DNA of 64,000 bases from NCBI GenBank assembly GCA_949286835.1, contig CASEDP010000001.1, positions 1 through 64,000 of the forward strand, written 5' to 3'. Below, piece after piece: positions 1-64,000 of the stretch. The notes under the pieces are model-generated. The model did no database searches. It was not told the origin of the DNA and saw nothing but the letters and a program-made list of their open reading frames with translations. Source of the DNA: an uncultured Clostridia bacterium. Lineage in GTDB: Bacteria > Bacillota > Clostridia > Christensenellales > Borkfalkiaceae. The position numbers and the translations under genes were made by a program. The stretch's first letter is position 1, and the number at the start of each line of letters is the position of its first letter.

Positions 1-21
1 TGATGCGTTGCCAAATTTCGA

Positions 22-94
22 TACCCGTTGACGGGTGTGCCGGCAATTAACCCTTTTAGGGTATGTGCAAACCACCAGTTCACTGGTGGTTTTG
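22..94. repeat. cluster of short hairpins, unknown function
   Basis: Three inverted repeats lie close together: ACCCGT/ACGGGT near 23-36, ACCCT/AGGGT near 50-62, and a perfect 11-bp stem with a 2-nt loop at 69-92 (AAACCACCAGT, TC, ACTGGTGGTTT). The third is followed by a short T run and could terminate transcription entering from the left. Closely spaced imperfect palindromes of this type resemble REP-like elements or the subterminal hairpins of IS200/IS605 elements, but no transposase is present. No ORF in 1-376 looks real. Confidence 0.45.
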
Positions 95-202
95 AATTAT
101 ATACGTAAGCAGATTTTTAAAACCATACACCGACGGAACAGCTATTGTTCGCCGCAGGCGCAATAGCGTCACGTTGTTTCGGTGATGCGGTTAGCAGACA
201 AG

Positions 203-232
203 AAAAAACCCTTCTGTTTTGACAGAAGGGTT
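203..232 (-). terminator. duplicate copy of the tRNA-Thr terminator
   Basis: Read on the minus strand this is an 11-bp stem (AACCCTTCTGT/ACAGAAGGGTT) followed by a run of T. It is identical to the terminator at 343-372 and lies in the left copy of the tandem duplication. It would act as a second stop for transcripts that read through the first. Confidence 0.7.
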
Positions 233-342
233 ATAGTGGAGCTGCTAACCGGATTTGTAAGGAGCGTAAGCGACGGAACAGCTATTGTTCGCCGCAGGCG
301 CAATAGCGTCACATTATTTCGGTGATGCGGTTAGCAGACAAG

Positions 343-372
343 AAAAAACCCTTCTGTTTTGACAGAAGGGTT
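343..372 (-). terminator. rho-independent terminator of tRNA-Thr
   Basis: The stem AACCCTTCTGT/ACAGAAGGGTT with a short A-rich loop and six T on the minus strand begins five bases after the encoded CCA of tRNA-Thr. This is a canonical intrinsic terminator in the right place for a single-gene tRNA transcript. Confidence 0.85.
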
Positions 373-376
373 ATAG

Positions 377-452
<76 letters not shown>

Positions 453-470
453 GTTTCAACTTACTCGAAT

Positions 471-499
471 ATTATATTTAAAATAACGTATAATGTCAA
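471..499 (-). promoter_or_regulatory. promoter of tRNA-Thr
   Basis: On the minus strand a perfect TTGACA (494-499) and a perfect TATAAT (471-476) are separated by 17 bp. This full sigma-70/SigA consensus lies just upstream of the tRNA 5' end at 452. Confidence 0.9.
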
Positions 500-596
500 T
501 TCATTTTAACGCAAATAATCAAAATTTTGCGACATATTTTTTGTGTAAGAAAAAGGCGAGTAAAAAGCGCACTGACAACACAAATATTGACTGACA

Positions 597-625
597 AAGC
601 CGCAGGAGGACGTTTCCCGCGGCTT
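597..625 (-). terminator. possible terminator of the helicase-loader operon
   Basis: The inverted repeat AAGCCGC (597-603) / GCGGCTT (619-625) lies seven bases past the stop codon of the 194-residue gene. The T run is short, so termination strength is uncertain. Confidence 0.45.
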
Positions 626-631
626 AAAAAA

Positions 632-1216
632 TTATTTGCCTTTCTTGTCGGGCAGCATTTTGACCTGCTCAATATCTTTGAGCATCAGCTTTGCCGTCTG
701 TTTTTCTGCGGCGTGCTTTCTGAGTATTGGCATCTGTTTGAAAAATCTTGCCTTTTCATAGGGCAGACTGTCGTTTGGCAATTCCGAAATTTCGATAAGG
801 GTGGAGATGTTGACAACGTACAGCTTGAGCTCGTCGCTCAGCCCGTCATAGATGGTCTTTAGTTTGGCGGTGGCGTTTCTGAAATACTGCTCGTACTTTA
901 AATAGCGCGAGATGTCATAGACTTTTGCCGTGACGCCCGTAAGTTCCGTCCAGAGTTCCTCATCGCTCTTGCTATCTGCGTTGAGAAGTTTTTCAATCTG
1001 CTCGACTATGTCGCCGAGCTTGGGCGCGAATTTTGCGTGCTTTAAGGCATTATTTACCGCTATATCGCATATCTCCTTGGGGTATTCGGACAGGGCTTCG
1101 AACCAGCTCTCGATGAGCAACGCCTGTTCGTCGTCGCCAAAATTGTATGCGTTTTCAAAATTAAGATTTATCTTGACGAGATAGAGGCTCACGTCGCGTT
1201 TTGTAAGTTTTTTCAT
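632..1216 (-). CDS. G39P-like helicase loader/inhibitor protein (putative)
   Basis: This 194-residue protein has an N-terminal half rich in helices. Residues about 36-75 follow the pattern of the phage G39P-type helicase loader/inhibitor domain: a W-F-x-A-L stretch, then P-K-E-I-C-D-I-A, then F-A-P-K-L-G-D-I-V-E-Q-I, where that family has W...L...P...A...FPP...EI. The rest is helical and lysine-rich. Its start codon overlaps the stop of the DnaD-like gene (TGATG), so the two should be translationally coupled. Family knowledge suggests it binds the replicative helicase DnaB during loading. The assignment rests on a weak motif and partner context; a general DNA-binding accessory role is the alternative. 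Confidence 0.5.
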   Translation of the reverse strand: MKKLTKRDVSLYLVKINLNFENAYNFGDDEQALLIESWFEALSEYPKEICDIAVNNALKHAKFAPKLGDIVEQIEKLLNADSKSDEELWTELTGVTAKVYDISRYLKYEQYFRNATAKLKTIYDGLSDELKLYVVNISTLIEISELPNDSLPYEKARFFKQMPILRKHAAEKQTAKLMLKDIEQVKMLPDKKGK

Positions 1217-2628
1217 CAGTTCTCCTCTTCGCCTTCAGAGCTGTATTTTTCTATCGTAGAGCGCCATTTGTCGAGGACGGAGCGCTTTTTGGACGCGGGG
1301 GCGACATTCTTTGCCGAAGGAATGTCCTCAACGGCGTAAATTCCCGAATTTTTCCAGGAAGAGAGTATATTGTTCATATATGCCACGGGGTTGCCTGCCG
1401 AGGCGGCGCGCGTCGCGGCGGAGAAAATCATCTCCCCGTCAAAACCCCAACCGCGCCAGACGTCGAGCAGATGTCTGTCGTGCGGGATAATCTTCCTTGT
1501 CAGACCGCAGGCGTCGAATATCTTCCTTATGAACTTGTCGTCCTCGGCAAGCCTGTTCAGATATTCCTCTATGCTGTCGGCGTCGACTATTCCCTCCTCG
1601 TAAAGCTTTATGATAAACTCATCCGCCTTTTCAAACGTTTTGAGACCGTTGAGGAAGCAATAGGTCGCAATTTTTTCAAGGCTCTGCGCGTCAAAGCCGA
1701 AGGAATACCACTTAACCGTATAGTTTTCCACATAGGGCGAGGGGTCGTCAATATAAATTCCCAGACAGCGCGCAATTTTATAGGTTGCATTGTATAGGGA
1801 GTCCCTGCTCTTGCGGTAATCGTCAATCTCCACGGGGTCAAATTTCTTGTTGTTGTAAAGTTCAAGCACAATTCTGTCCAGCTTTTCGGGCGTCTTTGCT
1901 TTGAAAATCTTTGCTGCATACAGCAACGCCTCGTCTGAAAAGCCCATTTCGCCCCACTTGTTGTAGAGTTCGCCGTCCTCGACGGCAGGCTGCCTCTTTA
2001 TTCCCATTGCCGCGAAGAGACGAATTAGCGCCGCCGTCGCGTTCGTGTAGGAAGAGAGTTTTTCTTCAACCTTTGCAAGCGTCGTACAGCCTTCGCGTTC
2101 AAAACTTTCGGCAACCTTCTTTATATAGGCTGGCGAAATTTTGTCGCCTTTTAAATTGACGCAGTAGGATACAATCATTACAAGCGCGTTCCTCTCGAAG
2201 GAATAGTCCTCCAAAAGCACGAGGTAGTCCCTGAATTCGTTCTGTGAGACCATTCTGCCCGCAAGAAGCGCCTGAATTTCTTCGTACAGCCCCTCATATT
2301 TTTCGGGGTGCAGACGCTTGGGTTTGCCGCTGAGGTTATCTGTATCCAGAATTTTTATCTCAAACGGAGCATATGAGGTTATGGCAATCAATTCAAACTC
2401 GTCTAGGTATTCAAAGTACTTTTTAAGTTCGTCCTCGGTGAGGTTGAGCTTTTTAGCGAAGTCCTCAGGGGTGTAGAAATTCTGTCCGTTCTGGCATATG
2501 TAGAGGGCGAAGAGGTAGACTTTTACCGCCATAGCGTCCAACTCGGGCAGATATCGCGTAATAAATTTATTTCCGACGTCAGTGACGGATTTTTTTACAA
2601 GTTCATCCTCTACCGTAATAAAGGGCAT
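1216..2628 (-). CDS. DnaD/DnaB-type replication initiation protein
   Basis: A 470-residue protein with an N-terminal winged-helix-like region (residues about 20-85) and three similar helical modules. Each has a conserved aromatic/Gly signature: Y-N-K-W-G-E-M-G-F near 222, V-K-W-Y-S-F-G-F near 305, and V-W-R-G-W-G-F near 397. The last module ends in Y-M-N-N-I-L-S-S-W, which matches the DnaD C-terminal motif (Y-I-x-x-I-L-x-x-W). In Firmicutes DnaD and DnaB proteins load the replicative helicase at the origin and at stalled forks. It heads a two-gene operon with the G39P-like gene and has its own divergent promoter. Three tandem modules make it longer than B. subtilis DnaD (about 230 residues). 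Confidence 0.75.
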   Translation of the reverse strand: MPFITVEDELVKKSVTDVGNKFITRYLPELDAMAVKVYLFALYICQNGQNFYTPEDFAKKLNLTEDELKKYFEYLDEFELIAITSYAPFEIKILDTDNLSGKPKRLHPEKYEGLYEEIQALLAGRMVSQNEFRDYLVLLEDYSFERNALVMIVSYCVNLKGDKISPAYIKKVAESFEREGCTTLAKVEEKLSSYTNATAALIRLFAAMGIKRQPAVEDGELYNKWGEMGFSDEALLYAAKIFKAKTPEKLDRIVLELYNNKKFDPVEIDDYRKSRDSLYNATYKIARCLGIYIDDPSPYVENYTVKWYSFGFDAQSLEKIATYCFLNGLKTFEKADEFIIKLYEEGIVDADSIEEYLNRLAEDDKFIRKIFDACGLTRKIIPHDRHLLDVWRGWGFDGEMIFSAATRAASAGNPVAYMNNILSSWKNSGIYAVEDIPSAKNVAPASKKRSVLDKWRSTIEKYSSEGEEEN

Positions 2629-2653
2629 AAAGACTAAAACTCCCGTGTAATGC

Positions 2654-2682
2654 TTGATTTATCTCGAAAAGTGGGCTATAAT
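2654..2682 (+). promoter_or_regulatory. promoter of sbcDC
   Basis: TTGATT (2654-2659) and a perfect TATAAT (2677-2682) are 17 bp apart and read rightward. Transcription should begin near 2689, giving a leader of about 110 nt before sbcD. The site lies inside the initially transcribed region of the opposing loader promoter. Confidence 0.75.
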
Positions 2683-2701
2683 ATTTGTCAGAGTGAATAT
2701 T

Positions 2702-2724
2702 GTCGCCTCTTTATAAAGAGCGAC
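2702..2724. promoter_or_regulatory. palindrome between divergent promoters, candidate operator
   Basis: A perfect 14-bp palindrome CTCTTTATAAAGAG (2707-2720) is flanked by GTCG/CGAC arms. It lies between the predicted start points of the rightward (about 2689) and leftward (about 2722) transcripts. A dimeric repressor bound here could control both operons. No regulator gene is adjacent, so the ligand is unknown. Confidence 0.5.
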
Positions 2725-2728
2725 TATT

Positions 2729-2757
2729 ATTATAAGCCAACCGACAAAAAAAATCAA
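2729..2757 (-). promoter_or_regulatory. promoter of the DnaD-like operon
   Basis: On the minus strand TTGATT (2752-2757) and a perfect TATAAT (2729-2734) are separated by 17 bp. Transcription should start near 2722 and run left, so it overlaps the sbcD leader in antisense over roughly 30 bases. Confidence 0.75.
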
Positions 2758-2799
2758 TTACATTGGCTGAAATAAATATTTGTAATTTCTTATACCGCA

Positions 2800-3948
2800 A
2801 TGAAGATACTGCACACATCCGACTGGCACATCGGCAAGAAGCTGATGGGGCGGGAGCGCTATGATGAGTTCCGTGCCGCCACAAACGAAATATATGAAAT
2901 CTGCCGCGACGAGGGGGTTGAACTCTGCCTCATAGCGGGTGATGTCTATGACACATATACGCCGTCGGCGGAGGCTGAGGAGATTTTTTTCGATGCGGTG
3001 GAAAGGCTCTCAACCGTCTGCGCGGTGCTGATTATAAGCGGCAACCACGACGACTATGTCCGCCTTACAGCAAGCCGCGCCCTTGCGGAAAAGCACAATG
3101 TCTATATAATCGGCAACAACTTAGTCAGGGTCGACTGCGACAAAAGGAGCAATTGCTATCCCGTGCAGTCGGACTGCGGCTACGTAATCTTTGAAAATCT
3201 GCGCGGCGAAAAGGTATATGTCAACACCCTGCCATATCCAAACGAGGCGCGCTTCAAAGAGGAAAAGACTGACGAGAGCTTCTCAGACAGAATGAAGAGG
3301 TGGATAGTGTACGGCGAGAGGGGAAACGCTGAAAAGCTGCCCGCTATCTTCCTTTCGCACATCTTCGTCGCGGGCGGAACTGCGGGCGATACCGAGAGGG
3401 AGATTGACCTCGGCGGGGCAAGACTTGTTCCCCGCGAACTTCTGCCGGAGGGCAGTTATTGTGCGCTCGGACATCTTCACAGGCGGCAGAAGATAGGCAA
3501 AAACGCCTATTACAGCGGCGCGATAATGCGCTTTTCCTTTGACGAGAGCAGTGCGGAAAAGTCCGTAAACGTCTTTGAACTGAATGGCGACGGCATTTCG
3601 GATTTCAGACAGATTGCTCTGAAGAGCATAAAAAACCTTGTAAGGCTGGAGGCTGTGTCGGCAGAGGACGGCATAGCGCTTCTTAAAAAATATTCCGACG
3701 ACTATGCGGAACTGACGCTTAACCTTAGCCAGCCGCTTACGCACGGGCAGACGGTTGAACTTCATAAGTGCGAAAACCTCGTCTCGCTAAAGACGCGGGT
3801 AGAGGACGCATTTGACGTTGCCGCGGCGGAGACGCGGAAGGACAAGTCCGCGTCCGAGCTGTTCGACGGCTACTATAAACTGCGATACGGCTGTCAGCCG
3901 TCAGGCGAGCTTAAGGCGCTCTTTTTAGAGCTCACGGAGCAGGAATGA
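2800..3948 (+). CDS. sbcD: exonuclease subunit SbcD (Mre11 family)
   Basis: This 382-residue Mre11-family nuclease pairs with SbcC to cut hairpins, palindromes and protein-blocked DNA ends. All metallophosphoesterase motifs are present: S-D-W-H (7-10), G-D-V-Y-D (47-51), G-N-H-D (81-84), a histidine after L-S-H-I, and G-H-L-H-R near 225. The length is normal for the family. The stop codon overlaps the sbcC start by four bases (ATGA), so the subunits should be made in step. The gene is the first of a rightward transcript from the promoter at 2654-2682. Confidence 0.95.
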   Translation: MKILHTSDWHIGKKLMGRERYDEFRAATNEIYEICRDEGVELCLIAGDVYDTYTPSAEAEEIFFDAVERLSTVCAVLIISGNHDDYVRLTASRALAEKHNVYIIGNNLVRVDCDKRSNCYPVQSDCGYVIFENLRGEKVYVNTLPYPNEARFKEEKTDESFSDRMKRWIVYGERGNAEKLPAIFLSHIFVAGGTAGDTEREIDLGGARLVPRELLPEGSYCALGHLHRRQKIGKNAYYSGAIMRFSFDESSAEKSVNVFELNGDGISDFRQIALKSIKNLVRLEAVSAEDGIALLKKYSDDYAELTLNLSQPLTHGQTVELHKCENLVSLKTRVEDAFDVAAAETRKDKSASELFDGYYKLRYGCQPSGELKALFLELTEQE

Positions 3949-5231
3949 AACCGATAAAATTGAAGTTCAGCGGGGTCAACAGCTTTTCCTCTGAGGCGGT
4001 GATTGACTTTGAAAAACTGACTGCAAGCGGTCTTTTCGGCATATTCGGCGATACTGGCAGCGGTAAGAGCACCATTCTCGACAGCATAAACTTTGCACTG
4101 TACGGCGACGTGGACAGAAGCAAAAAAAAGACAGATATAATAAACTATAACTGTGAGCAGGCAGAAGTCGAGTTCACGTTCAACATACTTTTAAACGGCA
4201 AGCGCGAAGTCTACAGGGTAGAGCGCAGCATAAAGAAGAAGAGCGGGCTGGGCAAGGCAATGCTCTACGTCAGGGACGGCGAAGGCGAGCGCTGTATTGC
4301 CGACAATACGACTTCGGTAAATGCTAAGGTAGAGGGCATACTCGGTTTAAGCGCCGAAGATTTCCGCAAGTGCATTGCTCTTCCTCAGGGAGAGTTCGCA
4401 CAATTTGTAAAGAGCTCCCCGGCAGAGCGTTTCAAACTCATCGAAAGGCTATTTTCCCTCGGCAGATACGGCGACGGCCTCAGGGATAAGCTCAACGCCG
4501 CGGAGAGCGAAGCGGAGGGCGAACTGTCTGCAGTCAGGGCACAGTACGACGTGCTCTCGGACGTCAGCGAGGAGCTCATCTCCTCTCTCGGGCAGGAGTT
4601 TGAAAGCCTTAAAGCGGGGCTTATGCAGCTTGAAAAGCAGTGCGACGAGGCAGACAAGGCTGCGCAGTCGCTCAGGGCGGCTTACGATATCCGCCTTGAA
4701 CTTGAAAAGGTTGAAAGTCAACTCTCCGAGATTGCGTCCAAGTGCGCTGAGATGGAAAAACTGCGCTCGGTAGTGAGGAATGCGCCCGCCTGCAGGCATA
4801 TCTGCGAGCTCGATGCTAAGCGCACACGCCTTGCAGATAACATTGATAGCCTTAAAAACAGGTGCGGCGAACTCGAACGCAGCCTGGAAGATGGCAGAAA
4901 GACGCTCGAAGGACTTGTAAATGAAGAAAAAAAGGGCGACTTTGAAAGGCTTTCGGAGGAACTTGCCGCAAAACTCGCGGTGTTCGGCTCGGCGTCGGGC
5001 GACGTTGCGGAGCTGAAGGCGGCGCAGACCGCGCTTCTGCGGCTCAGGGAGGACTATCAGTCCGCCGTTGCAAGATTAAAATCTTACAAAAATAAGCGGG
5101 AAAACGTCGCAGCTCAGCTTGCGGAGGCGCAGGCGGCGGTTGAAAATTGCCGTGTCCCCGAGAGGGCGCTTCAGGCCGGGTATTTTAAGGGAAGAATATA
5201 CCTCACAACTCGTCTATCTCGGCGAACTTAG
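3945..5231 (+). CDS. sbcC: SbcC, N-terminal part (frameshifted)
   Basis: This reading frame encodes the Rad50-like N-terminal ATPase half with Walker A G-D-T-G-S-G-K-S-T at about 36-44, the Q-loop sequence L-P-Q-G-E-F-A-Q-F near 150, and the ascending coiled coil. The frame should continue into the one ending at 6597, but an extra base in the GGG run at 5189-5191 shifts it. The last 14 or so residues before the stop at 5231 are therefore out of frame. Deleting one G restores the join K-E-E-Y-T and gives a protein of about 883 residues. SbcC is the ATPase that moves DNA ends into SbcD. Confidence 0.85.
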   Translation: MKPIKLKFSGVNSFSSEAVIDFEKLTASGLFGIFGDTGSGKSTILDSINFALYGDVDRSKKKTDIINYNCEQAEVEFTFNILLNGKREVYRVERSIKKKSGLGKAMLYVRDGEGERCIADNTTSVNAKVEGILGLSAEDFRKCIALPQGEFAQFVKSSPAERFKLIERLFSLGRYGDGLRDKLNAAESEAEGELSAVRAQYDVLSDVSEELISSLGQEFESLKAGLMQLEKQCDEADKAAQSLRAAYDIRLELEKVESQLSEIASKCAEMEKLRSVVRNAPACRHICELDAKRTRLADNIDSLKNRCGELERSLEDGRKTLEGLVNEEKKGDFERLSEELAAKLAVFGSASGDVAELKAAQTALLRLREDYQSAVARLKSYKNKRENVAAQLAEAQAAVENCRVPERALQAGYFKGRIYLTTRLSRRT

Positions 5232-6597
5232 GGAGAGCATAAAGGGCTATGACGACAAGAGCCCGCTTTACGCCTATGTCAGGGAAGAGCTCACCGACAG
5301 GATGAACTACTACAAAAATCTAATCAGCTCTACCTGTATAGTCAGTTTCGACGTCAGAAAGGAACTTGAAGAGGCGGACAGACTTGCAAAGCAGAGGGAA
5401 AAGCTGGTAGCTCAGCGCGATAAGCAGAAGGACGCGCTGTCCGCGGCAGAGCGCGAACTTGCGCTGTGCTCAAGCGACTGCGAAAAGATAAAAAAGGACG
5501 GCGAGCAGGCGGCGGAGCGCGTTTCGTCGATAAGGATAAAGCTCGACGGCGTGTTCGGCGAGGGCGCGGACGACTATTCCGCGCAGACCGAAAAGCTCAA
5601 AGAGCGCATTGGCGCGGTCAGAAAACAGCGCGAGCAATTGCAGTCGCGGACCGAAAGTGCGAGAAAGCAGGTGCAGGGCGCCGAAATCTCCCTCGGGGAG
5701 TGCCGTGCAAAGCTGACATCGGCTGTCGAGGAACTCAAATCGCTCGAAGAGGAGATATCTTCCGCCTTATCGGAGGGCGGGTTTAAGGATATTTCGTCGT
5801 GCAGCGAGATTGTCAAAGAGGTCTCTGCCTATGCCGACGCGGAGGCTGAACTCAAGAGATATGACGAGCGGAAGATTGCGCTCACTTCAAGGCATACGGA
5901 ACTCGCGGCTAAGGTCGGCGAGGTAAGTGTTACCTCCGCGCAGCTCGAAGAAGCCATATCTCTCCAGAAAAAGCTCAGGGATGCCGAAAAGGAGATGCAC
6001 GCCGAACAGAAGGTCATAGAGAGCAAGCTCTCCGAAAACCGCAAAAAACTTGAAAAGAAGAAGCTCGTCGAAGTCGAGATGGGCAAAAAACTCAGGCGCA
6101 GGGAGCTCGTCTCCCAGCTTAAAGAGCTTGTAAAAGGCAATAAATTTCTCGAATACATTGCAGGCGAATACCTTTCGGACATATCCAAGTCGGCGTCGGG
6201 CACGCTCTTAAAGCTCACGCAGGGCAGGTATTACCTCACATATACGGATACATTCTATGTCGCCGACAACTTCAACTGCGGAAAGCTGAGGGGAGTAAAT
6301 ACTCTTTCGGGAGGAGAGACGTTCCTCGTTTCGCTTTCGCTCGCTCTTGCGCTGTCGTCGTCGATATGCAGGAGCTCTATGCGCTCCATAGAGTTCTTCT
6401 TCCTCGACGAGGGGTTCGGAACGCTGGACGAAAGCCTTGTCGACACGGTAATGGATACTCTTGAAAAACTCAGAAGTTCGGACTTCACGATAGGCATAAT
6501 AAGTCACGTGGAAGAACTTAAACACAGAATAGACAGTAAAATCACAGTAAACAAAGCAACCGAAACGCACGGCTCTGCCGTAACGCTTTCGGTTTAA
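5191..6597 (+). CDS. sbcC: SbcC, C-terminal part (frameshifted)
   Basis: This is the second half of the Rad50-like ATPase. A long descending coiled coil is followed by the ABC signature L-S-G-G-E-T-F, Walker B F-F-F-L-D-E-G-F-G and the H-loop histidine in I-S-H-V-E-E. Homology starts at about 5191 in the +1 frame relative to the upstream half. If this part were made separately, the first ATG would be 5302 (M-N-Y-Y-K). The middle of the coiled coil, where Rad50 and SbcC normally carry a C-x-x-C zinc hook, shows no C-x-x-C in either half. The intact protein would also be shorter than the usual 1000 or more residues. Confidence 0.85.
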   Translation, partial: EEYTSQLVYLGELRESIKGYDDKSPLYAYVREELTDRMNYYKNLISSTCIVSFDVRKELEEADRLAKQREKLVAQRDKQKDALSAAERELALCSSDCEKIKKDGEQAAERVSSIRIKLDGVFGEGADDYSAQTEKLKERIGAVRKQREQLQSRTESARKQVQGAEISLGECRAKLTSAVEELKSLEEEISSALSEGGFKDISSCSEIVKEVSAYADAEAELKRYDERKIALTSRHTELAAKVGEVSVTSAQLEEAISLQKKLRDAEKEMHAEQKVIESKLSENRKKLEKKKLVEVEMGKKLRRRELVSQLKELVKGNKFLEYIAGEYLSDISKSASGTLLKLTQGRYYLTYTDTFYVADNFNCGKLRGVNTLSGGETFLVSLSLALALSSSICRSSMRSIEFFFLDEGFGTLDESLVDTVMDTLEKLRSSDFTIGIISHVEELKHRIDSKITVNKATETHGSAVTLSV

Positions 6598-6607
6598 GGA
6601 GTATAAG

Positions 6608-8278
6608 TTGTCAAACATCTTAACACCTCTTGCATTATGGAAAAACTTCAATTCGGGGCTGACCCTTATGCACCGCTCGCTCGGCGACAAGATAGAGGGC
6701 GGAATACGGTATGAAAAGGTCAACTTCGCGGGCAGGGACACGGGCGAAGGCAGGGTTACCATCTTCGGAGTGCTCGCCTCGTCGGCAACTACCCCGTCGA
6801 TGGACGGCGTGCTTCTTCTCGGCGACAGTAAACAGCCGATAATGGAGGACCTTCTCCGTCTCTTCGTCGAAAAGGGCTATACCGTCCTGCAGGTTGACTA
6901 TGCGGGCGAGCGGGAGGGGCTCAAGGACTTTACCCGCTATCCCGAGGTAATTTCATACGCAAACGATGAAAAGAGCGGGCGCTATAAGCAGTTCGTCGAC
7001 GAGAGCGCCGACAAGACTTCCTGGTACGAATGGACTGCCGTCGGCATCTATGCGCGCAAATATCTTGCCGCCCGCCTCGGAAACGAGAATATCGGGCTGG
7101 TGGGAATACGCGACGGCGGAGAAATTGCGTGGAAGCTCGCGTATGCCGAAAAGTTTGCCTGCGCGGTCGTTGTTAGCGCCTGCGGCTGGAAGGCATACGA
7201 AGGTTACGGCAAGTTTTCCAACAGCGAACCGCAGTTCGACGACGAGAGGTACAGATTTGTTGCGGGCATAGATTCGCAGGCGTATGCGCCATATATCAGA
7301 TGCCCCGTCCTGATGCTATGCACTACCAATGACGTGGCGTTCGACTATGACAGGGCTTACGATACATTTTCGCGCATAAATCCGGAATTTCAGGGGCAGA
7401 GCGCCATAACCTATTCGGTCAATTGCGATTGCAGGATAGACGAGAAGTCGACAAAGGATATGTTTATGTATATCGACGGCTTCGTAAAAGGCAGAAAGGT
7501 ATTCATACCCAAACCCGTTGAGATAGGCGTAATCGTAGACGAGGAGGATAATCTCGTAATCAGGGCACAATGTGACGAACAGGGTATACTCGAAGAATGC
7601 GGCGTATATGTCGCGGAGGATTGCCTGGAGTCGCCGTTCAGAAGTTGGGCAAAAATTCCCTTCAAACGCAATGCGGGAGAAAATGAGAGGGAATTCTTTA
7701 TGAATTTGTACGAAAAGACAAAACTTCTCTTCGTACTTGGCTATGCCGTCTATTCCAACGGGTTCACGGTGTGGTCAAAACTCGCGGTTAAAAAGGTCAG
7801 CGGAAAGTTCCGCAACAGCCGCACAAAGAGCAAGATATTGTATTCCGTGCGCGGCAGCGACAGTTTCGGCGCGGCAGATCTTTCGTTAAAGGCAATAGGC
7901 GGAATGTTTATGACTGACCGCGACTATGTCCCGACCGTGATAACAGAAAACGGGCTCAAGGGCATCTATTCGCCATACGGGCTTATGACTACCCGCTCGT
8001 ATAGTCCGCAGTTTGCGCCCGACGGCGACAGCATATTGCGCTTTGACATATGTCCGGAGGAGAATTGTCCCTGCAAAGTGGTGCTGCTCAGCGGCGAGAA
8101 ACCCGCAAATTACAGCGTCAGCCTCAGGCTCGTGGGCGGCGTCTGGCAAAAGATTGTGCTCGACAGCAAATTATTCAAAAATGCGGAGGGCATAGCGTTG
8201 GAGGACTTTGAGGGCTGTAAGATAATTACCATTGTCTGCGACAAGAGGTATGCGCTCAACAACCTCATATGGCTTTGA
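6608..8278 (+). CDS. alpha/beta-hydrolase-fold protein lacking the usual catalytic triad
   Basis: A 556-residue protein starting at TTG 6608 after GGAG. Residues about 45-300 follow the alpha/beta-hydrolase order: a strand V-L-L-L-G, the Y-T-V-L-Q-V-D-Y-A-G loop near 98, the nucleophile-elbow position L-V-G-I-R-D-G-G-E near 160, and the acid-strand C-P-V-L-M-L-C-T-T-N-D near 240. The elbow has no serine, aspartate or cysteine in the expected place (G-I-R-D-G), and the usual C-terminal histidine is not seen. The second half (300-556) is predicted beta-rich and unrecognised. It lies between sbcC and lepB, 1 bp from lepB. Function unknown; it may be a non-catalytic binding protein. Confidence 0.6.
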   Translation: MSNILTPLALWKNFNSGLTLMHRSLGDKIEGGIRYEKVNFAGRDTGEGRVTIFGVLASSATTPSMDGVLLLGDSKQPIMEDLLRLFVEKGYTVLQVDYAGEREGLKDFTRYPEVISYANDEKSGRYKQFVDESADKTSWYEWTAVGIYARKYLAARLGNENIGLVGIRDGGEIAWKLAYAEKFACAVVVSACGWKAYEGYGKFSNSEPQFDDERYRFVAGIDSQAYAPYIRCPVLMLCTTNDVAFDYDRAYDTFSRINPEFQGQSAITYSVNCDCRIDEKSTKDMFMYIDGFVKGRKVFIPKPVEIGVIVDEEDNLVIRAQCDEQGILEECGVYVAEDCLESPFRSWAKIPFKRNAGENEREFFMNLYEKTKLLFVLGYAVYSNGFTVWSKLAVKKVSGKFRNSRTKSKILYSVRGSDSFGAADLSLKAIGGMFMTDRDYVPTVITENGLKGIYSPYGLMTTRSYSPQFAPDGDSILRFDICPEENCPCKVVLLSGEKPANYSVSLRLVGGVWQKIVLDSKLFKNAEGIALEDFEGCKIITIVCDKRYALNNLIWL

Positions 8279-8279
8279 T

Positions 8280-8885
8280 ATGGCAGAGTTACCCATAAAT
8301 CCGAATGGGAAAAAGCAAGGGCTTCCCTATTCGATAATTGTATGTATAATCCTTGCGGCGGTATTGCTTTTCTCGGTGATATTCAATTGTATGTACCTGC
8401 GCGTCTATATTGTCGGTTCGTCAATGAACGACACATTCACCGGCGCAGTTGCGCAGAATGTGAGAGGCGGCGACTTTATCTATGTGCATAGGTTCATCAA
8501 GCCCGAAAGGGGGGATGTCGTCGTCGTGCAGACCGAAGATAAAATAATAATCAAGCGCGTCATAGGCATTGAAGGCGATACGGTGGAGCTTGTCAGAGGG
8601 CAACTCTATCTCAACGGCAATCTGACTGAAGAGCCCTATGTCTTGCCCGAAAACAATGACCCCGACGACGAGGTCAATACCTTTGCGCCTGTAAGGGTGC
8701 CTGATGACTGCGTGTTCTGTATGGGCGATAACAGAAATAACAGCTATGACAGCCGAGGGGAATACGGCTGCATATCCGTTGACAGTATTATAGGCATCGC
8801 TGCAGAATGGTCGCTCGTCTTTAAGGATGCGGTGACTTCATTCAATACATTTTTTGAATTTACACTGCCCGAGTGGTTTAAGTGA
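8280..8885 (+). CDS. lepB: signal peptidase I
   Basis: This type I signal peptidase removes Sec and Tat leader peptides at the outer face of the membrane. It has 201 residues from ATG 8280, chosen because it follows the upstream stop by one base and gives a standard short cytoplasmic tail. One membrane helix spans about 17-37. The nucleophile motif G-S-S-M places catalytic Ser48, and I-I-K-R-V-I-G places the general base Lys92, a spacing like that of B. subtilis SipS. Box E is M-G-D-N-R-N-N-S-Y-D-S-R near 160. It is probably cotranscribed with the upstream hydrolase-like gene. Confidence 0.95.
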   Translation: MAELPINPNGKKQGLPYSIIVCIILAAVLLFSVIFNCMYLRVYIVGSSMNDTFTGAVAQNVRGGDFIYVHRFIKPERGDVVVVQTEDKIIIKRVIGIEGDTVELVRGQLYLNGNLTEEPYVLPENNDPDDEVNTFAPVRVPDDCVFCMGDNRNNSYDSRGEYGCISVDSIIGIAAEWSLVFKDAVTSFNTFFEFTLPEWFK

Positions 8886-8914
8886 TAAAAATATTTTTCA
8901 AGGGAGTTTAATTT

Positions 8915-9184
8915 ATGCGAGCTGTTGTAACGGTTGTAGGTAAAGACAAGACGGGCATAATTTCAAAGATAAGCACGTTCCTTGCCGAAAAGGACGTCAA
9001 TATTCTCGACATCAGTCAGACCATTATGCAGGATTATTTTGCTATGATTATGATGGTTGACCTTACTAACGCAAGCGTAAAGCTTGCCGACCTTGCAGAG
9101 GAATGCAGGGAAATGGGTCAAAAAATCGGAATGTCCATTCACATTCAGCACGAGGACATCTTCAACGCAATGCACAGCGTATAA
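8915..9184 (+). CDS. ACT-domain protein (UPF0237 family)
   Basis: An 89-residue single ACT domain with the opening V-T-V-V-G-K-D-K-T-G-I-I and the second beta strand N-I-L-D-I-S-Q-T-I. ACT domains bind amino acids or other small ligands and usually act as regulatory dimers. It is followed 12 bp later by the DUF711 gene, a pairing conserved in many Firmicutes and archaea, so the two probably work together. The ligand is not known. The ribosome binding site (AAGGGAG) is clear. Confidence 0.9.
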   Translation: MRAVVTVVGKDKTGIISKISTFLAEKDVNILDISQTIMQDYFAMIMMVDLTNASVKLADLAEECREMGQKIGMSIHIQHEDIFNAMHSV

Positions 9185-9196
9185 AAGGGGTGCGGA

Positions 9197-10552
9197 ATGT
9201 TTAACTATTCAGAAGTACTTGAAACAATAAATATGGTAGAGCGGGAGCACCTCGACATCAGAACGGTGACGATGGGTATCTCCCTTCTGCCTTGCATACG
9301 CGCAGACGCAAAGACCACTGCGGACGCCGTCTACGAGACGGTGTGCCGTCGCGCCGAAAACATAGTAAAGGTCGCGGCGGAGCTCTCCAACGAATACGGT
9401 ATTCCGATAGTCAACAAGAGAGTTTCGGTTACTCCCGTAAGCCTTATCACGGCGGCGTTCCCCGAACATTCCGCACTTGTCGGGCGCGCGCTCGACAGGG
9501 CGGCAAATACGCTGGGAATTGACTTTCTGGGCGGCTATTCAGCGCTTGTTCACAAGGGAACGGCGGACTATGAAAGGAAGTTCATAGAGACCATTCCCGA
9601 AGTGCTTGCAACCACCGAAAAACTCTGTTCGTCCGTAAACGTCGGCTCTTCCAAGTCAGGCATAAATATGGATGCCGTAAGGCTTATGGGCGAAATAATC
9701 AAAAAGACCGCTCAGGCGACGGCGGAAAGGGACGGTTTCGGCTGTGCCAAACTCGTCGTTTTCTGCAACGCGGTGGAGGACAACCCTTTTATGGCGGGCG
9801 CGTTCCACGGCGTCGGCGAAAAGGACGTCGTAATTAACGTGGGTGTCTCAGGTCCCGGCGTCGTCCAGCACGCTCTGGAAGCAATTCCCGAAGCCGACCT
9901 TGCAGAAGTTGCAGAGATGATCAAGCGAACTGCGTTCAAGATTACGAGGGCGGGTCAGCTCATTGCCACCGAGGCGGCCAAACGCCTCAACGCAAGTTTC
10001 GGCATAGTCGACCTTTCGCTTGCGCCCACCCCCGCGCGCGGCGACTCTGTCGCGCAGATACTCGAGGAGATGGGGCTTGAAAGCGTGGGAACTCACGGCA
10101 CAACAGCCTGCCTTGCAATGCTCAACGACGCGGTCAAAAAGGGTGGCGTAATGGCAAGCTCGAGGGTCGGCGGGCTTTCGGGCGCGTTCATACCCGTTTC
10201 CGAGGACATAGGTATGATAGAGGCGGCAGAGCGCGGCGATATAAACCTCGACAAGCTCGAGGCGATGACGGCTGTATGCTCAGTCGGGCTGGATATGATA
10301 GCTATTCCTGGCGACACCTCGGCGGCAACCATAAGCGCAATTATCGCCGACGAAGCGGCAATCGGAATGATAAACAACAAGACGACGGCTGTCAGGGTAA
10401 TACCCGCGCCCGGCAAAAGAGTGGGCGACAGCGTAAACTTCGGCGGACTTCTGGGCAGGGCACCCATAATGCCCGTCCACGATAAGTCAAGCATAAAGTT
10501 CATATCGAGGGGCGGACTTATACCCGCGCCCATTCATTCAAATAAAAACTGA
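9197..10552 (+). CDS. PFL/DUF711 family protein (UPF0210)
   Basis: A 451-residue protein of the UPF0210 (DUF711) family, structurally related to pyruvate formate-lyase-like barrels. It is full length, with family segments such as [13 protein letters not shown] near 195, the glycine-rich V-G-V-S-G-P-G-V-V near 217, and [13 protein letters not shown] near 325. No conserved glycyl-radical loop is evident, and the biochemical function of the family is not established. It is coupled to the ACT-domain gene and followed 12 bp later by pepF. Confidence 0.88.
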
Positions 10553-10564
10553 CGGGAGTTTTAA

Positions 10565-12340
10565 ATGCAGAGAAGCGAAGTAAATGAAAACAATGTATGG
10601 AAGCTTGAAGATCTCTTCGCAAGCGACGAGGAGTGGGAAAAGTTCTACGATAAATTGTCGTCGGAACTTGATTTTGGCAAGTATGCGGGGCATCTGTCCG
10701 ATAAGGCACAGCTTAAAAAATTTCTAAGCGAAAATGACAAGTTCTGCATAGACGTCGAAAGGCTTTACGGCTATGCGCATATGAAGCACGACGAGGATAC
10801 GAGGAACTCTAAGTACACCTCATACAACGGCAAGGCAGATATGCTCTATTCGCGTTATTGCTCCGAAGTTGCCTTCTACGAGCCAGAGCTTGCCTCGCTT
10901 GACGACGAATATCTCAATTCTCTTCTTACCGACGCCGATTTTGCCGACTATGACTACCAGATAAAGCAATTGATTGCGGGCAAGGCGCACGTACCCTCCA
11001 AGGAAGTAAGCGCCGTAGTCGCGCTCTCTGGGGAAACGCTTGGTTCATTCCAGGACATCTTCGGTATGATCGACAACGCTGATCTGCCGTTGCCTGAAGT
11101 GGAGCTCGACGGCAAGAAGGTAAAACTTACCCACGGGCTCTACGGCGTACTTCTCCATTCATCAGACAGGGCGAAGAGGGAAGAGGCATACAAGAAGTAT
11201 TACGCCGCATATATCGGTCTTATAAATACCATTACCGCCAATTATTACGGAAATGTAAAGAAGGACGTATTTCTCTCCAAAGTATATAAGTTTAACAGTT
11301 GTCTCGAGCAGGCGCTCTTCTATGAGGACGTCGACAAGAGGGTCTACGACAATCTCCTTGCGAGCGTAGAGGAAAACTGCTCGACAATGCACAGGTACAT
11401 CGCCGACAGAAAAAAGATACTCGGCTATGACAAGCAGTATTTCTATGACATTTATGCGCCACTCGTTTCGGACGTCAAGTTCGAGCTTGGTTTTGACGCG
11501 GCGTACGACTACGTAATAGACGGGCTGTCCGCGCTCGGCAAGGACTATCAGGCGCTCCTGAAAAAGGGCAAGGATGAGAGGTGGATAGACGTAGAGGAGA
11601 CCGAAGGCAAGCGCAGCGGCGCATATTCGGCGCGCGCATACGGCGTTCATCCGTTCGTGCTTCTCAACTATAAGCCGACAATTAACGACGTATTTACCAT
11701 TGCGCACGAGATGGGGCACTCCCTGCATACCTATTTTTCGCAGGGAAATCAGCCCTATGCTAAGAGCGACTATAAGATTTTTGTCGCCGAGGTTGCAAGC
11801 ACTGTCAACGAGGTGTTGCTTCTAAAGAATATGCTCGCTAAGACCGACGACGCAAATTTCAAGAAATATCTTCTCAACTACTATCTCGACAGCATCAGGG
11901 CAACCCTGCACAGGCAGACGATGTTTGCCGAATTTGAATACCTCGCCCACAAAAAGGTGGAGGACGGCGAACCGCTTACAAGGGAAAATCTCTGCGAAAT
12001 CTATGGCGAAATAGGAAAGAAGTACTACGGCGACGGCATAGAGCACGACTACGAAATCTCCTGCGAGTGGGCGAGAATACCCCATTTCTACTCGTCGTTC
12101 TATGTATATAAGTACGCTACGGGCATAACTGCGGCGATAAATATCGTTCACAGAATACTCTCCGAGGGAGAAAAGGCGGTAAAGGATTATTTCAAATTCC
12201 TCTCCGGCGGCTCGTCGACAGACCCTGTTTCTCTTCTGAAACTCGCCGGGGTAGACCTCACATCAAAACAGCCCTTCGATATCGCAATGAAGGAATTTGA
12301 AGACACTCTCGTTCAATTTGAAAAACTAATGGGAATTTGA
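10565..12340 (+). CDS. pepF: oligoendopeptidase F (M3 family zinc peptidase)
   Basis: A 591-residue cytoplasmic metallopeptidase that degrades short peptides, typically 7-17 residues. The zinc motif H-E-M-G-H-S-L-H puts His381, Glu382 and His385 at the metal, and the third ligand is a glutamate in the following V-A-E-V-A-S-T-V-N-E helix. The N-terminal half is the helical PepF lid domain. The length is normal. The ribosome binding site is GGGAG, and dnaB starts 4 bp after the stop, so the genes probably share a transcript although their roles differ. Confidence 0.95.
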   Translation: MQRSEVNENNVWKLEDLFASDEEWEKFYDKLSSELDFGKYAGHLSDKAQLKKFLSENDKFCIDVERLYGYAHMKHDEDTRNSKYTSYNGKADMLYSRYCSEVAFYEPELASLDDEYLNSLLTDADFADYDYQIKQLIAGKAHVPSKEVSAVVALSGETLGSFQDIFGMIDNADLPLPEVELDGKKVKLTHGLYGVLLHSSDRAKREEAYKKYYAAYIGLINTITANYYGNVKKDVFLSKVYKFNSCLEQALFYEDVDKRVYDNLLASVEENCSTMHRYIADRKKILGYDKQYFYDIYAPLVSDVKFELGFDAAYDYVIDGLSALGKDYQALLKKGKDERWIDVEETEGKRSGAYSARAYGVHPFVLLNYKPTINDVFTIAHEMGHSLHTYFSQGNQPYAKSDYKIFVAEVASTVNEVLLLKNMLAKTDDANFKKYLLNYYLDSIRATLHRQTMFAEFEYLAHKKVEDGEPLTRENLCEIYGEIGKKYYGDGIEHDYEISCEWARIPHFYSSFYVYKYATGITAAINIVHRILSEGEKAVKDYFKFLSGGSSTDPVSLLKLAGVDLTSKQPFDIAMKEFEDTLVQFEKLMGI

Positions 12341-12344
12341 CGCT

Positions 12345-13805
12345 ATGGCAGACAACAACAATGTGATGCCCAACAACCTCGACGCCGAACAGGCGCTACT
12401 CGGCTGTATGCTCATCGACAATGAAATACTCACGGACGTAATAGAGCGACTTACAGAGGACGATTTCTATCAGGAATCTCACCGCTATATTCTGTCGGCA
12501 ATGAAGCTCGTATTTGCCGAGCACAAGCCGCTCGATCTCGTCACGCTTGCCGACAAACTCGACACGGAGGGTAATCTCAACAATGCGGGCGGGCTCAACT
12601 ATCTCACGTTTCTGACGCAGGTAACGCCCTCTTCGGCAAACTATCAGCACTACTTTGACATTATAAGAAGGGACTGCACCAACAGAAAACTCATCCGCGC
12701 CGCGCAGGAGATAATCAAATTCGCCCGCAGCAGCGACGACAACGTCAAGAGCGTGCAGTACGCCGAAGAGCTTGTCTATGCTATATCCAAGAACAACGAC
12801 ACCTCGTCGATGAAGGATATAAGGGAGAGTGACGGCGTCGACTCTGTTATGGAGAAGTTCCAGAAGCTCGACAGCAATAAGGATGCGTTCAGGGGCGTAC
12901 AGACGGGCTTTACAAGGCTGGACAATCTGACGAACGGGCTGCAGAAGTCCGACCTCATCGTCCTTGCCGCCCGTCCCGGTATGGGCAAGACTTCGCTCTC
13001 GATGAATATCGTCGAAAACGCAGCGCTCAACAACAATAAGGTATGCGCGGTATTCTCGCTGGAAATGCCGGAAATTCAGATAATTCAAAGGCTCTTGTGC
13101 GGCTTCGCAAAGGTCTCTATGTCGGATGCGCTTTCGGGAAAACTTACTCCCAACGATTGGAAAAAGCTCGCCAAGGCAAGCGAACAGCTTAAAAAGAGCA
13201 GAATTTACATAGACGATTCCTCAAGAGTTACGCCCGCCGAAATTCTCTCCAAGTGCAGGCGCATACAGTCCAAGAACAACGGACAGCTCGACCTCGTTAT
13301 GATAGACTATATCCAGCTTATGTCGAGCGGCAAGAAGAGCGCCGACCAGAACAGAACTCAGGAAGTTGCGGACATAACGAGAGAGCTCAAAATTATGGCA
13401 AAGGAACTCGACGTGCCCGTAATCGCGCTGTCGCAGCTCAGGCGTATGCAGACCAAGGAGCCTCAGCTCTCCGACCTCCGCGAATCTGGCGCAATCGAGC
13501 AGGATGCGGACATAGTTATGTTTATCAACAGACCCGACGTGACGGCTACCGAGGAGGAGCTTAAGAAGGGCAATATCGTAAAGGGGATGGCAGATTTAAT
13601 CGTCGCCAAGCACAGAAACGGCGGTCTTGACAGAATAAAACTGCGCTTCAAGGGCGAGCTCACCAAGTTCGTCAATCCCGAACCGCAGGACGACATCGTC
13701 GAACCGGACTATGACAGCCTGCCGCCGCCCCCGGAAGATATTCCGCCCGAAAGCGGCGAAACGTTCATTGCGGAGGTCTCTGACGACGAAATGCCGCCAT
13801 TCTAA
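12345..13805 (+). CDS. dnaB: replicative DNA helicase DnaB (DnaC in B. subtilis)
   Basis: A 486-residue hexameric helicase that unwinds DNA at the replication fork. The N-terminal helical domain (about 10-115) binds primase. The RecA-like C-terminal domain has Walker A A-R-P-G-M-G-K-T-S at about 209-217, Walker B M-I-D-Y-I-Q-L-M near 325, and the L-S-Q-L-R-R motif followed by L-R-E-S-G-A-I-E-Q-D-A-D. The tail is acidic and proline-rich with no similarity that I recognise. The loader candidates at 632-2628 are its likely partners though they lie in another operon. No intein is present. Confidence 0.97.
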   Translation: MADNNNVMPNNLDAEQALLGCMLIDNEILTDVIERLTEDDFYQESHRYILSAMKLVFAEHKPLDLVTLADKLDTEGNLNNAGGLNYLTFLTQVTPSSANYQHYFDIIRRDCTNRKLIRAAQEIIKFARSSDDNVKSVQYAEELVYAISKNNDTSSMKDIRESDGVDSVMEKFQKLDSNKDAFRGVQTGFTRLDNLTNGLQKSDLIVLAARPGMGKTSLSMNIVENAALNNNKVCAVFSLEMPEIQIIQRLLCGFAKVSMSDALSGKLTPNDWKKLAKASEQLKKSRIYIDDSSRVTPAEILSKCRRIQSKNNGQLDLVMIDYIQLMSSGKKSADQNRTQEVADITRELKIMAKELDVPVIALSQLRRMQTKEPQLSDLRESGAIEQDADIVMFINRPDVTATEEELKKGNIVKGMADLIVAKHRNGGLDRIKLRFKGELTKFVNPEPQDDIVEPDYDSLPPPPEDIPPESGETFIAEVSDDEMPPF

Positions 13806-13810
13806 ATTAT

Positions 13811-14800
13811 ATGGAAACTAAAATTTTACCTATTGACGGGCGTTCGCTCGCGCAGGCTAAGGATATAATAAGCAGTGGCGGGGCGGTCGCTTTTCCTACT
13901 GAAACCGTCTACGGGCTGGGCGCAAACGCGCTTGACGACGGAGCTGTCAGAAATATTTTTGCAATCAAGGGCAGACCTTCTGACAATCCGCTCATCGTGC
14001 ACGTTCACAGCGGGTACGACATAACTCGACTTGTCGCAAGAGTGCCCGATTATGCAAAACTGCTCGCAAAGGCTTTCCTGCCAGGACCGCTTACAATGGT
14101 CTATGAAAGCCTCAACAAGGTCAGTCCCGCAGTCTCGTGCGGGCTGGATACGCTTGCAATCCGCGTTCCGTCGCACGCAGGCGCGCAGGAGTTCCTGAGA
14201 TATGTCGATCTGCCTATCGCGGCGCCGAGCGCTAACATCTCTAAGCACGTCAGCCCCGTGACGGCGCAGCACGTCTATGACGACCTCAAGGGCAGGATAG
14301 AACTTGTCCTCGACGGCGGAAAGTGCACGGGCGGAATAGAGAGCACCGTGCTCGACTGCACGGGCGACATTCCCTGCGTTTTGAGGAGCGGTCTTGTCAC
14401 TGCTGATATGATTGCTCAGGTTGCCGGCGAGTGTCACGAATACGTGATGAAGGACGGCGAAAAGGTGCGCTCCCCGGGAATGAAGTACAAGCACTATTCG
14501 CCCAACTGTCGGACAATTCTCTTTGAATATGCCGAAAGACAGCGCGCGTTTACGGAATATTCCCGCCTAATCGAAGAGGGCAAGCGTGTATATTTTATGT
14601 GCGAAAATGCGGTATTTGAGGAGTTCAGACCAAAGTTTGCGCTAAATCTCGGCAACGACGAAAGGGAAATCGCGTCAAATCTATATGACAAGCTCAGGGA
14701 AGGCGAGATGGTTGCGGACATAATTGTTGCTGTCGCGCCCCGTAAGCGGGACGGCGTTATGGTCGGCGTAATGAACAGAATGAGGAAGGCGTTCGGCTGA
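13811..14800 (+). CDS. ywlC: L-threonylcarbamoyladenylate synthase (Sua5/YwlC)
   Basis: A 329-residue Sua5-type enzyme. It makes threonylcarbamoyl-AMP from threonine, bicarbonate and ATP, the first step of t6A37 modification of ANN-decoding tRNAs. The YrdC domain (about 12-200) has A-F-P-T-E-T-V-Y-G-L-G, the K-G-R-P-S-D-N-P-L loop and A-P-S-A-N-I-S. A C-terminal Sua5 domain (about 230-329) distinguishes it from short TsaC proteins. Its stop overlaps the start of the next gene (TGATG), the conserved ywlC-ywlE neighbourhood of Firmicutes. Confidence 0.95.
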   Translation: METKILPIDGRSLAQAKDIISSGGAVAFPTETVYGLGANALDDGAVRNIFAIKGRPSDNPLIVHVHSGYDITRLVARVPDYAKLLAKAFLPGPLTMVYESLNKVSPAVSCGLDTLAIRVPSHAGAQEFLRYVDLPIAAPSANISKHVSPVTAQHVYDDLKGRIELVLDGGKCTGGIESTVLDCTGDIPCVLRSGLVTADMIAQVAGECHEYVMKDGEKVRSPGMKYKHYSPNCRTILFEYAERQRAFTEYSRLIEEGKRVYFMCENAVFEEFRPKFALNLGNDEREIASNLYDKLREGEMVADIIVAVAPRKRDGVMVGVMNRMRKAFG

Positions 14801-15246
14801 TGAAAAGGAAAAAAGTTCTCTTTGTGTGTACGGGAAATACCTGCCGAAGTCCTATGGCAGAGGCAGTTTTGAGAAGGCTCGTCAGGGAAAGCGGCGTAAA
14901 ATGGTGGGACGTGTTATCCTGCGGAATTGACGCCGTAAAGGACAGTCCGATGAGTGAAAATTCCGCAAATGTTCTCCGCGAAAACGGGTTGCCCTATGAA
15001 AAATTCAAGGCAAGGCGTTTGACCCAGAAGCTCATAGAGCGCAGCACGATTGTCATCACTATGACCGAAAGACAGCGAATGTTGCTTGAAGATTGCGGGA
15101 ACGTGCGCTGTATATCTCAGTTCTGCGGTTTCGACATTCCCGACCCGTACGGCTGCGGAATGGAAGAATATCGGATAACTTATCGGGCAATTGAATTTGC
15201 CTGCCATAATATACTGGATAACTATATTTTGAAATTTGAGGAGTAA
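14800..15246 (+). CDS. ywlE: low-molecular-weight phosphatase, probable protein-arginine phosphatase YwlE
   Basis: A 148-residue LMW-PTP-fold enzyme. The P-loop is V-C-T-G-N-T-C-R-S-P, with the nucleophile Cys at about residue 10 and the general acid in D-I-P-D-P-Y near 115. The threonine before the second P-loop cysteine is the residue that makes B. subtilis YwlE select phosphoarginine; tyrosine phosphatases have Ile there. The likely role is to reverse McsB-type arginine phosphorylation. No mcsA, mcsB or clpC lies in the window, so the partner kinase cannot be confirmed here. It is coupled to ywlC and rpiB. Confidence 0.85.
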   Translation: MKRKKVLFVCTGNTCRSPMAEAVLRRLVRESGVKWWDVLSCGIDAVKDSPMSENSANVLRENGLPYEKFKARRLTQKLIERSTIVITMTERQRMLLEDCGNVRCISQFCGFDIPDPYGCGMEEYRITYRAIEFACHNILDNYILKFEE

Positions 15247-15250
15247 ATAT

Positions 15251-15700
15251 ATGAAAATTGCACTTGCCTGCGACCACGGCGGTCTCAATCTCAAGACGGC
15301 GGTCATCGAATATTTAAAGGCGCATAATTATGAATATGAAGATTTCGGATGCTATACAAAAGATAGCTGCGACTATCCTGACTACGCTCTCCCCGCGGCA
15401 GAGGCCGTTGCAGAAGGCAAATGTGACAGGGGAATTGCCATATGCTCGACGGGCATAGGCGTTTCTATTGTTGCAAATAAGGTGCCCGGGATAAGGTGTG
15501 CGCATTGTCACGACAGCTACTGCGCAAAATATACCCGCCTGCACAACAATTCAAATATGCTCGCAATGGGCGAAAAGGTCGTAGGCGTCGGATACGCGCT
15601 TGAAATTGTGGAGACTTTCCTCACCACAGAATTTGAGGGCGGCAGGCATTCAAGGCGCGTCGACAAGATTACTGCTATAGAGAAGAAATACGGTAAATAA
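15251..15700 (+). CDS. rpiB: ribose 5-phosphate isomerase B
   Basis: A 149-residue RpiB that interconverts ribose 5-phosphate and ribulose 5-phosphate in the pentose phosphate pathway. The start is ATG 15251 rather than the in-frame upstream codon because A-L-A-C-D-H-G-G is the invariant N-terminus. The catalytic region A-I-C-S-T-G-I-G-V-S-I-V-A-N-K and the R-L-H-N-N-S-N-M-L-A-M-G phosphate-binding segment are intact. It continues the ywlC-ywlE-rpiB order (ywlF in B. subtilis). The ribosome binding site is GAGGAG. Confidence 0.95.
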   Translation: MKIALACDHGGLNLKTAVIEYLKAHNYEYEDFGCYTKDSCDYPDYALPAAEAVAEGKCDRGIAICSTGIGVSIVANKVPGIRCAHCHDSYCAKYTRLHNNSNMLAMGEKVVGVGYALEIVETFLTTEFEGGRHSRRVDKITAIEKKYGK

Positions 15701-15702
15701 AT

Positions 15703-16509
15703 ATGGTGGATATTCACCTGCACAGCAAGTTTTCCTTCGATAGCAAGGAAGAGCAGTCTGTCTATGTAAACGCGGCAAAAGAGCGTGGAATTAAAGTCCT
15801 CGGTTTTTCAGAACACTATGACTACGATGCCGTTCTCGACGGCGAAAGGGATATAACGCTGTGCGATATTGAAAAATACAGCGAAAATATATTAAAATTA
15901 AGACGTGAAAATGCCGACGTCGACATTCTGTTCGGAATAGAGTTCGGCTATCGCAGAGAGGCAATTCCGCACTATAACGCATTGCTTTCCCGATACAGCT
16001 TTGACTATGTGATTAACAGCGTACACACGCTAAAAGGGCGTGGAGATTGCTATCACGACGCATTTTTTGAAGGGCAAACGCTCGAAAAGTCTTACGGCGA
16101 TTATCTTAACGCCGTGCTAGAGAGCGTTAATTCCGACCTCGACTATGACATAGTCGGGCATATCGGCTACGTTTCAAGATACAGAAAGGGCGAATATTCC
16201 GCGCTTTGCTTTGAAAAATTTTCTTCGATTATAGATGATATTCTTTATTCTGTAATCGAAAGAGGAAAATGTCTTGAGGTCAATACCTCCTGCGGAACTT
16301 CGCCAAGCGAATTTCTGCCCGATGTAAGCATAATAGAGCGCTATCTCGCGCTAGGAGGAAAGCTCATTTCCTTTGGAAGCGACGCGCATCGTGCAGGCGA
16401 CTATCTGAGAAACGATAAAAAATTTATTCATTTTATGTCTTCTCACGGCGTTAGGGAAGTGTATTATTTTAGCCGCCGCAAGCCCATAGCCTATACTTTG
16501 ACAAAGTAA
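15703..16509 (+). CDS. PHP-domain phosphatase, histidinol-phosphatase (HisJ/HisK) family
   Basis: A 268-residue PHP metallophosphatase with the metal-binding motifs in order: D-I-H-L-H-S, G-F-S-E-H-Y, G-I-E-F-G-Y, N-S-V-H-T, G-H-I-G-Y, and G-S-D-A-H-R near 225. The pattern is that of the HisJ/HisK family, which hydrolyses L-histidinol phosphate in histidine synthesis. No his gene is nearby, so another small phosphate ester is possible. It starts 2 bp after rpiB and is the last gene of the rightward run that ends at a bidirectional terminator. Confidence 0.85.
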   Translation: MVDIHLHSKFSFDSKEEQSVYVNAAKERGIKVLGFSEHYDYDAVLDGERDITLCDIEKYSENILKLRRENADVDILFGIEFGYRREAIPHYNALLSRYSFDYVINSVHTLKGRGDCYHDAFFEGQTLEKSYGDYLNAVLESVNSDLDYDIVGHIGYVSRYRKGEYSALCFEKFSSIIDDILYSVIERGKCLEVNTSCGTSPSEFLPDVSIIERYLALGGKLISFGSDAHRAGDYLRNDKKFIHFMSSHGVREVYYFSRRKPIAYTLTK

Positions 16510-16598
16510 ATATTGTGCCGAAAAGAATTATTGATGCGGCTTATAAAATTAGTTATGTAAAGGTAAATGAAAATTAACAGTAAATCTGAAAATTTTAT

Positions 16599-16635
16599 GG
16601 CAAAACGCCCGCAAAAATGTTGCGGGCGTTTTGCC
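16599..16635. terminator. bidirectional terminator between convergent genes
   Basis: A 16-bp stem (GGCAAAACGCCCGCAA pairing with TTGCGGGCGTTTTGCC) with a 5-nt loop lies between the rightward PHP gene and the leftward penicillin-binding protein gene. Free T runs are short in both directions, but the stem itself ends in GTTTTG. Nothing else was found in 16510-16735. Confidence 0.75.
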
Positions 16636-16735
16636 GTTATGAGTGGCGGAGAGGGGATGAGGAGAACTATTCGCGGCAGGTAATGCTCTGGAAATTTTTC
16701 GCGGAAAATATTTAAAGGTGACTAGTCGCACAAAA

Positions 16736-18952
16736 CTATTCGTTGCACCAATCGCGTTTTGTAATGCCGGGGAGTTTAGTCGTAATTTTTTCAGCAAAGA
16801 TGTTTACCTGTGGCAGTATAATTTCGTCGCCGTAGTATTTATTTTTGCCGTCGTCGTAGTACGGCACGACCGAATAGAGGTAGGAACCGTCTTTCGGAAT
16901 ATCTTCAATTTTTTCCTTCCATTTTCCGTCGTAAATCAGTGTTTTGTCATTTGCATTTTGTCTATATATCAAATATTCATAGTAATTTGTCTGACATAAT
17001 ACTATGCAAATCTTATCATTATTGACTAAAATTGAAGGTTTTTGTATGGTTGGCTTAGTAAAATTGTTACTTTTAGCCGTAGGCGTATTTTCTTTCAGGC
17101 ATTTGACTTTCAGTCTGTTCAACTTCGGCGAATTGTCGTCGGCAAGGAGAATATTCCCGCAACTTTCATATTCCTGTCTGTCGATTTCAATTTCGTTTGT
17201 TCCGCCGGCCGTTTTAAAGGGAGCGGGCTGCGCGGCGCGGTACAGTTCATTTAAGATTTGTTTTGTAATGGCGCAACAGTTTGTGCCGCCGGTAATTTCC
17301 AGTCTGTTGTTCTGTCTGTCACCTAGCCAAACGGCTATGCAATGGGAAGTAGTGTAGCTGACCGCATAGGCGTCCGTGTTGCCATCCCTGTTCCCGCACG
17401 TGCCAGTCTTTGTGGCAATCTGATAGCCTGAATTTTTAAGAACCTTTCCCGTGCCCTCCTCGTTTGCCCTGATCAGAGCATCGGTTATGAGGTGGGCGGT
17501 TCCCTCCGAAAATACCCTCCTTAAGTTTTGTCCGCGTTCATAGATGATATCTCCGTTCTTGTCGCAGATCTTTTCTATGAAGTGCGAACGGGAGTAAATC
17601 CCGTCGCGTTGAAGTGTGGAGTAGCAGTCTGCAAGCTCTCTAAGCGTCATTCCGTTTTTCATTCCGCCGAGGGCGAGTGCAAGGTTTTTTTCGTCCTCTT
17701 CAAGTGAAATTCCCATTTTTTCTGCGTAATTTGCAGCGTTTTCAATACCTGCTGCGTTAAGGACTTTTACGGCGGGAATGTTGTAGCTGTACATCAGGCT
17801 CTCCTCCGCAGTTACCGTACCGTGATATTTCTTGTCGTAATTTTCCGGCGAATAGCCGCCGTAATCGACGGGGGCGTCATCAATTCTCGTAAAGAGATGT
17901 ATCTTTCCCGTATCGATTGCGGGCGCATAGACGAAAATCGGTTTAGCGGCAGAGCCTATCTGTCGCTTTGCAGAACCTATCGATGAACTGTATGCCGCTA
18001 TTCCCCCGTCGGCGTTTCTGATTATTACCGCGCTGTCGGTATCAAATTTAATTTCCTCGATTTTTGTCTGCAGGTTTCTGTCGAGTGAAGTATAAATCGT
18101 GTATTGCTCGTCGCCGTTTCTCGGGTCAACTCCGAGGTCGTCCAGTTCGTCAAATAGTGCGGAAAGATAATCGCCGTACCGAGTGTCGTTGCTGTTTGGC
18201 ACTGCGTCAATCGGCTTCTTGATGTTTTCGGTGTACTCGTATTCGTCGATAAATCCGCATTCAAGCATACTTTTGAGCACTAAATTGCGCCTTTCTATAC
18301 ATTTTTCGGGGTTTTTGAAGGGCGAATAGTTGTTCGGCGATGATAGAAGGCCTGCAATCGTTGCGCTCTGGTTGAGCGTAAGTTCTTCGGCATCGGTGTC
18401 AAAGTAGAAGTGCGCCGCGCTGTCCAGCCCGTAACAACTGTGTCCGAAATAGATTGTATTTAAATACATACTGAGTATTTCGTCCTTGTCATACTTCTTT
18501 TCGAGCTGTCTTGTCAGTCGTATTTCTTTGAGCTTTCTTTTAATTGTCTTGTCGCCTGTGAGATGGGTATTTTTTATTAGCTGCTGGCTTATCGTAGACG
18601 CGCCCTCTTTAAACTTCATAGAGGTGACGTTGCGGTAAAGCGCCTTCAGCATTCTCTTGTAATTCAGACCGTTATGTCTGTAAAATTCCCTGTCCTCGGA
18701 GGCTATGAAGGCGTTTTTCGTATAGTCCTTCAGGTCTTTTGCGTCGATATTTGCCCTCTTGTCCGAAACGGAGGCATTTTCAAGCCTGTTGCCGTCCTTG
18801 TCGCAGATTATGATAATTCTGCTGCTCAGGTCAAGCTTTTCGGGGTCGAGCTTTGCGTCTGCGGTTATTATGAAATATGTCGCCGTCGCCGCGAGGAAGA
18901 GGGTGGCGGCAACAATTAAAATTACGGAAACAATCTTTATAAACTTTGCCAT
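16736..18952 (-). CDS. class A penicillin-binding protein (PBP1A family)
   Basis: A 738-residue bifunctional peptidoglycan synthase. A membrane anchor (about 5-28) leads to the GT51 glycosyltransferase domain with E-D-R-E-F-Y-R-H near 86, G-A-S-T-I-S-Q-Q-L near 120 and R-K-L-K-E-I-R. The transpeptidase domain has S-A-A-K near 335, S-Y-N near 385 and K-T-G-T near 513. The stretch before S-A-A-K, where most PBP1A have a long N-R-A-x-x-x-x-R-x-P-G-S linker, is shortened. Residues about 640-715 look like a fibronectin type III module. The gene stands alone, convergent with the PHP gene and divergent from miaB. Confidence 0.93.
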   Translation of the reverse strand: MAKFIKIVSVILIVAATLFLAATATYFIITADAKLDPEKLDLSSRIIIICDKDGNRLENASVSDKRANIDAKDLKDYTKNAFIASEDREFYRHNGLNYKRMLKALYRNVTSMKFKEGASTISQQLIKNTHLTGDKTIKRKLKEIRLTRQLEKKYDKDEILSMYLNTIYFGHSCYGLDSAAHFYFDTDAEELTLNQSATIAGLLSSPNNYSPFKNPEKCIERRNLVLKSMLECGFIDEYEYTENIKKPIDAVPNSNDTRYGDYLSALFDELDDLGVDPRNGDEQYTIYTSLDRNLQTKIEEIKFDTDSAVIIRNADGGIAAYSSSIGSAKRQIGSAAKPIFVYAPAIDTGKIHLFTRIDDAPVDYGGYSPENYDKKYHGTVTAEESLMYSYNIPAVKVLNAAGIENAANYAEKMGISLEEDEKNLALALGGMKNGMTLRELADCYSTLQRDGIYSRSHFIEKICDKNGDIIYERGQNLRRVFSEGTAHLITDALIRANEEGTGKVLKNSGYQIATKTGTCGNRDGNTDAYAVSYTTSHCIAVWLGDRQNNRLEITGGTNCCAITKQILNELYRAAQPAPFKTAGGTNEIEIDRQEYESCGNILLADDNSPKLNRLKVKCLKENTPTAKSNNFTKPTIQKPSILVNNDKICIVLCQTNYYEYLIYRQNANDKTLIYDGKWKEKIEDIPKDGSYLYSVVPYYDDGKNKYYGDEIILPQVNIFAEKITTKLPGITKRDWCNE

Positions 18953-18994
18953 CTAAATTAGTATTCATAAAATAAAATATTTCTTGCAAATCAT

Positions 18995-19023
18995 TTGAAA
19001 AAATGCGCCGAAAAAGTTATAAT
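18995..19023 (+). promoter_or_regulatory. miaB promoter, transcript nearly leaderless
   Basis: TTGAAA (18995-19000) and TATAAT (19018-19023) are separated by 17 bp. The start point should be near 19030, only about three bases before the miaB ATG at 19033. This also rules out the in-frame ATG at 19003, which lies upstream of the start point. Confidence 0.7.
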
Positions 19024-19032
19024 AATAAGGAT

Positions 19033-20346
19033 ATGAATAAATTATTTCACATTGTGACTTATGGCTGTCAGATGAATGTGCACGAATCTGAAAAAATCGC
19101 GGGTATTTTAAGCGGACTCGGATATGAGAGTTGCGACGATATGGAGAGCGCGGACATTGTGGTTTTCAACACCTGCTGCATCAGGGAAAATGCTGAAAAT
19201 CACGCCTATGGGAACATAGGAATGTTGAAAAAACTCAAGGCGGCTAATAAGAATATGATCATTGCCGTCGGCGGCTGTCTGCCGCAGCAGATGAACAAAG
19301 CGGAAAATCTTCACGAAAAGTTCCCCTATGTCGACATAATTTTCGGTACGCACAACTTAAGCAAACTCAGAGATTACATTATCGAAAAGCAGACGAGAAA
19401 AAAGCCGATTATCAGGATAGACGAAAGAGAGGGCGAAATCTGCGAGAATGAAAAGCCCCTCCGCACGAGCTATCCCAATGCGTGGGTGAATATTATGTAC
19501 GGCTGCAACAATTTCTGCTCTTACTGTATTGTTCCGTATGTCAGGGGCAGGGAGAGGAGCCGCAAGTCGGAAAATATTATAGCTGAGGTAAGGCAGCTTG
19601 TCTCGGAAGGATACAGGGAGATAACCCTCCTCGGACAAAACGTAAATTCATACGGCAACGGCACGGATGACATAACTTTTCCGGAACTTCTCTCAAAAAT
19701 TTGCGAAATCGACGGCAAATTCAGGATAAGGTTTATGACCAGCCACCCCAAAGACTTTTCGGAAGAGCTTGCAAAGGCGATGAGCCAAAGCGATAAGATT
19801 TGTCACCTTCTGCACCTGCCCGTGCAGAGCGGGTCAGACAGAATTTTGCGGGCAATGAACAGGCGCTATACCTCTTCCGACTACCTCAGAAAGGTCGATA
19901 TTCTCAAAAAATATATTCCCGACTGCGAGATTACGACCGACCTCATAGTCGGCTTCCCCGGCGAGACGGAGGAAGATTTCAACGCCACGCTCGATCTCGT
20001 GAAGAGGGTAGATTTTTCCTCTGCGTTTACGTTTGTCTATTCGAGGAGAGAGGGCACGAAGGCTGCAACTATGCCTGACCAGATACCCGAAGATGTCTCA
20101 AAGCGCAGAATTATGCAGCTTGTTGACCTCGTAAACGCGCAGACCCGCGCTCACTCTGCAAAATTTGTCGGCAAAACGACGGAAATTCTCTGCGAGGACT
20201 ACGACGAAAAACGCGGGCTGTATCTCGGCAGAAATGAATACGGCAGAATGGGCTATTTTAAAAGCGAATGCGACGAAAGAGGTAATTTCGTCAACTTAAA
20301 GATAAATCAGGCGAACGGCGTCTCGCTGTTCGGCGACAAGGTCTGA
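19033..20346 (+). CDS. miaB: tRNA-2-methylthio-N6-dimethylallyladenosine synthase MiaB
   Basis: A 437-residue radical-SAM methylthiotransferase that converts i6A37 to ms2i6A37 in tRNAs reading UNN codons. The N-terminal UPF0004 domain binds one Fe-S cluster (G-C-Q-M-N, F-N-T-C-C-I-R, G-G-C-L-P). The radical-SAM motif is C-N-N-F-C-S-Y-C near 158, and a C-terminal TRAM domain ends the protein. The start is ATG 19033, directly before the invariant Y-G-C-Q-M-N. The substrate-making enzyme MiaA is encoded four genes downstream in the same run with mutS and mutL between, a common Clostridia order. Confidence 0.96.
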   Translation: MNKLFHIVTYGCQMNVHESEKIAGILSGLGYESCDDMESADIVVFNTCCIRENAENHAYGNIGMLKKLKAANKNMIIAVGGCLPQQMNKAENLHEKFPYVDIIFGTHNLSKLRDYIIEKQTRKKPIIRIDEREGEICENEKPLRTSYPNAWVNIMYGCNNFCSYCIVPYVRGRERSRKSENIIAEVRQLVSEGYREITLLGQNVNSYGNGTDDITFPELLSKICEIDGKFRIRFMTSHPKDFSEELAKAMSQSDKICHLLHLPVQSGSDRILRAMNRRYTSSDYLRKVDILKKYIPDCEITTDLIVGFPGETEEDFNATLDLVKRVDFSSAFTFVYSRREGTKAATMPDQIPEDVSKRRIMQLVDLVNAQTRAHSAKFVGKTTEILCEDYDEKRGLYLGRNEYGRMGYFKSECDERGNFVNLKINQANGVSLFGDKV

Positions 20347-20358
20347 GGTAATTTTCAT

Positions 20359-22935
20359 ATGGGACTTTCACCTATGATGCAGCACTATATGGGCATAAAG
20401 GATAAGTACAAGGACTGTATTATCTTTTACAGGCTCGGCGACTTTTACGAGATGTTCTTCGACGACGCAAAGCGAGCGTCGGAGCTTCTCGGTCTGACGC
20501 TCACGGGGCGCGACTGCGGTCTGGAACAGAGGGCGCCGATGTGTGGTGTGCCCTTTCACGCTGCAGACGCGTATATCGCCAAGCTCGTCGCAATGGGCGA
20601 AAAGGTTGCAATATGCGAACAGCTTGAGGACCCGGCAACCGCCAAGGGAATGGTCGACAGAGACGTAATAAGGGTGGTCACCGCGGGCACTCAGACGGAC
20701 AGCGAAGTGCTCGACGAAAAGGTCAACAATTACATCTGTTCGGCGTGTAAAAACGGTGAAACGGTCGCCCTTGCGTGGGCGGACATAACTACGGGGGAGC
20801 TGTGCGCAACGCAGTTTTCGGGTGAGGACGCAATAAAGAACGCGCTTTTGCAGATGCTCAAGCTCAACGTATGCGAAATTATCTGTAACGACGATATGCT
20901 CTTTTCGAGCAAAGATTATCCCGAGGTAAAGCGCAATCTTTTGCCTAAATTATCCTCTTATCTCGCTTGGGCATACAATTATGCGTCGGCTGAAAAGACG
21001 CTTTGCGAGCAGTTCAATGCAAAATCGCTTTCGGCATTCTCTGTCTGCGGCAAGAAGGACGCAGTCTGCGCGCTCGGCGCGCTCATTCAGTACCTCAAGG
21101 AGACGCAGAAACACGCCCTCCCCAATATGGACGGCGTAAAATATGTCAGCCTTGAAAACTATATGATGCTCGACACCGCGGCGATAAAGAACCTCGAACT
21201 TGTCAGGACTTTGGGCAGCGGCAAGAAGTATGGCTCTCTCGTATGGTTGCTCGACAGGACGAGCACGGCGATGGGCGCAAGGTTGCTTTCAAACTTAATA
21301 CTTTCGCCGCTGCACGATATCGACGCTATAAACTATCGCCTCGACGGCGTCGAAGAGCTCTTCAATTCAACGGTCATCAGGGTGAGCTTAGAGGAGCTTT
21401 TAAGGCAGGTCAAAGACATTGAAAGGCTTTCTGGTAAGATATCGAATGACAACATTATGCCGAGAGATTGTCTTGCGCTTGCGCAGTCGCTGCTCGTCAT
21501 ACCCAACATAAAATTCCGCCTTGCAGGTTTCACGTCGGAGGTGCTCAGGGATACCGAAAAAGGGCTATTTGACCTTTCGGACGTCGCCGACCTGCTAAAT
21601 TCGGCAATCGAGGACAAGGATACGCCCGCCACGCTCAAAGAGGGCGGCTACATAAAGAATGGGTTCAATGCCCGTCTGGATGAGCTTCGCGTCATCAAAG
21701 ATAACGCCGCAAGCCTGATGCTCGAAATGGAGACGAGGGAGAGGGACGCGACGGGCATTCGAACGCTCAAAATTCGTTATAATCGCGTTTTCGGATATTA
21801 TATCGAAGTTTCCAAGTCATTCAAGGACAGCGTGCCCACGCATTATCAGCGCAGACAGACGCTTGCCAACAGCGAGAGATACACTACGGATGAGCTGAAG
21901 GAACTCGAAGAGAAGGTGCTCTCCAGCGAGGATATGGCGCTCAAACTCGAGGCGCAGCTCTACGCTGACATCAAAAATACGCTCGTCACCTGCATAAATA
22001 AGCTGAAGAGCATTTCGGAATGCATAGCAAAACTAGATATTCTCATAGCGTTTGCCGAGGTCTCCAAGAAGAACAAGTATTGTCGCCCCGAGATTGTTGA
22101 AAGCAATATGCCGATGATAATCAAGGAAGGGCGTCACCCCGTTGTGGAGGCGATTTCCAGGGAAAAATTCGTCGCTAACGACACCTGCCTCGACGAAGGC
22201 GAAAACCGTACGGCAATAATTACGGGACCAAATATGGCGGGCAAGAGTACATATATGCGGCAGAACGCCATAATTGCAATAATGGCTCACCTCGGCTGTT
22301 TCGTGCCTGCAAAGTCGGCGCAGATACCGCTCATAGATAGGGTATTTACTAGGGTGGGCGCGAGCGATAATCTCATTCTGGATCAGTCGACGTTTATGGT
22401 GGAGATGATAGAAGTCGCAAGCATTCTGCAGAACGCCACGAAGGACAGTCTGCTCATACTCGACGAAGTCGGCAGGGGCACGAGTACGTATGACGGTCTG
22501 AGCATTGCCTGGGCGGTAATTGAACATATTACCGAGAAAATCGGCGCAAAGACGCTCTTTGCCACTCACTATCACGAGCTTTTAGAACTCGAAAAGCGAA
22601 TGGAGGGCGTAAAGAACTATAAAATTGCCGTCAGGGAATTTAACGGAGAGATTATATTTCTGAGGAAGATTATGCGCGGCGGCGCAAACCGCAGCTTCGG
22701 AATTGAGGTAGCCTCGCTCGCGGGCGTTCCCGCAGAGGTGACAAAGCGCGCAAAGGTCATTCTCTCATCGATAGAAAACGGCGATATGACTTTCAGCGGC
22801 GCCGAGGAGGAGCCGGGGACTGAAGAGAGGGAGCTTTCCGAAGTGGAGCGCATCCTAAAGGATATAAATGTCAATAATATGTCGCCGATGCAGGCGCTTA
22901 TGGTACTGGGCGACCTCGTCGAAAAGGTGAAGTAA
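20359..22935 (+). CDS. mutS: DNA mismatch repair protein MutS
   Basis: An 858-residue mismatch sensor ATPase. The mismatch-binding F-Y-E-M-F (near residue 35) is present, followed by connector, lever and clamp domains. The ATPase has Walker A G-P-N-M-A-G-K-S-T near 620, D-E-V-G-R-G-T-S-T-Y-D-G Walker B/signature, and the T-H-Y-H-E-L His-loop. The C-terminal beta-clamp/tetramer region is short and acidic. The length is typical of MutS1. mutL begins at the next base after the stop, so the partners are tightly coupled. Confidence 0.97.
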   Translation: MGLSPMMQHYMGIKDKYKDCIIFYRLGDFYEMFFDDAKRASELLGLTLTGRDCGLEQRAPMCGVPFHAADAYIAKLVAMGEKVAICEQLEDPATAKGMVDRDVIRVVTAGTQTDSEVLDEKVNNYICSACKNGETVALAWADITTGELCATQFSGEDAIKNALLQMLKLNVCEIICNDDMLFSSKDYPEVKRNLLPKLSSYLAWAYNYASAEKTLCEQFNAKSLSAFSVCGKKDAVCALGALIQYLKETQKHALPNMDGVKYVSLENYMMLDTAAIKNLELVRTLGSGKKYGSLVWLLDRTSTAMGARLLSNLILSPLHDIDAINYRLDGVEELFNSTVIRVSLEELLRQVKDIERLSGKISNDNIMPRDCLALAQSLLVIPNIKFRLAGFTSEVLRDTEKGLFDLSDVADLLNSAIEDKDTPATLKEGGYIKNGFNARLDELRVIKDNAASLMLEMETRERDATGIRTLKIRYNRVFGYYIEVSKSFKDSVPTHYQRRQTLANSERYTTDELKELEEKVLSSEDMALKLEAQLYADIKNTLVTCINKLKSISECIAKLDILIAFAEVSKKNKYCRPEIVESNMPMIIKEGRHPVVEAISREKFVANDTCLDEGENRTAIITGPNMAGKSTYMRQNAIIAIMAHLGCFVPAKSAQIPLIDRVFTRVGASDNLILDQSTFMVEMIEVASILQNATKDSLLILDEVGRGTSTYDGLSIAWAVIEHITEKIGAKTLFATHYHELLELEKRMEGVKNYKIAVREFNGEIIFLRKIMRGGANRSFGIEVASLAGVPAEVTKRAKVILSSIENGDMTFSGAEEEPGTEERELSEVERILKDINVNNMSPMQALMVLGDLVEKVK

Positions 22936-24933
22936 ATGGGTAAAATAAATCTGCTTTCGGCTGAAATATGCAACAGAATTTCGGCGGGTGAGGTCATCGA
23001 CAGACCCTATTCGGTAGTCAAAGAGCTCGTGGAAAACTCAATAGATGCCGGCGCGGACGAGATTGAAATATACATCGAACACGGCGGCAAACAGCTTATC
23101 AGGGTGGTGGACAACGGTTGCGGCATAGAAAAGGACGATATGCGCGCGGCATTCTTTGCGCACGCGACGAGCAAGATTTCCACCCTTGAGGACATCGACC
23201 ATATACACACGCTCGGGTTCAGGGGCGAAGCCCTTGCAACAATTTTCTCTGTTTCGCAGGTCGAACTAATAAGCGCCGTTGAGGGTCAGGAGGCGAACAA
23301 GGTTGAGCGGGAGGACGAATATGTCGGCAAGGTTCAGCCCGCCGTTGCGCCCAAAGGCACGCAGGTGACGGTAAGAAATCTCTTCTTCAATACGCCTGTC
23401 AGGTTCAAGTTTATGAAGTCGGACAAAAAGGAGGAGAGCGACATAACCTCTTTCGTCATTCGATACATTCTCGGCAACCCCGAAATCTCGTTCAGGTATT
23501 ATATCGACGGCAAGCTCTCGCTGCAGTCCTACGGCGGCGGGCTCGAAGAGGCAATCGCGCAGGTCTACGGCGCGAACTATCTGCCCAACTGTTTCAAGAT
23601 CAGCGCTGACAGAAACGACATAAAGATAAGCGGTTTTATAGGCAACCAGAACTTTTTTAAGCCAAACAAGACATATCAGAGCATCTTCCTGAACGGAAGA
23701 TACATAGTAAACAACGTCATTGCCACGGCGATAACCAACGCCTATTCGGCATACACGATGAAGAGGCAATATCCATTCTACGTGCTCAATATCGACGTAC
23801 CCGAGGATATGGTCGACGTCAACGTTCACCCCAACAAGGCGGACGTAAGATTTGTAGACAGCGGGCTCATCTACGGTACGGTCTATAAGGTAATTTCCTC
23901 TATACTCGACGGCAGCGCAAAGGCGGCGGAATTTGTCGCCGACAGCGCCGTCGTGCCAGAAATAAAGTCTACTTCGGGTAATTCGGAGAGGGCAAACGGC
24001 ATCTATGCCGCAGAATTTATCCAGACCCCGAAAGTCTATGACAACGATTTTTCCGGCGTTGCGGGCATAGAGCAGTTTACTAAGAAAAAAACGCAGACAG
24101 AATGTGCTTCGCAGATTAAGGCAGAACACGCAGCAACTCCTTACGTTCAACGCTCCGATCTTAGCGCTTATGATAATTACGAGCCTCCTAAGATTACAAA
24201 TATCGACGATCTGCCGGTAAGTGAATACTTCAGACGCGCCTCCGAGCCGGAGCCCCAGCGTACTATGATTTTCTGCAGCGGCAGGCAGGACAGTTTAAAG
24301 GCGGAGAGCGTCAGGACGATAGAGGACAACAAGCGAGCTCAGCAGGAACTCATCGACTACAAGAGCTGTAAATTCAGAGGAGTGCTGTTCAATACCTATC
24401 TCCTGTATGAGATAAAGGACGAGGTGTATATCATCGACCAGCACGCCGCGCACGAGAGGTTGATCTATGACGACCTTATGGAGAAGTTCGGCAGCAGAAC
24501 AGTGGCAAAACAGGGGATGCTCATACCATATATATTTATGGTAAATGCGGAGGAAAAGCGCTTTATAGAGGATAATCTGTCCATAATATGGGATATGGGA
24601 TTTTCGTTAGAGCCGTTCGGAAGCAACTCTTTCAGGGCAAACGAGATACCTGGTGACCTTGCCTCGATAAATCTCGAGAGCTTCTTTTCGGAGCTTCTCT
24701 CCGACGTGAGCGAGCTGAAAAACATAAAACTTACGGATATTCTCAAGGATAAAATTGCCCAGACGGCGTGCAAACACGCTGTAAAGGGCGGCGATATGTT
24801 GACTGAAAGCGAACGCGAAAGGCTTATGGAGATGATAGGCGGCAATATGGGGCTGAAATGTCCCCACGGCAGACCGATTTGCGTAAAGCTTTCCAAGAGC
24901 GCGGTAGAAAAGATGTTCAAGAGGATTGTGTGA
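22936..24933 (+). CDS. mutL: DNA mismatch repair protein MutL
   Basis: A 665-residue GHKL ATPase and latent nickase. The N-terminus has E-L-V-E-N-S-I-D-A-G-A, D-N-G-C-G-I and G-F-R-G-E-A-L. A variable linker spans about 340-460. The C-terminal endonuclease domain carries D-Q-H-A-A-H-E-R-L-I-Y-D, A-C-K-H-A-V-K and C-P-H-G-R-P, the zinc-site set of nicking MutL. The last residue of the first motif is D where E is usual. Nickase-type MutL fits an organism without MutH. It is coupled to mutS and, by 1 bp, to miaA. Confidence 0.96.
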   Translation: MGKINLLSAEICNRISAGEVIDRPYSVVKELVENSIDAGADEIEIYIEHGGKQLIRVVDNGCGIEKDDMRAAFFAHATSKISTLEDIDHIHTLGFRGEALATIFSVSQVELISAVEGQEANKVEREDEYVGKVQPAVAPKGTQVTVRNLFFNTPVRFKFMKSDKKEESDITSFVIRYILGNPEISFRYYIDGKLSLQSYGGGLEEAIAQVYGANYLPNCFKISADRNDIKISGFIGNQNFFKPNKTYQSIFLNGRYIVNNVIATAITNAYSAYTMKRQYPFYVLNIDVPEDMVDVNVHPNKADVRFVDSGLIYGTVYKVISSILDGSAKAAEFVADSAVVPEIKSTSGNSERANGIYAAEFIQTPKVYDNDFSGVAGIEQFTKKKTQTECASQIKAEHAATPYVQRSDLSAYDNYEPPKITNIDDLPVSEYFRRASEPEPQRTMIFCSGRQDSLKAESVRTIEDNKRAQQELIDYKSCKFRGVLFNTYLLYEIKDEVYIIDQHAAHERLIYDDLMEKFGSRTVAKQGMLIPYIFMVNAEEKRFIEDNLSIIWDMGFSLEPFGSNSFRANEIPGDLASINLESFFSELLSDVSELKNIKLTDILKDKIAQTACKHAVKGGDMLTESERERLMEMIGGNMGLKCPHGRPICVKLSKSAVEKMFKRIV

Positions 24934-24934
24934 G

Positions 24935-25843
24935 TTGAAAAGGCTGCTTGTAATCTGCGGCGCGACCGCAACGGGAAAGAGTGCGCTTGCCGTCGGGTGT
25001 GCCGGGGCGCTTTGCAGCGAGGTAATCTCCGCGGACTCCCAACTCATCTATGAGGGGCTGAACATAGGAACGGCAAAGCCGACGGCGGAGGAGATGCGCG
25101 GCATAGTCCATCATATGATAGATATCATTCCGCCCACCGAAAAGTTTTCGGTTTCGGAGTACGAAGGACGCGCATTGCCTATAGTCGAAAGACTGTTATC
25201 GGAGGGCAGAACGCCCGTAATCTGCGGCGGAACGGGTTTCTATATAAATTCGCTCTTATATAAGCTTGGCTACGGAAAGACGGGCTCCGATGACGCTGTA
25301 AGAAAAAAATATGAAGAATTCTTGGCGAGAGAGGGAAAGGAAAGGTTGTTTGCGGAGCTTGAAAGAGTTGACCCGGAGAGCGCGACTGTCTTACACTTAA
25401 ACGACACCAAACGGGTTATCCGTGCGCTGGAGATATTTGAGGTGACGGGCAGAAAGAAGTCGGAGCAGAAAGACGAGCTTATTCCCCGCTATAACTATAC
25501 TGCCGTTGCGGTCGACTACCCGAGGGAGGAGCTCTATCGCCGCATAGATTGCAGGGTGGACGAGATGTTTGCCTGCGGGCTTGTAGATGAAGTCAGGGGG
25601 CTGATGAGGCGGGGTATAGACACAAATTTTATGTGTTTTCAGGCAATCGGCTATAAAGAAGTGTGTGAAGGGCTTAAAAACGGACTTAATGATAGTACTA
25701 TGCGTAACATAATTAAGCAAAATACCCGTCATTACGCCAAAAGACAGCTCACTTTTTTCAAAAAATTGCAAAATATACACTGGTTGAAGCCGCAGGAAGC
25801 TACGGCTGATAAGGTTTTGGAGATATTGAATGACGGACAATAG
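24935..25843 (+). CDS. miaA: tRNA dimethylallyltransferase MiaA
   Basis: A 302-residue enzyme that transfers a dimethylallyl group from DMAPP to A37 of UNN-reading tRNAs. The P-loop is G-A-T-A-T-G-K-S-A, followed by D-S-Q-L-I-Y-E-G-L-N-I-G-T-A-K-P. The start is TTG 24935, because GAGGA at 24921-24925 gives 9-nt spacing whereas the in-frame TTG at 24926 has none. The product goes to MiaB, encoded upstream. Its 3' end overlaps the next gene by 14 bp. Confidence 0.95.
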   Translation: MKRLLVICGATATGKSALAVGCAGALCSEVISADSQLIYEGLNIGTAKPTAEEMRGIVHHMIDIIPPTEKFSVSEYEGRALPIVERLLSEGRTPVICGGTGFYINSLLYKLGYGKTGSDDAVRKKYEEFLAREGKERLFAELERVDPESATVLHLNDTKRVIRALEIFEVTGRKKSEQKDELIPRYNYTAVAVDYPREELYRRIDCRVDEMFACGLVDEVRGLMRRGIDTNFMCFQAIGYKEVCEGLKNGLNDSTMRNIIKQNTRHYAKRQLTFFKKLQNIHWLKPQEATADKVLEILNDGQ

Positions 25844-27053
25844 AGAGTTTATTTGTCAATGCGAAGAGCGACTGAAGGACAAGTTTGCACTTGTCGACGA
25901 CATTGCGTACCACAATCAGGTCAAGGTGCTTTCGGCTTTAAGAGATAACCGCATTGCCGTAAGGCACTTTGCCGGCACGACGGGCTATGGCTACGGAGAT
26001 GAGGGAAGGGACACCCTCGGCAAGCTTTTCGCCGACGTGTTCAATGCAGAGGCGGGCATAGTTTCGCCTCACCTTTTGTCGGGGACGCATTCGCTGTCTG
26101 TCGCCCTCTTCGGGCTATTGAAGGGCGGCGATACACTGCTCTGCGTCAGCGGAATGCCCTACGACACCATTAGACCCGTAATCTCGGGCGAAAACATCGG
26201 TTCGCTTAAGGATTTGGGCGTAAATTTTGAGTGCTGCGAGCTTGATGCAAACGGTAAAATGGATTTTGCGGCGATTAAATGCAGGTTGTCGGAAAAGGTT
26301 AAAGTCGTGTATATTCAGCGTTCGAGGGGATATGAGCTGCGCGACGCTTTTTCCTGCAATGAAATAGGAAAAGTATGCAATTTTGTGCGATCTCTCGGCT
26401 TTAAAGGTTGCATTTTCGTCGATAATTGCTACGGAGAATTCGTCGAAAAGACCGAGCCTACAGATGTCGGAGCGGATCTCTGCGTGGGGTCGCTCATCAA
26501 AAACGCGGGCGGCGGGCTTGCCCCTACGGGCGGCTATATCGTCGGCAAAGCGGAGTATATCGAAGCTATCGGCAGGCGTCTGACCGCGCCCTCGATAGGG
26601 CTTGAGGTCGGCTCCTATGCATTCGGCTATCAGTACTTCTATCAGGGGCTTTTTATGGCGCCGCACACCGTTGCTCAGGCGCTAAAGGGCTCTCTTCTCA
26701 TAGGATACGCAATGAGCGCGCTCGGCTTTACTAATTACCCCGCGATAGACAAGATGCCCTACGACATCACTCGCTGCATAGAATTCGACGATGCCGATAA
26801 AATGCAGAACTTCATAAGGGAAGTGCAGTATGCCTCGCCCGTCGACAGTTTTGTCTGTTGCGAGGCGTGGGATATGCCAGGCTACGACGATAAAATTATT
26901 ATGGCTGCGGGTACATTCGTTTCTGGTGCTTCGATAGAGCTCTCTGCCGACGGTCCTATCAAACCGCCGTATGTAGCATATTTTCAGGGCGGACTTACTT
27001 ACGAGCATTGTCGCTACGCCCTCGAAAGAATACTCTCCAAACTGAGAGGGTAA
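25830..27053 (+). CDS. ynbB: PLP-dependent lyase-like protein, YnbB/aluminium-resistance family
   Basis: A 407-residue fold-type I PLP enzyme of the methionine gamma-lyase/cystathionine-like superfamily, annotated in many genomes as an aluminium resistance protein. G-Y-G-Y-G-D-E-G-R-D-T-L near 48 and the P-H-L-L-S-G-T-H region are family hallmarks, and the PLP lysine is in S-L-I-K-N-A-G-G-G near 218. It overlaps miaA by 14 bp, an association conserved across Firmicutes (miaA-hfq-ynbB), though hfq is not seen here. The true substrate is unknown. Confidence 0.9.
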   Translation: MTDNREFICQCEERLKDKFALVDDIAYHNQVKVLSALRDNRIAVRHFAGTTGYGYGDEGRDTLGKLFADVFNAEAGIVSPHLLSGTHSLSVALFGLLKGGDTLLCVSGMPYDTIRPVISGENIGSLKDLGVNFECCELDANGKMDFAAIKCRLSEKVKVVYIQRSRGYELRDAFSCNEIGKVCNFVRSLGFKGCIFVDNCYGEFVEKTEPTDVGADLCVGSLIKNAGGGLAPTGGYIVGKAEYIEAIGRRLTAPSIGLEVGSYAFGYQYFYQGLFMAPHTVAQALKGSLLIGYAMSALGFTNYPAIDKMPYDITRCIEFDDADKMQNFIREVQYASPVDSFVCCEAWDMPGYDDKIIMAAGTFVSGASIELSADGPIKPPYVAYFQGGLTYEHCRYALERILSKLRG

Positions 27054-27056
27054 AGT

Positions 27057-27548
27057 ATGGATTTGGTTATCAGAAGGGCAGAAAATTGCGACATTGCGGG
27101 CATCGGCAGGCTCTTATGTCAGGTACACGGCGTGCACGCGGCTATCCGCCCCGACCTCTTTGTCGTCGGCAAGAGGAAGTATGACGACGCGCAACTGTCG
27201 GAAATCATAGCCGACGAGAACGCGCCCGTCTATGTCTGCGTGGCGGACGGCGAGGTCGCGGGATATGTGTTTTTGCGCATACAGCGCGACAATTCACCCT
27301 CCCACAGGGCTATGACTACGCTGTATATAGACGATTTGTGCGTCGACGAAAATGTGCGCGGGCAGGGGATAGGGCATAAACTATTTGCCTTTGCGGAAAA
27401 ATTTGCCTCTGAGATAGGCGCGTATAACATTACCCTGCACGTCTATGAGGGAAACGAGACTGCAAGGCGCTTTTACAATTCTCTCGGAATGAAAGTGCAG
27501 TACACCGCGCTTGAAAAGATAGTTTCGCCCGAAAACGAAGTAAAGTAG
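27057..27548 (+). CDS. GNAT family N-acetyltransferase
   Basis: A 163-residue GNAT protein. The central acetyl-CoA motif is V-R-G-Q-G-I-G-H-K-L near 102, preceded by the strand L-Y-I-D-D-L-C-V-D and followed by a C-terminal R-F-Y-N-S-L-G-M near 142, as in RimI-like enzymes. The substrate cannot be told from the sequence. It is the last gene of the miaB-mutSL run and is separated from convergent groEL by a hairpin terminator. Confidence 0.88.
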   Translation: MDLVIRRAENCDIAGIGRLLCQVHGVHAAIRPDLFVVGKRKYDDAQLSEIIADENAPVYVCVADGEVAGYVFLRIQRDNSPSHRAMTTLYIDDLCVDENVRGQGIGHKLFAFAEKFASEIGAYNITLHVYEGNETARRFYNSLGMKVQYTALEKIVSPENEVK

Positions 27549-27630
27549 TCCCCGAAAATAGGGCAAATAGTGCAAAACTGGGCAAAAACGCTCCGAAATG
27601 ACTGATTTTTATTTTTTTGTGTACATTAAA

Positions 27631-27657
27631 AGCACCCCGACGTTTAATCGGGGTGCT
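27631..27657. terminator. bidirectional terminator between GNAT gene and groEL
   Basis: A perfect 10-bp stem AGCACCCCGA/TCGGGGTGCT with a 7-nt loop. On the minus strand it is followed by TTTTAAT, a fair tail for groESL; on the plus strand by TTGAATTTTTTAT. Confidence 0.8.
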
Positions 27658-27688
27658 TGAATTTTTTATATTCGATTGCTGAAGTTTA

Positions 27689-29639
<1,951 letters not shown>

Positions 29640-29724
29640 TGTTAAAATCCTCCGAGAGAAAATTTTTTTTACAACTAATTTATAAACTCGGCAAAATAAA
29701 ATCAAACAATGGGAAAATAAAAAA

Positions 29725-29753
29725 TTGCAATTTATAGAAGGATATGGTAAAAT
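29725..29753 (+). promoter_or_regulatory. promoter of the dCMP deaminase operon
   Basis: TTGCAA (29725-29730) and TAAAAT (29748-29753) are 17 bp apart. The start point near 29760 gives a leader of about 25 nt. The promoter is divergent from groES. Confidence 0.65.
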
Positions 29754-29785
29754 ATCTGTGATTTTTATATTGGGGGCACTTTTTT

Positions 29786-30238
29786 ATGGACAAGTGGGAT
29801 AAGCGATTTATGGATATGGCGGAACAGATAGGCACGTGGTCGAGCTGTTTTCAGCAAAACCGACACGTCGGCGCCATAATCGTAAAGAATAAGCGCGTAA
29901 TCGCCACCGGCTATAACGGAGCCCCGCAGGGAATAAAGAGCTGCGCCGACAAGGGCGAGTGCCTGAGGAAAAAGCTCAACATAGCAAGCGGCACTATGCA
30001 GGAAATCTGCTATGCCGTCCACGCCGAACAGAATGCCATAATCCAGGCGGCAAGGGTAGGATGCAGCGTCGAGGGGTGTACTCTCTACTGCACGCACCAG
30101 CCCTGCGTAATCTGTGCGAAAATCATAATAAATTCGGGCATTACGAGGGTTGTCTATAAGGAGGGCTATCCCGACGACTTCTCTAAAAAGCTCTTTGAAG
30201 AGGCGAACGTAAAGCTCGAAAGGTACGGCGACCTGTAA
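29786..30238 (+). CDS. dCMP deaminase (ComEB family)
   Basis: A 150-residue zinc deaminase that converts dCMP to dUMP for thymidylate synthesis. The zinc site is H-A-E-Q-N-A near residue 75 and P-C-V-I-C near 103; substrate segments include G-Y-N-G-A-P near 45. The upstream N-R-H-V-G-A-I-I-V is typical of the family. B. subtilis ComEB is a homologue. It starts a rightward cluster with the cyclophilin gene. Confidence 0.94.
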   Translation: MDKWDKRFMDMAEQIGTWSSCFQQNRHVGAIIVKNKRVIATGYNGAPQGIKSCADKGECLRKKLNIASGTMQEICYAVHAEQNAIIQAARVGCSVEGCTLYCTHQPCVICAKIIINSGITRVVYKEGYPDDFSKKLFEEANVKLERYGDL

Positions 30239-30266
30239 ATAATTATATTGTATAGGAGGAACGGAT

Positions 30267-30794
30267 ATGTCTAACCCCGTTGCGATAATCACTATGGAAA
30301 ACGGCGACGAGATAAAGCTGGAGCTTTTTCCCGACAAGGCGCCCAATACTGTAAACAATTTCATATTTCTTGCAAACTCCGGATTTTATGACGGGCTCAT
30401 CTTTCACCGCGTCATTAAGGGGTTTATGATACAGGGCGGCGATCCCGCAGGCGTCGGCACAGGCGGACCGGGCTATTGCATAGAGGGCGAATTTGCGCTC
30501 AACGGCTTCAAGAAGAACGACGTCAAGCACCTGAGGGGAGTAATCTCTATGGCGAGGGCTATGAACCCCAACAGCGCGGGCTCTCAGTTCTTCATAATGC
30601 ACGACAATGCCGCATATCTCGACGGGCAGTATGCCGCATTCGGTCAGGTCACCGAAGGCATAGAGAATGTAGACAAGATTGCCGCAGTTGCGACAGACTA
30701 TCAGGATAAGCCCAAGAAGGCGCAGACGATGAAATCTGTAAGGGTAGAGACCTTCGGGACGGAATATCCCGCGCCCAGAAAATACGCGAGATGA
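30267..30794 (+). CDS. ppiB: peptidyl-prolyl cis-trans isomerase, cyclophilin type
   Basis: A 175-residue cytoplasmic cyclophilin with no signal peptide. The active-site F-H-R-V-I-K-G-F-M-I-Q-G-G-D is near 52 and the second catalytic segment is S-A-G-S-Q-F-F-I near 103. G-V-I-S-M-A-R-A precedes it where eukaryotic forms have L-S-M-A-N-A. The ribosome binding site is AGGAGG. The next gene overlaps its stop by four bases. Confidence 0.95.
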   Translation: MSNPVAIITMENGDEIKLELFPDKAPNTVNNFIFLANSGFYDGLIFHRVIKGFMIQGGDPAGVGTGGPGYCIEGEFALNGFKKNDVKHLRGVISMARAMNPNSAGSQFFIMHDNAAYLDGQYAAFGQVTEGIENVDKIAAVATDYQDKPKKAQTMKSVRVETFGTEYPAPRKYAR

Positions 30795-31048
30795 CGATGG
30801 ACAGAAAGACGATAACTATGCTGGCGCTCGGCGTGTTCTGCGCCGCCGTCGTCTGCCTCGTTGCGGGGGCGATAGTCTTCGCGCTGTCTGGCAGCAACGG
30901 CGTTATGTATTTCACGGGGCTTGCTATGATGTGCCTCGGCGGAGCTATGGGAATAATACCACTTTTCGTGCTCATCTGGGCGGTTATTGCCGCATTGATA
31001 TCGAAGAGGGGCAAAAACAGGCAGAATGACGACGAAATTGTCGGATAA
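30791..31048 (+). CDS. small two-helix membrane protein, unknown
   Basis: An 85-residue protein with two hydrophobic helices (about 9-33 and 39-68) joined by a short glycine-rich turn (S-G-S-N-G) and a basic/acidic tail R-G-K-N-R-Q-N-D-D-E. It begins at ATGACG overlapping the cyclophilin stop (ATGA) and is followed by purB, so it looks translated. The tail is probably cytoplasmic by the positive-inside rule. I do not recognise a family. Confidence 0.7.
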   Translation: MTMDRKTITMLALGVFCAAVVCLVAGAIVFALSGSNGVMYFTGLAMMCLGGAMGIIPLFVLIWAVIAALISKRGKNRQNDDEIVG

Positions 31049-31081
31049 TTACGGATAAACATTTTCAGATTGGAGAAATAT

Positions 31082-32515
31082 ATGGATAATTCAGTGTATG
31101 CAAATCCCCTGATCACGCGCTATGCGAGCAAGGAAATGGCGGCGGCGTTTTCGGACGAAAAGCGTTTCAAGCTGTGGAGAAAGCTATGGATTGCGCTTGC
31201 CGAGGCAGAGATGGAGCTCGGGCTCAACATTACAGAAGAGCAGGTTGCAGAGCTTAAAAAATATGCCGATGACATCAACTTTGAACTTGCGGAAAAGTTT
31301 GAAAGAGAGGTAAGGCACGACGTTATGGCGCACGTCAAGGCATACGGCAGCCAGGCGACCAGGGCGAAGGCTATAATTCACCTCGGCGCAACTAGCTGTT
31401 ACGTCGACTGCAATTCCGAACTAATTATGATGCGCGACGCCCTCATTATCATAAAAAAGAAGCTCGTCAACGTAATGGACAAGCTCAGGAATTTCGCGTT
31501 GAAGTACAAGGATTTGCCTACGCTCGGCTTTACCCATCTCCAGCCGGCGCAGCTCACTACCGTCGGCAAGAGGGCAACCCTCTGGCTTCAGGACCTCGAA
31601 ATGGACTACTATAACCTCGTAAATCTCGAAAACAACTTCAAGTTGAGGGGCGTCAAGGGCACGACGGGCACGCAGGCAAGCTTTATGGAGCTCTTCAACG
31701 GAGATGCAGAGAAGGTAAAGGAGCTTGAAAGAAGGGTTGTCGCCAAGCTCGGATATGACAAGGTGTACGGCGTCACGGGGCAGACATATCCCAGAAAGTT
31801 CGACTATAACGTACTCTGCGTTCTTTCCCAGATTGCGCAGAGTGCATATAAGTTCTCCAACGATATCCGCATTCTGCAGAATATGAAGGAGATTGAGGAA
31901 CCGTTTGAAAAATCTCAGATAGGCTCTTCCGCAATGGCGTACAAGCGCAACCCTATGAGAAGCGAGAGAATGGGTTCGCTTGCGAGGTATGTGATATCTC
32001 TGCCTATGAATACGGCGATAACGGCGGGAACGCAGTGGTTCGAGAGGACGCTTGACGACTCCGCTAACAGGAGAATTGTGCTTGCACAGGCGTTCCTCGC
32101 ACTTGACGGCATACTCAATATATATATGAATGTAAGCGAAAATCTCGTCGTCTATGACAAGGTAATCGCAAAGCACATAGCCGCAGAACTTCCGTTTATG
32201 GCTACCGAAAATATTATGATGGAGTGCGTAAAGGCGGGCGGCGACAGGCAGGAACTTCACGAAAGGATAAGGGTGCTCTCAATGGAGGCGGGCAGAAACG
32301 TCAAGGAAAGAGGGCTGGATAACAACCTCATAGAGCTCATTAAGGGCGACAAGATGTTTGAGGCAGCGCACGACAAGCTTACGGAAATACTCGACGCGAA
32401 GAACTTTGTCGGAAGAGCGCCCCGGCAGACAATTGAGTTCATTGAAAACGAAATTATGCCCATTCTAAAAGAGAACGGCGGCGACCTCGGTCTCAAGGGC
32501 GAAGTCAGGGTATAA
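31082..32515 (+). CDS. purB: adenylosuccinate lyase
   Basis: A 477-residue fumarase-superfamily lyase that removes fumarate from SAICAR and from adenylosuccinate in purine synthesis. The signature G-S-S-A-M-A-Y-K-R-N-P is near 275 and a histidine-containing segment T-H-L-Q-P-A-Q near 155. The start is ATG 31082, since the TTGGAGAA before it (31070-31077) is the ribosome binding site rather than a start. No other purine genes are adjacent. Confidence 0.95.
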   Translation: MDNSVYANPLITRYASKEMAAAFSDEKRFKLWRKLWIALAEAEMELGLNITEEQVAELKKYADDINFELAEKFEREVRHDVMAHVKAYGSQATRAKAIIHLGATSCYVDCNSELIMMRDALIIIKKKLVNVMDKLRNFALKYKDLPTLGFTHLQPAQLTTVGKRATLWLQDLEMDYYNLVNLENNFKLRGVKGTTGTQASFMELFNGDAEKVKELERRVVAKLGYDKVYGVTGQTYPRKFDYNVLCVLSQIAQSAYKFSNDIRILQNMKEIEEPFEKSQIGSSAMAYKRNPMRSERMGSLARYVISLPMNTAITAGTQWFERTLDDSANRRIVLAQAFLALDGILNIYMNVSENLVVYDKVIAKHIAAELPFMATENIMMECVKAGGDRQELHERIRVLSMEAGRNVKERGLDNNLIELIKGDKMFEAAHDKLTEILDAKNFVGRAPRQTIEFIENEIMPILKENGGDLGLKGEVRV

Positions 32516-32517
32516 GC

Positions 32518-32976
32518 TTGAAGGAGCATTTCAGTACGCCCTCCGCCGTAATAGTGCTCCTCGTTCGCTCGTCAGGCGGCAGGAAGCAGGCGCTTCTTCA
32601 GCGCAGACAGAACACGGACTTTGCCGACGGAAAATGGGATTTTTCGTTTGCTGGGCACGTCGAGCACGGCGAAAATATGAAGAGAAGTGCCGTCAGAGAG
32701 GCGAGGGAAGAGCTTGGCATAGATATTGCGGAGAGCGACCTCGACTTTGCAGCCGTCGTCCACAAACGCGAGGCGCAGAACGACCTGACCTATTTCAACG
32801 CATATTTCATCTGTGAAAAATTCTGCGGTCAACCGACCATTTGCGAGCCGTTCAAATGTTCGGAGATAGCGTGGTTTGACGTCGACAGGCTGCCCGACGA
32901 CCTTATAGATGACAGAAAAGAGGTTGTAAGGGCTATGGCAGAGGGCAGATATTATATTGAATATGGCTGGAACTGA
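32518..32976 (+). CDS. NUDIX hydrolase
   Basis: A 152-residue NUDIX protein starting at TTG 32518, two bases after purB. The Nudix box runs G-H-V-E-H-G-E, then R-E-A-R-E-E-L-G-I at about 42-64. The flanking L-L-Q-R-R-Q-N-T-D-F-A-D-G and the following Y-F-N-A-Y-F resemble the isopentenyl-diphosphate/MutT-like group acting on nucleotide or dinucleotide substrates. The substrate is not predictable. Confidence 0.88.
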   Translation: MKEHFSTPSAVIVLLVRSSGGRKQALLQRRQNTDFADGKWDFSFAGHVEHGENMKRSAVREAREELGIDIAESDLDFAAVVHKREAQNDLTYFNAYFICEKFCGQPTICEPFKCSEIAWFDVDRLPDDLIDDRKEVVRAMAEGRYYIEYGWN

Positions 32977-33052
32977 TTAAAAAAAGACGTAATTTTCTCC
33001 TTAATCTTATTTTGGTTTTGGTGGGAAACGCGGCTCTGCCGTTGTGCCGTGA

Positions 33053-33085
33053 CATAAAATTAACGCCCCGATAAAATCGGAGCGT
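33053..33085 (-). terminator. terminator of tRNA-Trp
   Basis: On the minus strand a 10-bp stem ACGCTCCGAT/ATCGGGGCGT with a 3-nt loop is followed by TTAATTTTAT. It begins one base after the encoded CCA of tRNA-Trp. One T-G pair lies in the stem. Confidence 0.75.
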
Positions 33086-33086
33086 C

Positions 33087-33161
33087 TGGCAGGGGAAACA
33101 CGATTCGAACATGCAACCGACGGTTTTGGAGACCGCGACTCTACCGTTGAGCTATTCCCCT
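33087..33161 (-). tRNA. tRNA-Trp (anticodon CCA)
   Basis: A complete minus-strand cloverleaf. The acceptor stem is AGGGGAA/TTCCCCT, the anticodon loop CTCCAAA gives CCA, the T-loop is TTCGAAT, the discriminator is G and CCA is encoded at 33087-33089. It decodes UGG. It has a private promoter and terminator. Confidence 0.95.
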
Positions 33162-33179
33162 AAAAGTTTTAGCTTAGTA

Positions 33180-33208
33180 ATTATATATTATCAAAAGATA
33201 ATAGTCAA
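33180..33208 (-). promoter_or_regulatory. promoter of tRNA-Trp
   Basis: On the minus strand TTGACT (33203-33208) and TATAAT (33180-33185) flank a 17-bp spacer. The spacer is mostly an inverted repeat, ATTATC-TTTT-GATAAT. The promoter lies about 18 bp upstream of the tRNA. Confidence 0.85.
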
Positions 33209-33228
33209 CTGATTTTGGAGCCATATAT

Positions 33229-34041
33229 ATGAAAAAACAATATAAACTTGGAGTTATCGGCTGCGGTTTTATGGCGAGCGCCATATTGAGGGGCGCCGTT
33301 CTTTCCGACTTTTTGAAGGCAAAGAAGATAATCGTCAGCGACACCTCGATAGAAAAACTTGAAAAAATGGGAGAGGAATTGGGCGTAACCGTTTCGGACA
33401 GCAACAGATACGTAGCAGAAAACAGCGAATATCTTCTCTTTGCCGTCAAGCCCCAGACATTTCCCGAGGTTGCAAAAGAGCTCGAGGGCATCTGTCCCGA
33501 CAAGGTAATAAGCATTATGGCGGGCGTAAAGAGGTCAAAAATCAAGAACTCTCTCGGCGTCGGTATAATTAAAGTTGCGCGCTGTATGCCCAATCTTCCA
33601 TGTTCGGTGGGCAGCGGAATGATGGCGGTGGATATGAGTGATTTCAACTCCGATACCGACGACATAGAGTTTATAAGCAATCTCTTCAACTGTATGGGCG
33701 AAGTGCTAAGCACGGACGAAAACAAGCTTGACGCCGTGACTGGAATTAGCGGAAGCGGTCCCGCATACGTATTTATGTTTATTGATAGCCTCATCGACGC
33801 GGGCATAAAGCACGGGCTTACCCGCGATGAAGCTAAACTCCTCGCCGTACAGACGGTTGTGGGCGGCGCAGATATGGTGGTGCACAGCGATAAGCCGCTC
33901 AATGAACTCATTATGAGCGTATGCAGCAAGGGAGGAACCACCATAGAGGCGGTTAAGGTGCTGGAGGAGAACAACTTCCGCGGCATAATCTCAGACGCCG
34001 TTGATGCCTGTATTAAGCGCAGCGAAGAACTATCCAGATGA
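33229..34041 (+). CDS. proC: pyrroline-5-carboxylate reductase
   Basis: A 270-residue enzyme that reduces pyrroline-5-carboxylate to proline with NAD(P)H. The Rossmann motif is G-V-I-G-C-G-F-M-A-S-A-I near 8-19. The catalytic region has V-T-G-I-S-G-S-G-P-A-Y-V-F near 165 and L-A-V-Q-T-V-V-G-G-A near 203. The ribosome binding site is TTTTGGAG, nine bases before ATG. The stop overlaps rnhA by four bases. proA and proB are not in the window. Confidence 0.95.
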   Translation: MKKQYKLGVIGCGFMASAILRGAVLSDFLKAKKIIVSDTSIEKLEKMGEELGVTVSDSNRYVAENSEYLLFAVKPQTFPEVAKELEGICPDKVISIMAGVKRSKIKNSLGVGIIKVARCMPNLPCSVGSGMMAVDMSDFNSDTDDIEFISNLFNCMGEVLSTDENKLDAVTGISGSGPAYVFMFIDSLIDAGIKHGLTRDEAKLLAVQTVVGGADMVVHSDKPLNELIMSVCSKGGTTIEAVKVLEENNFRGIISDAVDACIKRSEELSR

Positions 34042-34481
34042 AAAAAGTTACGCTATATACAGACGGCGCCTGCTCGGGCAACCCCGGCGTTGGCGGATGG
34101 GGAGCGGTACTGATGTTCAAGGGGCACGAAAGGGAAATTTCGGGCGCGGAGGCGGATACCACGAATAACCGTATGGAGATATCCGCCGTGATAAGCGGAC
34201 TTGAATGTCTCAAAGAGCCCTGCGAAGTCAGCGTCTACAGCGACTCCGCATATACCGTGAACGCCTTTGCAAACGGTTGGGTCTACGGTTGGGAGAAGAG
34301 CGGGTGGAAGAAGGCGGACAACAAACCCGTGCTCAACGACGACCTGTGGAAGCGCCTTCTCGCCCTCACTCGGCTGCACAAGGTTACTTTTTTTAAAGTC
34401 AAGGGGCACGCCGACAACGAATATAACAACCGCTGCGACAAACTCGCAACCGACGCCATAAAAAATTATAAAGCGGAATAA
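34038..34481 (+). CDS. rnhA: ribonuclease HI
   Basis: A 147-residue RNase H that cuts RNA in RNA:DNA hybrids. The catalytic acids are all present: D in Y-T-D-G-A-C-S-G-N-P-G, E in N-R-M-E-I-S-A, D in Y-S-D-S-A-Y and D in N-N-R-C-D-K-L-A, with the conserved histidine in V-K-G-H-A-D-N. It overlaps proC by ATGA, so the two are cotranslated. Confidence 0.96.
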   Translation: MKKVTLYTDGACSGNPGVGGWGAVLMFKGHEREISGAEADTTNNRMEISAVISGLECLKEPCEVSVYSDSAYTVNAFANGWVYGWEKSGWKKADNKPVLNDDLWKRLLALTRLHKVTFFKVKGHADNEYNNRCDKLATDAIKNYKAE

Positions 34482-34537
34482 AAACCGCACTTATTTCCTA
34501 TTATAAATACAGAAGAAAAAAAGACGGGACAGATATT

Positions 34538-35533
34538 TTGGACAGAGAGACTAAACAGAAAGCAATGACGGTAGTAAAGCACGTTGTCAACCTGCTGTTG
34601 GCGACAGTCTTTGCCGTTGTTGCCTTTTTATTTTTTGCCTATGGATTTACCTATAAAGGGCTGAACTTCATTGCAGAGCATTTCACTCTTCTGATTTGGC
34701 TGAGCGGCGCAGTCATAGGCGCAATGCTCATACTCTACTATGTCTTTTACTTCCTCAACAAGCAATCTCTTCACAGACTTATTCTGTGCGCTTTTATTTG
34801 CCTTGACATCTTTGCTATAATTTTCTATGCGCTTAGCGCGACGAGGATAATCTCTACGCTGACCAGCATAGACGCTCTGCGCGATTTCATTGACGATTTC
34901 GGAAGCACGGCGGTAATTATTTATATAGTGCTCCAGTTCCTTCAGGTCGTAGTACTTCCCATTCCCGGTTCGGTGACGGTGGCGGTGGGCGTGGCGCTAT
35001 TCGGACCTTTGAAAAGCGCGCTATTCAGTTTTATCGGCATAATTATAGGCTCGATTGTCGCATTCTTTATAGGCAGGGTTATAGGCTATAAGGCAGTGTG
35101 CTGGATAGTAGGCAAGGAAGACCTCGATAAGTGGCTGGAAAAACTCAAGGGTAAAGACTATCTCCTGCTCTCCATAATGTTTCTTCTGCCTCTGTTCCCC
35201 GACGACGTACTCTGTTTCGTCGCGGGACTGTCATCTATGACAACGCCGTATTTTCTCATAATGATAACAATAACGAGGCTGATCTCGGTATTTACAACGG
35301 CGTACTCCTTAGACATAATACCCTTTACGATCTGGTGGGGCATACTTATCTGGATATTCCTGATTGCCTGCATAGTGCTGATTTTCTGGCTTGTCTGCAA
35401 ATATTCAGACAAAATCGACGCATTTTTAAAGTCGAAGTTCAAATTTTTGCATATGGGCGAAAGGGGCAAAAGCGGAGGCGGCAAACGTGATGACGTTGAC
35501 GACAAGCCTGAAACCGACGGTAAAAAGAAGTGA
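34538..35533 (+). CDS. TVP38/TMEM64 family membrane protein
   Basis: A 331-residue polytopic membrane protein. Residues about 130-270 form the SNARE-associated (DedA/VTT-like) domain with V-V-V-L-P-I-P-G-S-V-T-V near 145 and a second re-entrant motif L-L-P-L-F-P-D-D-V-L-C-F near 225. About six hydrophobic segments are visible, and the tail (310-331) is charged. Relatives act as lipid scramblases or transporters, but the bacterial role is unsettled. The start is taken as TTG 34538; ATG 34565 is the alternative, and neither has a strong ribosome binding site. Confidence 0.87.
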   Translation: MDRETKQKAMTVVKHVVNLLLATVFAVVAFLFFAYGFTYKGLNFIAEHFTLLIWLSGAVIGAMLILYYVFYFLNKQSLHRLILCAFICLDIFAIIFYALSATRIISTLTSIDALRDFIDDFGSTAVIIYIVLQFLQVVVLPIPGSVTVAVGVALFGPLKSALFSFIGIIIGSIVAFFIGRVIGYKAVCWIVGKEDLDKWLEKLKGKDYLLLSIMFLLPLFPDDVLCFVAGLSSMTTPYFLIMITITRLISVFTTAYSLDIIPFTIWWGILIWIFLIACIVLIFWLVCKYSDKIDAFLKSKFKFLHMGERGKSGGGKRDDVDDKPETDGKKK

Positions 35534-35568
35534 ACCGTTTAGCTGAGTTCTAAGATGTCAATAATTTT

Positions 35569-35605
35569 AAGGGTGGCGACAATTCAAATTCGTCACCCTT
35601 TTATA
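35569..35605 (+). terminator. terminator after the TVP38-family gene
   Basis: An 11-bp stem AAGGGTGGCGA/TCGTCACCCTT (one G-T pair) is followed by TTTTATAAT. The rest of the gap to 35732 is GC-richer than its surroundings but holds no gene that I recognise. Confidence 0.75.
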
Positions 35606-35732
35606 ATGCACAAGTTTAGCCCGTCGGGTCAATATTAACGGGTGCACTGCAAGGCAACTGTCCATATCCGCCAAGTCAAGCGATTTGCCGGGAAATAAAG
35701 CATTTTTTTGAAGAAATTTGAGCCGCAAACAA

Positions 35733-35761
35733 TTGCATTTATGCGTGAATTTTGATACAAT
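35733..35761 (+). promoter_or_regulatory. promoter of the biotin carboxyltransferase/sodium pump operon
   Basis: TTGCAT (35733-35738) and TACAAT (35756-35761) with a 17-bp spacer. The start point near 35768 gives a leader of about 30 nt with the ribosome binding site CAGGAG before ATG 35798. Confidence 0.65.
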
Positions 35762-35797
35762 GATATACGTAGAAAATTTGGCATCAGGAGTATTTGC

Positions 35798-37174
35798 ATG
35801 GATAAAATCGAACTTTTGCAGGCGCGCAAGCAACAGCTTTTAGACGCCGGAAAGGTTATTCGTGAAGAAATCAACAAGCTCATTGATAAGGATAGTTTTG
35901 TCGAACTGTCTGCGTTCTCGTTTTCCGAAAGTGAGTTCTACGGGGACAAGGCAGAGGGCGAAGGCGTGGTAACGGGCTTCGCAACGATAAATGACTATCC
36001 TTATTATATTGTTGCGCAGAATAGCCAGGTATTGAACGGCGGCATAAGCAACGCCAACTGCAAGAAAATTTTTAAGTGCCTTGAGCAGGCAGAAAAGAAC
36101 GGAACGCCCGTCATCTATCTGCTTTCTTCGCTCGGCGTGAGAGTGGGTGAGGGCGTAAACGTATTGGAGGGAATTGCCGCGCTGCTCTCTAAGGCGGCTC
36201 AGCTCAAGGGTGTAGTTCCCCAGTATCTCGTAGTTAACGGTGAAGTTTACGGGCAGATTGCCCTTCTCTCGGGAATTTGCGACTTCAACTTCTTCATAGA
36301 CAAGAAGTCCGTGCTTGCAACTTCCAGCCCCCTCGTAATAACCGCTTCCGCGGGCGAAAATGTCCCCAAGGAGAAGATAGGCAGCGCGCAGGCAATCGAA
36401 AAGTCGCAGCTTGCCACCATTGTTGTTAAGGGCTTCGAGGACGTTAAGTCTAAGATCGTCAGCCTTTCCGAACTTCTCTCCGTCGGCGTTGTCGATTGCG
36501 AGGACCTCAACAGGTCAATCCCCTCTTTAAAGACAAGCGTGAGCGCGAAAAATCTGCTCTCGGTTTTCGACAAGGGCAGCGTAGTGGAGCTCGGCGCGGG
36601 CTATTGCGCCGAAGTAAAGTGCGTGCTCGCAAGAATTGGCGGGATTTCTGTTGCCGCAGTCATCTTCGACGGCGAGGACGGCGTGGAACTGTGCGCGTGC
36701 AAGGCGAGAAAGCTTCGCAACTTTGCAGAGCTTGCAAGCAACTATGCTCTTCCCTATATAACTTTCGTCAACACTCTCGGCATAAAGGCGACGCCGCAGG
36801 CAGCAAACAGCCCAGTAATAGGCGAACTTGCGGGCTATGTCGGCGTTCTGAATACTCTCGACACGGCAAAGATATCGGTTGTTACTGGCAAGGCGATAGG
36901 TCTCGGCTATACGCTCTTTGCGGCAAAGTCTATGGGTTATGACTTCACTTATGCCTTTGCGAATTCCAAGATCGCCCTCTTCGACAGCGTTCAGGGTGCG
37001 GAAATCGAGCTTGTGAAGGACAAAAAAACGGATATGGGCAAACTCGCCGCAAAGTATGCGGACGAAAATTCTGACCCCATTAACGCGGCAAAGGGAGGCT
37101 ATATCGACAACATCATAGAGCCTTCGTTTGTAAGACAGTATATTATCGCTTCGCTTCAGATGCTCATAAAGTGA
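35798..37174 (+). CDS. divergent acyl-CoA carboxyltransferase (MmdA/12S-like)
   Basis: A 458-residue carboxyltransferase of the crotonase-like MmdA, PccB and transcarboxylase 12S family, which moves CO2 between an acyl-CoA and biotin. Two tandem halves are visible. The first oxyanion region reads S-S-L-G-V-R-V-G-E-G-V near 110, where relatives have S-G-G-A-R-I-Q-E-G; the second reads V-N-T-L-G-I-K-A-T-P near 325, where relatives have D-T-P-G-F-x-x-G. Both sites differ from the consensus, and the protein is shorter than the usual 510 or so residues. It heads the operon with OadG-, biotin-carrier-, OadB- and OadA-type genes. Methylmalonyl-CoA is the family substrate but is not proven here. Confidence 0.8.
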   Translation: MDKIELLQARKQQLLDAGKVIREEINKLIDKDSFVELSAFSFSESEFYGDKAEGEGVVTGFATINDYPYYIVAQNSQVLNGGISNANCKKIFKCLEQAEKNGTPVIYLLSSLGVRVGEGVNVLEGIAALLSKAAQLKGVVPQYLVVNGEVYGQIALLSGICDFNFFIDKKSVLATSSPLVITASAGENVPKEKIGSAQAIEKSQLATIVVKGFEDVKSKIVSLSELLSVGVVDCEDLNRSIPSLKTSVSAKNLLSVFDKGSVVELGAGYCAEVKCVLARIGGISVAAVIFDGEDGVELCACKARKLRNFAELASNYALPYITFVNTLGIKATPQAANSPVIGELAGYVGVLNTLDTAKISVVTGKAIGLGYTLFAAKSMGYDFTYAFANSKIALFDSVQGAEIELVKDKKTDMGKLAAKYADENSDPINAAKGGYIDNIIEPSFVRQYIIASLQMLIK

Positions 37175-37182
37175 GGTAAAAT

Positions 37183-37593
37183 ATGTTGAACAGATTATTA
37201 GCTATTTTGCCGGGCGACAACAGTTCGTGGGCAGGACAGATAAAGGACCCGAGTAATTACTATTTTGACAATTTCGGAGAGGCGGCAATTTATGCGCTCA
37301 TCGGTCTTGGCGTAGTATTTTTGGGGATTGTCATAATCATCGCCATTATCTGGCTTGTCGGACTGCTGATGAGAAAGACAAACAACCTCGAGTTTCTGAC
37401 AGACCTGGGCAAAAGAAAGAAAGTCAAATCGACGGAAACAGCCGTCTCTGCGCCAGAGGACAAAGTGTCTGCTGTGCAGTCCGACGACATTCCCGACGAA
37501 GTTAAAGTTGCAATAATCGCCGCAATTATGGCATATTATCAGGAAAAAGAGGATAAGTGCCAGTTCACGGTCAAGAGAATAAAGAGAATTTAA
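37183..37593 (+). CDS. OadG/MmdD-like sodium pump small subunit
   Basis: A 136-residue single-pass membrane protein. The helix spans about 37-64. The C-terminal block V-K-V-A-I-I-A-A-I-M-A-Y-Y then F-T-V-K-R-I is the pattern seen in OadG/MmdD proteins, where the gamma/delta subunit holds the membrane pump and the soluble carboxyltransferase together. The sequence before the helix (1-36) is polar with S-W-A-G-Q, and the linker after it is long and charged. Its place between the carboxyltransferase and biotin carrier genes supports the call. Confidence 0.82.
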   Translation: MLNRLLAILPGDNSSWAGQIKDPSNYYFDNFGEAAIYALIGLGVVFLGIVIIIAIIWLVGLLMRKTNNLEFLTDLGKRKKVKSTETAVSAPEDKVSAVQSDDIPDEVKVAIIAAIMAYYQEKEDKCQFTVKRIKRI

Positions 37594-37603
37594 GGAGAAA
37601 ATT

Positions 37604-37960
37604 ATGCGTAATTTTGTTGTTGTCATAGATGGAAAGAGCTATTCGGTAGGCGTAGAAGAGGTAGGCGAAGGCGAAAACGTTGCGCCCGTAGTGACTAAGG
37701 TCGCACCACAGGCGGCGCCCGCCGCTGTGCCCGCGCCCGTTTCGGCAAGCGGCGTAAAGGTAGTTTCGCCCTTCCCCGGTCTCATCAAAAAGTTACTCTT
37801 TGAAAACGGCGCAACCATAAAGAAGGATGAGCCCATAATCGTGCTCGAGGCTATGAAGATGGATAACGACATCACCGCCCCCTGCGACGGCAAGATAACC
37901 TATCAGGTTGCAAAGGGCGCAAACGTAGAATCCGACGCGGTTCTTGCAGTAATAGGCTGA
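37604..37960 (+). CDS. biotin carboxyl carrier protein (biotin/lipoyl domain)
   Basis: A 118-residue protein with an Ala/Pro-rich flexible linker (about 33-50) and a C-terminal biotinyl domain. The biotinylation site is E-A-M-K-M-D, with the lysine near residue 84. The N-terminal 30 residues resemble the start of other free carriers (R-N-F-V-V-V-I-D-G-K-S-Y). It should carry CO2 between the carboxyltransferase or transferases and the OadB pump. The linker length suits reaching several partners. Confidence 0.93.
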   Translation: MRNFVVVIDGKSYSVGVEEVGEGENVAPVVTKVAPQAAPAAVPAPVSASGVKVVSPFPGLIKKLLFENGATIKKDEPIIVLEAMKMDNDITAPCDGKITYQVAKGANVESDAVLAVIG

Positions 37961-37973
37961 TCGGAGGGAGACA

Positions 37974-39209
37974 ATGTTATCGTGTTTACTTGAAGTAAAC
38001 ATCGGTGAAATCTTCGTCAATCTCTACAACGATATGGGTTTCGTGAACGGAACGTGGCAGAACTATGTTATGCTGCTCATCTCGTTCGTGCTTATGTATC
38101 TTGCGATTGTAAAGAAGTTTGAACCGCTGTTATTGCTTCCCATAGCGTTCGGTATGTTTCTCATAAACCTTCCGGGCGCTCAGGACGTCCTCTGGGGCAC
38201 TTACACCGAAGGAAGTCACGCCTATGAGGACGTTGAAAACAGGGGACTTTTGTGGTATCTCTATTTCGGCGTCGACAAGGTAATCTATCCCCCGCTCATC
38301 TTCCTCGGAATAGGCTGTATGACCGACTTCGGTCCGCTCATTGCCAATCCCAAGTCGATGCTCATCGGCGCAGGCGCACAGCTCGGCATATTTATTGCAT
38401 TTATGCTCGCCGTACTTCTCGGTTTCTCTGTTGCCGAGGCGGCGTCAATCGCCATAATCGGCGGAGCGGACGGTCCTACTGCGATATATGTCACAAACCA
38501 GCTCTCTTCGGAAATTCTGCCTATGATAGCCATAGCGGCGTACTCGTATATGGCGCTCATTCCGATAATACAGAAACCTTTGATGCGCCTTTTGACCACA
38601 AAGAAGGAGCGCACCATAAGAATGAAGCAGCTCCGCAAGGTCAGCAAGATTGAAAAGATCCTGTTCCCGCTCATAGTTACTCTGGTTGTCGGAATAATTC
38701 TTCCTTCGTCGTTGGCACTTCTCGGTATGCTGATGCTCGGCAACCTGTTCAGGGAGTCCGGCGTAGTTGAAAGGCTTTCCTCGCAGGCGCAGAACGGACT
38801 TATGAATACCATAACGATATTCCTCGGCGTTTCCGTCGGCTGCAAGGCGCAGGGCGAGGTTTTCCTCAGCGTTCAGACATTGTATATAATAGGTTTAGGT
38901 CTTTTGGCGTTCATCTGCGGCACGATAGGCGGTCTGCTCGTCGCAAAGATTATGTGCAAGCTCTCGGGCGGAAAGATAAATCCTCTCATAGGTTCGGCGG
39001 GCGTATCTGCAGTACCTATGGCGGCGAGAATTTCAGAGGACGTGGGAAGGGAGTACGACCCCCAGAACCACCTTCTTATGCACGCTATGGGACCGAATGT
39101 TGCGGGCGTCATAGGCTCTGCAATTGCGGCAGGCATATTGCTTGCTTGTTTCGGCGGCTATGTCGACGGTACTGCTGCCGCGGCTGCCGTAAGTTCGATT
39201 ATTGCATAA
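37974..39209 (+). CDS. oadB: sodium-pumping decarboxylase beta subunit (OadB/MmdB)
   Basis: A 411-residue polytopic membrane protein that decarboxylates carboxybiotin and exports Na+. Family signatures are visible: I-F-L-G-I-G-C-M-T-D-F-G-P-L near 108, the invariant I-I-G-G-A-D-G-P-T-A-I near 165 with the essential aspartate, and a second glycine-rich G-S-A-G-V-S-A-V-P near 341. About ten membrane segments are predicted. The ribosome binding site is GGAGGG. Its presence makes the operon an energy-conserving sodium pump. Confidence 0.95.
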   Translation: MLSCLLEVNIGEIFVNLYNDMGFVNGTWQNYVMLLISFVLMYLAIVKKFEPLLLLPIAFGMFLINLPGAQDVLWGTYTEGSHAYEDVENRGLLWYLYFGVDKVIYPPLIFLGIGCMTDFGPLIANPKSMLIGAGAQLGIFIAFMLAVLLGFSVAEAASIAIIGGADGPTAIYVTNQLSSEILPMIAIAAYSYMALIPIIQKPLMRLLTTKKERTIRMKQLRKVSKIEKILFPLIVTLVVGIILPSSLALLGMLMLGNLFRESGVVERLSSQAQNGLMNTITIFLGVSVGCKAQGEVFLSVQTLYIIGLGLLAFICGTIGGLLVAKIMCKLSGGKINPLIGSAGVSAVPMAARISEDVGREYDPQNHLLMHAMGPNVAGVIGSAIAAGILLACFGGYVDGTAAAAAVSSIIA

Positions 39210-39227
39210 TACGGAGATTAAAAATAT

Positions 39228-40655
39228 ATGAAAGCTAAGAAAGTTTTAATTACCGATACCATATTGAGGGACGCCCATCAGTCTCAGGCGGCAACGCGAA
39301 TGAGATTTGAGGATATGGAGCCCGTTCTCTCCCGGCTCGACGACATAGGTTACTACTCGCTCGAGGCGTGGGGAGGAGCAACTTTCGATACCTGCCTCAG
39401 GTTCCTCAACGAGGACCCCTGGGACAGATTGAGGAATTTGAAGAAATACCTCAAAAAGACGCCCATTCAGATGCTTTTAAGAGGGCAGAACCTGCTCGGA
39501 TACAGACACTATGCCGACGACGTCGTTGAAAAATTCATCGAAAAATCGATTGAAAACGGCGTTGGTGTAATAAGAGTATTTGACGCCCTCAATGACCCCA
39601 GAAATCTTGAAGCTTCGATGAAGGCAATCAAAAAATACGGCGCTGGCGGCAAATGCGTGTGCGAGGCGACAATCTCGTACACGACCAGCCCTGTACACAC
39701 GACCGATTACTTCGTAAAGCTTGCGAAGGATTTTGAGGATATGGGCGCAGACAATATCTGCATAAAGGATATGGCAAACATTTTATTGCCCTTCACGGCA
39801 TACGATGTCGTAAGCAAGATAAAGGAAGAGCTTCGTCCAGAAACTAAGCTTCACCTTCATACGCACAACACCTCGGGTACGGGCGATATGATCAACCTTA
39901 TGGCAATCCAGGCTGGCGTAGACATAGTCGACTGCGCGCTTTCGCCCCTCGGCAACGGTACATCCAACCCTGCGACGGAACCTCTCGTTGCGACGCTCAA
40001 GGGCACGCCGTACGATACAGGCATCGACATTGAAAAACTGCTTCCCATAGTAAAGCACTTCAACGGAGTTGCCGCAAAGCTCGAAAAAGATGGCGTACTC
40101 AACCCTAAGGTGAGAAAGGTGGACATAAACACGCTCATTTATCAGGTTCCGGGCGGAATGCTTTCAAACCTTATGAACCAGCTCAAGCAGGCGGGAAAAG
40201 AGGATAAACTTCCCGAATGTCTTGCAGAAGTTCCCGTCGTGAGAAAGGACTGCGGCTATCCCCCGCTGGTAACTCCTTCCAGCCAGATTGTCGGAACGCA
40301 GGCGGTTTGGAATGTACTTCTCGGCAGATATAAGACGACTACGGCGCAATATAAAGATTTGATTTTGGGCAAGTACGGAAAAGTTCCCGGCGAAGTAAAC
40401 AAACAAATTCTGAAGGAGTGTACGGCGCACGGCGAAAAGGTCATCACCTGCCGCCCCGCCGACCTTCTCTCCGACGAGATGGACGAACTGACCGCAAAGG
40501 TCAAGGCGGACGGCTTCTATGAAAAGGAAGAAGATGTGCTCTCGTATGCACTCTTCCCCGAAGTTGCCACCAACTTCTTTAAGTGGAGAAAGGCTAAGGA
40601 ATGCGGCGTCGATACCGATATGGCAAAGAACCCTTCGGGCGTCTATCCCGTATAA
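39228..40655 (+). CDS. oadA: oxaloacetate decarboxylase alpha / pyruvate carboxylase subunit B type carboxyltransferase
   Basis: A 475-residue DRE-TIM carboxyltransferase that transfers CO2 between oxaloacetate and biotin. It has D-T-I-L-R-D-A-H-Q-S at 10-19, the N-L-L-G-Y-R segment near 90, the active-site lysine in C-I-K-D-M-A near 184, and the metal-binding H-L-H-T-H-N-T near 209. It ends without a fused biotin domain, so it must use the separate carrier encoded two genes upstream. It is the counterpart of the 5S subunit of Propionibacterium transcarboxylase. A hairpin follows. Confidence 0.93.
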   Translation: MKAKKVLITDTILRDAHQSQAATRMRFEDMEPVLSRLDDIGYYSLEAWGGATFDTCLRFLNEDPWDRLRNLKKYLKKTPIQMLLRGQNLLGYRHYADDVVEKFIEKSIENGVGVIRVFDALNDPRNLEASMKAIKKYGAGGKCVCEATISYTTSPVHTTDYFVKLAKDFEDMGADNICIKDMANILLPFTAYDVVSKIKEELRPETKLHLHTHNTSGTGDMINLMAIQAGVDIVDCALSPLGNGTSNPATEPLVATLKGTPYDTGIDIEKLLPIVKHFNGVAAKLEKDGVLNPKVRKVDINTLIYQVPGGMLSNLMNQLKQAGKEDKLPECLAEVPVVRKDCGYPPLVTPSSQIVGTQAVWNVLLGRYKTTTAQYKDLILGKYGKVPGEVNKQILKECTAHGEKVITCRPADLLSDEMDELTAKVKADGFYEKEEDVLSYALFPEVATNFFKWRKAKECGVDTDMAKNPSGVYPV

Positions 40656-40679
40656 GACACAGGATTTAATAGATTTCAG

Positions 40680-40715
40680 GCGGAGACGGACTTATTATTC
40701 CGTTTCCGCTAATTT
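40680..40715 (+). terminator. terminator of the carboxyltransferase operon
   Basis: An 11-bp stem GCGGAGACGGA/TCCGTTTCCGC (one G-T pair) with an 8-nt loop is followed by TAATTTAT. The T run is interrupted, so read-through is possible. Confidence 0.6.
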
Positions 40716-40724
40716 ATAATTGAT

Positions 40725-41948
40725 ATGAAAGTTGCAGTGATAGGAGCGGGCGCTTCGGGACTTATGGCGGCATATTCCGCCGCCGCAAGGGGAAACGACG
40801 TGACCGTATATGAAAAGAACTCCAAGTGCGGCAAAAAGATATACATAACGGGAAAGGGCAGGTGCAATGTCACAAACCTCGTACCCGCGCAGGAATTTCT
40901 GCAGAATGTAGTGAATAATGCAAAATTTCTGACGGGGGCAGTATATTCTTTTCCGCCGGACAGACTTTATTCCTTCCTTGAAGAGGGCGGTTGCCCTTTA
41001 AAAACCGAACGGGGGAACAGAGTTTTCCCCGTAAGCGACAAGGCCAGCGATATAACCAAATGTCTGCAAAATTACTGCGAAAATGCGGGCGTAGTGTTTA
41101 AATTTGACGAATTAGTGCAAGATATAGTAATTTTGAATAGTACTGTGTCTGGCATAATAGTTAAAAATGAGCTCATTCACTATGACAAAGTAATAGTCTG
41201 CACGGGCGGAATGAGCTATCCTTCGACGGGTTCGGATGGCGACGGCTATCGTTTCGCCGAAAGGGCGGGTCACTCCGTCGTACCGCTCAGACCCGCGCTC
41301 TGCGGACTGAATGTCAAGGGCGACTATTGCGCACAGATGCAGGGGCTCTCGCTTAAAAACGTCGGTCTTTCGGTATTCTGCGGACAGAAAAAGCTCTTCG
41401 AGCAGATGGGGGAAATGCTTTTTACCCATTTCGGCGTGTCCGGACCTCTTATTCTTACGGCGTCCAGCCTTAGTGCCCGCCTCAATCTGAACGATATAAA
41501 ACTTGTGCTCGACCTCAAACCCGCGCTCGACGAACTGACGCTCGACAGGCGGCTTTTGCGCGATTTTGGCGATAATAAGAACAAGAGCATATCGAATTGC
41601 CTCAAAAATCTGTTGCCGACCGCGATGATAGGCGAGGTACTAAGGCGCTCGGGAATATCTCCCGACAAGAAAGTGAATGTAGTTTCGCGCGCGGAGAGGG
41701 CATTGCTGTTGACAACTGTCAAAAATTTTGTTATTCTTATTTCGTCGCTGAGGGGCTTTGAGGAAGCCATTATTACCTCCGGCGGGGTTAACGTCAGGGA
41801 TATTAACCCCAAGACTATGCAGAGCAAGCTCGTCGACGGGCTGTATTTTTGCGGCGAAGTGCTGGACGTAGACGCGTTCACCGGCGGGTTCAATCTGCAG
41901 ATTGCTTTTGCAACGGGCTACGCCGCGGGGAACAGTATTCAGCCATAA
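40725..41948 (+). CDS. FAD-dependent oxidoreductase, HI0933/BaiN family
   Basis: A 407-residue flavoprotein. The dinucleotide-binding G-A-G-A-S-G-L-M-A-A is at 7-16, followed by E-K-N-S-K-C-G-K-K-I and the family signature T-G-K-G-R-C-N-V-T-N near 45. A second block, G-G-M-S-Y-P-S-T-G-S-D-G, is near 160, and the C-terminal FAD segment is D-A-F-T-G-G-F-N-L-Q. BaiN-like members act on bile-acid intermediates in some gut Clostridia, but most homologues have no known substrate. A TATAAT lies only four bases before the ATG. It is not clearly linked to its neighbours. Confidence 0.9.
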   Translation: MKVAVIGAGASGLMAAYSAAARGNDVTVYEKNSKCGKKIYITGKGRCNVTNLVPAQEFLQNVVNNAKFLTGAVYSFPPDRLYSFLEEGGCPLKTERGNRVFPVSDKASDITKCLQNYCENAGVVFKFDELVQDIVILNSTVSGIIVKNELIHYDKVIVCTGGMSYPSTGSDGDGYRFAERAGHSVVPLRPALCGLNVKGDYCAQMQGLSLKNVGLSVFCGQKKLFEQMGEMLFTHFGVSGPLILTASSLSARLNLNDIKLVLDLKPALDELTLDRRLLRDFGDNKNKSISNCLKNLLPTAMIGEVLRRSGISPDKKVNVVSRAERALLLTTVKNFVILISSLRGFEEAIITSGGVNVRDINPKTMQSKLVDGLYFCGEVLDVDAFTGGFNLQIAFATGYAAGNSIQP

Positions 41949-41970
41949 ATAGAATAATTTAAGGTAAAAT

Positions 41971-42027
41971 TGCGGAAATTTCAGTTGTTTTTATGCAAAA
42001 ATCGGCTTATCGGGCTGAATTTCCGCA
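41971..42027 (+). other. long hairpin upstream of the AroH-Cmk gene
   Basis: TGCGGAAATTTCAG (41971-41984) pairs with CTGAATTTCCGCA (42015-42027), leaving one bulged base, across a 30-nt loop. There is no T run after it, so it is not a standard terminator. It is 46 bp before the start codon and could be an mRNA leader element or an operator. No riboswitch family was recognised. Confidence 0.45.
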
Positions 42028-42073
42028 TCATAAAATTATAACTTTCTAAAGAATTTTTTCAAGAGGTGAGCTT

Positions 42074-43081
42074 ATGAAGGCAATAAGAGGCGCCACGACG
42101 GTGGCAAAGGACTGTCCGGAGGACATCAGGGATAGCGTTAGGGAACTGCTGGATGCCATTTTCAGTGAAAATAGCCTCAGACTGGACGAGGTTGTCTGCA
42201 TTATGCTTTCGAGTACTGCGGACATCACATCATTCTATCCCGCAAAGGCGGCGAGAGAGGCCGGCTATGCGCGCTTTCCTCTCTATTCCTCGACCGAACC
42301 CTCGATAGAGGGCTCGCTCTCAAGATGTATTAGAGTTATGATACTCGTAGAGCGTTCTAAGGCGGTCAAACACATTTACCTTCGAGAGGCGAAGATGCTC
42401 CGCAAGGATCTGACCAAGACGCTCAATATTGCCATCGACGGTCCGGCAGGCAGCGGGAAGAGTACCGTTTCAAGAATAATCGCCGAGAGGCTTGGCATTC
42501 TGTACCTCGACACGGGTGCAATGTATAGGGCAATCGCCCTCAAGTGCGTGAGGGAGAATGCTGACTATGCTGACAAGGACGTCATAAAGAACATCGTCGA
42601 CAGGATTGATATTAAGGTTGACTACTGCAACGGCGCGCAGGTGACGCTGCTTGACGGCGAGGACGTCTCTGCGGAGATACGTACTCCTCAGGTCTCGCTG
42701 CTTGCCTCCTATGTCTCGGCATACAGCTTCGTGAGGACAAAAATGGTAGAGCTTCAGCGCGATATTGCAGCCAAGTTTTCCTGCGTGCTTGACGGCAGGG
42801 ATATCGGCACAAACGTGCTGCCCGACTGCGAGTTCAAGTTCTTCCTCACGGCGGACAACAAGGTGAGGGCAAAGAGAAGGCACGCCGAGAATGTTGCCAA
42901 GGGCATCGACCAGCCATTCGACGAGGTCCTGAAGGAAATCGAAGAGAGGGACTTCCACGACAGAAACCGAGCGGTAGCACCCCTTAAGCAGGCATCCGAC
43001 GCACAGGTTGTGGATACTTCTGATATGACAATCGACGAGGTTGTTTCACTCATACTGACAAAGGTAGAGGAAAAGATCTGA
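42074..43081 (+). CDS. cmk: chorismate mutase (AroH type) - cytidylate kinase fusion
   Basis: A 335-residue two-domain enzyme. Residues 1-118 are an AroH-type chorismate mutase with I-R-G-A-T-T at 4-9, S-S-T-A-D-I-T-S-F-Y-P-A-K-A-A-R, I-R-V-M-I-L and H-I-Y-L-R-E-A-K, matching the B. subtilis AroH trimer-interface active site. Residues about 122-335 are a CMP/dCMP kinase with P-loop D-G-P-A-G-S-G-K-S-T, Y-L-D-T-G-A-M-Y-R-A, D-G-R-D-I-G-T and R-D-x-x-D-R. No stop codon separates the two. The separate genes are often neighbours in Clostridia, so fusion of adjacent genes is likely. plsC and ispH-S1 follow, the usual order. Confidence 0.92.
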   Translation: MKAIRGATTVAKDCPEDIRDSVRELLDAIFSENSLRLDEVVCIMLSSTADITSFYPAKAAREAGYARFPLYSSTEPSIEGSLSRCIRVMILVERSKAVKHIYLREAKMLRKDLTKTLNIAIDGPAGSGKSTVSRIIAERLGILYLDTGAMYRAIALKCVRENADYADKDVIKNIVDRIDIKVDYCNGAQVTLLDGEDVSAEIRTPQVSLLASYVSAYSFVRTKMVELQRDIAAKFSCVLDGRDIGTNVLPDCEFKFFLTADNKVRAKRRHAENVAKGIDQPFDEVLKEIEERDFHDRNRAVAPLKQASDAQVVDTSDMTIDEVVSLILTKVEEKI

Positions 43082-43114
43082 TCCCGCCAAACGCAGAGAG
43101 AATATTATGTAATT

Positions 43115-43780
43115 ATGAAAAGCAAAGAGAACAATGACAAGACATCTCTTAAGAGATTTTTTTCGCTGATACATTTCGTTGAAAAGTATATTTTCAGGTT
43201 GTTCTTCCCGTACAAAAGGCACGGCAACCTGAAAAAATATAACGACGGTCCGCTCATCCTCATAGGCAACCACTATGCTAACCTCGATATGGCTTACGCC
43301 TGCCGCGTGACGGACAGGCCCATTCACTTTGTAGCCAAGGAGAGCCTTTGGAAAGTCGGCATAGTTAGGTACCTGGTCAACAGGGTGCAGTGCATACCCG
43401 TAAAGCGTGACGGCTCCGACGTGCAGGCTATTAAGAGCTGTATGAAGATACTCAAGGAAGGCGGCGTAATTAACATCTATCCCGAGGGCACGAGAAATCG
43501 CTCTTATAAAGATCTTTTGCCTTTCCACGGCGGCGCGGCGGCGCTATCCATAAAGACGCAGACGCCGATTATTCCCGTAGTGCAGATAAAGAAGATGAAG
43601 CTCTTCAGAAGGCGCGACATTATCTACGGCGACCCCATAGAGTTCAGGCAATTCTACGGCAAGAGGCTGACAAAATCCGACATAGAGGAATGCGACAAGG
43701 TTCTGCGCGACGCCATAATAAATATGCGCCTTGCCTTCATAGAGAAGCATAAAATCAAGTTTAAGAGTTACGAAGTCTGA
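43115..43780 (+). CDS. plsC: 1-acylglycerol-3-phosphate acyltransferase
   Basis: A 221-residue membrane-associated acyltransferase that makes phosphatidic acid from lysophosphatidic acid. Motif I is N-H-Y-A-N-L-D (N-H-x4-D) near 52, motif II/III P-E-G-T-R-N-R-S near 128, and the P-I-I-P-V motif near 150. The N-terminus has an amphipathic stretch with two aromatic clusters rather than a clear spanning helix. It sits in the cmk-plsC-ispH order typical of Clostridia, starting 33 bp after cmk. Confidence 0.92.
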   Translation: MKSKENNDKTSLKRFFSLIHFVEKYIFRLFFPYKRHGNLKKYNDGPLILIGNHYANLDMAYACRVTDRPIHFVAKESLWKVGIVRYLVNRVQCIPVKRDGSDVQAIKSCMKILKEGGVINIYPEGTRNRSYKDLLPFHGGAAALSIKTQTPIIPVVQIKKMKLFRRRDIIYGDPIEFRQFYGKRLTKSDIEECDKVLRDAIINMRLAFIEKHKIKFKSYEV

Positions 43781-43781
43781 T

Positions 43782-45866
43782 ATGCAGGTATTTATTGGTA
43801 AAAACAGCGGCTTTTGCAAGGGCGTTAAGAATGCGGTTGACACGGCAATGTCGATAGCGGCGGACAACACTTATATTCTCGGCGAAATCATACATAACGC
43901 CGATGTGGTCGAAGCTATTGCAAAACGGGGAATTATTCAGGTCGATAACCTTGAAGAGGTGCCGGACGGGGCGACGGTAATCTTCCGTTCGCACGGTGTG
44001 CCGCTCAGCCTTTATGATGAGTGCAGAAGGCGCAGCATTACCGTAGTTGACTGCACTTGCAAATTCGTCAACAATACACAAAAGATTGTGCGAAGTATGC
44101 ACGAAGAGGGAAAATTTATAGTAATCTGCGGCGAACCCACTCATCCGGAAGTCATAGGGCTTCAGGGCTGGTGCGACAACAGCGCGCTGATTGTGAGCGG
44201 AGAAGAGGCAGATTTGTCTGCAATTACTGACAAAGATGTATGCGTAGTCGCCCAAACGACCTTTTCTGTTGAAAAATTTGAGAATATAATAAAAAATATT
44301 AAAAAACTGTGTGAAAAATCAGTTGCCGTTTTTAAAACAATTTGTTATACTACTGTTGGTCGGCAGAAAGAGGCAGAGGAGTTGTCCTTAAAGTGCGACG
44401 CGATGATTGTCATCGGCGGCAAAAACAGCAGCAACACAAACAAGCTCTACGACATCTGCAAAAAGCACTGCGACAACGTAATTCGTCTGACTTCGGCTGA
44501 CGAGTTTGAATATGAAAAAATTAAAAATTTTAATAAAGTAGGTATTGTTTCAGGGGCGTCAACCCCGAATGCGCAAACCCGGGAGGTTCTTTTAAAGATG
44601 GATAACAACACAGAAGTAAACGCAACGAATTCTATGGCAGATGTCGTTGCAAAGATCGACAGCGAATCGAAGTATAAGAGAGGACAGATTGTCACCGCAA
44701 CCATTTCCAATGCGACGGACGACGGTCTTGAAGTTCTCCTGCCCTTTGCAAAGAAAGAGGTAGTTTTGAGCAAAGACGAAATCGATTGCGAAAACTATTC
44801 GGCTCAGGACTATGCAAGCAAAGTCGGCGAAACTATTGATTTGATGGTAGTCGAATTAAAGCCTTCTTTAAAGCTCTCGCAGAAGATGATTAAGGCACGC
44901 GCAGAAGAAGAGGCAATGATTGCCGAAATAGAAGCAGGCAAAGATTTCAAGGTTGTCTGCACCGGCTCCAATAAGGGCGGACTTGTCGCTCAGCTTGGCA
45001 GCTATTCGGTATTCGTACCCGCAAAGGAAATTCGTCCCGGCTTTGTTCAGGACCTCACCAAATACGTAGGCAAGACCCTTCGCCTCAGAATGATTGAGAT
45101 CAAGAAGGACAGAAAGAAGGAAGTCATCGCATCGCAGCGCGTAATTTTACAGGAAGAACGCGATGCAAGGGCTGCCGCTAAGGAAGCAAGGGAACAGGAA
45201 TTCTTCGACGCTATCTCCGAAGGCGATATCGTAGAAGGCAAAGTTGAAAGGGCAACCTCTTTCGGCGCATTTGTATCCGTAGGCGGTTTCGATTGCCTTG
45301 CACACATCTCCGACCTTAGCTGGACGGGCACCAAGGAAGTTACCGACGTGCTTGAAATCGGCGGCGTATATCACTTCAAGGTTCTCAAGATTGACAGAGA
45401 GAACAAGAAAGTCTCTATCGGCTATAAGCAGCTTCAGCCTCAGCCCTGGGAGCTTGCGGCAGATAAGTATCACGTAGGCGACATCGTAAAGGGCAAGGTC
45501 GTAAGAATTGTTCCTTTCGGCGCATTCGTAGAGGTTGAAAAAGGTATTGACGGTCTTGTACACGTCTCCCAGATCAGCCACGAGAGAATTGAAACCCCCG
45601 CAACCGTGCTCAGCGTAGGCGAAGAAGTTGAAGCAAAGATTGTCGCTTTCGACTGCGAGGCAAAGAAGATGAACCTCTCCATCAAGGCGCTTCTTCCCGA
45701 GCAGGAGAGAAAGCCCCGCGCAGAGAAGGCAGAGGGCGAAGAGGGACGCAAGCACAGCCGTTCTTCCAGAAAGGACGACGAAGAGCTCTCCAACTGGAGT
45801 GAGGGCAGCATCTCCGTCGGCACTTCTCTCGGCGAAATTCTTGCAAACGCAGAAAAGAAGAACTAA
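43782..45866 (+). CDS. ispH: 4-hydroxy-3-methylbut-2-enyl diphosphate reductase - S1 RNA-binding fusion
   Basis: A 694-residue fusion. Residues 1-280 are IspH, the last MEP-pathway enzyme (HMBPP to IPP and DMAPP). Its three cluster cysteines are in N-S-G-F-C-K-G, D-C-T-C-K-F-V and T-I-C-Y-T-T. Residues about 295-665 hold four S1 domains, the last two well conserved (G-x-V-x-x-x-x-x-F-G-A-F-V) with H-I-S-D-L-S and H-V-S-Q-I-S. Such IspH-RpsA fusions are known in Clostridia. The S1 part probably serves as ribosomal protein S1 or a related RNA chaperone. It starts one base after plsC. Confidence 0.95.
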   Translation: MQVFIGKNSGFCKGVKNAVDTAMSIAADNTYILGEIIHNADVVEAIAKRGIIQVDNLEEVPDGATVIFRSHGVPLSLYDECRRRSITVVDCTCKFVNNTQKIVRSMHEEGKFIVICGEPTHPEVIGLQGWCDNSALIVSGEEADLSAITDKDVCVVAQTTFSVEKFENIIKNIKKLCEKSVAVFKTICYTTVGRQKEAEELSLKCDAMIVIGGKNSSNTNKLYDICKKHCDNVIRLTSADEFEYEKIKNFNKVGIVSGASTPNAQTREVLLKMDNNTEVNATNSMADVVAKIDSESKYKRGQIVTATISNATDDGLEVLLPFAKKEVVLSKDEIDCENYSAQDYASKVGETIDLMVVELKPSLKLSQKMIKARAEEEAMIAEIEAGKDFKVVCTGSNKGGLVAQLGSYSVFVPAKEIRPGFVQDLTKYVGKTLRLRMIEIKKDRKKEVIASQRVILQEERDARAAAKEAREQEFFDAISEGDIVEGKVERATSFGAFVSVGGFDCLAHISDLSWTGTKEVTDVLEIGGVYHFKVLKIDRENKKVSIGYKQLQPQPWELAADKYHVGDIVKGKVVRIVPFGAFVEVEKGIDGLVHVSQISHERIETPATVLSVGEEVEAKIVAFDCEAKKMNLSIKALLPEQERKPRAEKAEGEEGRKHSRSSRKDDEELSNWSEGSISVGTSLGEILANAEKKN

Positions 45867-45883
45867 TCAATTTAATAATATAG

Positions 45884-45938
45884 GCGCCTGTCGGACGGCA
45901 GGCGCTATTATTTTTCGGTCGGGCGCATTGTCCGACCG
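45884..45938 (+). terminator. terminator after ispH-S1, plus a second hairpin
   Basis: Stem GCGCCTG/CAGGCGC (45884-45905) is followed by TATTATTTTT, a good intrinsic terminator. A second perfect 7-bp hairpin CGGTCGG/CCGACCG (45916-45938) follows without a T run. The rest of the gap to 46095 is AT-rich; no certain promoter was found for htpG. Confidence 0.75.
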
Positions 45939-46095
45939 ACTTTACATATTATGCGGCTATTGTCCCGCACAGCGTTGTTTAAAATATAATTCAAACAAAA
46001 ATATCACCTTTTTTTGCGTAATACACCTTGAATTGAGTTTAAAATACACATTATGAGGTTATAAAAATATTGTTACATATCGGAGGTATTTTAAA

Positions 46096-47961
46096 GTGAA
46101 ACAGGGTAACATACAGATTTCAAGCGAAAATATGATGCCAATCATAAAGAAATGGCTCTATTCGGACAAGGATATATTTCTGAGGGAAATTGTCGCAAAC
46201 GGCATAGATGCGATAACCAAGTACAAAAAACTTGTCTCTATGGGTGAAACTACGGAAACCGAGGGTGAGGAATGCTGCATAAAGATCTCCGTCGACAAGG
46301 ACTCAGGTACACTTACGGTAGCCGATAACGGCATCGGTATGACCGAAGAAGAGGTCGAAAAGTATATAACTCAGATTGCGTTTTCAGGCGCTTCCGACTT
46401 CCTTTCCAAATATGAAAAGGCGGGCGGCGACGGAATAATAGGACATTTCGGTCTCGGCTTCTATTCTGCCTATATGGTCTCCGAACTCGTCGAGATTGAG
46501 ACAAAGTCCTACAGGGCGGACGCGCCTACTGTAAAGTGGAAGTCAGACGGCAATTCCACCTATGAAATCGACACCTGCGAGGGCGGCGAGCGCGGAACTA
46601 AGATAATAATGCACATCGCAAAGGAGGAAAACGAATTCCTCAGCGAGGCAAAAATCAGGGAACTTGTCAGAAAGTACTGCTCGTTTATGCCCTACAATAT
46701 CTATGTGGACTTTAAGGGCGACGGCAAGGACAAGCCTCTCAATACCACCCAGCCTCTCTATGTCAAGGCGCCCAAGGACTGCACGGAGGAGGAATACAAG
46801 AACTTCTACACCGACACTTTTATGGATTACGATGCGCCCATATTCTGGGTACACCTCGATATGGATTACCCGTTCAGACTTAAGGGCATACTCTATTTCC
46901 CCAAGGTGAAGAACAAGGTAGAGCTCGAGAGGGGTAAGGTAAAGCTCTACTGCAACCAGGTATTCATTGCCGACAACATAAAGGAAGTCATACCCGAATT
47001 CCTGATGCTTCTGAACGGCGTAATCGACTGCCCGGATATCCCCCTCAACGTCTCGAGAAGTTTTTTGCAGAACGACAGGCAGGTACAGCGCATCTCAAAG
47101 TACATCACGAAGAAGGTTACCGATAAGCTCATCGCACTCTTCAAGAATGAAAGGCAGAAGTTCGAGGAATGCTGGAGCGACCTTGCAAACTTCGTCAAGT
47201 TCGGATGCATAAAGGATGCAGAATTCTATGACAAGGTCAAGGACATAATAATCTGGAAGGACATCGACGGCAAATTCAAGACAATTAACGAATTCCTCGG
47301 CAAGGGTGAAGAGATCGAAACCAAGTCCGAAGGAGCCGAAGATGAAAAGAAGGAAGAGGGCAAGGAGAATAAGGAAGAGAGCGCAAAGACGCCCGATACT
47401 ATCTATTATGTCTCCGATGAAAAGCAGCAGTCGCAGTACATTAAGATGTTCAGGAACGCAGGTCTCAACGCCATTACCTGCAATACATTCATAGACCCCC
47501 ACTTCATAAGCTTTATAGAATATAAGGCTCCCGACAAGTACAAGTTCACGAGAATTGACGCCGATGTCGCGGGCGCGCTCAAGGGCGAGGACGCCGCAGA
47601 GGACAGCGTAATTGCGGAAATATTCAAGAACGCAATAGGCGACGACAAAGTGACCGTAAAGACGCAGCAGCTCAAAAACGCAGAAGTACCAGCTATAATC
47701 AACGTCGACGAGTATATGAGAAGGTACTCCGAAATGGGTCAGTTCTACGGAATGAGCGACGAGGAGATAGGCAAAGTGCTCGTCGTCAATACGGCAAACT
47801 CCGTTATCGGCAAGATAAAGGAGCTGGGCGAAGAAAAGCAGAAGTTTGTGGCAGAATACGTATATCTGCTTGCGCTGTCGTCGTTCAGAAAGCTGACCTC
47901 CGAGGAGGCGCAGAAGTTCGCTGCGGCAAACCTCAAGCTGCTCGAGGCGTACTCCGACTGA
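46096..47961 (+). CDS. htpG: chaperone protein HtpG (Hsp90)
   Basis: A 621-residue Hsp90 starting at GTG 46096 with CGGAGG upstream. The N-terminal GHKL ATPase has E-I-V-A-N-G-I-D-A (E, N and D of the E-x3-N-x2-D motif conserved), D-N-G-I-G-M-T and G-H-F-G-L-G-F-Y-S-A. The middle domain includes N-V-S-R-S-F-L-Q with the catalytic arginine. A charged insertion (about 405-435, many E and K) sits between the middle segments. It is a single-gene unit with its own terminator. Confidence 0.96.
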   Translation: MKQGNIQISSENMMPIIKKWLYSDKDIFLREIVANGIDAITKYKKLVSMGETTETEGEECCIKISVDKDSGTLTVADNGIGMTEEEVEKYITQIAFSGASDFLSKYEKAGGDGIIGHFGLGFYSAYMVSELVEIETKSYRADAPTVKWKSDGNSTYEIDTCEGGERGTKIIMHIAKEENEFLSEAKIRELVRKYCSFMPYNIYVDFKGDGKDKPLNTTQPLYVKAPKDCTEEEYKNFYTDTFMDYDAPIFWVHLDMDYPFRLKGILYFPKVKNKVELERGKVKLYCNQVFIADNIKEVIPEFLMLLNGVIDCPDIPLNVSRSFLQNDRQVQRISKYITKKVTDKLIALFKNERQKFEECWSDLANFVKFGCIKDAEFYDKVKDIIIWKDIDGKFKTINEFLGKGEEIETKSEGAEDEKKEEGKENKEESAKTPDTIYYVSDEKQQSQYIKMFRNAGLNAITCNTFIDPHFISFIEYKAPDKYKFTRIDADVAGALKGEDAAEDSVIAEIFKNAIGDDKVTVKTQQLKNAEVPAIINVDEYMRRYSEMGQFYGMSDEEIGKVLVVNTANSVIGKIKELGEEKQKFVAEYVYLLALSSFRKLTSEEAQKFAAANLKLLEAYSD

Positions 47962-47981
47962 ATAAAGACATAATGAATTTT

Positions 47982-48012
47982 AAAAATAACCGCTCCGGCG
48001 GTTATTTTTTTA
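47982..48012 (+). terminator. terminator of htpG
   Basis: A perfect 12-bp stem AAAAATAACCGC/GCGGTTATTTTT with a TCCG tetraloop ends in a T run. It separates htpG from the sporulation operon that follows. Confidence 0.9.
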
Positions 48013-48056
48013 TGCCCGAAAGTTCTTAAACGGGACAAGTCGCAATAGATTAGAAT

Positions 48057-48989
48057 ATGCGGTTGAACTTTTTGCCCGAAGATATACGACGGGCGCTCTG
48101 CTCCGTAGGACTTGACAATGTGACAGAAGTCAGGCTGAGATTGAGGCAGCCCGTCATAATAGGGCTTGCAGACGAATACAGATATCTCGGGACTGACGGA
48201 ATTTGTGAGGAGGCAGACGGCGCAATTGTCTGCACCGACGTCGAAGGCGTGCTGACGGTGGCAATGGGCGGCAGCGTGTTTGCCTTTACGGAACAGCTCA
48301 AGAGGGCGTACATCACGGTTGGCGGGGTAAGAATAGGCATTGCGGGGGAATATGTCACCGAGCGCGGGCAAATCACGGCGGTCAAGAACATATCTTCGCT
48401 GAATATACGTATTCCGCACGACGTCCGCGGCTGTGCGAGTGCAATTGCGGAGTGCGGACAAATAGACTTTTCTAAAAATGTATTGCTCTTTTCCCGTCCG
48501 GGGCTCGGCAAGACGACTATCCTGCGGGATCTGTGCCGCACGTTGGGCGAAAGGATGGGCAACATTCTCGTCTTTGATGAGCGCGGAGAGATCTCCGCTA
48601 CCGGCGAAGGCGGGGGATACGACCTCGGCGCGCACTGTGACGTCGTCCGCGGCGCCGACAAGCTCTGCGGCTTCGGCAACGCAATTAGGACGATGAAGCC
48701 GCAGATGATAGTCACGGACGAGCTGTATGGCAAGGGTGATATCGAGGCGGCAGAGATTGCTGCGGAATGCGGCATAGACGTACTCGCTTCCACGCACATT
48801 CAGGACCGGAAAAAACTCCTTGAAATGCCCTTTGGCAATTATGTGGAACTTACGGGCATAGGCAAACCCGCAAAGATTTATGATAAAGATTTTAATTTTA
48901 TTTGCGATTGTAGTACTGTCGGGACTGCTGGGCGTGCTTCTGTCGGCGGAAAAGAAGAAGAGAGCAAGGGTATTCGACGAGTTGTATGA
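48057..48989 (+). CDS. spoIIIAA: stage III sporulation protein AA
   Basis: A 310-residue AAA/secretion-type ATPase that powers the mother cell-forespore channel. The Walker A is S-R-P-G-L-G-K-T-T near 145, preceded by I-P-H-D-V-R-G-C, and Walker B N-I-L-V-F-D-E-R-G-E is near 170. The length matches B. subtilis SpoIIIAA (about 307). Its last 110 bases overlap spoIIIAB in another frame, far more than the usual few bases. It is the first of eight sporulation genes, which in B. subtilis are under SigE in the mother cell. Confidence 0.94.
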   Translation: MRLNFLPEDIRRALCSVGLDNVTEVRLRLRQPVIIGLADEYRYLGTDGICEEADGAIVCTDVEGVLTVAMGGSVFAFTEQLKRAYITVGGVRIGIAGEYVTERGQITAVKNISSLNIRIPHDVRGCASAIAECGQIDFSKNVLLFSRPGLGKTTILRDLCRTLGERMGNILVFDERGEISATGEGGGYDLGAHCDVVRGADKLCGFGNAIRTMKPQMIVTDELYGKGDIEAAEIAAECGIDVLASTHIQDRKKLLEMPFGNYVELTGIGKPAKIYDKDFNFICDCSTVGTAGRASVGGKEEESKGIRRVV

Positions 48990-49305
48990 ATTCAATGAAA
49001 AGATGCTCTTAAACCTCAAGTACGGCAAAGTGGGACTGAAGGAAATCTGCGAGGACTATCCCTCCGTCAAAGAGATTTTCGGCGGCAAGAGGTTGCTCGG
49101 GGGAGAGGACGGGCAGTTCATAGACGCATATATGAGGAGCATAGGCACGACAGACAGCCTGTCGCAGATTGACTACCTCAACGAAAGGAAAAACCAGCTC
49201 AAAAAACTTAGGGACGAGAGTGCCTCCGACTATAAAAAATATTCCTCTCTGTATATGAAAATCTGCCTGCTTGCAGGTATTCTCGTGGCGGTATTGTTGG
49301 CATAA
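48880..49305 (+). CDS. spoIIIAB: stage III sporulation protein AB
   Basis: A 141-residue membrane protein with an N-terminal helix (3-21), a soluble helical middle and a C-terminal helix (about 126-141), the layout of SpoIIIAB, which resembles type II secretion GspF halves. It is somewhat shorter than the B. subtilis protein (171). The start lies 110 bases inside spoIIIAA. Its stop overlaps the spoIIIAC start. Confidence 0.85.
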   Translation: MIKILILFAIVVLSGLLGVLLSAEKKKRARVFDELYEFNEKMLLNLKYGKVGLKEICEDYPSVKEIFGGKRLLGGEDGQFIDAYMRSIGTTDSLSQIDYLNERKNQLKKLRDESASDYKKYSSLYMKICLLAGILVAVLLA

Positions 49306-49502
49306 TGGATATCAACATAATTCTGAAAATAGCCGTTGTCGGTCTCATAATAACGATAATCTGCCAGATTTTGAAAAAATCGGACAGAGACGATATAGCG
49401 ACGATAGTCTCGCTCGTCGGGCTAATCATAGTCTTTACGGTAGTAATATCTATGATTGCCGACCTGTTTTCACAGATAAAGGAGCTCTTCGAGCTGTTCT
49501 GA
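49305..49502 (+). CDS. spoIIIAC: stage III sporulation protein AC
   Basis: A 65-residue protein with two membrane helices (about 5-23 and 34-55) separated by K-K-S-D-R-D-D-I-A, the conserved loop of SpoIIIAC. The length equals the B. subtilis protein to within a few residues. It overlaps the genes on both sides (ATGG at 49305; TGATG at 49500-49504), consistent with strict translational coupling. Confidence 0.95.
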   Translation: MDINIILKIAVVGLIITIICQILKKSDRDDIATIVSLVGLIIVFTVVISMIADLFSQIKELFELF

Positions 49503-49894
49503 TGGGAATATTAAAGATATGCGCGGTCGCGCTGATAACTGCAATTTCGGCATTCGTACTAAAGAGCCAGAAGTCCGACCTGACGCCGCTGTGCGTCGCT
49601 GTCGGCGGCATAATAATTGCGCTCTGCGCCTTCGACTACCTCGCCGAAGGGCTGGAATTTCTGCGCAACTTCTCCGAACAGACAAACATAGACAAATCTG
49701 TAATAAGGATAATTTTAAAGACTGTCGGCATAGGCTATGCAGTCGAACTGACGGCAAGCTCTGTAAAGGAGCTCGGTTTCGAGACAATCGCGGACAAACT
49801 TCTGTTATGCGGAAAACTAATTATATTCGTTATGTCAATACCCATATTCCGCTCGCTGTTCAACGTCATTATAAAGCTTATCGGACTTGTCTGA
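49502..49894 (+). CDS. spoIIIAD: stage III sporulation protein AD
   Basis: A 130-residue polytopic membrane protein starting at ATG 49502, which overlaps the spoIIIAC stop. Longer in-frame upstream codons are inside spoIIIAC and are rejected. Four hydrophobic segments and the K-S-Q-K-S-D-L loop near 22 match SpoIIIAD, which is paralogous to AC in its helices. The stop is within the start region of spoIIIAE. Confidence 0.93.
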   Translation: MGILKICAVALITAISAFVLKSQKSDLTPLCVAVGGIIIALCAFDYLAEGLEFLRNFSEQTNIDKSVIRIILKTVGIGYAVELTASSVKELGFETIADKLLLCGKLIIFVMSIPIFRSLFNVIIKLIGLV

Positions 49895-51063
49895 AGGCGA
49901 TAATCGTTGCATTGGCAATCGTATTTCTGATTTCGCTTTTCAACTGTTGCACGGTCTTTGCCGAACAGTCGGACGGGGAACAGCTCACCGACAACATACA
50001 GTCGATAATCGACGGGCTGGACCTTGAGGAGTTGCAGAGCTATCTCGACGAGTATGCGGGCGATATCCTCTCTTCCTACGGCTCGAACGCAAAGGAAGTT
50101 ATTGAATACCTGGTAAAAGGCGACCTCGGCGTAAACTATTCTGACTATATCGGACAACTCCTTTCAAAGATTTTCGACGGGGTAGTGTCACTCGTGCCCG
50201 TGTTCGCGCAGATTGTGGCAATCTCCATACTATGTTCGCTCTGTTCGGGCGCGGAGGACGGACTGCTTAAAAAGACTACTGCTAACACAGTTCGCCTTGC
50301 GTGTATGTCTCTCATAATTCTCATTCTCTCTTCGGTCATTGTCGGAATTATGGCAGATACCGTTGAGAGCGTCGAAAGGCTTAGGAGGCAGGTTGAGATA
50401 ATCGCGCCAATTTTAATTACGCTTACCGTGCTTACGGGCGGCTCTTCTGCGGGCGCAATATTTCAGCCGACGGCAATTTTTCTGAGCGGCGGGGCAATCG
50501 AGATACTCAACGGCATAATCTTTCCCTGTACGATAGCCGTCATAGTGCTCAACTTTATGTCAAGGCTCAACCCCGCAATGTCTTTTACGGGCGTTGCGTC
50601 GCTCATCAAGTCGGTGATGAAGTGGGTGATTGGCATAACGGTTGCGGTTTTCGGCATATTCCTGACCGTACAGAGCAGCGCGTCCTCGCTGTTCAACGGA
50701 ATTTTCTTCAAGATAACAAAATATCTCGTAGGCAACTCCGTACCCATAGTCGGCAATTTTCTCTCTGCGGGGATTGATATGATTGTGATGGCTGGTTCGA
50801 TAGTCAGAAGTTCGGTAGGGTTGTTCGGTGTAATGCTGCTCATAGGCGAAGTCATTCGCCCGCTCGTAGTAATAGGCGCGTTCTCGCTTATGCTCAAAAT
50901 TACGGGCGCGATTGTCCAGCCGCTCGACGGCGGAAAAATACATACGCTTTATTTCGACCTCTCTAAGGATGTGGAGTACGTCATCGCGGGCATTCTGATG
51001 ATTTCGTTTATGTACCTCATAGTAATTATGGCAATAGCCAACAGCATACAGAGCTTTATATGA
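49891..51063 (+). CDS. spoIIIAE: stage III sporulation protein AE (probable CTG start)
   Basis: A 390-residue multi-spanning protein and the largest SpoIIIA membrane subunit. I chose CTG 49891. It overlaps the spoIIIAD stop as CTGA, has CGGA upstream, and yields a clean signal peptide (K-A-I-I-V-A-L-A-I-V-F-L..., cleavage after V-F-A). The length matches B. subtilis SpoIIIAE (about 399). The alternative ATG 49807 would add 28 polar residues inside spoIIIAD. The ectodomain (about 25-90) is acidic, followed by six or more membrane helices. Confidence 0.88.
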   Translation: MKAIIVALAIVFLISLFNCCTVFAEQSDGEQLTDNIQSIIDGLDLEELQSYLDEYAGDILSSYGSNAKEVIEYLVKGDLGVNYSDYIGQLLSKIFDGVVSLVPVFAQIVAISILCSLCSGAEDGLLKKTTANTVRLACMSLIILILSSVIVGIMADTVESVERLRRQVEIIAPILITLTVLTGGSSAGAIFQPTAIFLSGGAIEILNGIIFPCTIAVIVLNFMSRLNPAMSFTGVASLIKSVMKWVIGITVAVFGIFLTVQSSASSLFNGIFFKITKYLVGNSVPIVGNFLSAGIDMIVMAGSIVRSSVGLFGVMLLIGEVIRPLVVIGAFSLMLKITGAIVQPLDGGKIHTLYFDLSKDVEYVIAGILMISFMYLIVIMAIANSIQSFI

Positions 51064-51488
51064 CGGCATATCTGCTTTCTGCCTTCGGCGTGATATTCCT
51101 AAGCGTCATAATGAGCTATATCGTGCCCGAGGGCAAGCTCAACAAGACGGTTAACTTCATACTTAGGATTATTTCAATAACCGTACTGATATCTCCTATT
51201 ACGGGGCTGTTCGACATATCGGACGAGACTTCTTATGAAGTCATCGACTATGAATATGTCTGCGAAATGCTTAGCGACAGCCAGAGCAGACTGCTCGAAC
51301 AAAAAATTTCGGAAGAACTCGGCTTTGAATGCGACGTCGTCGTAGCCGTCGTGTACGAAAACGACTGCATTGCGGAAAGCGGCGTAACCGTGACGGGTGA
51401 CTTCGACGCGGATACAAAGTATAAAATATTGGAATATCTCAAGGAGCTAGGCTATATAAATATAAATGTAAATGAACAGAGCGATTGA
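51060..51488 (+). CDS. spoIIIAF: stage III sporulation protein AF
   Basis: A 142-residue protein with two N-terminal membrane helices (about 3-22 and 30-50) and an acidic extracytoplasmic domain ending in I-L-E-Y-L-K-E-L-G-Y, matching the SpoIIIAF ring-building fold. It is shorter than the B. subtilis homologue. It overlaps spoIIIAE by ATGA and spoIIIAG by 17 bp. Confidence 0.85.
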   Translation: MTAYLLSAFGVIFLSVIMSYIVPEGKLNKTVNFILRIISITVLISPITGLFDISDETSYEVIDYEYVCEMLSDSQSRLLEQKISEELGFECDVVVAVVYENDCIAESGVTVTGDFDADTKYKILEYLKELGYININVNEQSD

Positions 51489-51828
51489 GTACCTCAAGGA
51501 AAACAAAAACATTCTTATTATTGCCGTTTTAATAGTTCTCCTCATACTTGCCGTAGTGCTTATAAACGCAGGCTCGGGCGACAGCGCGGCGGACTCTGTT
51601 GATACCCTGAAGAGCGAGGAGGAAATAAAACTGACGAGGATCATCTCCGAGCTTGATGGCGTGGGCGAGGCAGAGGTTATGATTACCTCCGACGACGGCG
51701 GCATACGCGGCGTCGTAATAGTCTGCGAGGGGGCAGACAATATAATGGTCAGAAGCAACATCTTAAACGTCGTCTCTACGGCGCTGAATATAGATAAAAA
51801 TAATATAGCTGTTTATGCTATGAATTAA
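51472..51828 (+). CDS. spoIIIAG: stage III sporulation protein AG (short form)
   Basis: A 118-residue protein with one N-terminal membrane helix (about 14-32) and a ring-building-motif domain with L-D-G-V-G-E-A-E-V-M-I and a C-terminal V-V-S-T-A-L-N-I. The B. subtilis protein is nearly twice as long (about 229), mainly because this one lacks the long insert between strands. The core fold of the 30-subunit ring appears complete. Confidence 0.88.
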   Translation: MNRAIEYLKENKNILIIAVLIVLLILAVVLINAGSGDSAADSVDTLKSEEEIKLTRIISELDGVGEAEVMITSDDGGIRGVVIVCEGADNIMVRSNILNVVSTALNIDKNNIAVYAMN

Positions 51829-51842
51829 AAGGAGATTTTTTT

Positions 51843-52328
51843 ATGACAAAGACAAAGAAGGTTATTATTATGTCGTCGCTCGTCCTCCTGCTTGCGCTGA
51901 CGGCAGTGCTCAACGTACTGCTCGTAAACAGGAACACGGAGGCGCAGGCTGACGCCATAACGACGGCGAACTACTTCACCACCTACCGTTCCGAGAGGAC
52001 GGAAAAGAGAAGCGAAGAGCTCCTGCAGCTCGACAGCATAATAGAGCTGTACGACGAGGGCAGCGAGAAGTATGCAGAGGCGGTTGACCTCAAGATGAAG
52101 ATAGTCGGCATAATGGAAAACGAACTCGTAATCGAGACTATGATCAAATCTCTCGGCTTTTCGGATGCGGTTGTGTCCATCGGAATGGACAGCGATAACG
52201 TTAACGTATTCATAAACACCGACGAACTCGACGCTACGACAGCGCTTTCGGTATACAACCTCCTCAGAAACGAGCTCGGCGTGCCCGACACGAACATAAT
52301 TATAATGCCTGTATATACGCAAATTTAA
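51843..52328 (+). CDS. spoIIIAH: stage III sporulation protein AH
   Basis: A 161-residue single-pass protein. A membrane helix (about 6-25) is followed by a helical linker and a ring-building domain at about 85-160. In B. subtilis its extracellular domain binds forespore SpoIIQ across the intermembrane space. spoIIQ is not in the window. The ribosome binding site is AAGGAG. It is the last gene of the spoIIIA operon. Confidence 0.9.
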   Translation: MTKTKKVIIMSSLVLLLALTAVLNVLLVNRNTEAQADAITTANYFTTYRSERTEKRSEELLQLDSIIELYDEGSEKYAEAVDLKMKIVGIMENELVIETMIKSLGFSDAVVSIGMDSDNVNVFINTDELDATTALSVYNLLRNELGVPDTNIIIMPVYTQI

Positions 52329-52335
52329 AAAAAAC

Positions 52336-52364
52336 TTGCAAAATTCACATATATGTGTTATACT
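52336..52364 (+). promoter_or_regulatory. promoter of the asp23 gene
   Basis: TTGCAA (52336-52341) and TATACT (52359-52364) with a 17-bp spacer. This separates the vegetative genes downstream from the sporulation operon. The start point near 52371 gives a leader of about 30 nt. Confidence 0.7.
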
Positions 52365-52401
52365 TATTCCAGACAAGAGATAATCTGTAAGGAGTATTGA
52401 T

Positions 52402-52737
52402 ATGGCACATATAAGGCGTGACCCCAATTCTACTCAGAAAGGAAAGATTTCATATAATTCGGGCATAGTCAGCGGCATTGTCGCGCTGGCAATCTCCGAG
52501 GTGGAAGGTGTAACCCTTCTCCCCGCGAAGAATAAGAGCATCAAGCTTACCTTCGATAAACAGGGCATTACGGCGGATATCAGCGTCAAGGTTGACTACG
52601 GCTACAACGTGCCCTCGCTGGCATTCAGAATACAGCAGTCGATTAAGCACAATGTAGAGTCTATGACAAATTACAAGGTCGCTAAGGTTGATGTTCATAT
52701 TCAGGACGTAGATTTTCCTGAAAATGCGGTCATCTGA
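52402..52737 (+). CDS. Asp23/Gls24 family envelope stress protein
   Basis: A 111-residue Asp23-domain protein (I-S-Y-N-S-G-I-V-S-G-I-V near 17, A-I-S-E-V-E-G-V near 32, and V-D-V-H-I-Q-D-V near the end). Relatives are anchored under the membrane and linked to envelope stress; the B. subtilis homologue YqhY lies beside the accBC and nusB genes. Here it also precedes nusB, separated by a hairpin. Confidence 0.93.
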   Translation: MAHIRRDPNSTQKGKISYNSGIVSGIVALAISEVEGVTLLPAKNKSIKLTFDKQGITADISVKVDYGYNVPSLAFRIQQSIKHNVESMTNYKVAKVDVHIQDVDFPENAVI

Positions 52738-52754
52738 TTAAATAACTTATAATT

Positions 52755-52786
52755 ATTCCCTTAAACGACTTTAAGGGAATATTTCT
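52755..52786 (+). terminator. terminator or attenuator before nusB
   Basis: A perfect 11-bp stem ATTCCCTTAAA/TTTAAGGGAAT with a CGAC loop is followed by ATTTCTATTT. It lies only 16 bp before nusB, so it may be a partial terminator controlling flow into nusB. Confidence 0.7.
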
Positions 52787-52801
52787 ATTTAAAAGCACAG
52801 T

Positions 52802-53218
52802 ATGAGAACGATAGCAAGAGAGACAGTATTTAAAATTTTATTTTCCAGACAGTTTTCGGAGAGCGACGGCGCAGAGCTCAAACATGCGCTGTACAAGGCG
52901 GAAAAGCTCACCGCGGAGGACATCGGTTATGCCGACAGAATACTCTCGATAATCGAAGAGCACAAGGACGAGTTCACGGAAATTATCGACAGACATTCCC
53001 ACGCTTTCCCCGAAAAGAGAATTTATCCCGCAGACAGGAGCATACTCTTAATAGGGCTTGCCGAGCTTTTGTATTGCGCCGATATTCCCGCAAAAGTCAC
53101 CTTTAACGAGGCGGCTAACATAGCTTCTAAATACTCATCAGAGAGGAGTGCTTCCTATATATCGGGCATTCTCTCTTCGGTCGGGCAAAAAGGAGAGGGA
53201 AATGTACAAGCTGATTGA
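52802..53218 (+). CDS. nusB: transcription antitermination factor NusB
   Basis: A 138-residue all-helical protein that binds boxA RNA with NusE (S10) in rRNA antitermination. R-x-T-V-F-K-I-L-F near the start, the L-I-G-L-A-E-L-L-Y segment near 84 and the V-T-F-N-E-A-A-N-I-A-S-K-Y-S motif near 100 are diagnostic. Its end overlaps folD by 17 bp. It begins the nusB-folD-ispA-dxs-tlyA-ppnK-argR-recN order conserved in Firmicutes. Confidence 0.94.
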   Translation: MRTIARETVFKILFSRQFSESDGAELKHALYKAEKLTAEDIGYADRILSIIEEHKDEFTEIIDRHSHAFPEKRIYPADRSILLIGLAELLYCADIPAKVTFNEAANIASKYSSERSASYISGILSSVGQKGEGNVQAD

Positions 53219-54050
53219 CGGCAAGGCTCATTCCGCGCGTCTCCGCGGCGAAATAAAATTAAGGGCAGAAAAATTTACGGAGAAGAGCGGACGAAAAATA
53301 GGGCTTGCCGTCGTTCTCGTCGGGGATAACCCTGCGTCGCAGGTCTATGTCAGAAACAAGATAAAGGCGTGCGAGGAGACGGGAATTAAATCCTTTGCCA
53401 ACTTTCTACCCGAAAGCGCAACGCAGGCGCAGGTCGAGGAGCTTGTTAAAAGCCTCGTTAACGACGCAAATGTGGACGGCATACTTGTCCAGTTGCCATT
53501 GCCTGCACACCTCGACGAAAAGGCGATTATGAGCCTTATTCCCGTCGAAAAAGACGTGGACGGCTTTTCGGAGCAGAATATGGGCAGGCTTTGTCTGAAT
53601 GAGAAATGTCTTGTCGCCTGCACCCCCAACGGCGTAATGCAGATGCTGAGGGCAGAGGGGATAGAAATCAGGGGCAAAAATGCGGTGGTGATCGGACGCT
53701 CCAACATAGTTGGCAAGCCAATGGCAATGCTTCTTCTCAATGCCGATGCTACCGTAACAGTCTGCCACAGCAAGACGGCAAATTTAAAGGAAATCTGCCG
53801 CAGCGCCGATATCCTTGTTGCGGCGATAGGCAGGGCTAAATTTGTCACCGCAGATATGGTCAAGGACGGCGCGGTTGTAGTCGACGTGGGCATCAACCGC
53901 AATTCCGAAGGTAAACTGTGCGGCGATGTCGACTTCGAGGACGTCAAGTGCAGGTGCTCTTATATAACTCCCGTTCCCGGCGGAGTTGGTCCTATGACGA
54001 TTACTATGTTACTCTACAATACCGTGTGCGCAGCGGAAAGGAGCCTGTAA
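53202..54050 (+). CDS. folD: methylenetetrahydrofolate dehydrogenase/cyclohydrolase FolD
   Basis: A 282-residue bifunctional enzyme interconverting 5,10-methylene- and 10-formyl-tetrahydrofolate. The start is ATG 53202 with AAAAGGAGAGGG upstream. The catalytic Y-V-R-N-K lysine is near 50, G-I-L-V-Q-L-P-L-P near 90, V-I-G-R-S-N-I-V-G-K-P near 160 and the C-terminal P-V-P-G-G-V-G-P-M-T. All key residues are present. Confidence 0.97.
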   Translation: MYKLIDGKAHSARLRGEIKLRAEKFTEKSGRKIGLAVVLVGDNPASQVYVRNKIKACEETGIKSFANFLPESATQAQVEELVKSLVNDANVDGILVQLPLPAHLDEKAIMSLIPVEKDVDGFSEQNMGRLCLNEKCLVACTPNGVMQMLRAEGIEIRGKNAVVIGRSNIVGKPMAMLLLNADATVTVCHSKTANLKEICRSADILVAAIGRAKFVTADMVKDGAVVVDVGINRNSEGKLCGDVDFEDVKCRCSYITPVPGGVGPMTITMLLYNTVCAAERSL

Positions 54051-54055
54051 GCACT

Positions 54056-54937
54056 TTGATTGAAGATTTCAATGAAAGATATTCCGAACTTTTAAACTAT
54101 TTCAACGCCCGCCTCGGTGAATATCTGAAGGATATAGAGACGCAGCCGTCCGTGCTGGGAGAGAGTATGAAATATTCCATTCTTCTCGGCGGAAAGCGCA
54201 TACGCCCAGTGATAATGTATGCGGTGGGTCAGGCGCTCGGTATTGAACGGGAGTTAATAACACCGTATGCGATTGCTATGGAGCTCATTCATACATATTC
54301 GCTCATTCACGACGACCTGCCTGAAATGGACAACGACGACTTCAGGCGCGGCAAGCCCTCAAACCACAAGGTTTTCGGCGCGGGAAATGCAGTGCTTGCG
54401 GGCGACGGGTTGCTCAATACCGCATATTCGTTGCTCTTCGGCGAGTGCTTCAAAGGCAGCGAGAACATCTCGGCGGCTAAATTTATCTGCGACGCGGCGG
54501 GAATATACGGTATGATTGCGGGGCAGTCCGCAGATCTTCTGCACGAAAATGACAGCGAGCCCGATGAAAATGTGCTCAACTACATATATGAGAACAAGAC
54601 CGGCAAACTCATAATGGCGTCTGCAATAGTGCCGTCCGTACTTGCAAGCGGCAAGTATTATTCCGAACTCAAAGAGTTCGGAAGAAGGCTGGGGCTGCTG
54701 TTCCAGCTTACAGACGACATTCTCGACGTCTGCGGCGACTTTTCCAACCTCGGAAAGAGCATAGGGAAGGACAAGGCTGAGGGCAAGCTCACCGCCGTAA
54801 GCCTTTACGGTATTGACGGCAGCAAGCTTAGGGTGGACATAATCGGCGACGACTGCTACACCATACTCGACGGACTTGATTGCGACGTGTCATTTCTGTA
54901 CGGTCTTGTAGATTTTGTAAAGTCAAGGTTGAGGTAA
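54056..54937 (+). CDS. ispA: polyprenyl (farnesyl) diphosphate synthase
   Basis: A 293-residue trans-prenyltransferase starting at TTG 54056, with GGAAAGGAG upstream; an in-frame extension into folD is rejected. The first aspartate motif is D-D-L-P-E-M-D near 85 and the second L-T-D-D-I-L-D near 222, with G-G-K-R-I-R-P near 45. It condenses IPP with allylic diphosphates, most likely to farnesyl or geranyl diphosphate. dxs follows by 8 bp and ispH lies elsewhere in the window, so MEP-pathway genes are clustered loosely. Confidence 0.95.
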   Translation: MIEDFNERYSELLNYFNARLGEYLKDIETQPSVLGESMKYSILLGGKRIRPVIMYAVGQALGIERELITPYAIAMELIHTYSLIHDDLPEMDNDDFRRGKPSNHKVFGAGNAVLAGDGLLNTAYSLLFGECFKGSENISAAKFICDAAGIYGMIAGQSADLLHENDSEPDENVLNYIYENKTGKLIMASAIVPSVLASGKYYSELKEFGRRLGLLFQLTDDILDVCGDFSNLGKSIGKDKAEGKLTAVSLYGIDGSKLRVDIIGDDCYTILDGLDCDVSFLYGLVDFVKSRLR

Positions 54938-54945
54938 AATATTCA

Positions 54946-56667
54946 ATGTTTGAATGCGATTTGCCTGACAACATAAAAGAACTTTCAGTCGCACAGCTCA
55001 AAGAGCTGTGCGAAACACTGAGAGAGAAAATAATTACGACGGTGACGACAAACGGCGGTCATCTCTCTTCCAATCTGGGCATTGTGGAGACGACCGTCGC
55101 GCTTCACCATGTCTTTGATTTTCCCGAAGACAAGATAGTCTTTGACGTCGGGCACCAGTGCTATGCCCACAAACTGCTGTCAGGCAGGGAGAAGGACTTT
55201 TCCACAATCAGAAAAAGAGGTGGGCTTTCGGGTTTTCCCAAGCGCGAGGAGAGCAAATACGACAGCTATAACACTGGACACGCCGGCACTTCGATTTCTG
55301 CTGCCCTCGGCATTGCAAAGGCAAGGGATTTAAAGGGTGAAAATTTCAACGTAATTGCGCTCATCGGCGACGGCTCATTCAATAACGGGCTCGTCTATGA
55401 AGCATTCAACAGTCTTAAACCTCTCAACACAAATATCCTCGTAATTTTAAACGACAACGGGATGTCAATATCTCCGACGGTCGGAAGTATGCACGAGTAC
55501 CTTGAAATTCTAAGCAATGACAGCCAGCATAATCTGAAGCTGAAAAAACACGCCAACATCTTTGAAAGGTTTGGCTTTTCCTACAACGGAGTTTACGACG
55601 GAAACGACGTTGAGGCAATGATAGTAAAGCTGAAAGAGATAAAGGACAAGTTAAAAACTCAATCTGTCATTTTGCATATTTATACGAAAAAGGGCAAGGG
55701 GTATTCCTTCTGCGAAGAGAACCCGGAAGGAACGCACGGCGTCTCCGCAACGGGCGCAAGGCAGGGAGAAGAATACTCTCATATCCTCGGGCAGACCTTG
55801 ACAGAGCTTGCCGAAAAGGACAGCCGCATCTTCGCGGTAACGGCGGCAATGACGCCCAGCCTCGGACTTGCACATTTCTTTGAAAAATATCCTGACAGGT
55901 CAATTGACGTCGGCATCTGCGAAGAGCACGCGACGATACTCTGCGCCGCCCTCGCAACGCAGGGCATCAAGCCCTATTACGCCGTATATTCGACCTTCCT
56001 GCAGCGCTCCTATGACGAGATAATCGTCGATATCTGCAGTCAGAATTTACCCGTCACGATTTGCATCGACAGGGCGGGAATTTCGGGCGCGGACGGAGAG
56101 ACGCACCAGGGCGTATTCGACCTCTCGTTTTTGAGCTGTATTCCCAACCTGACAATTGCAGTGCCGAAGGACGGCGACGAGTTTAAAAAGATACTTGAGA
56201 TGAGCGTACGCTACGAACACCCGCTCGTCATCAGATATCCCAAAGATTGCAGGCAGTCTTTCGGCAGTGGCGAAGCCGACATTGAGGTCGGCAAGTGGGA
56301 GATTTTACAGGATGGCGACGGCGACATAGCCATACTCGCCTGCGGTGAGAGGGCGCTTTCCATAGCCTTCCGCGCTGTTAAGTTGAGCGGCAATAAAGTA
56401 AAAATAGTCAACGCGCGTTTTGTAAAACCGCTCGACAGCGAGCTGCTTGACAACCTTGACGAGTGCAACATAATAACCATAGAGGACAATATGCTGACAG
56501 GCGGCTTTGGTTCGCTCGTCTGTTCATATTTTTCCGAAAGCGGAAAAATAGTCAAAAGTTTCGGCTATATAGACAGTTTTGTGCCCCACGGCGGCATAGG
56601 CGGGCTTATGGACGACTATGGTCTGAACGTTAACGACATCGCCGACTATATAAAAAAATGCGTTTAG
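54946..56667 (+). CDS. dxs: 1-deoxy-D-xylulose-5-phosphate synthase
   Basis: A 573-residue thiamine-diphosphate enzyme that joins pyruvate and glyceraldehyde 3-phosphate, the first MEP-pathway step. G-H-L-S-S-N-L-G near 35, G-D-G-S-F-N-N-G near 144 (ThDP site; the usual form is G-D-G-A-L-T-G-G), G-I-C-E-E-H-A near 324 and D-R-A-G-I-S-G-A-D-G near 375 are visible. It is somewhat shorter than the common 620 residues, missing a loop in the first domain. Its 3' end overlaps tlyA by 10 bp. Confidence 0.95.
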   Translation: MFECDLPDNIKELSVAQLKELCETLREKIITTVTTNGGHLSSNLGIVETTVALHHVFDFPEDKIVFDVGHQCYAHKLLSGREKDFSTIRKRGGLSGFPKREESKYDSYNTGHAGTSISAALGIAKARDLKGENFNVIALIGDGSFNNGLVYEAFNSLKPLNTNILVILNDNGMSISPTVGSMHEYLEILSNDSQHNLKLKKHANIFERFGFSYNGVYDGNDVEAMIVKLKEIKDKLKTQSVILHIYTKKGKGYSFCEENPEGTHGVSATGARQGEEYSHILGQTLTELAEKDSRIFAVTAAMTPSLGLAHFFEKYPDRSIDVGICEEHATILCAALATQGIKPYYAVYSTFLQRSYDEIIVDICSQNLPVTICIDRAGISGADGETHQGVFDLSFLSCIPNLTIAVPKDGDEFKKILEMSVRYEHPLVIRYPKDCRQSFGSGEADIEVGKWEILQDGDGDIAILACGERALSIAFRAVKLSGNKVKIVNARFVKPLDSELLDNLDECNIITIEDNMLTGGFGSLVCSYFSESGKIVKSFGYIDSFVPHGGIGGLMDDYGLNVNDIADYIKKCV

Positions 56668-57413
56668 ACAAGTATCTTTCGGAAAAGTTCTCCTCAAGGA
56701 CGCGCGCAGCAGACGCGATTGATAGAGGGCTAGTGCTCGTAAACGGAAATGCGGTTTCGCCGTCATACCGACTAAAGGAGAGCGATAAGATAACCTTTAT
56801 CGAGGCGGAAAATTTTGTATCCCGCGGAGGCTTCAAACTTGCAAAAGCCGTTGCCGATTTCGGACTTGACTTCAACGGTAAGGTCTTTCTTGACGTCGGC
56901 GCCAGCAATGGCGGGTTTACCGATTGCCTGCTGAGGAACGGCGCAAATAAGGTCTATTGCATAGATGTCGGCGAAAGCCAGCTCGACAAGAGCCTGCTTG
57001 AAAAGAACGTAGTCGTGATGGACAACTTTAATGCGCGCAACTTAACGTCGGATATGTTCAGCGAGCCGATCGACGGAGCGGTCATCGACGTCAGTTTTAT
57101 CTCGCTTACATATATTCTCGGCGCGGTCGCCTCGGCAATAAAGAGCGGAGGGGAGATAATAGCGCTCATAAAGCCTCAATTTGAATGTGACAACAAGTCC
57201 GTTGGCAAAAACGGAATTGTAAAAGGCGCGGAAAAACATAAAAAAATTATCGCCAAAATCTACGACTTTTCGGTTGCCGCAGGACTGTCGCCGATAAATC
57301 TTACAACCGCGCCGATAGTGCAGGGCAAAAATATTGAGTACCTGATATGGCTTTTGAAAGAGCCGCAAAGACGTGTTCCCAAAAACCAGCTTTTAAAGTA
57401 CGCAAAATTATAA
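56658..57413 (+). CDS. tlyA: TlyA-family rRNA 2'-O-methyltransferase
   Basis: A 251-residue protein with an N-terminal S4 RNA-binding domain (1-60, M-R-L-D-K-Y-L) and an FtsJ/RrmJ-like methyltransferase domain. The SAM motif is F-L-D-V-G-A-S-N-G-G-F-T near 78, and the catalytic Lys, Asp, Lys, Glu set appears as K-A-V-A-D, D-V-S-F-I-S and L-I-K-P-Q-F-E. In mycobacteria it methylates 16S and 23S rRNA cytidines; in Firmicutes (YqxC) the substrate is less certain. Its stop codon lies inside a 16-bp perfect hairpin. Confidence 0.92.
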   Translation: MRLDKYLSEKFSSRTRAADAIDRGLVLVNGNAVSPSYRLKESDKITFIEAENFVSRGGFKLAKAVADFGLDFNGKVFLDVGASNGGFTDCLLRNGANKVYCIDVGESQLDKSLLEKNVVVMDNFNARNLTSDMFSEPIDGAVIDVSFISLTYILGAVASAIKSGGEIIALIKPQFECDNKSVGKNGIVKGAEKHKKIIAKIYDFSVAAGLSPINLTTAPIVQGKNIEYLIWLLKEPQRRVPKNQLLKYAKL

Positions 57414-57430
57414 AAATTTTGCGTACTTTA
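57394..57430. terminator. 16-bp perfect hairpin over the tlyA stop codon
   Basis: TAAAGTACGCAAAATT (57394-57409) and its exact complement (57415-57430) flank a 5-nt loop, with the tlyA TAA in the loop region. The stem ends where the ppnK -35 element begins. It may terminate the tlyA transcript, but the tail TTGCATATTT is a weak T run. Confidence 0.6.
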
Positions 57431-57459
57431 TTGCATATTTGTATATTATGTGTTATAAT
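57431..57459 (+). promoter_or_regulatory. ppnK promoter, transcript predicted leaderless
   Basis: TTGCAT (57431-57436) and TATAAT (57454-57459) are 17 bp apart. Seven bases separate the -10 box from the ATG at 57467, so the transcript should start at or next to the start codon. Confidence 0.72.
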
Positions 57460-57466
57460 TATTCAT

Positions 57467-58279
57467 ATGATAGTCGGCATATATTTTAACATACGATTTA
57501 AATCGGACTATAAACGGCATCTTGAAAAAATAGAGAGCCGTCTTAAGGCTTCAGACATAGAATGTCGCCTCGTTCAGGGCGTCGCCGACATAAAAGGTAT
57601 TGACATACTTATGGTTCTCGGCGGCGACGGGACCATACTCTCCGTCGCGTCGGAGTGCGCAGTTTATGACGTCAAGATAATCGGCATCAACTACGGACAT
57701 ATGGGCTTTCTTGCCGACTTCGAGCCGGAACAATTCGACTATGCCCTGCGCCTCGTCTGCGACGGGAAGTTTCAGACAGAGCGTCGCAGTATGATAGAAA
57801 TTGCTTTCAACAATAAAGTTGTCTATGCGCTCAATGACCTTGTCATTCAGCGTTCTACGTCGGGAACAGGTTTCAGCAATACCATAAATCTCCGAGCGGA
57901 AATAGACGGCTCTACAGTTGACAACTACTCTTCCGACGGGCTGATTGTCAGCACGCCGACGGGGTCTACGGCATATTCTCTTGCTGCGGGCGGGTCGGTG
58001 CTGACGCCGGATCTCGAAGCTATGATTATGACGCCAATATGTCCTCATTCGCTTCATTCGCGCCCGATTGTGTTCAGCGATAAATCCGTTCTTAGAATAT
58101 TCCGACTTGACGGAAACAGCACGCTTAACATTATTGTCGACGGGAAGGTAGTCGATACCGTATATGATTTTGACTTTGTAACTGTAAGAAAGTCGCTCAG
58201 ATTTGTGGAATTTATAACCTCAACAAAAAATAATTTCTTTGACAAACTTTTAATTAAATTAAATATTTGGAGTAAATAA
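57467..58279 (+). CDS. ppnK: NAD kinase
   Basis: A 270-residue enzyme that phosphorylates NAD to NADP. The G-G-D-G-T-I-L motif is near 50, N-Y-G-H-M-G-F-L near 78, and the second site S-D-G-L-I-V-S-T-P-T-G-S-T-A-Y near 160. The start is ATG 57467, where the promoter indicates a leaderless message; the long upstream in-frame extension falls inside tlyA and the hairpin. Its stop overlaps argR (TAATG). Confidence 0.95.
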   Translation: MIVGIYFNIRFKSDYKRHLEKIESRLKASDIECRLVQGVADIKGIDILMVLGGDGTILSVASECAVYDVKIIGINYGHMGFLADFEPEQFDYALRLVCDGKFQTERRSMIEIAFNNKVVYALNDLVIQRSTSGTGFSNTINLRAEIDGSTVDNYSSDGLIVSTPTGSTAYSLAAGGSVLTPDLEAMIMTPICPHSLHSRPIVFSDKSVLRIFRLDGNSTLNIIVDGKVVDTVYDFDFVTVRKSLRFVEFITSTKNNFFDKLLIKLNIWSK

Positions 58280-58731
58280 TGCACAGAAACGCAAGGCAAG
58301 CTGCCATTTTGGAAGTGATTTCCCAAAAGGATATCGAAACACAGGAGGAGCTCTGTAATGAGCTCAACCGACTTAACTTCAACGTCACTCAGGCAACAAT
58401 ATCGAGGGACATCAAGGACTTGAAGTTGTATAAAGTCGCAGGAACGACAAAAAAGTACAAATATGCCTATATTGAAGGAGACGGTGTTGCTGTAAACAAC
58501 AAGATGCATAACCTATTCCGTGAGTGCGTGCAGAGCATTAACTATGCCAACAACCTCATAATAATAAAGACTATGAGGGGCAACGGCTCGACTGCGGGCG
58601 CATTCATAGATTCGCTGCAGATAAAGCAGATTATCGGTACGGTTGCCGGCGACGATACCGTACTTATCGTCGTAGACAGCAACGACGATACACCCGATAT
58701 TGTGTCGAGGCTCAACGAATACATAAAATAA
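58279..58731 (+). CDS. argR: arginine repressor ArgR/AhrC
   Basis: A 150-residue regulator that senses L-arginine as a hexamer and represses arginine synthesis genes. The N-terminal winged helix includes Q-E-E-L-C-N-E-L and V-T-Q-A-T-I-S-R-D-I-K-D-L. The C-terminal ligand domain has T-A-G-A-F-I-D-S-L and I-I-G-T-V-A-G-D-D-T-V-L. The ribosome binding site is GGAG. The argR-recN pairing is conserved in Firmicutes. Confidence 0.95.
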   Translation: MHRNARQAAILEVISQKDIETQEELCNELNRLNFNVTQATISRDIKDLKLYKVAGTTKKYKYAYIEGDGVAVNNKMHNLFRECVQSINYANNLIIIKTMRGNGSTAGAFIDSLQIKQIIGTVAGDDTVLIVVDSNDDTPDIVSRLNEYIK

Positions 58732-58746
58732 CGGTTGATTTTAGCT

Positions 58747-60426
58747 ATGCTTGACAGATTGCACGTCAAAAATATCGCCCTAATCGAAGAGGCGGATATC
58801 CAGTTCGATAAAAAATTCAATGTGCTTTCGGGCGAAACGGGCTCCGGCAAGTCGATAATTCTCGACTCTATAAACTTCGTGCTCGGCTCTAAAGCCGATA
58901 AAAATCTCATAAGATACGGCTCCGAAGAGGCTTTTGTCAGGGCTGAATTTACCGTAGAAGCGAATAATGCCGCAATAGGCGAACTTAGCGAGATGGACAT
59001 AGAGTGCGATGGCACTATAGTCATTTCGAGGAAATATTCCCTTGACGGCAAAGGCAGCATAAAGATAAACGGCAACAGCGTCACGGCTTCGATGCTTAGG
59101 AAAGTTACGTCGCACCTCGTCGACGTTCACGGACAGAGCGAGCATTTTTACCTGTTAAACGAAAAAAATCAGCTCGATCTTGTCGACGGACTGTGCAGGG
59201 AACAGCTCAAAGAGCATAAGACAACCCTTTCTGAACTAATCGCAAAAAAACGCGGGATAAAGAAGTCAATAGACGAGCTGGGCGGCGACGAGCAGGGGAG
59301 GTCGAGGCGGCTGGATATCCTCGACTATCAGATTAAGGAAATTAAAGATGCGGAAATTCGCGTCGGCGAATATGAAGAACTTAGCGCGAAGAAGAAGGTC
59401 ATAGACAATCTCGAAAAGATTGCCGTGGCTCTCGGAGAAGTCAGGGGCATTTTGAGCGACGACAACGGCTGTACCGATCTTTTATCCTCGGCATCACGAC
59501 TGATGTCGTCAATTTCCGCATACGGGGACGAATATTTTTCAATCTGCGACAGAATTGAAAATCTGGGCGTCGAGGCGGAGGATATAAGTCAGACTATTTC
59601 CGACTTAGCCGACGGGCTGTCATTCGACGAAAATGAAGCGCAGTACATTGAAGAGCGGCTGACGCTCATAAAAAACCTGATGCGAAAGTACGGCAACAGC
59701 GAAGAGGCTGTGCTTGCATTCTACGAGGACGCGGTAAGGCAGTACGAGGCGCTCAGCGACGCGGCGGAGAACATTGAAAATCTCTTTAGACAGCTCAAGG
59801 CTACAGACGACGAGATATTTGAATGTTGCTGTAAAATCTCTGTAATAAGAAAGGAGACCTGCAGGTCGTTTACGGGCAAAGTCGTAGATGAATTAAAATC
59901 CCTCAACATTCCTAACGCGAGATTTGAGGTGGAATTTGCACCGTTCGACAGAAATTCGGCACGTCTTAACGATATAAACGGCGCGGACGATATCTGTTTT
60001 ATGTTCTCCGCGAATAAAGGCGAACCTCTTAAGCCGCTCAGCAAGATTATTAGCGGCGGCGAAATGAGCCGTTTTATGCTGTCTGTCAAGACACAGCTCA
60101 AGGACATAAACGGCATATCTACATACATTTTCGACGAAATCGATGCTGGCATAAGCGGAATTACCGCCAGGGCGGTTGCGGAAAAATTTATAGCGATAAG
60201 CAGGAACACGCAGATTATCGCCGTTTCTCACCTTCCGCAGGTCTGCGCTGCGGCAAGCTGTCAGTTTCTTATAAGTAAAAAGGACGACGGCAAGACTACC
60301 GTAACGTCAATATGCAGGCTCTCGCCGGAAGAGAGGGTGCAGGAAATCGTAAGACTGACGGGCAGCACGTCGTCAGAGGCGGCAACCGAGCACGCAAAGG
60401 AACTTTTGGCATACTTCGGAAACTAA
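58747..60426 (+). CDS. recN: DNA repair protein RecN
   Basis: A 559-residue SMC-like ATPase for double-strand break repair. The start is ATG 58747, before M-L-D-R-L-H-V-K-N. It has Walker A G-E-T-G-S-G-K-S, two coiled-coil arms (about 150-330), the signature S-G-G-E-M-S-R-F near 435 and Walker B F-D-E-I-D-A-G-I-S-G near 460. The length is typical. No strong ribosome binding site is visible, so expression may depend on coupling with argR. Confidence 0.96.
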   Translation: MLDRLHVKNIALIEEADIQFDKKFNVLSGETGSGKSIILDSINFVLGSKADKNLIRYGSEEAFVRAEFTVEANNAAIGELSEMDIECDGTIVISRKYSLDGKGSIKINGNSVTASMLRKVTSHLVDVHGQSEHFYLLNEKNQLDLVDGLCREQLKEHKTTLSELIAKKRGIKKSIDELGGDEQGRSRRLDILDYQIKEIKDAEIRVGEYEELSAKKKVIDNLEKIAVALGEVRGILSDDNGCTDLLSSASRLMSSISAYGDEYFSICDRIENLGVEAEDISQTISDLADGLSFDENEAQYIEERLTLIKNLMRKYGNSEEAVLAFYEDAVRQYEALSDAAENIENLFRQLKATDDEIFECCCKISVIRKETCRSFTGKVVDELKSLNIPNARFEVEFAPFDRNSARLNDINGADDICFMFSANKGEPLKPLSKIISGGEMSRFMLSVKTQLKDINGISTYIFDEIDAGISGITARAVAEKFIAISRNTQIIAVSHLPQVCAAASCQFLISKKDDGKTTVTSICRLSPEERVQEIVRLTGSTSSEAATEHAKELLAYFGN

Positions 60427-60503
60427 AACTCAGTTAAAATATATTGCGGCTAAATGAATAAATTTCGCCGCATATTTTGTTGTCAGCGGAGCAGAATAAT
60501 TGT

Positions 60504-61523
60504 ATGTTCCGTTTAAACAGATTAACTAAATCATTATTTGCCGCAATCTGCCTATTATTGATTGCGTTCACTTTTACTCCTACTCCGGCATATGCTGCAA
60601 CATCGCACGAGCTGTATCTTGGCGGTTTTCCCGCAGGGTTCATACTCAATACTCAGACCGTAGAAGTAGTGGGGATATGCGATATAATGAGCGAGGACGG
60701 CATTGCTAATCCTGCAAGAGAGTGCGGCATAACTACAGGCGACATAATCGAAAAAGTCAACGACATGGACGTTACAAGCGCAGAGCAGCTCAATTCGCTC
60801 GTGAACGAAGAATTCAAGCAGTTAGAGCTGACAATTTTAAGGCAGGGTGAAAGAAAAAAGGTCGTCATAGAGCCCGTAAAGGATAAGAGTTCGGGAAAAA
60901 ATAAGCTTGGACTTCTGGTAAAGGACAGTTTAAACGGTATTGGCACCGTAACGTATGTCGACAGGGCAAGCGGTAAATTTGGTTCACTCGGGCATCCCGT
61001 CGCTGACGCAGGCGGGGCACTGACAAAAATACACGGCGGCAATCTTTACAGTTGTTCAATATACAATGTAAAAAAAGGGTTGAGGGGCAATCCCGGACAA
61101 CTCAAGGGCATATTCGACAATTCTGGCGCATACGGCAAAATTGAATTAAACTGTAGCTGCGGCATATTCGGAACCGTCAATGAGGAATTCGACTATGCAA
61201 ATTTAAGAAAGATAAAGTACGGAAGTGCAGAGGACGTAAAGATTGGCAAGGCAAGCATATTTACGACGCTTGACGGAAATGTTCCGCAGGAATATGAAAT
61301 AAGCATAATTAAGACTGACAAATCAAACAAAGACAACAGAAATTACGTAATAAAGATAGACGATAAGCGCCTTATAGATACGACGGGCGGAATAGTGCAG
61401 GGAATGAGCGGTAGTCCGATAATTCAGGACGGTAAACTTGTCGGCGCAGTAACGCACGTATTCATAAACGATCCCACAAGGGGGTACGGCATATCAATTG
61501 AGAATATGCTCGGTTCATTTTAA
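60504..61523 (+). CDS. spoIVB: SpoIVB peptidase (S55 family)
   Basis: A 339-residue secreted serine peptidase made in the forespore; it signals across the septum to start SpoIVFB cleavage of pro-SigK. The start is ATG 60504 and an N-terminal membrane anchor or signal peptide spans about 8-27. A PDZ domain (about 60-125) precedes the S55 domain with the catalytic histidine in L-G-H-P-V near 167 and the serine in G-M-S-G-S-P near 310. It follows recN as in B. subtilis. A palindromic hairpin follows. Confidence 0.94.
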   Translation: MFRLNRLTKSLFAAICLLLIAFTFTPTPAYAATSHELYLGGFPAGFILNTQTVEVVGICDIMSEDGIANPARECGITTGDIIEKVNDMDVTSAEQLNSLVNEEFKQLELTILRQGERKKVVIEPVKDKSSGKNKLGLLVKDSLNGIGTVTYVDRASGKFGSLGHPVADAGGALTKIHGGNLYSCSIYNVKKGLRGNPGQLKGIFDNSGAYGKIELNCSCGIFGTVNEEFDYANLRKIKYGSAEDVKIGKASIFTTLDGNVPQEYEISIIKTDKSNKDNRNYVIKIDDKRLIDTTGGIVQGMSGSPIIQDGKLVGAVTHVFINDPTRGYGISIENMLGSF

Positions 61524-61529
61524 ACTCCG

Positions 61530-61565
61530 GTCCTCATATAATGATATATGAGGACTTTGCTTTTT
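61530..61565 (+). other. hairpin spanning the start of the next gene
   Basis: A 10-bp perfect stem TCCTCATATA/TATATGAGGA with loop ATGA (61531-61554) is flanked by an outer G-C pair and followed by TTTGCTTTTT. It can serve as the spoIVB terminator, but its 3' arm contains the ATG (61548) of the membrane-protein gene. A TATAAT at 61537-61542 lies inside it. Confidence 0.6.
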
Positions 61566-62090
61566 AACTGTCAAAAGATTGACCAAAAGTATATAATTTC
61601 GGCAATTGCAACAATTTTAGTGGCAATTATAACTGGCATAGTACTATTTATAACTATCGGTTTGAATGATTACTTCTATAATTTTGCCGATATTTACATA
61701 TTTTATCTCTTCAACTTTAAAAACGGAAGCATATTTGCTGCGCACTTTTTCAGCGAACTTTTATATCTTTACGCTATATTTTTAATCGCGTACTTTACTA
61801 AAAATAAGTATTTAGTACTTATACCCGTCTTTATAAAGACATTCTTTTCGGCGCTCTATGCATCGTTGCTGTTTGCGGCATTTTTCACGGAAGGAGTGCT
61901 TGCGGCAATACTGGTGTTCATTCCTTGCTGCGCAGTTTCGCTCTTTCTTTTCTTTTTTATAGGGGTATTATGCTATGACAACTGCAAACCTATTGTCTTT
62001 GCGCTTCCTGCATTATTTTCGCTCATAAGTTCTCTTGCCGCACTGACCTTAATCAATGTAGTTTTCAGGTGCATAATAATTATAGTATAA
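61548..62090 (+). CDS. multi-spanning membrane protein, possibly SpoIIM-like
   Basis: A 180-residue, very hydrophobic protein with about five membrane helices. I do not recognise it firmly. The block I-K-T-F-F-S-A-L-Y-A, then T-E-G-V-L-A-A-I-L-V-F-I-P near 103-133, resembles the SpoIIM pattern (K-G...G-F, then G-x-L...x-L-P). SpoIIM is part of the engulfment peptidoglycan hydrolase complex. Its place between spoIVB and dacF also fits, as spoIIM lies near dacF in B. subtilis. No ribosome binding site is evident. The start is inside a hairpin. Confidence 0.55.
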   Translation: MRTLLFNCQKIDQKYIISAIATILVAIITGIVLFITIGLNDYFYNFADIYIFYLFNFKNGSIFAAHFFSELLYLYAIFLIAYFTKNKYLVLIPVFIKTFFSALYASLLFAAFFTEGVLAAILVFIPCCAVSLFLFFFIGVLCYDNCKPIVFALPALFSLISSLAALTLINVVFRCIIIIV

Positions 62091-62118
62091 TTTTTTTAAA
62101 GAGACGCAGACTTTTAGT

Positions 62119-63291
62119 ATGAAAAAGTTTGTATTGTCTTTGGCGGCAAGCGCGATGATGGGCGTTGCGCTGCTCGCAAATATAACCTCTTCCGATGAAA
62201 AATTCGCCTTTGCTGACGATTTTTCGCTTTCAGACGGCTGCAAAAGCGCATATCTTTGCGACTATTACTCGGGCGAATGCATATTCAAGACCAACGAGCT
62301 GGAAAGACTGCCCATTGCGAGCGTCTGCAAAGTTATGACGCTCACTCTGGCATTCGACGCTCTTGAAAGCGGCAGAATTGCACTTGACGACAGCATTACC
62401 GTAAGTCCTAATGCGGCAGGGATGGGAGGTTCGCAGGTCTTTTTGGAGAGCGGGCTTAGCTATACCTACGACCAACTTTTCAAGAGCATTGTCGTCTGTT
62501 CGGCAAACGATAGCTGCGTCGCCGTTGCCGAAAGTCTGTGCGGAAACGAGCAGACATTTGTTGCCGAAATGAATAAAAAGGCAAAGGAGCTCGGCTGCAG
62601 CAACACCTTATTTTCAAACTGCACCGGACTGCCCAAGCCCACGCAGTACTCCTGTGCGCGCGACGTCGCGCTGATGTTCTGCAACCTCATAAAGCACGAC
62701 GAATATTTCAGATACAGCAAAGTCTGGCTGGAGGACTTCAATCACCCTGACAGCCGAACGACTTCTATGACTAACACCAACAAACTTATCCGCAGGTATT
62801 CGGGCTGTGACGGCGGTAAGACGGGCTATACGGGAGAAGCGGGCTTCTGTCTCGCTTCCACGGCAGTGAGGGATAACTTGCGTCTTGTTTCCGTTGTTCT
62901 CGGTGCGCAGTCGAGCGACGCCCGCTTCGACGGTGCGGTCAATATGTTTAACTACGGTTTTGCAAACTACAAGAATAAGCTCGTACTCGACAGGGACGTA
63001 AATCTTCCCGAACAAGTATGCGTGACGGCCGGCAAAAAAGCGCTGATTGCCGTTCATCCCGAACGCTCCAGCTATGTTTTTTCAAGGGCAGACGCAGAGC
63101 CGAACGTCACGATAAATGTGATTTTGGACGAGCTAAAGGCACCGCTATGCAAGGGCGACAGGGTGGGAATAATCGAAATATATAAGGACGGAATTATCTT
63201 CGACACTGTAAATCTTGTCGCATCGGAGGATGTTTTAAAGGCGGATTTCGGCGATAATTTCAGGAAAATTGCTGAAAATTGGGCATTATGA
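62119..63291 (+). CDS. dacF: D-alanyl-D-alanine carboxypeptidase (PBP5/DacF family)
   Basis: A 390-residue low-molecular-weight penicillin-binding protein that trims the pentapeptide of peptidoglycan. A signal peptide (about 1-22) precedes the catalytic domain: S-V-C-K near 70, S-A-N near 130, and K-T-G near 235. The C-terminal PBP5 domain (about 290-390) is present. DacF-type enzymes act in the forespore and affect cortex crosslinking, and the spoIVB/lysA context supports that role over a vegetative DacA. Confidence 0.9.
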   Translation: MKKFVLSLAASAMMGVALLANITSSDEKFAFADDFSLSDGCKSAYLCDYYSGECIFKTNELERLPIASVCKVMTLTLAFDALESGRIALDDSITVSPNAAGMGGSQVFLESGLSYTYDQLFKSIVVCSANDSCVAVAESLCGNEQTFVAEMNKKAKELGCSNTLFSNCTGLPKPTQYSCARDVALMFCNLIKHDEYFRYSKVWLEDFNHPDSRTTSMTNTNKLIRRYSGCDGGKTGYTGEAGFCLASTAVRDNLRLVSVVLGAQSSDARFDGAVNMFNYGFANYKNKLVLDRDVNLPEQVCVTAGKKALIAVHPERSSYVFSRADAEPNVTINVILDELKAPLCKGDRVGIIEIYKDGIIFDTVNLVASEDVLKADFGDNFRKIAENWAL

Positions 63292-63333
63292 CGTCTCCGC
63301 AAATTGTTGCAATGTAACAGAGTATTAAAATAT

Positions 63334-63362
63334 TTGACTATTAAGCAGACCTTTGATAAAAT
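63334..63362 (+). promoter_or_regulatory. lysA promoter
   Basis: TTGACT (63334-63339) and TAAAAT (63357-63362) separated by 17 bp, with a start point near 63369 and an RBS-like AGAGG at 63382 before ATG 63396. No lysine riboswitch fits in the roughly 25-nt leader. Confidence 0.75.
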
Positions 63363-63395
63363 ATCATAGAGATATTTTATTAGAGGTCATTTTTT

Positions 63396-64000
63396 ATGAA
63401 CGAAAGAGCAACGCTTAAGGCGGCTGAAAACGGACATCTGATGATAGGCGGTTGCGACGCGACGGAGCTTGCAAGGCAATTCGGCACTCCGCTCTACGTC
63501 TTTGACGAGGCGTACATCCGCTCTATGATGAGAACATACAAGAACACGATTGACAACTTTTACGGCGGCAACGGCAAGGTGCTGTATGCATCAAAGGCAT
63601 TCTCCTGCGAGGCGGTCTACCGCATAGCGCAGCAGGAAAAAATAGGCTGCGACGCCGTTTCCGGCGGCGAACTCTATACCGCGCTCAAGGCGGGTTTCAA
63701 CCCCGAAAATATCTATGTTCACGGCAATAACAAGCTATTCTGCGAGCTGGAAGAGGCTGTTGAGGCAGACGTCGGCGGCATTGTTCTGGACAGCATCTCC
63801 GAAGCGCAGGCGCTCGACGGCATTTGCCGCGACAGAAAAAAGGTGCAGAACGTCCTCATAAGAATTAACCCCGGAATTGAGGCGCACACGCACGCATTTG
63901 TGCAGACGGCGAGGACGGATTCCAAGTTCGGCTTTTCGATATCCGACGGCAGCGCGTTGGAGATAATCAAGGGCGTACTCGCGCTGAAAAATATCAGTTT
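63396..64000 (+). CDS. lysA: diaminopimelate decarboxylase (5' part, runs off the window)
   Basis: The first 201 residues of LysA, which decarboxylates meso-diaminopimelate to lysine. F-G-T-P-L-Y-V-F-D near 28, the PLP lysine in Y-A-S-K-A-F near 67, D-A-V-S-G-G-E-L near 87 and I-H-G-N-N-K-like V-H-G-N-N-K near 109 match alanine-racemase-fold decarboxylases. It continues past 64000 in frame. In B. subtilis lysA lies beyond the spoIIA-spoVA block that follows dacF; here it comes directly after dacF. Confidence 0.93.
   Translation, partial: MNERATLKAAENGHLMIGGCDATELARQFGTPLYVFDEAYIRSMMRTYKNTIDNFYGGNGKVLYASKAFSCEAVYRIAQQEKIGCDAVSGGELYTALKAGFNPENIYVHGNNKLFCELEEAVEADVGGIVLDSISEAQALDGICRDRKKVQNVLIRINPGIEAHTHAFVQTARTDSKFGFSISDGSALEIIKGVLALKNIS

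Follow-up and report, generated by a model that had tools for sequence, protein, structure and literature searches.

Opposed, face-to-face promoters upstream of dnaD are conserved across changes of the neighbouring gene in a clostridial lineage

Results

Genes and features of the dnaD/sbcD locus

The window analysed here is a stretch of 64,000 nt of DNA from an uncultured Clostridia bacterium, and the locus of interest is the 171-nt spacer that separates a leftward dnaD gene from a rightward sbcD gene. The features referred to below are as follows.

632–1216, minus strand: ORF of 194 aa abutting the end of dnaD, without a family match
1216–2628, minus strand: dnaD-like gene, 470 aa, DnaB_2/DnaD domains
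2636–2644, minus strand: dnaD ribosome-binding site GGGAGTTTT (minus-strand letters), kept across the genus
2654–2682, plus strand: promoter in the sbcDC/hydrolase direction (TTGATT 2654–2659, 17-nt spacer, TATAAT 2677–2682)
2683–2728: interior between the -10 boxes, 46 nt in the window and 14–71 nt across the genus, not conserved
2707–2720: perfect 14-bp palindrome CTCTTTATAAAGAG, between the predicted start points
2729–2757, minus strand: promoter in the dnaD direction (TTGATT 2757–2752, 17-nt spacer, TATAAT 2734–2729)
2800–3948, plus strand: sbcD (Pfam/NCBIfam)
3945–6597, plus strand: sbcC, in two overlapping frames (3945–5231 and 5119–6597)
6608–8278, plus strand: hydrolase-like ORF of 556 aa behind sbcC, without a family match

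The names dnaD and sbcD, given in a first-pass annotation of the same DNA, are upheld by matches to Pfam DnaB_2 and NCBIfam DnaD_dom for the former and to NCBIfam TIGR00619 (sbcd) for the latter. The minus-strand genes had also been called a helicase-loader operon, a label carried by dnaD only, as searches of Pfam, NCBIfam and PDB sequences gave nothing for the second gene (632–1216); the two are probably co-transcribed. The two sbcC frames match opposite ends of SbcC models, and the split may come from a faulty assembly or be a genuine break in the frame. The 556-aa hydrolase-like protein matched no Pfam or NCBIfam family; in it we take GIRDGG to be the nucleophile motif, at the place where G-x-S-x-G would be expected for the presumed fold; its gene is kept in the genus, either beside dnaD or behind sbcC. 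Near the contig edge (131–397) there is a 140-bp tandem duplication (1.9 copies, 98% matches) that adjoins a tRNA-Thr gene (377–452, minus strand) and carries a terminator-like hairpin and an apparent copy of the tRNA 3' end.

The promoter pair

Each strand of the spacer carries a sigma-70-type promoter, TTGATT-17-TATAAT, and the -10 boxes lie inside the -35 boxes, so that the two point inward, as the first-pass annotation had described, while the coding genes on either side diverge. The term divergent promoters refers in this text to genes that diverge but whose promoters are face-to-face. Both are near-consensus (scores 12/12 in a consensus scan), with 46 nt between the -10 boxes. An exact TTGATT-17-TATAAT is expected at about 1e-4 sites per strand in DNA of this composition and the pair is conserved (see below), and for these reasons the promoters are considered to be above chance. 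With start points placed about 7 nt past each -10 box, transcription would begin near 2689 (plus) and 2722 (minus), giving a predicted antisense overlap of about 33 nt, which agrees with the earlier estimate of some 30 bases.

The palindrome and the interior

The perfect palindrome that had been reported between the two start points was confirmed. It occurs as a single copy in the genome (searched at up to 1 mismatch). Perfect palindromes of at least 14 bp number 22 in the 139 kb of intergenic DNA within 860 kb of the same genome (0.16 per intergenic kb), and from this rate the chance of finding one in a 171-nt spacer is about 3%. The closest relative found in the genome collection examined, L315, is also an uncultured Clostridia bacterium (DnaD 83% identical), and there the hexamers of both promoters are unchanged while the palindrome is missing; it is absent too from the other aligned relatives. 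The interior varies across the genus in both sequence and length, and an operator-type inverted repeat conserved between the start points was not found in L315 or the other aligned relatives. Conservation in relatives had been named beforehand as a test of the arrangement, and the promoters passed it but the palindrome did not. Judged from these alignments, the palindrome appears to be incidental and without a conserved part.

Conservation of the layout and change of partner

All 38 dnaD loci of the same genus with usable upstream sequence have the face-to-face layout (L004 was excluded, its contig ending 50 nt upstream of dnaD). In the 34 of these that were scored in detail, a 17-bp spacer was found in 34/34 plus-strand promoters and in all 32 minus-strand promoters scored; L062 and L063 have weaker minus-strand promoters, which were scored only in the full 38-locus survey. 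The -10 boxes are 14–48 nt apart in 35/38 loci, and the -35 box of the plus-strand promoter lies 26–29 nt from the dnaD start codon across the genus. The gene on the other side is sbcD at 21 loci and, at the remaining 17, the hydrolase-like gene found behind sbcC in the window; the latter count includes L064 (G035), labelled codirectional on a short stretch, where the hydrolase-like gene was seen. When sbcD was searched for in 18 genomes, mostly ones without it at the locus, matches were obtained in 16, all of them distant (identity 39% or less).

The survey of other genera and families covered 76 dnaD loci, of which 32 had both promoters scorable; the other 44 yielded no such pair at the threshold used. 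Among the 32, the promoters were face-to-face at 24 (including two labelled codirectional in the survey table, where the 'div?' labels for neighbour orientation are crude), had overlapping -10 boxes at two, and were, by our own rule, back-to-back at six, three of which still overlap (gap -15 to -25). Face-to-face cases were found in nine families, including that of the window. The spacing differs considerably between groups. In genus g27, of the same family as the window, the -10 boxes abut (gap 0–5, 5/5 loci) and consequently no transcript overlap is predicted, so that promoter opposition is conserved more widely than antisense overlap. The boxes also abut or overlap in part of family f31, and in families f8 and f28 they are 86–106 nt apart, which exceeds two polymerase footprints.

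The partner gene also turns over outside the genus. sbcD lies opposite dnaD in families f1, f14, f18, f28 and f31, and sbcC does so in one genome of f24; because sbcD adjoins dnaD in five families, the divergent neighbourhood is old. In f8, the opposite gene resembles an ABC transporter (as read from its start), and in f19 other genes are found, with the face-to-face layout kept in both. The association with SbcCD is partial, and a specific link between DNA-end repair (SbcCD) and replication (DnaD) is weakened by the hydrolase-like gene at 17/38 genus loci and by the other genes found in other families. Relatives of dnaD were also sought in viral contigs, and none were found.

Other divergent gene pairs

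In 860 kb of the genome that includes the window, 61 divergent pairs were called, and 36 had both promoters scorable. Two of these were face-to-face, namely dnaD/sbcD and one other (scores 10/10), and two had overlapping -10 boxes. This supersedes a smaller sample of 462.5 kb (1/20 face-to-face). In 200 kb from each of two further genomes, G078 (same family) and G043 (another family), one of nine scorable pairs per genome was face-to-face, and in each case it was the dnaD locus. With dnaD excluded, the samples of the three genomes gave 1/51 scorable divergent pairs with this layout. A simple gene caller and a consensus scan underlie these counts, and the calls for the window's own genome missed the first part of sbcC. 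A Fisher test of 24/32 (outside the genus) against 2/36 (own genome) gave p ~2e-9, a value not leaned on here since related loci were counted as independent and dnaD is part of the background.

Promoter sequence, regulon and leader RNA

The motif CTTGATTTAT-N6-AAAAGG-N2-TATAAT gave 26 matches in 25/38 genomes, 25 of them at the dnaD locus and one elsewhere, which at first suggested that it is specific to this locus. Control promoters of the same genus, upstream of ilvC (25 loci) and L31 (29 loci), showed a degree of conservation similar to that of the plus-strand promoter, and a third control (18 loci) a lower one; the idea that the plus-strand promoter is exceptionally conserved in sequence was accordingly dropped. 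A regulon defined by TTGATTT was likewise rejected, as TTGATTT-N16-TATAATA, with up to 2 mismatches allowed, has 125 genome sites and its reversed control has 24, which looks like the general promoter consensus. For a structured leader or riboswitch, no Rfam match was found in 2400–3000, and no common dnaD leader fold was seen by eye in 32 single-sequence folds.

Discussion

The reading we favour, by a little over even odds, is that conserved, opposed promoters of housekeeping type, serving dnaD on one side and the opposite operon on the other, exclude each other and compete. A polymerase open complex spans about -55 to +20. Since the -10 boxes are so close in 35/38 genus loci, two open complexes should not both fit, and a polymerase on one promoter would block the other; each polymerase leaving either promoter would also have to cross the opposing one. 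Competition between dnaD and the opposite operon could then cap and smooth the output of each, and make each promoter sensitive to activation of the other. Polymerase collision had been suggested in the first-pass annotation, and collision or mutual exclusion is the best remaining explanation for promoters that are opposed and conserved, the mechanism itself being an inference. Firing of both promoters, their mutual exclusion and the importance of the effect to the cell are all presumed from the DNA sequence. In favour of this reading are the conservation of the layout, its rarity elsewhere in the same genomes and its persistence while the partner changes, from sbcD to the hydrolase-like gene, the ABC-transporter-like gene of f8 and the others of f19. 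Counting against it are the lack of predicted overlap in g27, the wide gaps in f8 and f28, the 6/32 loci that are back-to-back and the 44/76 that could not be scored, as well as the unexceptional sequence conservation of the plus-strand promoter beside those of ilvC and L31.

Face-to-face promoters are a known kind of arrangement. Beck and Warren (1988) are said to have described them as a general class of divergent promoters with the same layout as in the window, and we know of no dnaD case within that class. At the pR and pL promoters of phage 186, which are convergent, sitting-duck collisions at short overlap are regarded as the main source of interference, although that system differs from the window in being a phage switch with a repressor. 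A study of scbA–scbR in Streptomyces coelicolor, which also names the phage 186 pR–pL interference, describes a gene pair with face-to-face promoters and a 53 bp overlap, for which occlusion, collision and sitting-duck interference were modelled (PMC3134472). The dnaD locus resembles it in having such a pair with a short overlap, and by analogy similar interference may occur; unlike scbA–scbR, a repressor-amplifier switch with a known ligand, it involves genes for replication and for repair or a hydrolase, no regulator of it is known and its interior is unconserved. According to Warman et al. (2026), binding of opposed polymerases at bidirectional promoters is exclusive, there is little competition when such promoters are weak and repression once one direction is strong, interference lowers noise, and separate divergent promoters fall outside their category (PMC12825309). 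The overlapping, pseudo-symmetrical core with a shared or abutting -10 that defines that category is seen only in relatives, g27 and part of f31, and not in the window with its 46-nt gap. There the promoters are separate, with crossed start points, and are near-consensus rather than weak; on the basis of the work of Warman et al., competition would be expected because of this strength (PMC12825309).

The most serious rival, to which we give somewhat less than one chance in three, is that the layout is inherited and has no regulatory meaning, the two independent promoters facing each other by ancestry with negligible interference. Both are conserved much as the housekeeping promoters of ilvC and L31 are, the little competition described for weak bidirectional promoters (PMC12825309) would fit, and inside the genus inheritance alone could keep the layout. 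It explains less well why the layout stays when interior length, interior sequence and neighbouring gene all turn over, or why nearly every other divergent pair sampled from these genomes is back-to-back. A less probable rival, at roughly one chance in eight, makes the plus-strand promoter mainly a governor of dnaD, one that reads antisense from within the dnaD leader and keeps DnaD at a low level irrespective of the gene it also serves. Its nearly constant position in the genus would agree with this, as would the face-to-face loci of f19, f8 and f28, which differ in their opposite genes yet have the -35 box 20–32 nt from the start of dnaD; in other families, however, that distance ranges from 13 to 80 nt, and short leaders could put the promoter there without selection.

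Two further proposals are very improbable. A regulator bound at the palindrome and controlling both operons, as the first-pass annotation had envisaged, gains from a perfect repeat between the start points that is unique in the genome, yet L315 lacks it with promoters intact, the interior is unconserved, and the chance rate for a spacer of this length is also to be considered. That the genome has a single copy was itself taken as a reason against a regulator, and the proposal found no support and was rejected. Just as doubtful is the formation of double-stranded RNA by the overlapping 5' ends, its cleavage coupling the two messages. The overlap predicted in the window would allow it, and sense–antisense interaction was modelled for scbA–scbR (PMC3134472), but at gaps of 14–15 nt the predicted overlap shrinks to 1–2 nt, it vanishes where the -10 boxes abut, and the leader folds have nothing evident in common.

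It could be speculated, with perhaps one chance in five of being right, that the leader of dnaD in this clostridial order contains a dedicated promoter of opposite direction, retained through several changes of the gene served, which would act as a protein-free limiter and steadier of DnaD supply, and hence of replication initiation. While opposed promoters are of a known kind, no description of a dnaD-specific, partner-independent case was found in the open-licence literature on the gene pair, dnaD promoters and promoter layout, where work on the layout was of a general kind. If the competition is real, it would make the amount of a replication-initiation protein depend on how active a neighbouring operon is, by means that need no regulator and are kept across families. 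The loci also offer a natural spacing series, the -10 boxes lying 0 to 106 nt apart, that would allow the dependence of polymerase interference on distance to be measured. At L293 (G068), the first 62 nt upstream of dnaD in the dnaD/sbcD spacer carry TTGACA-18-TATAAT on both strands, and the two promoters cover nearly the same 35 bases, forming a near-symmetrical overlapping promoter.
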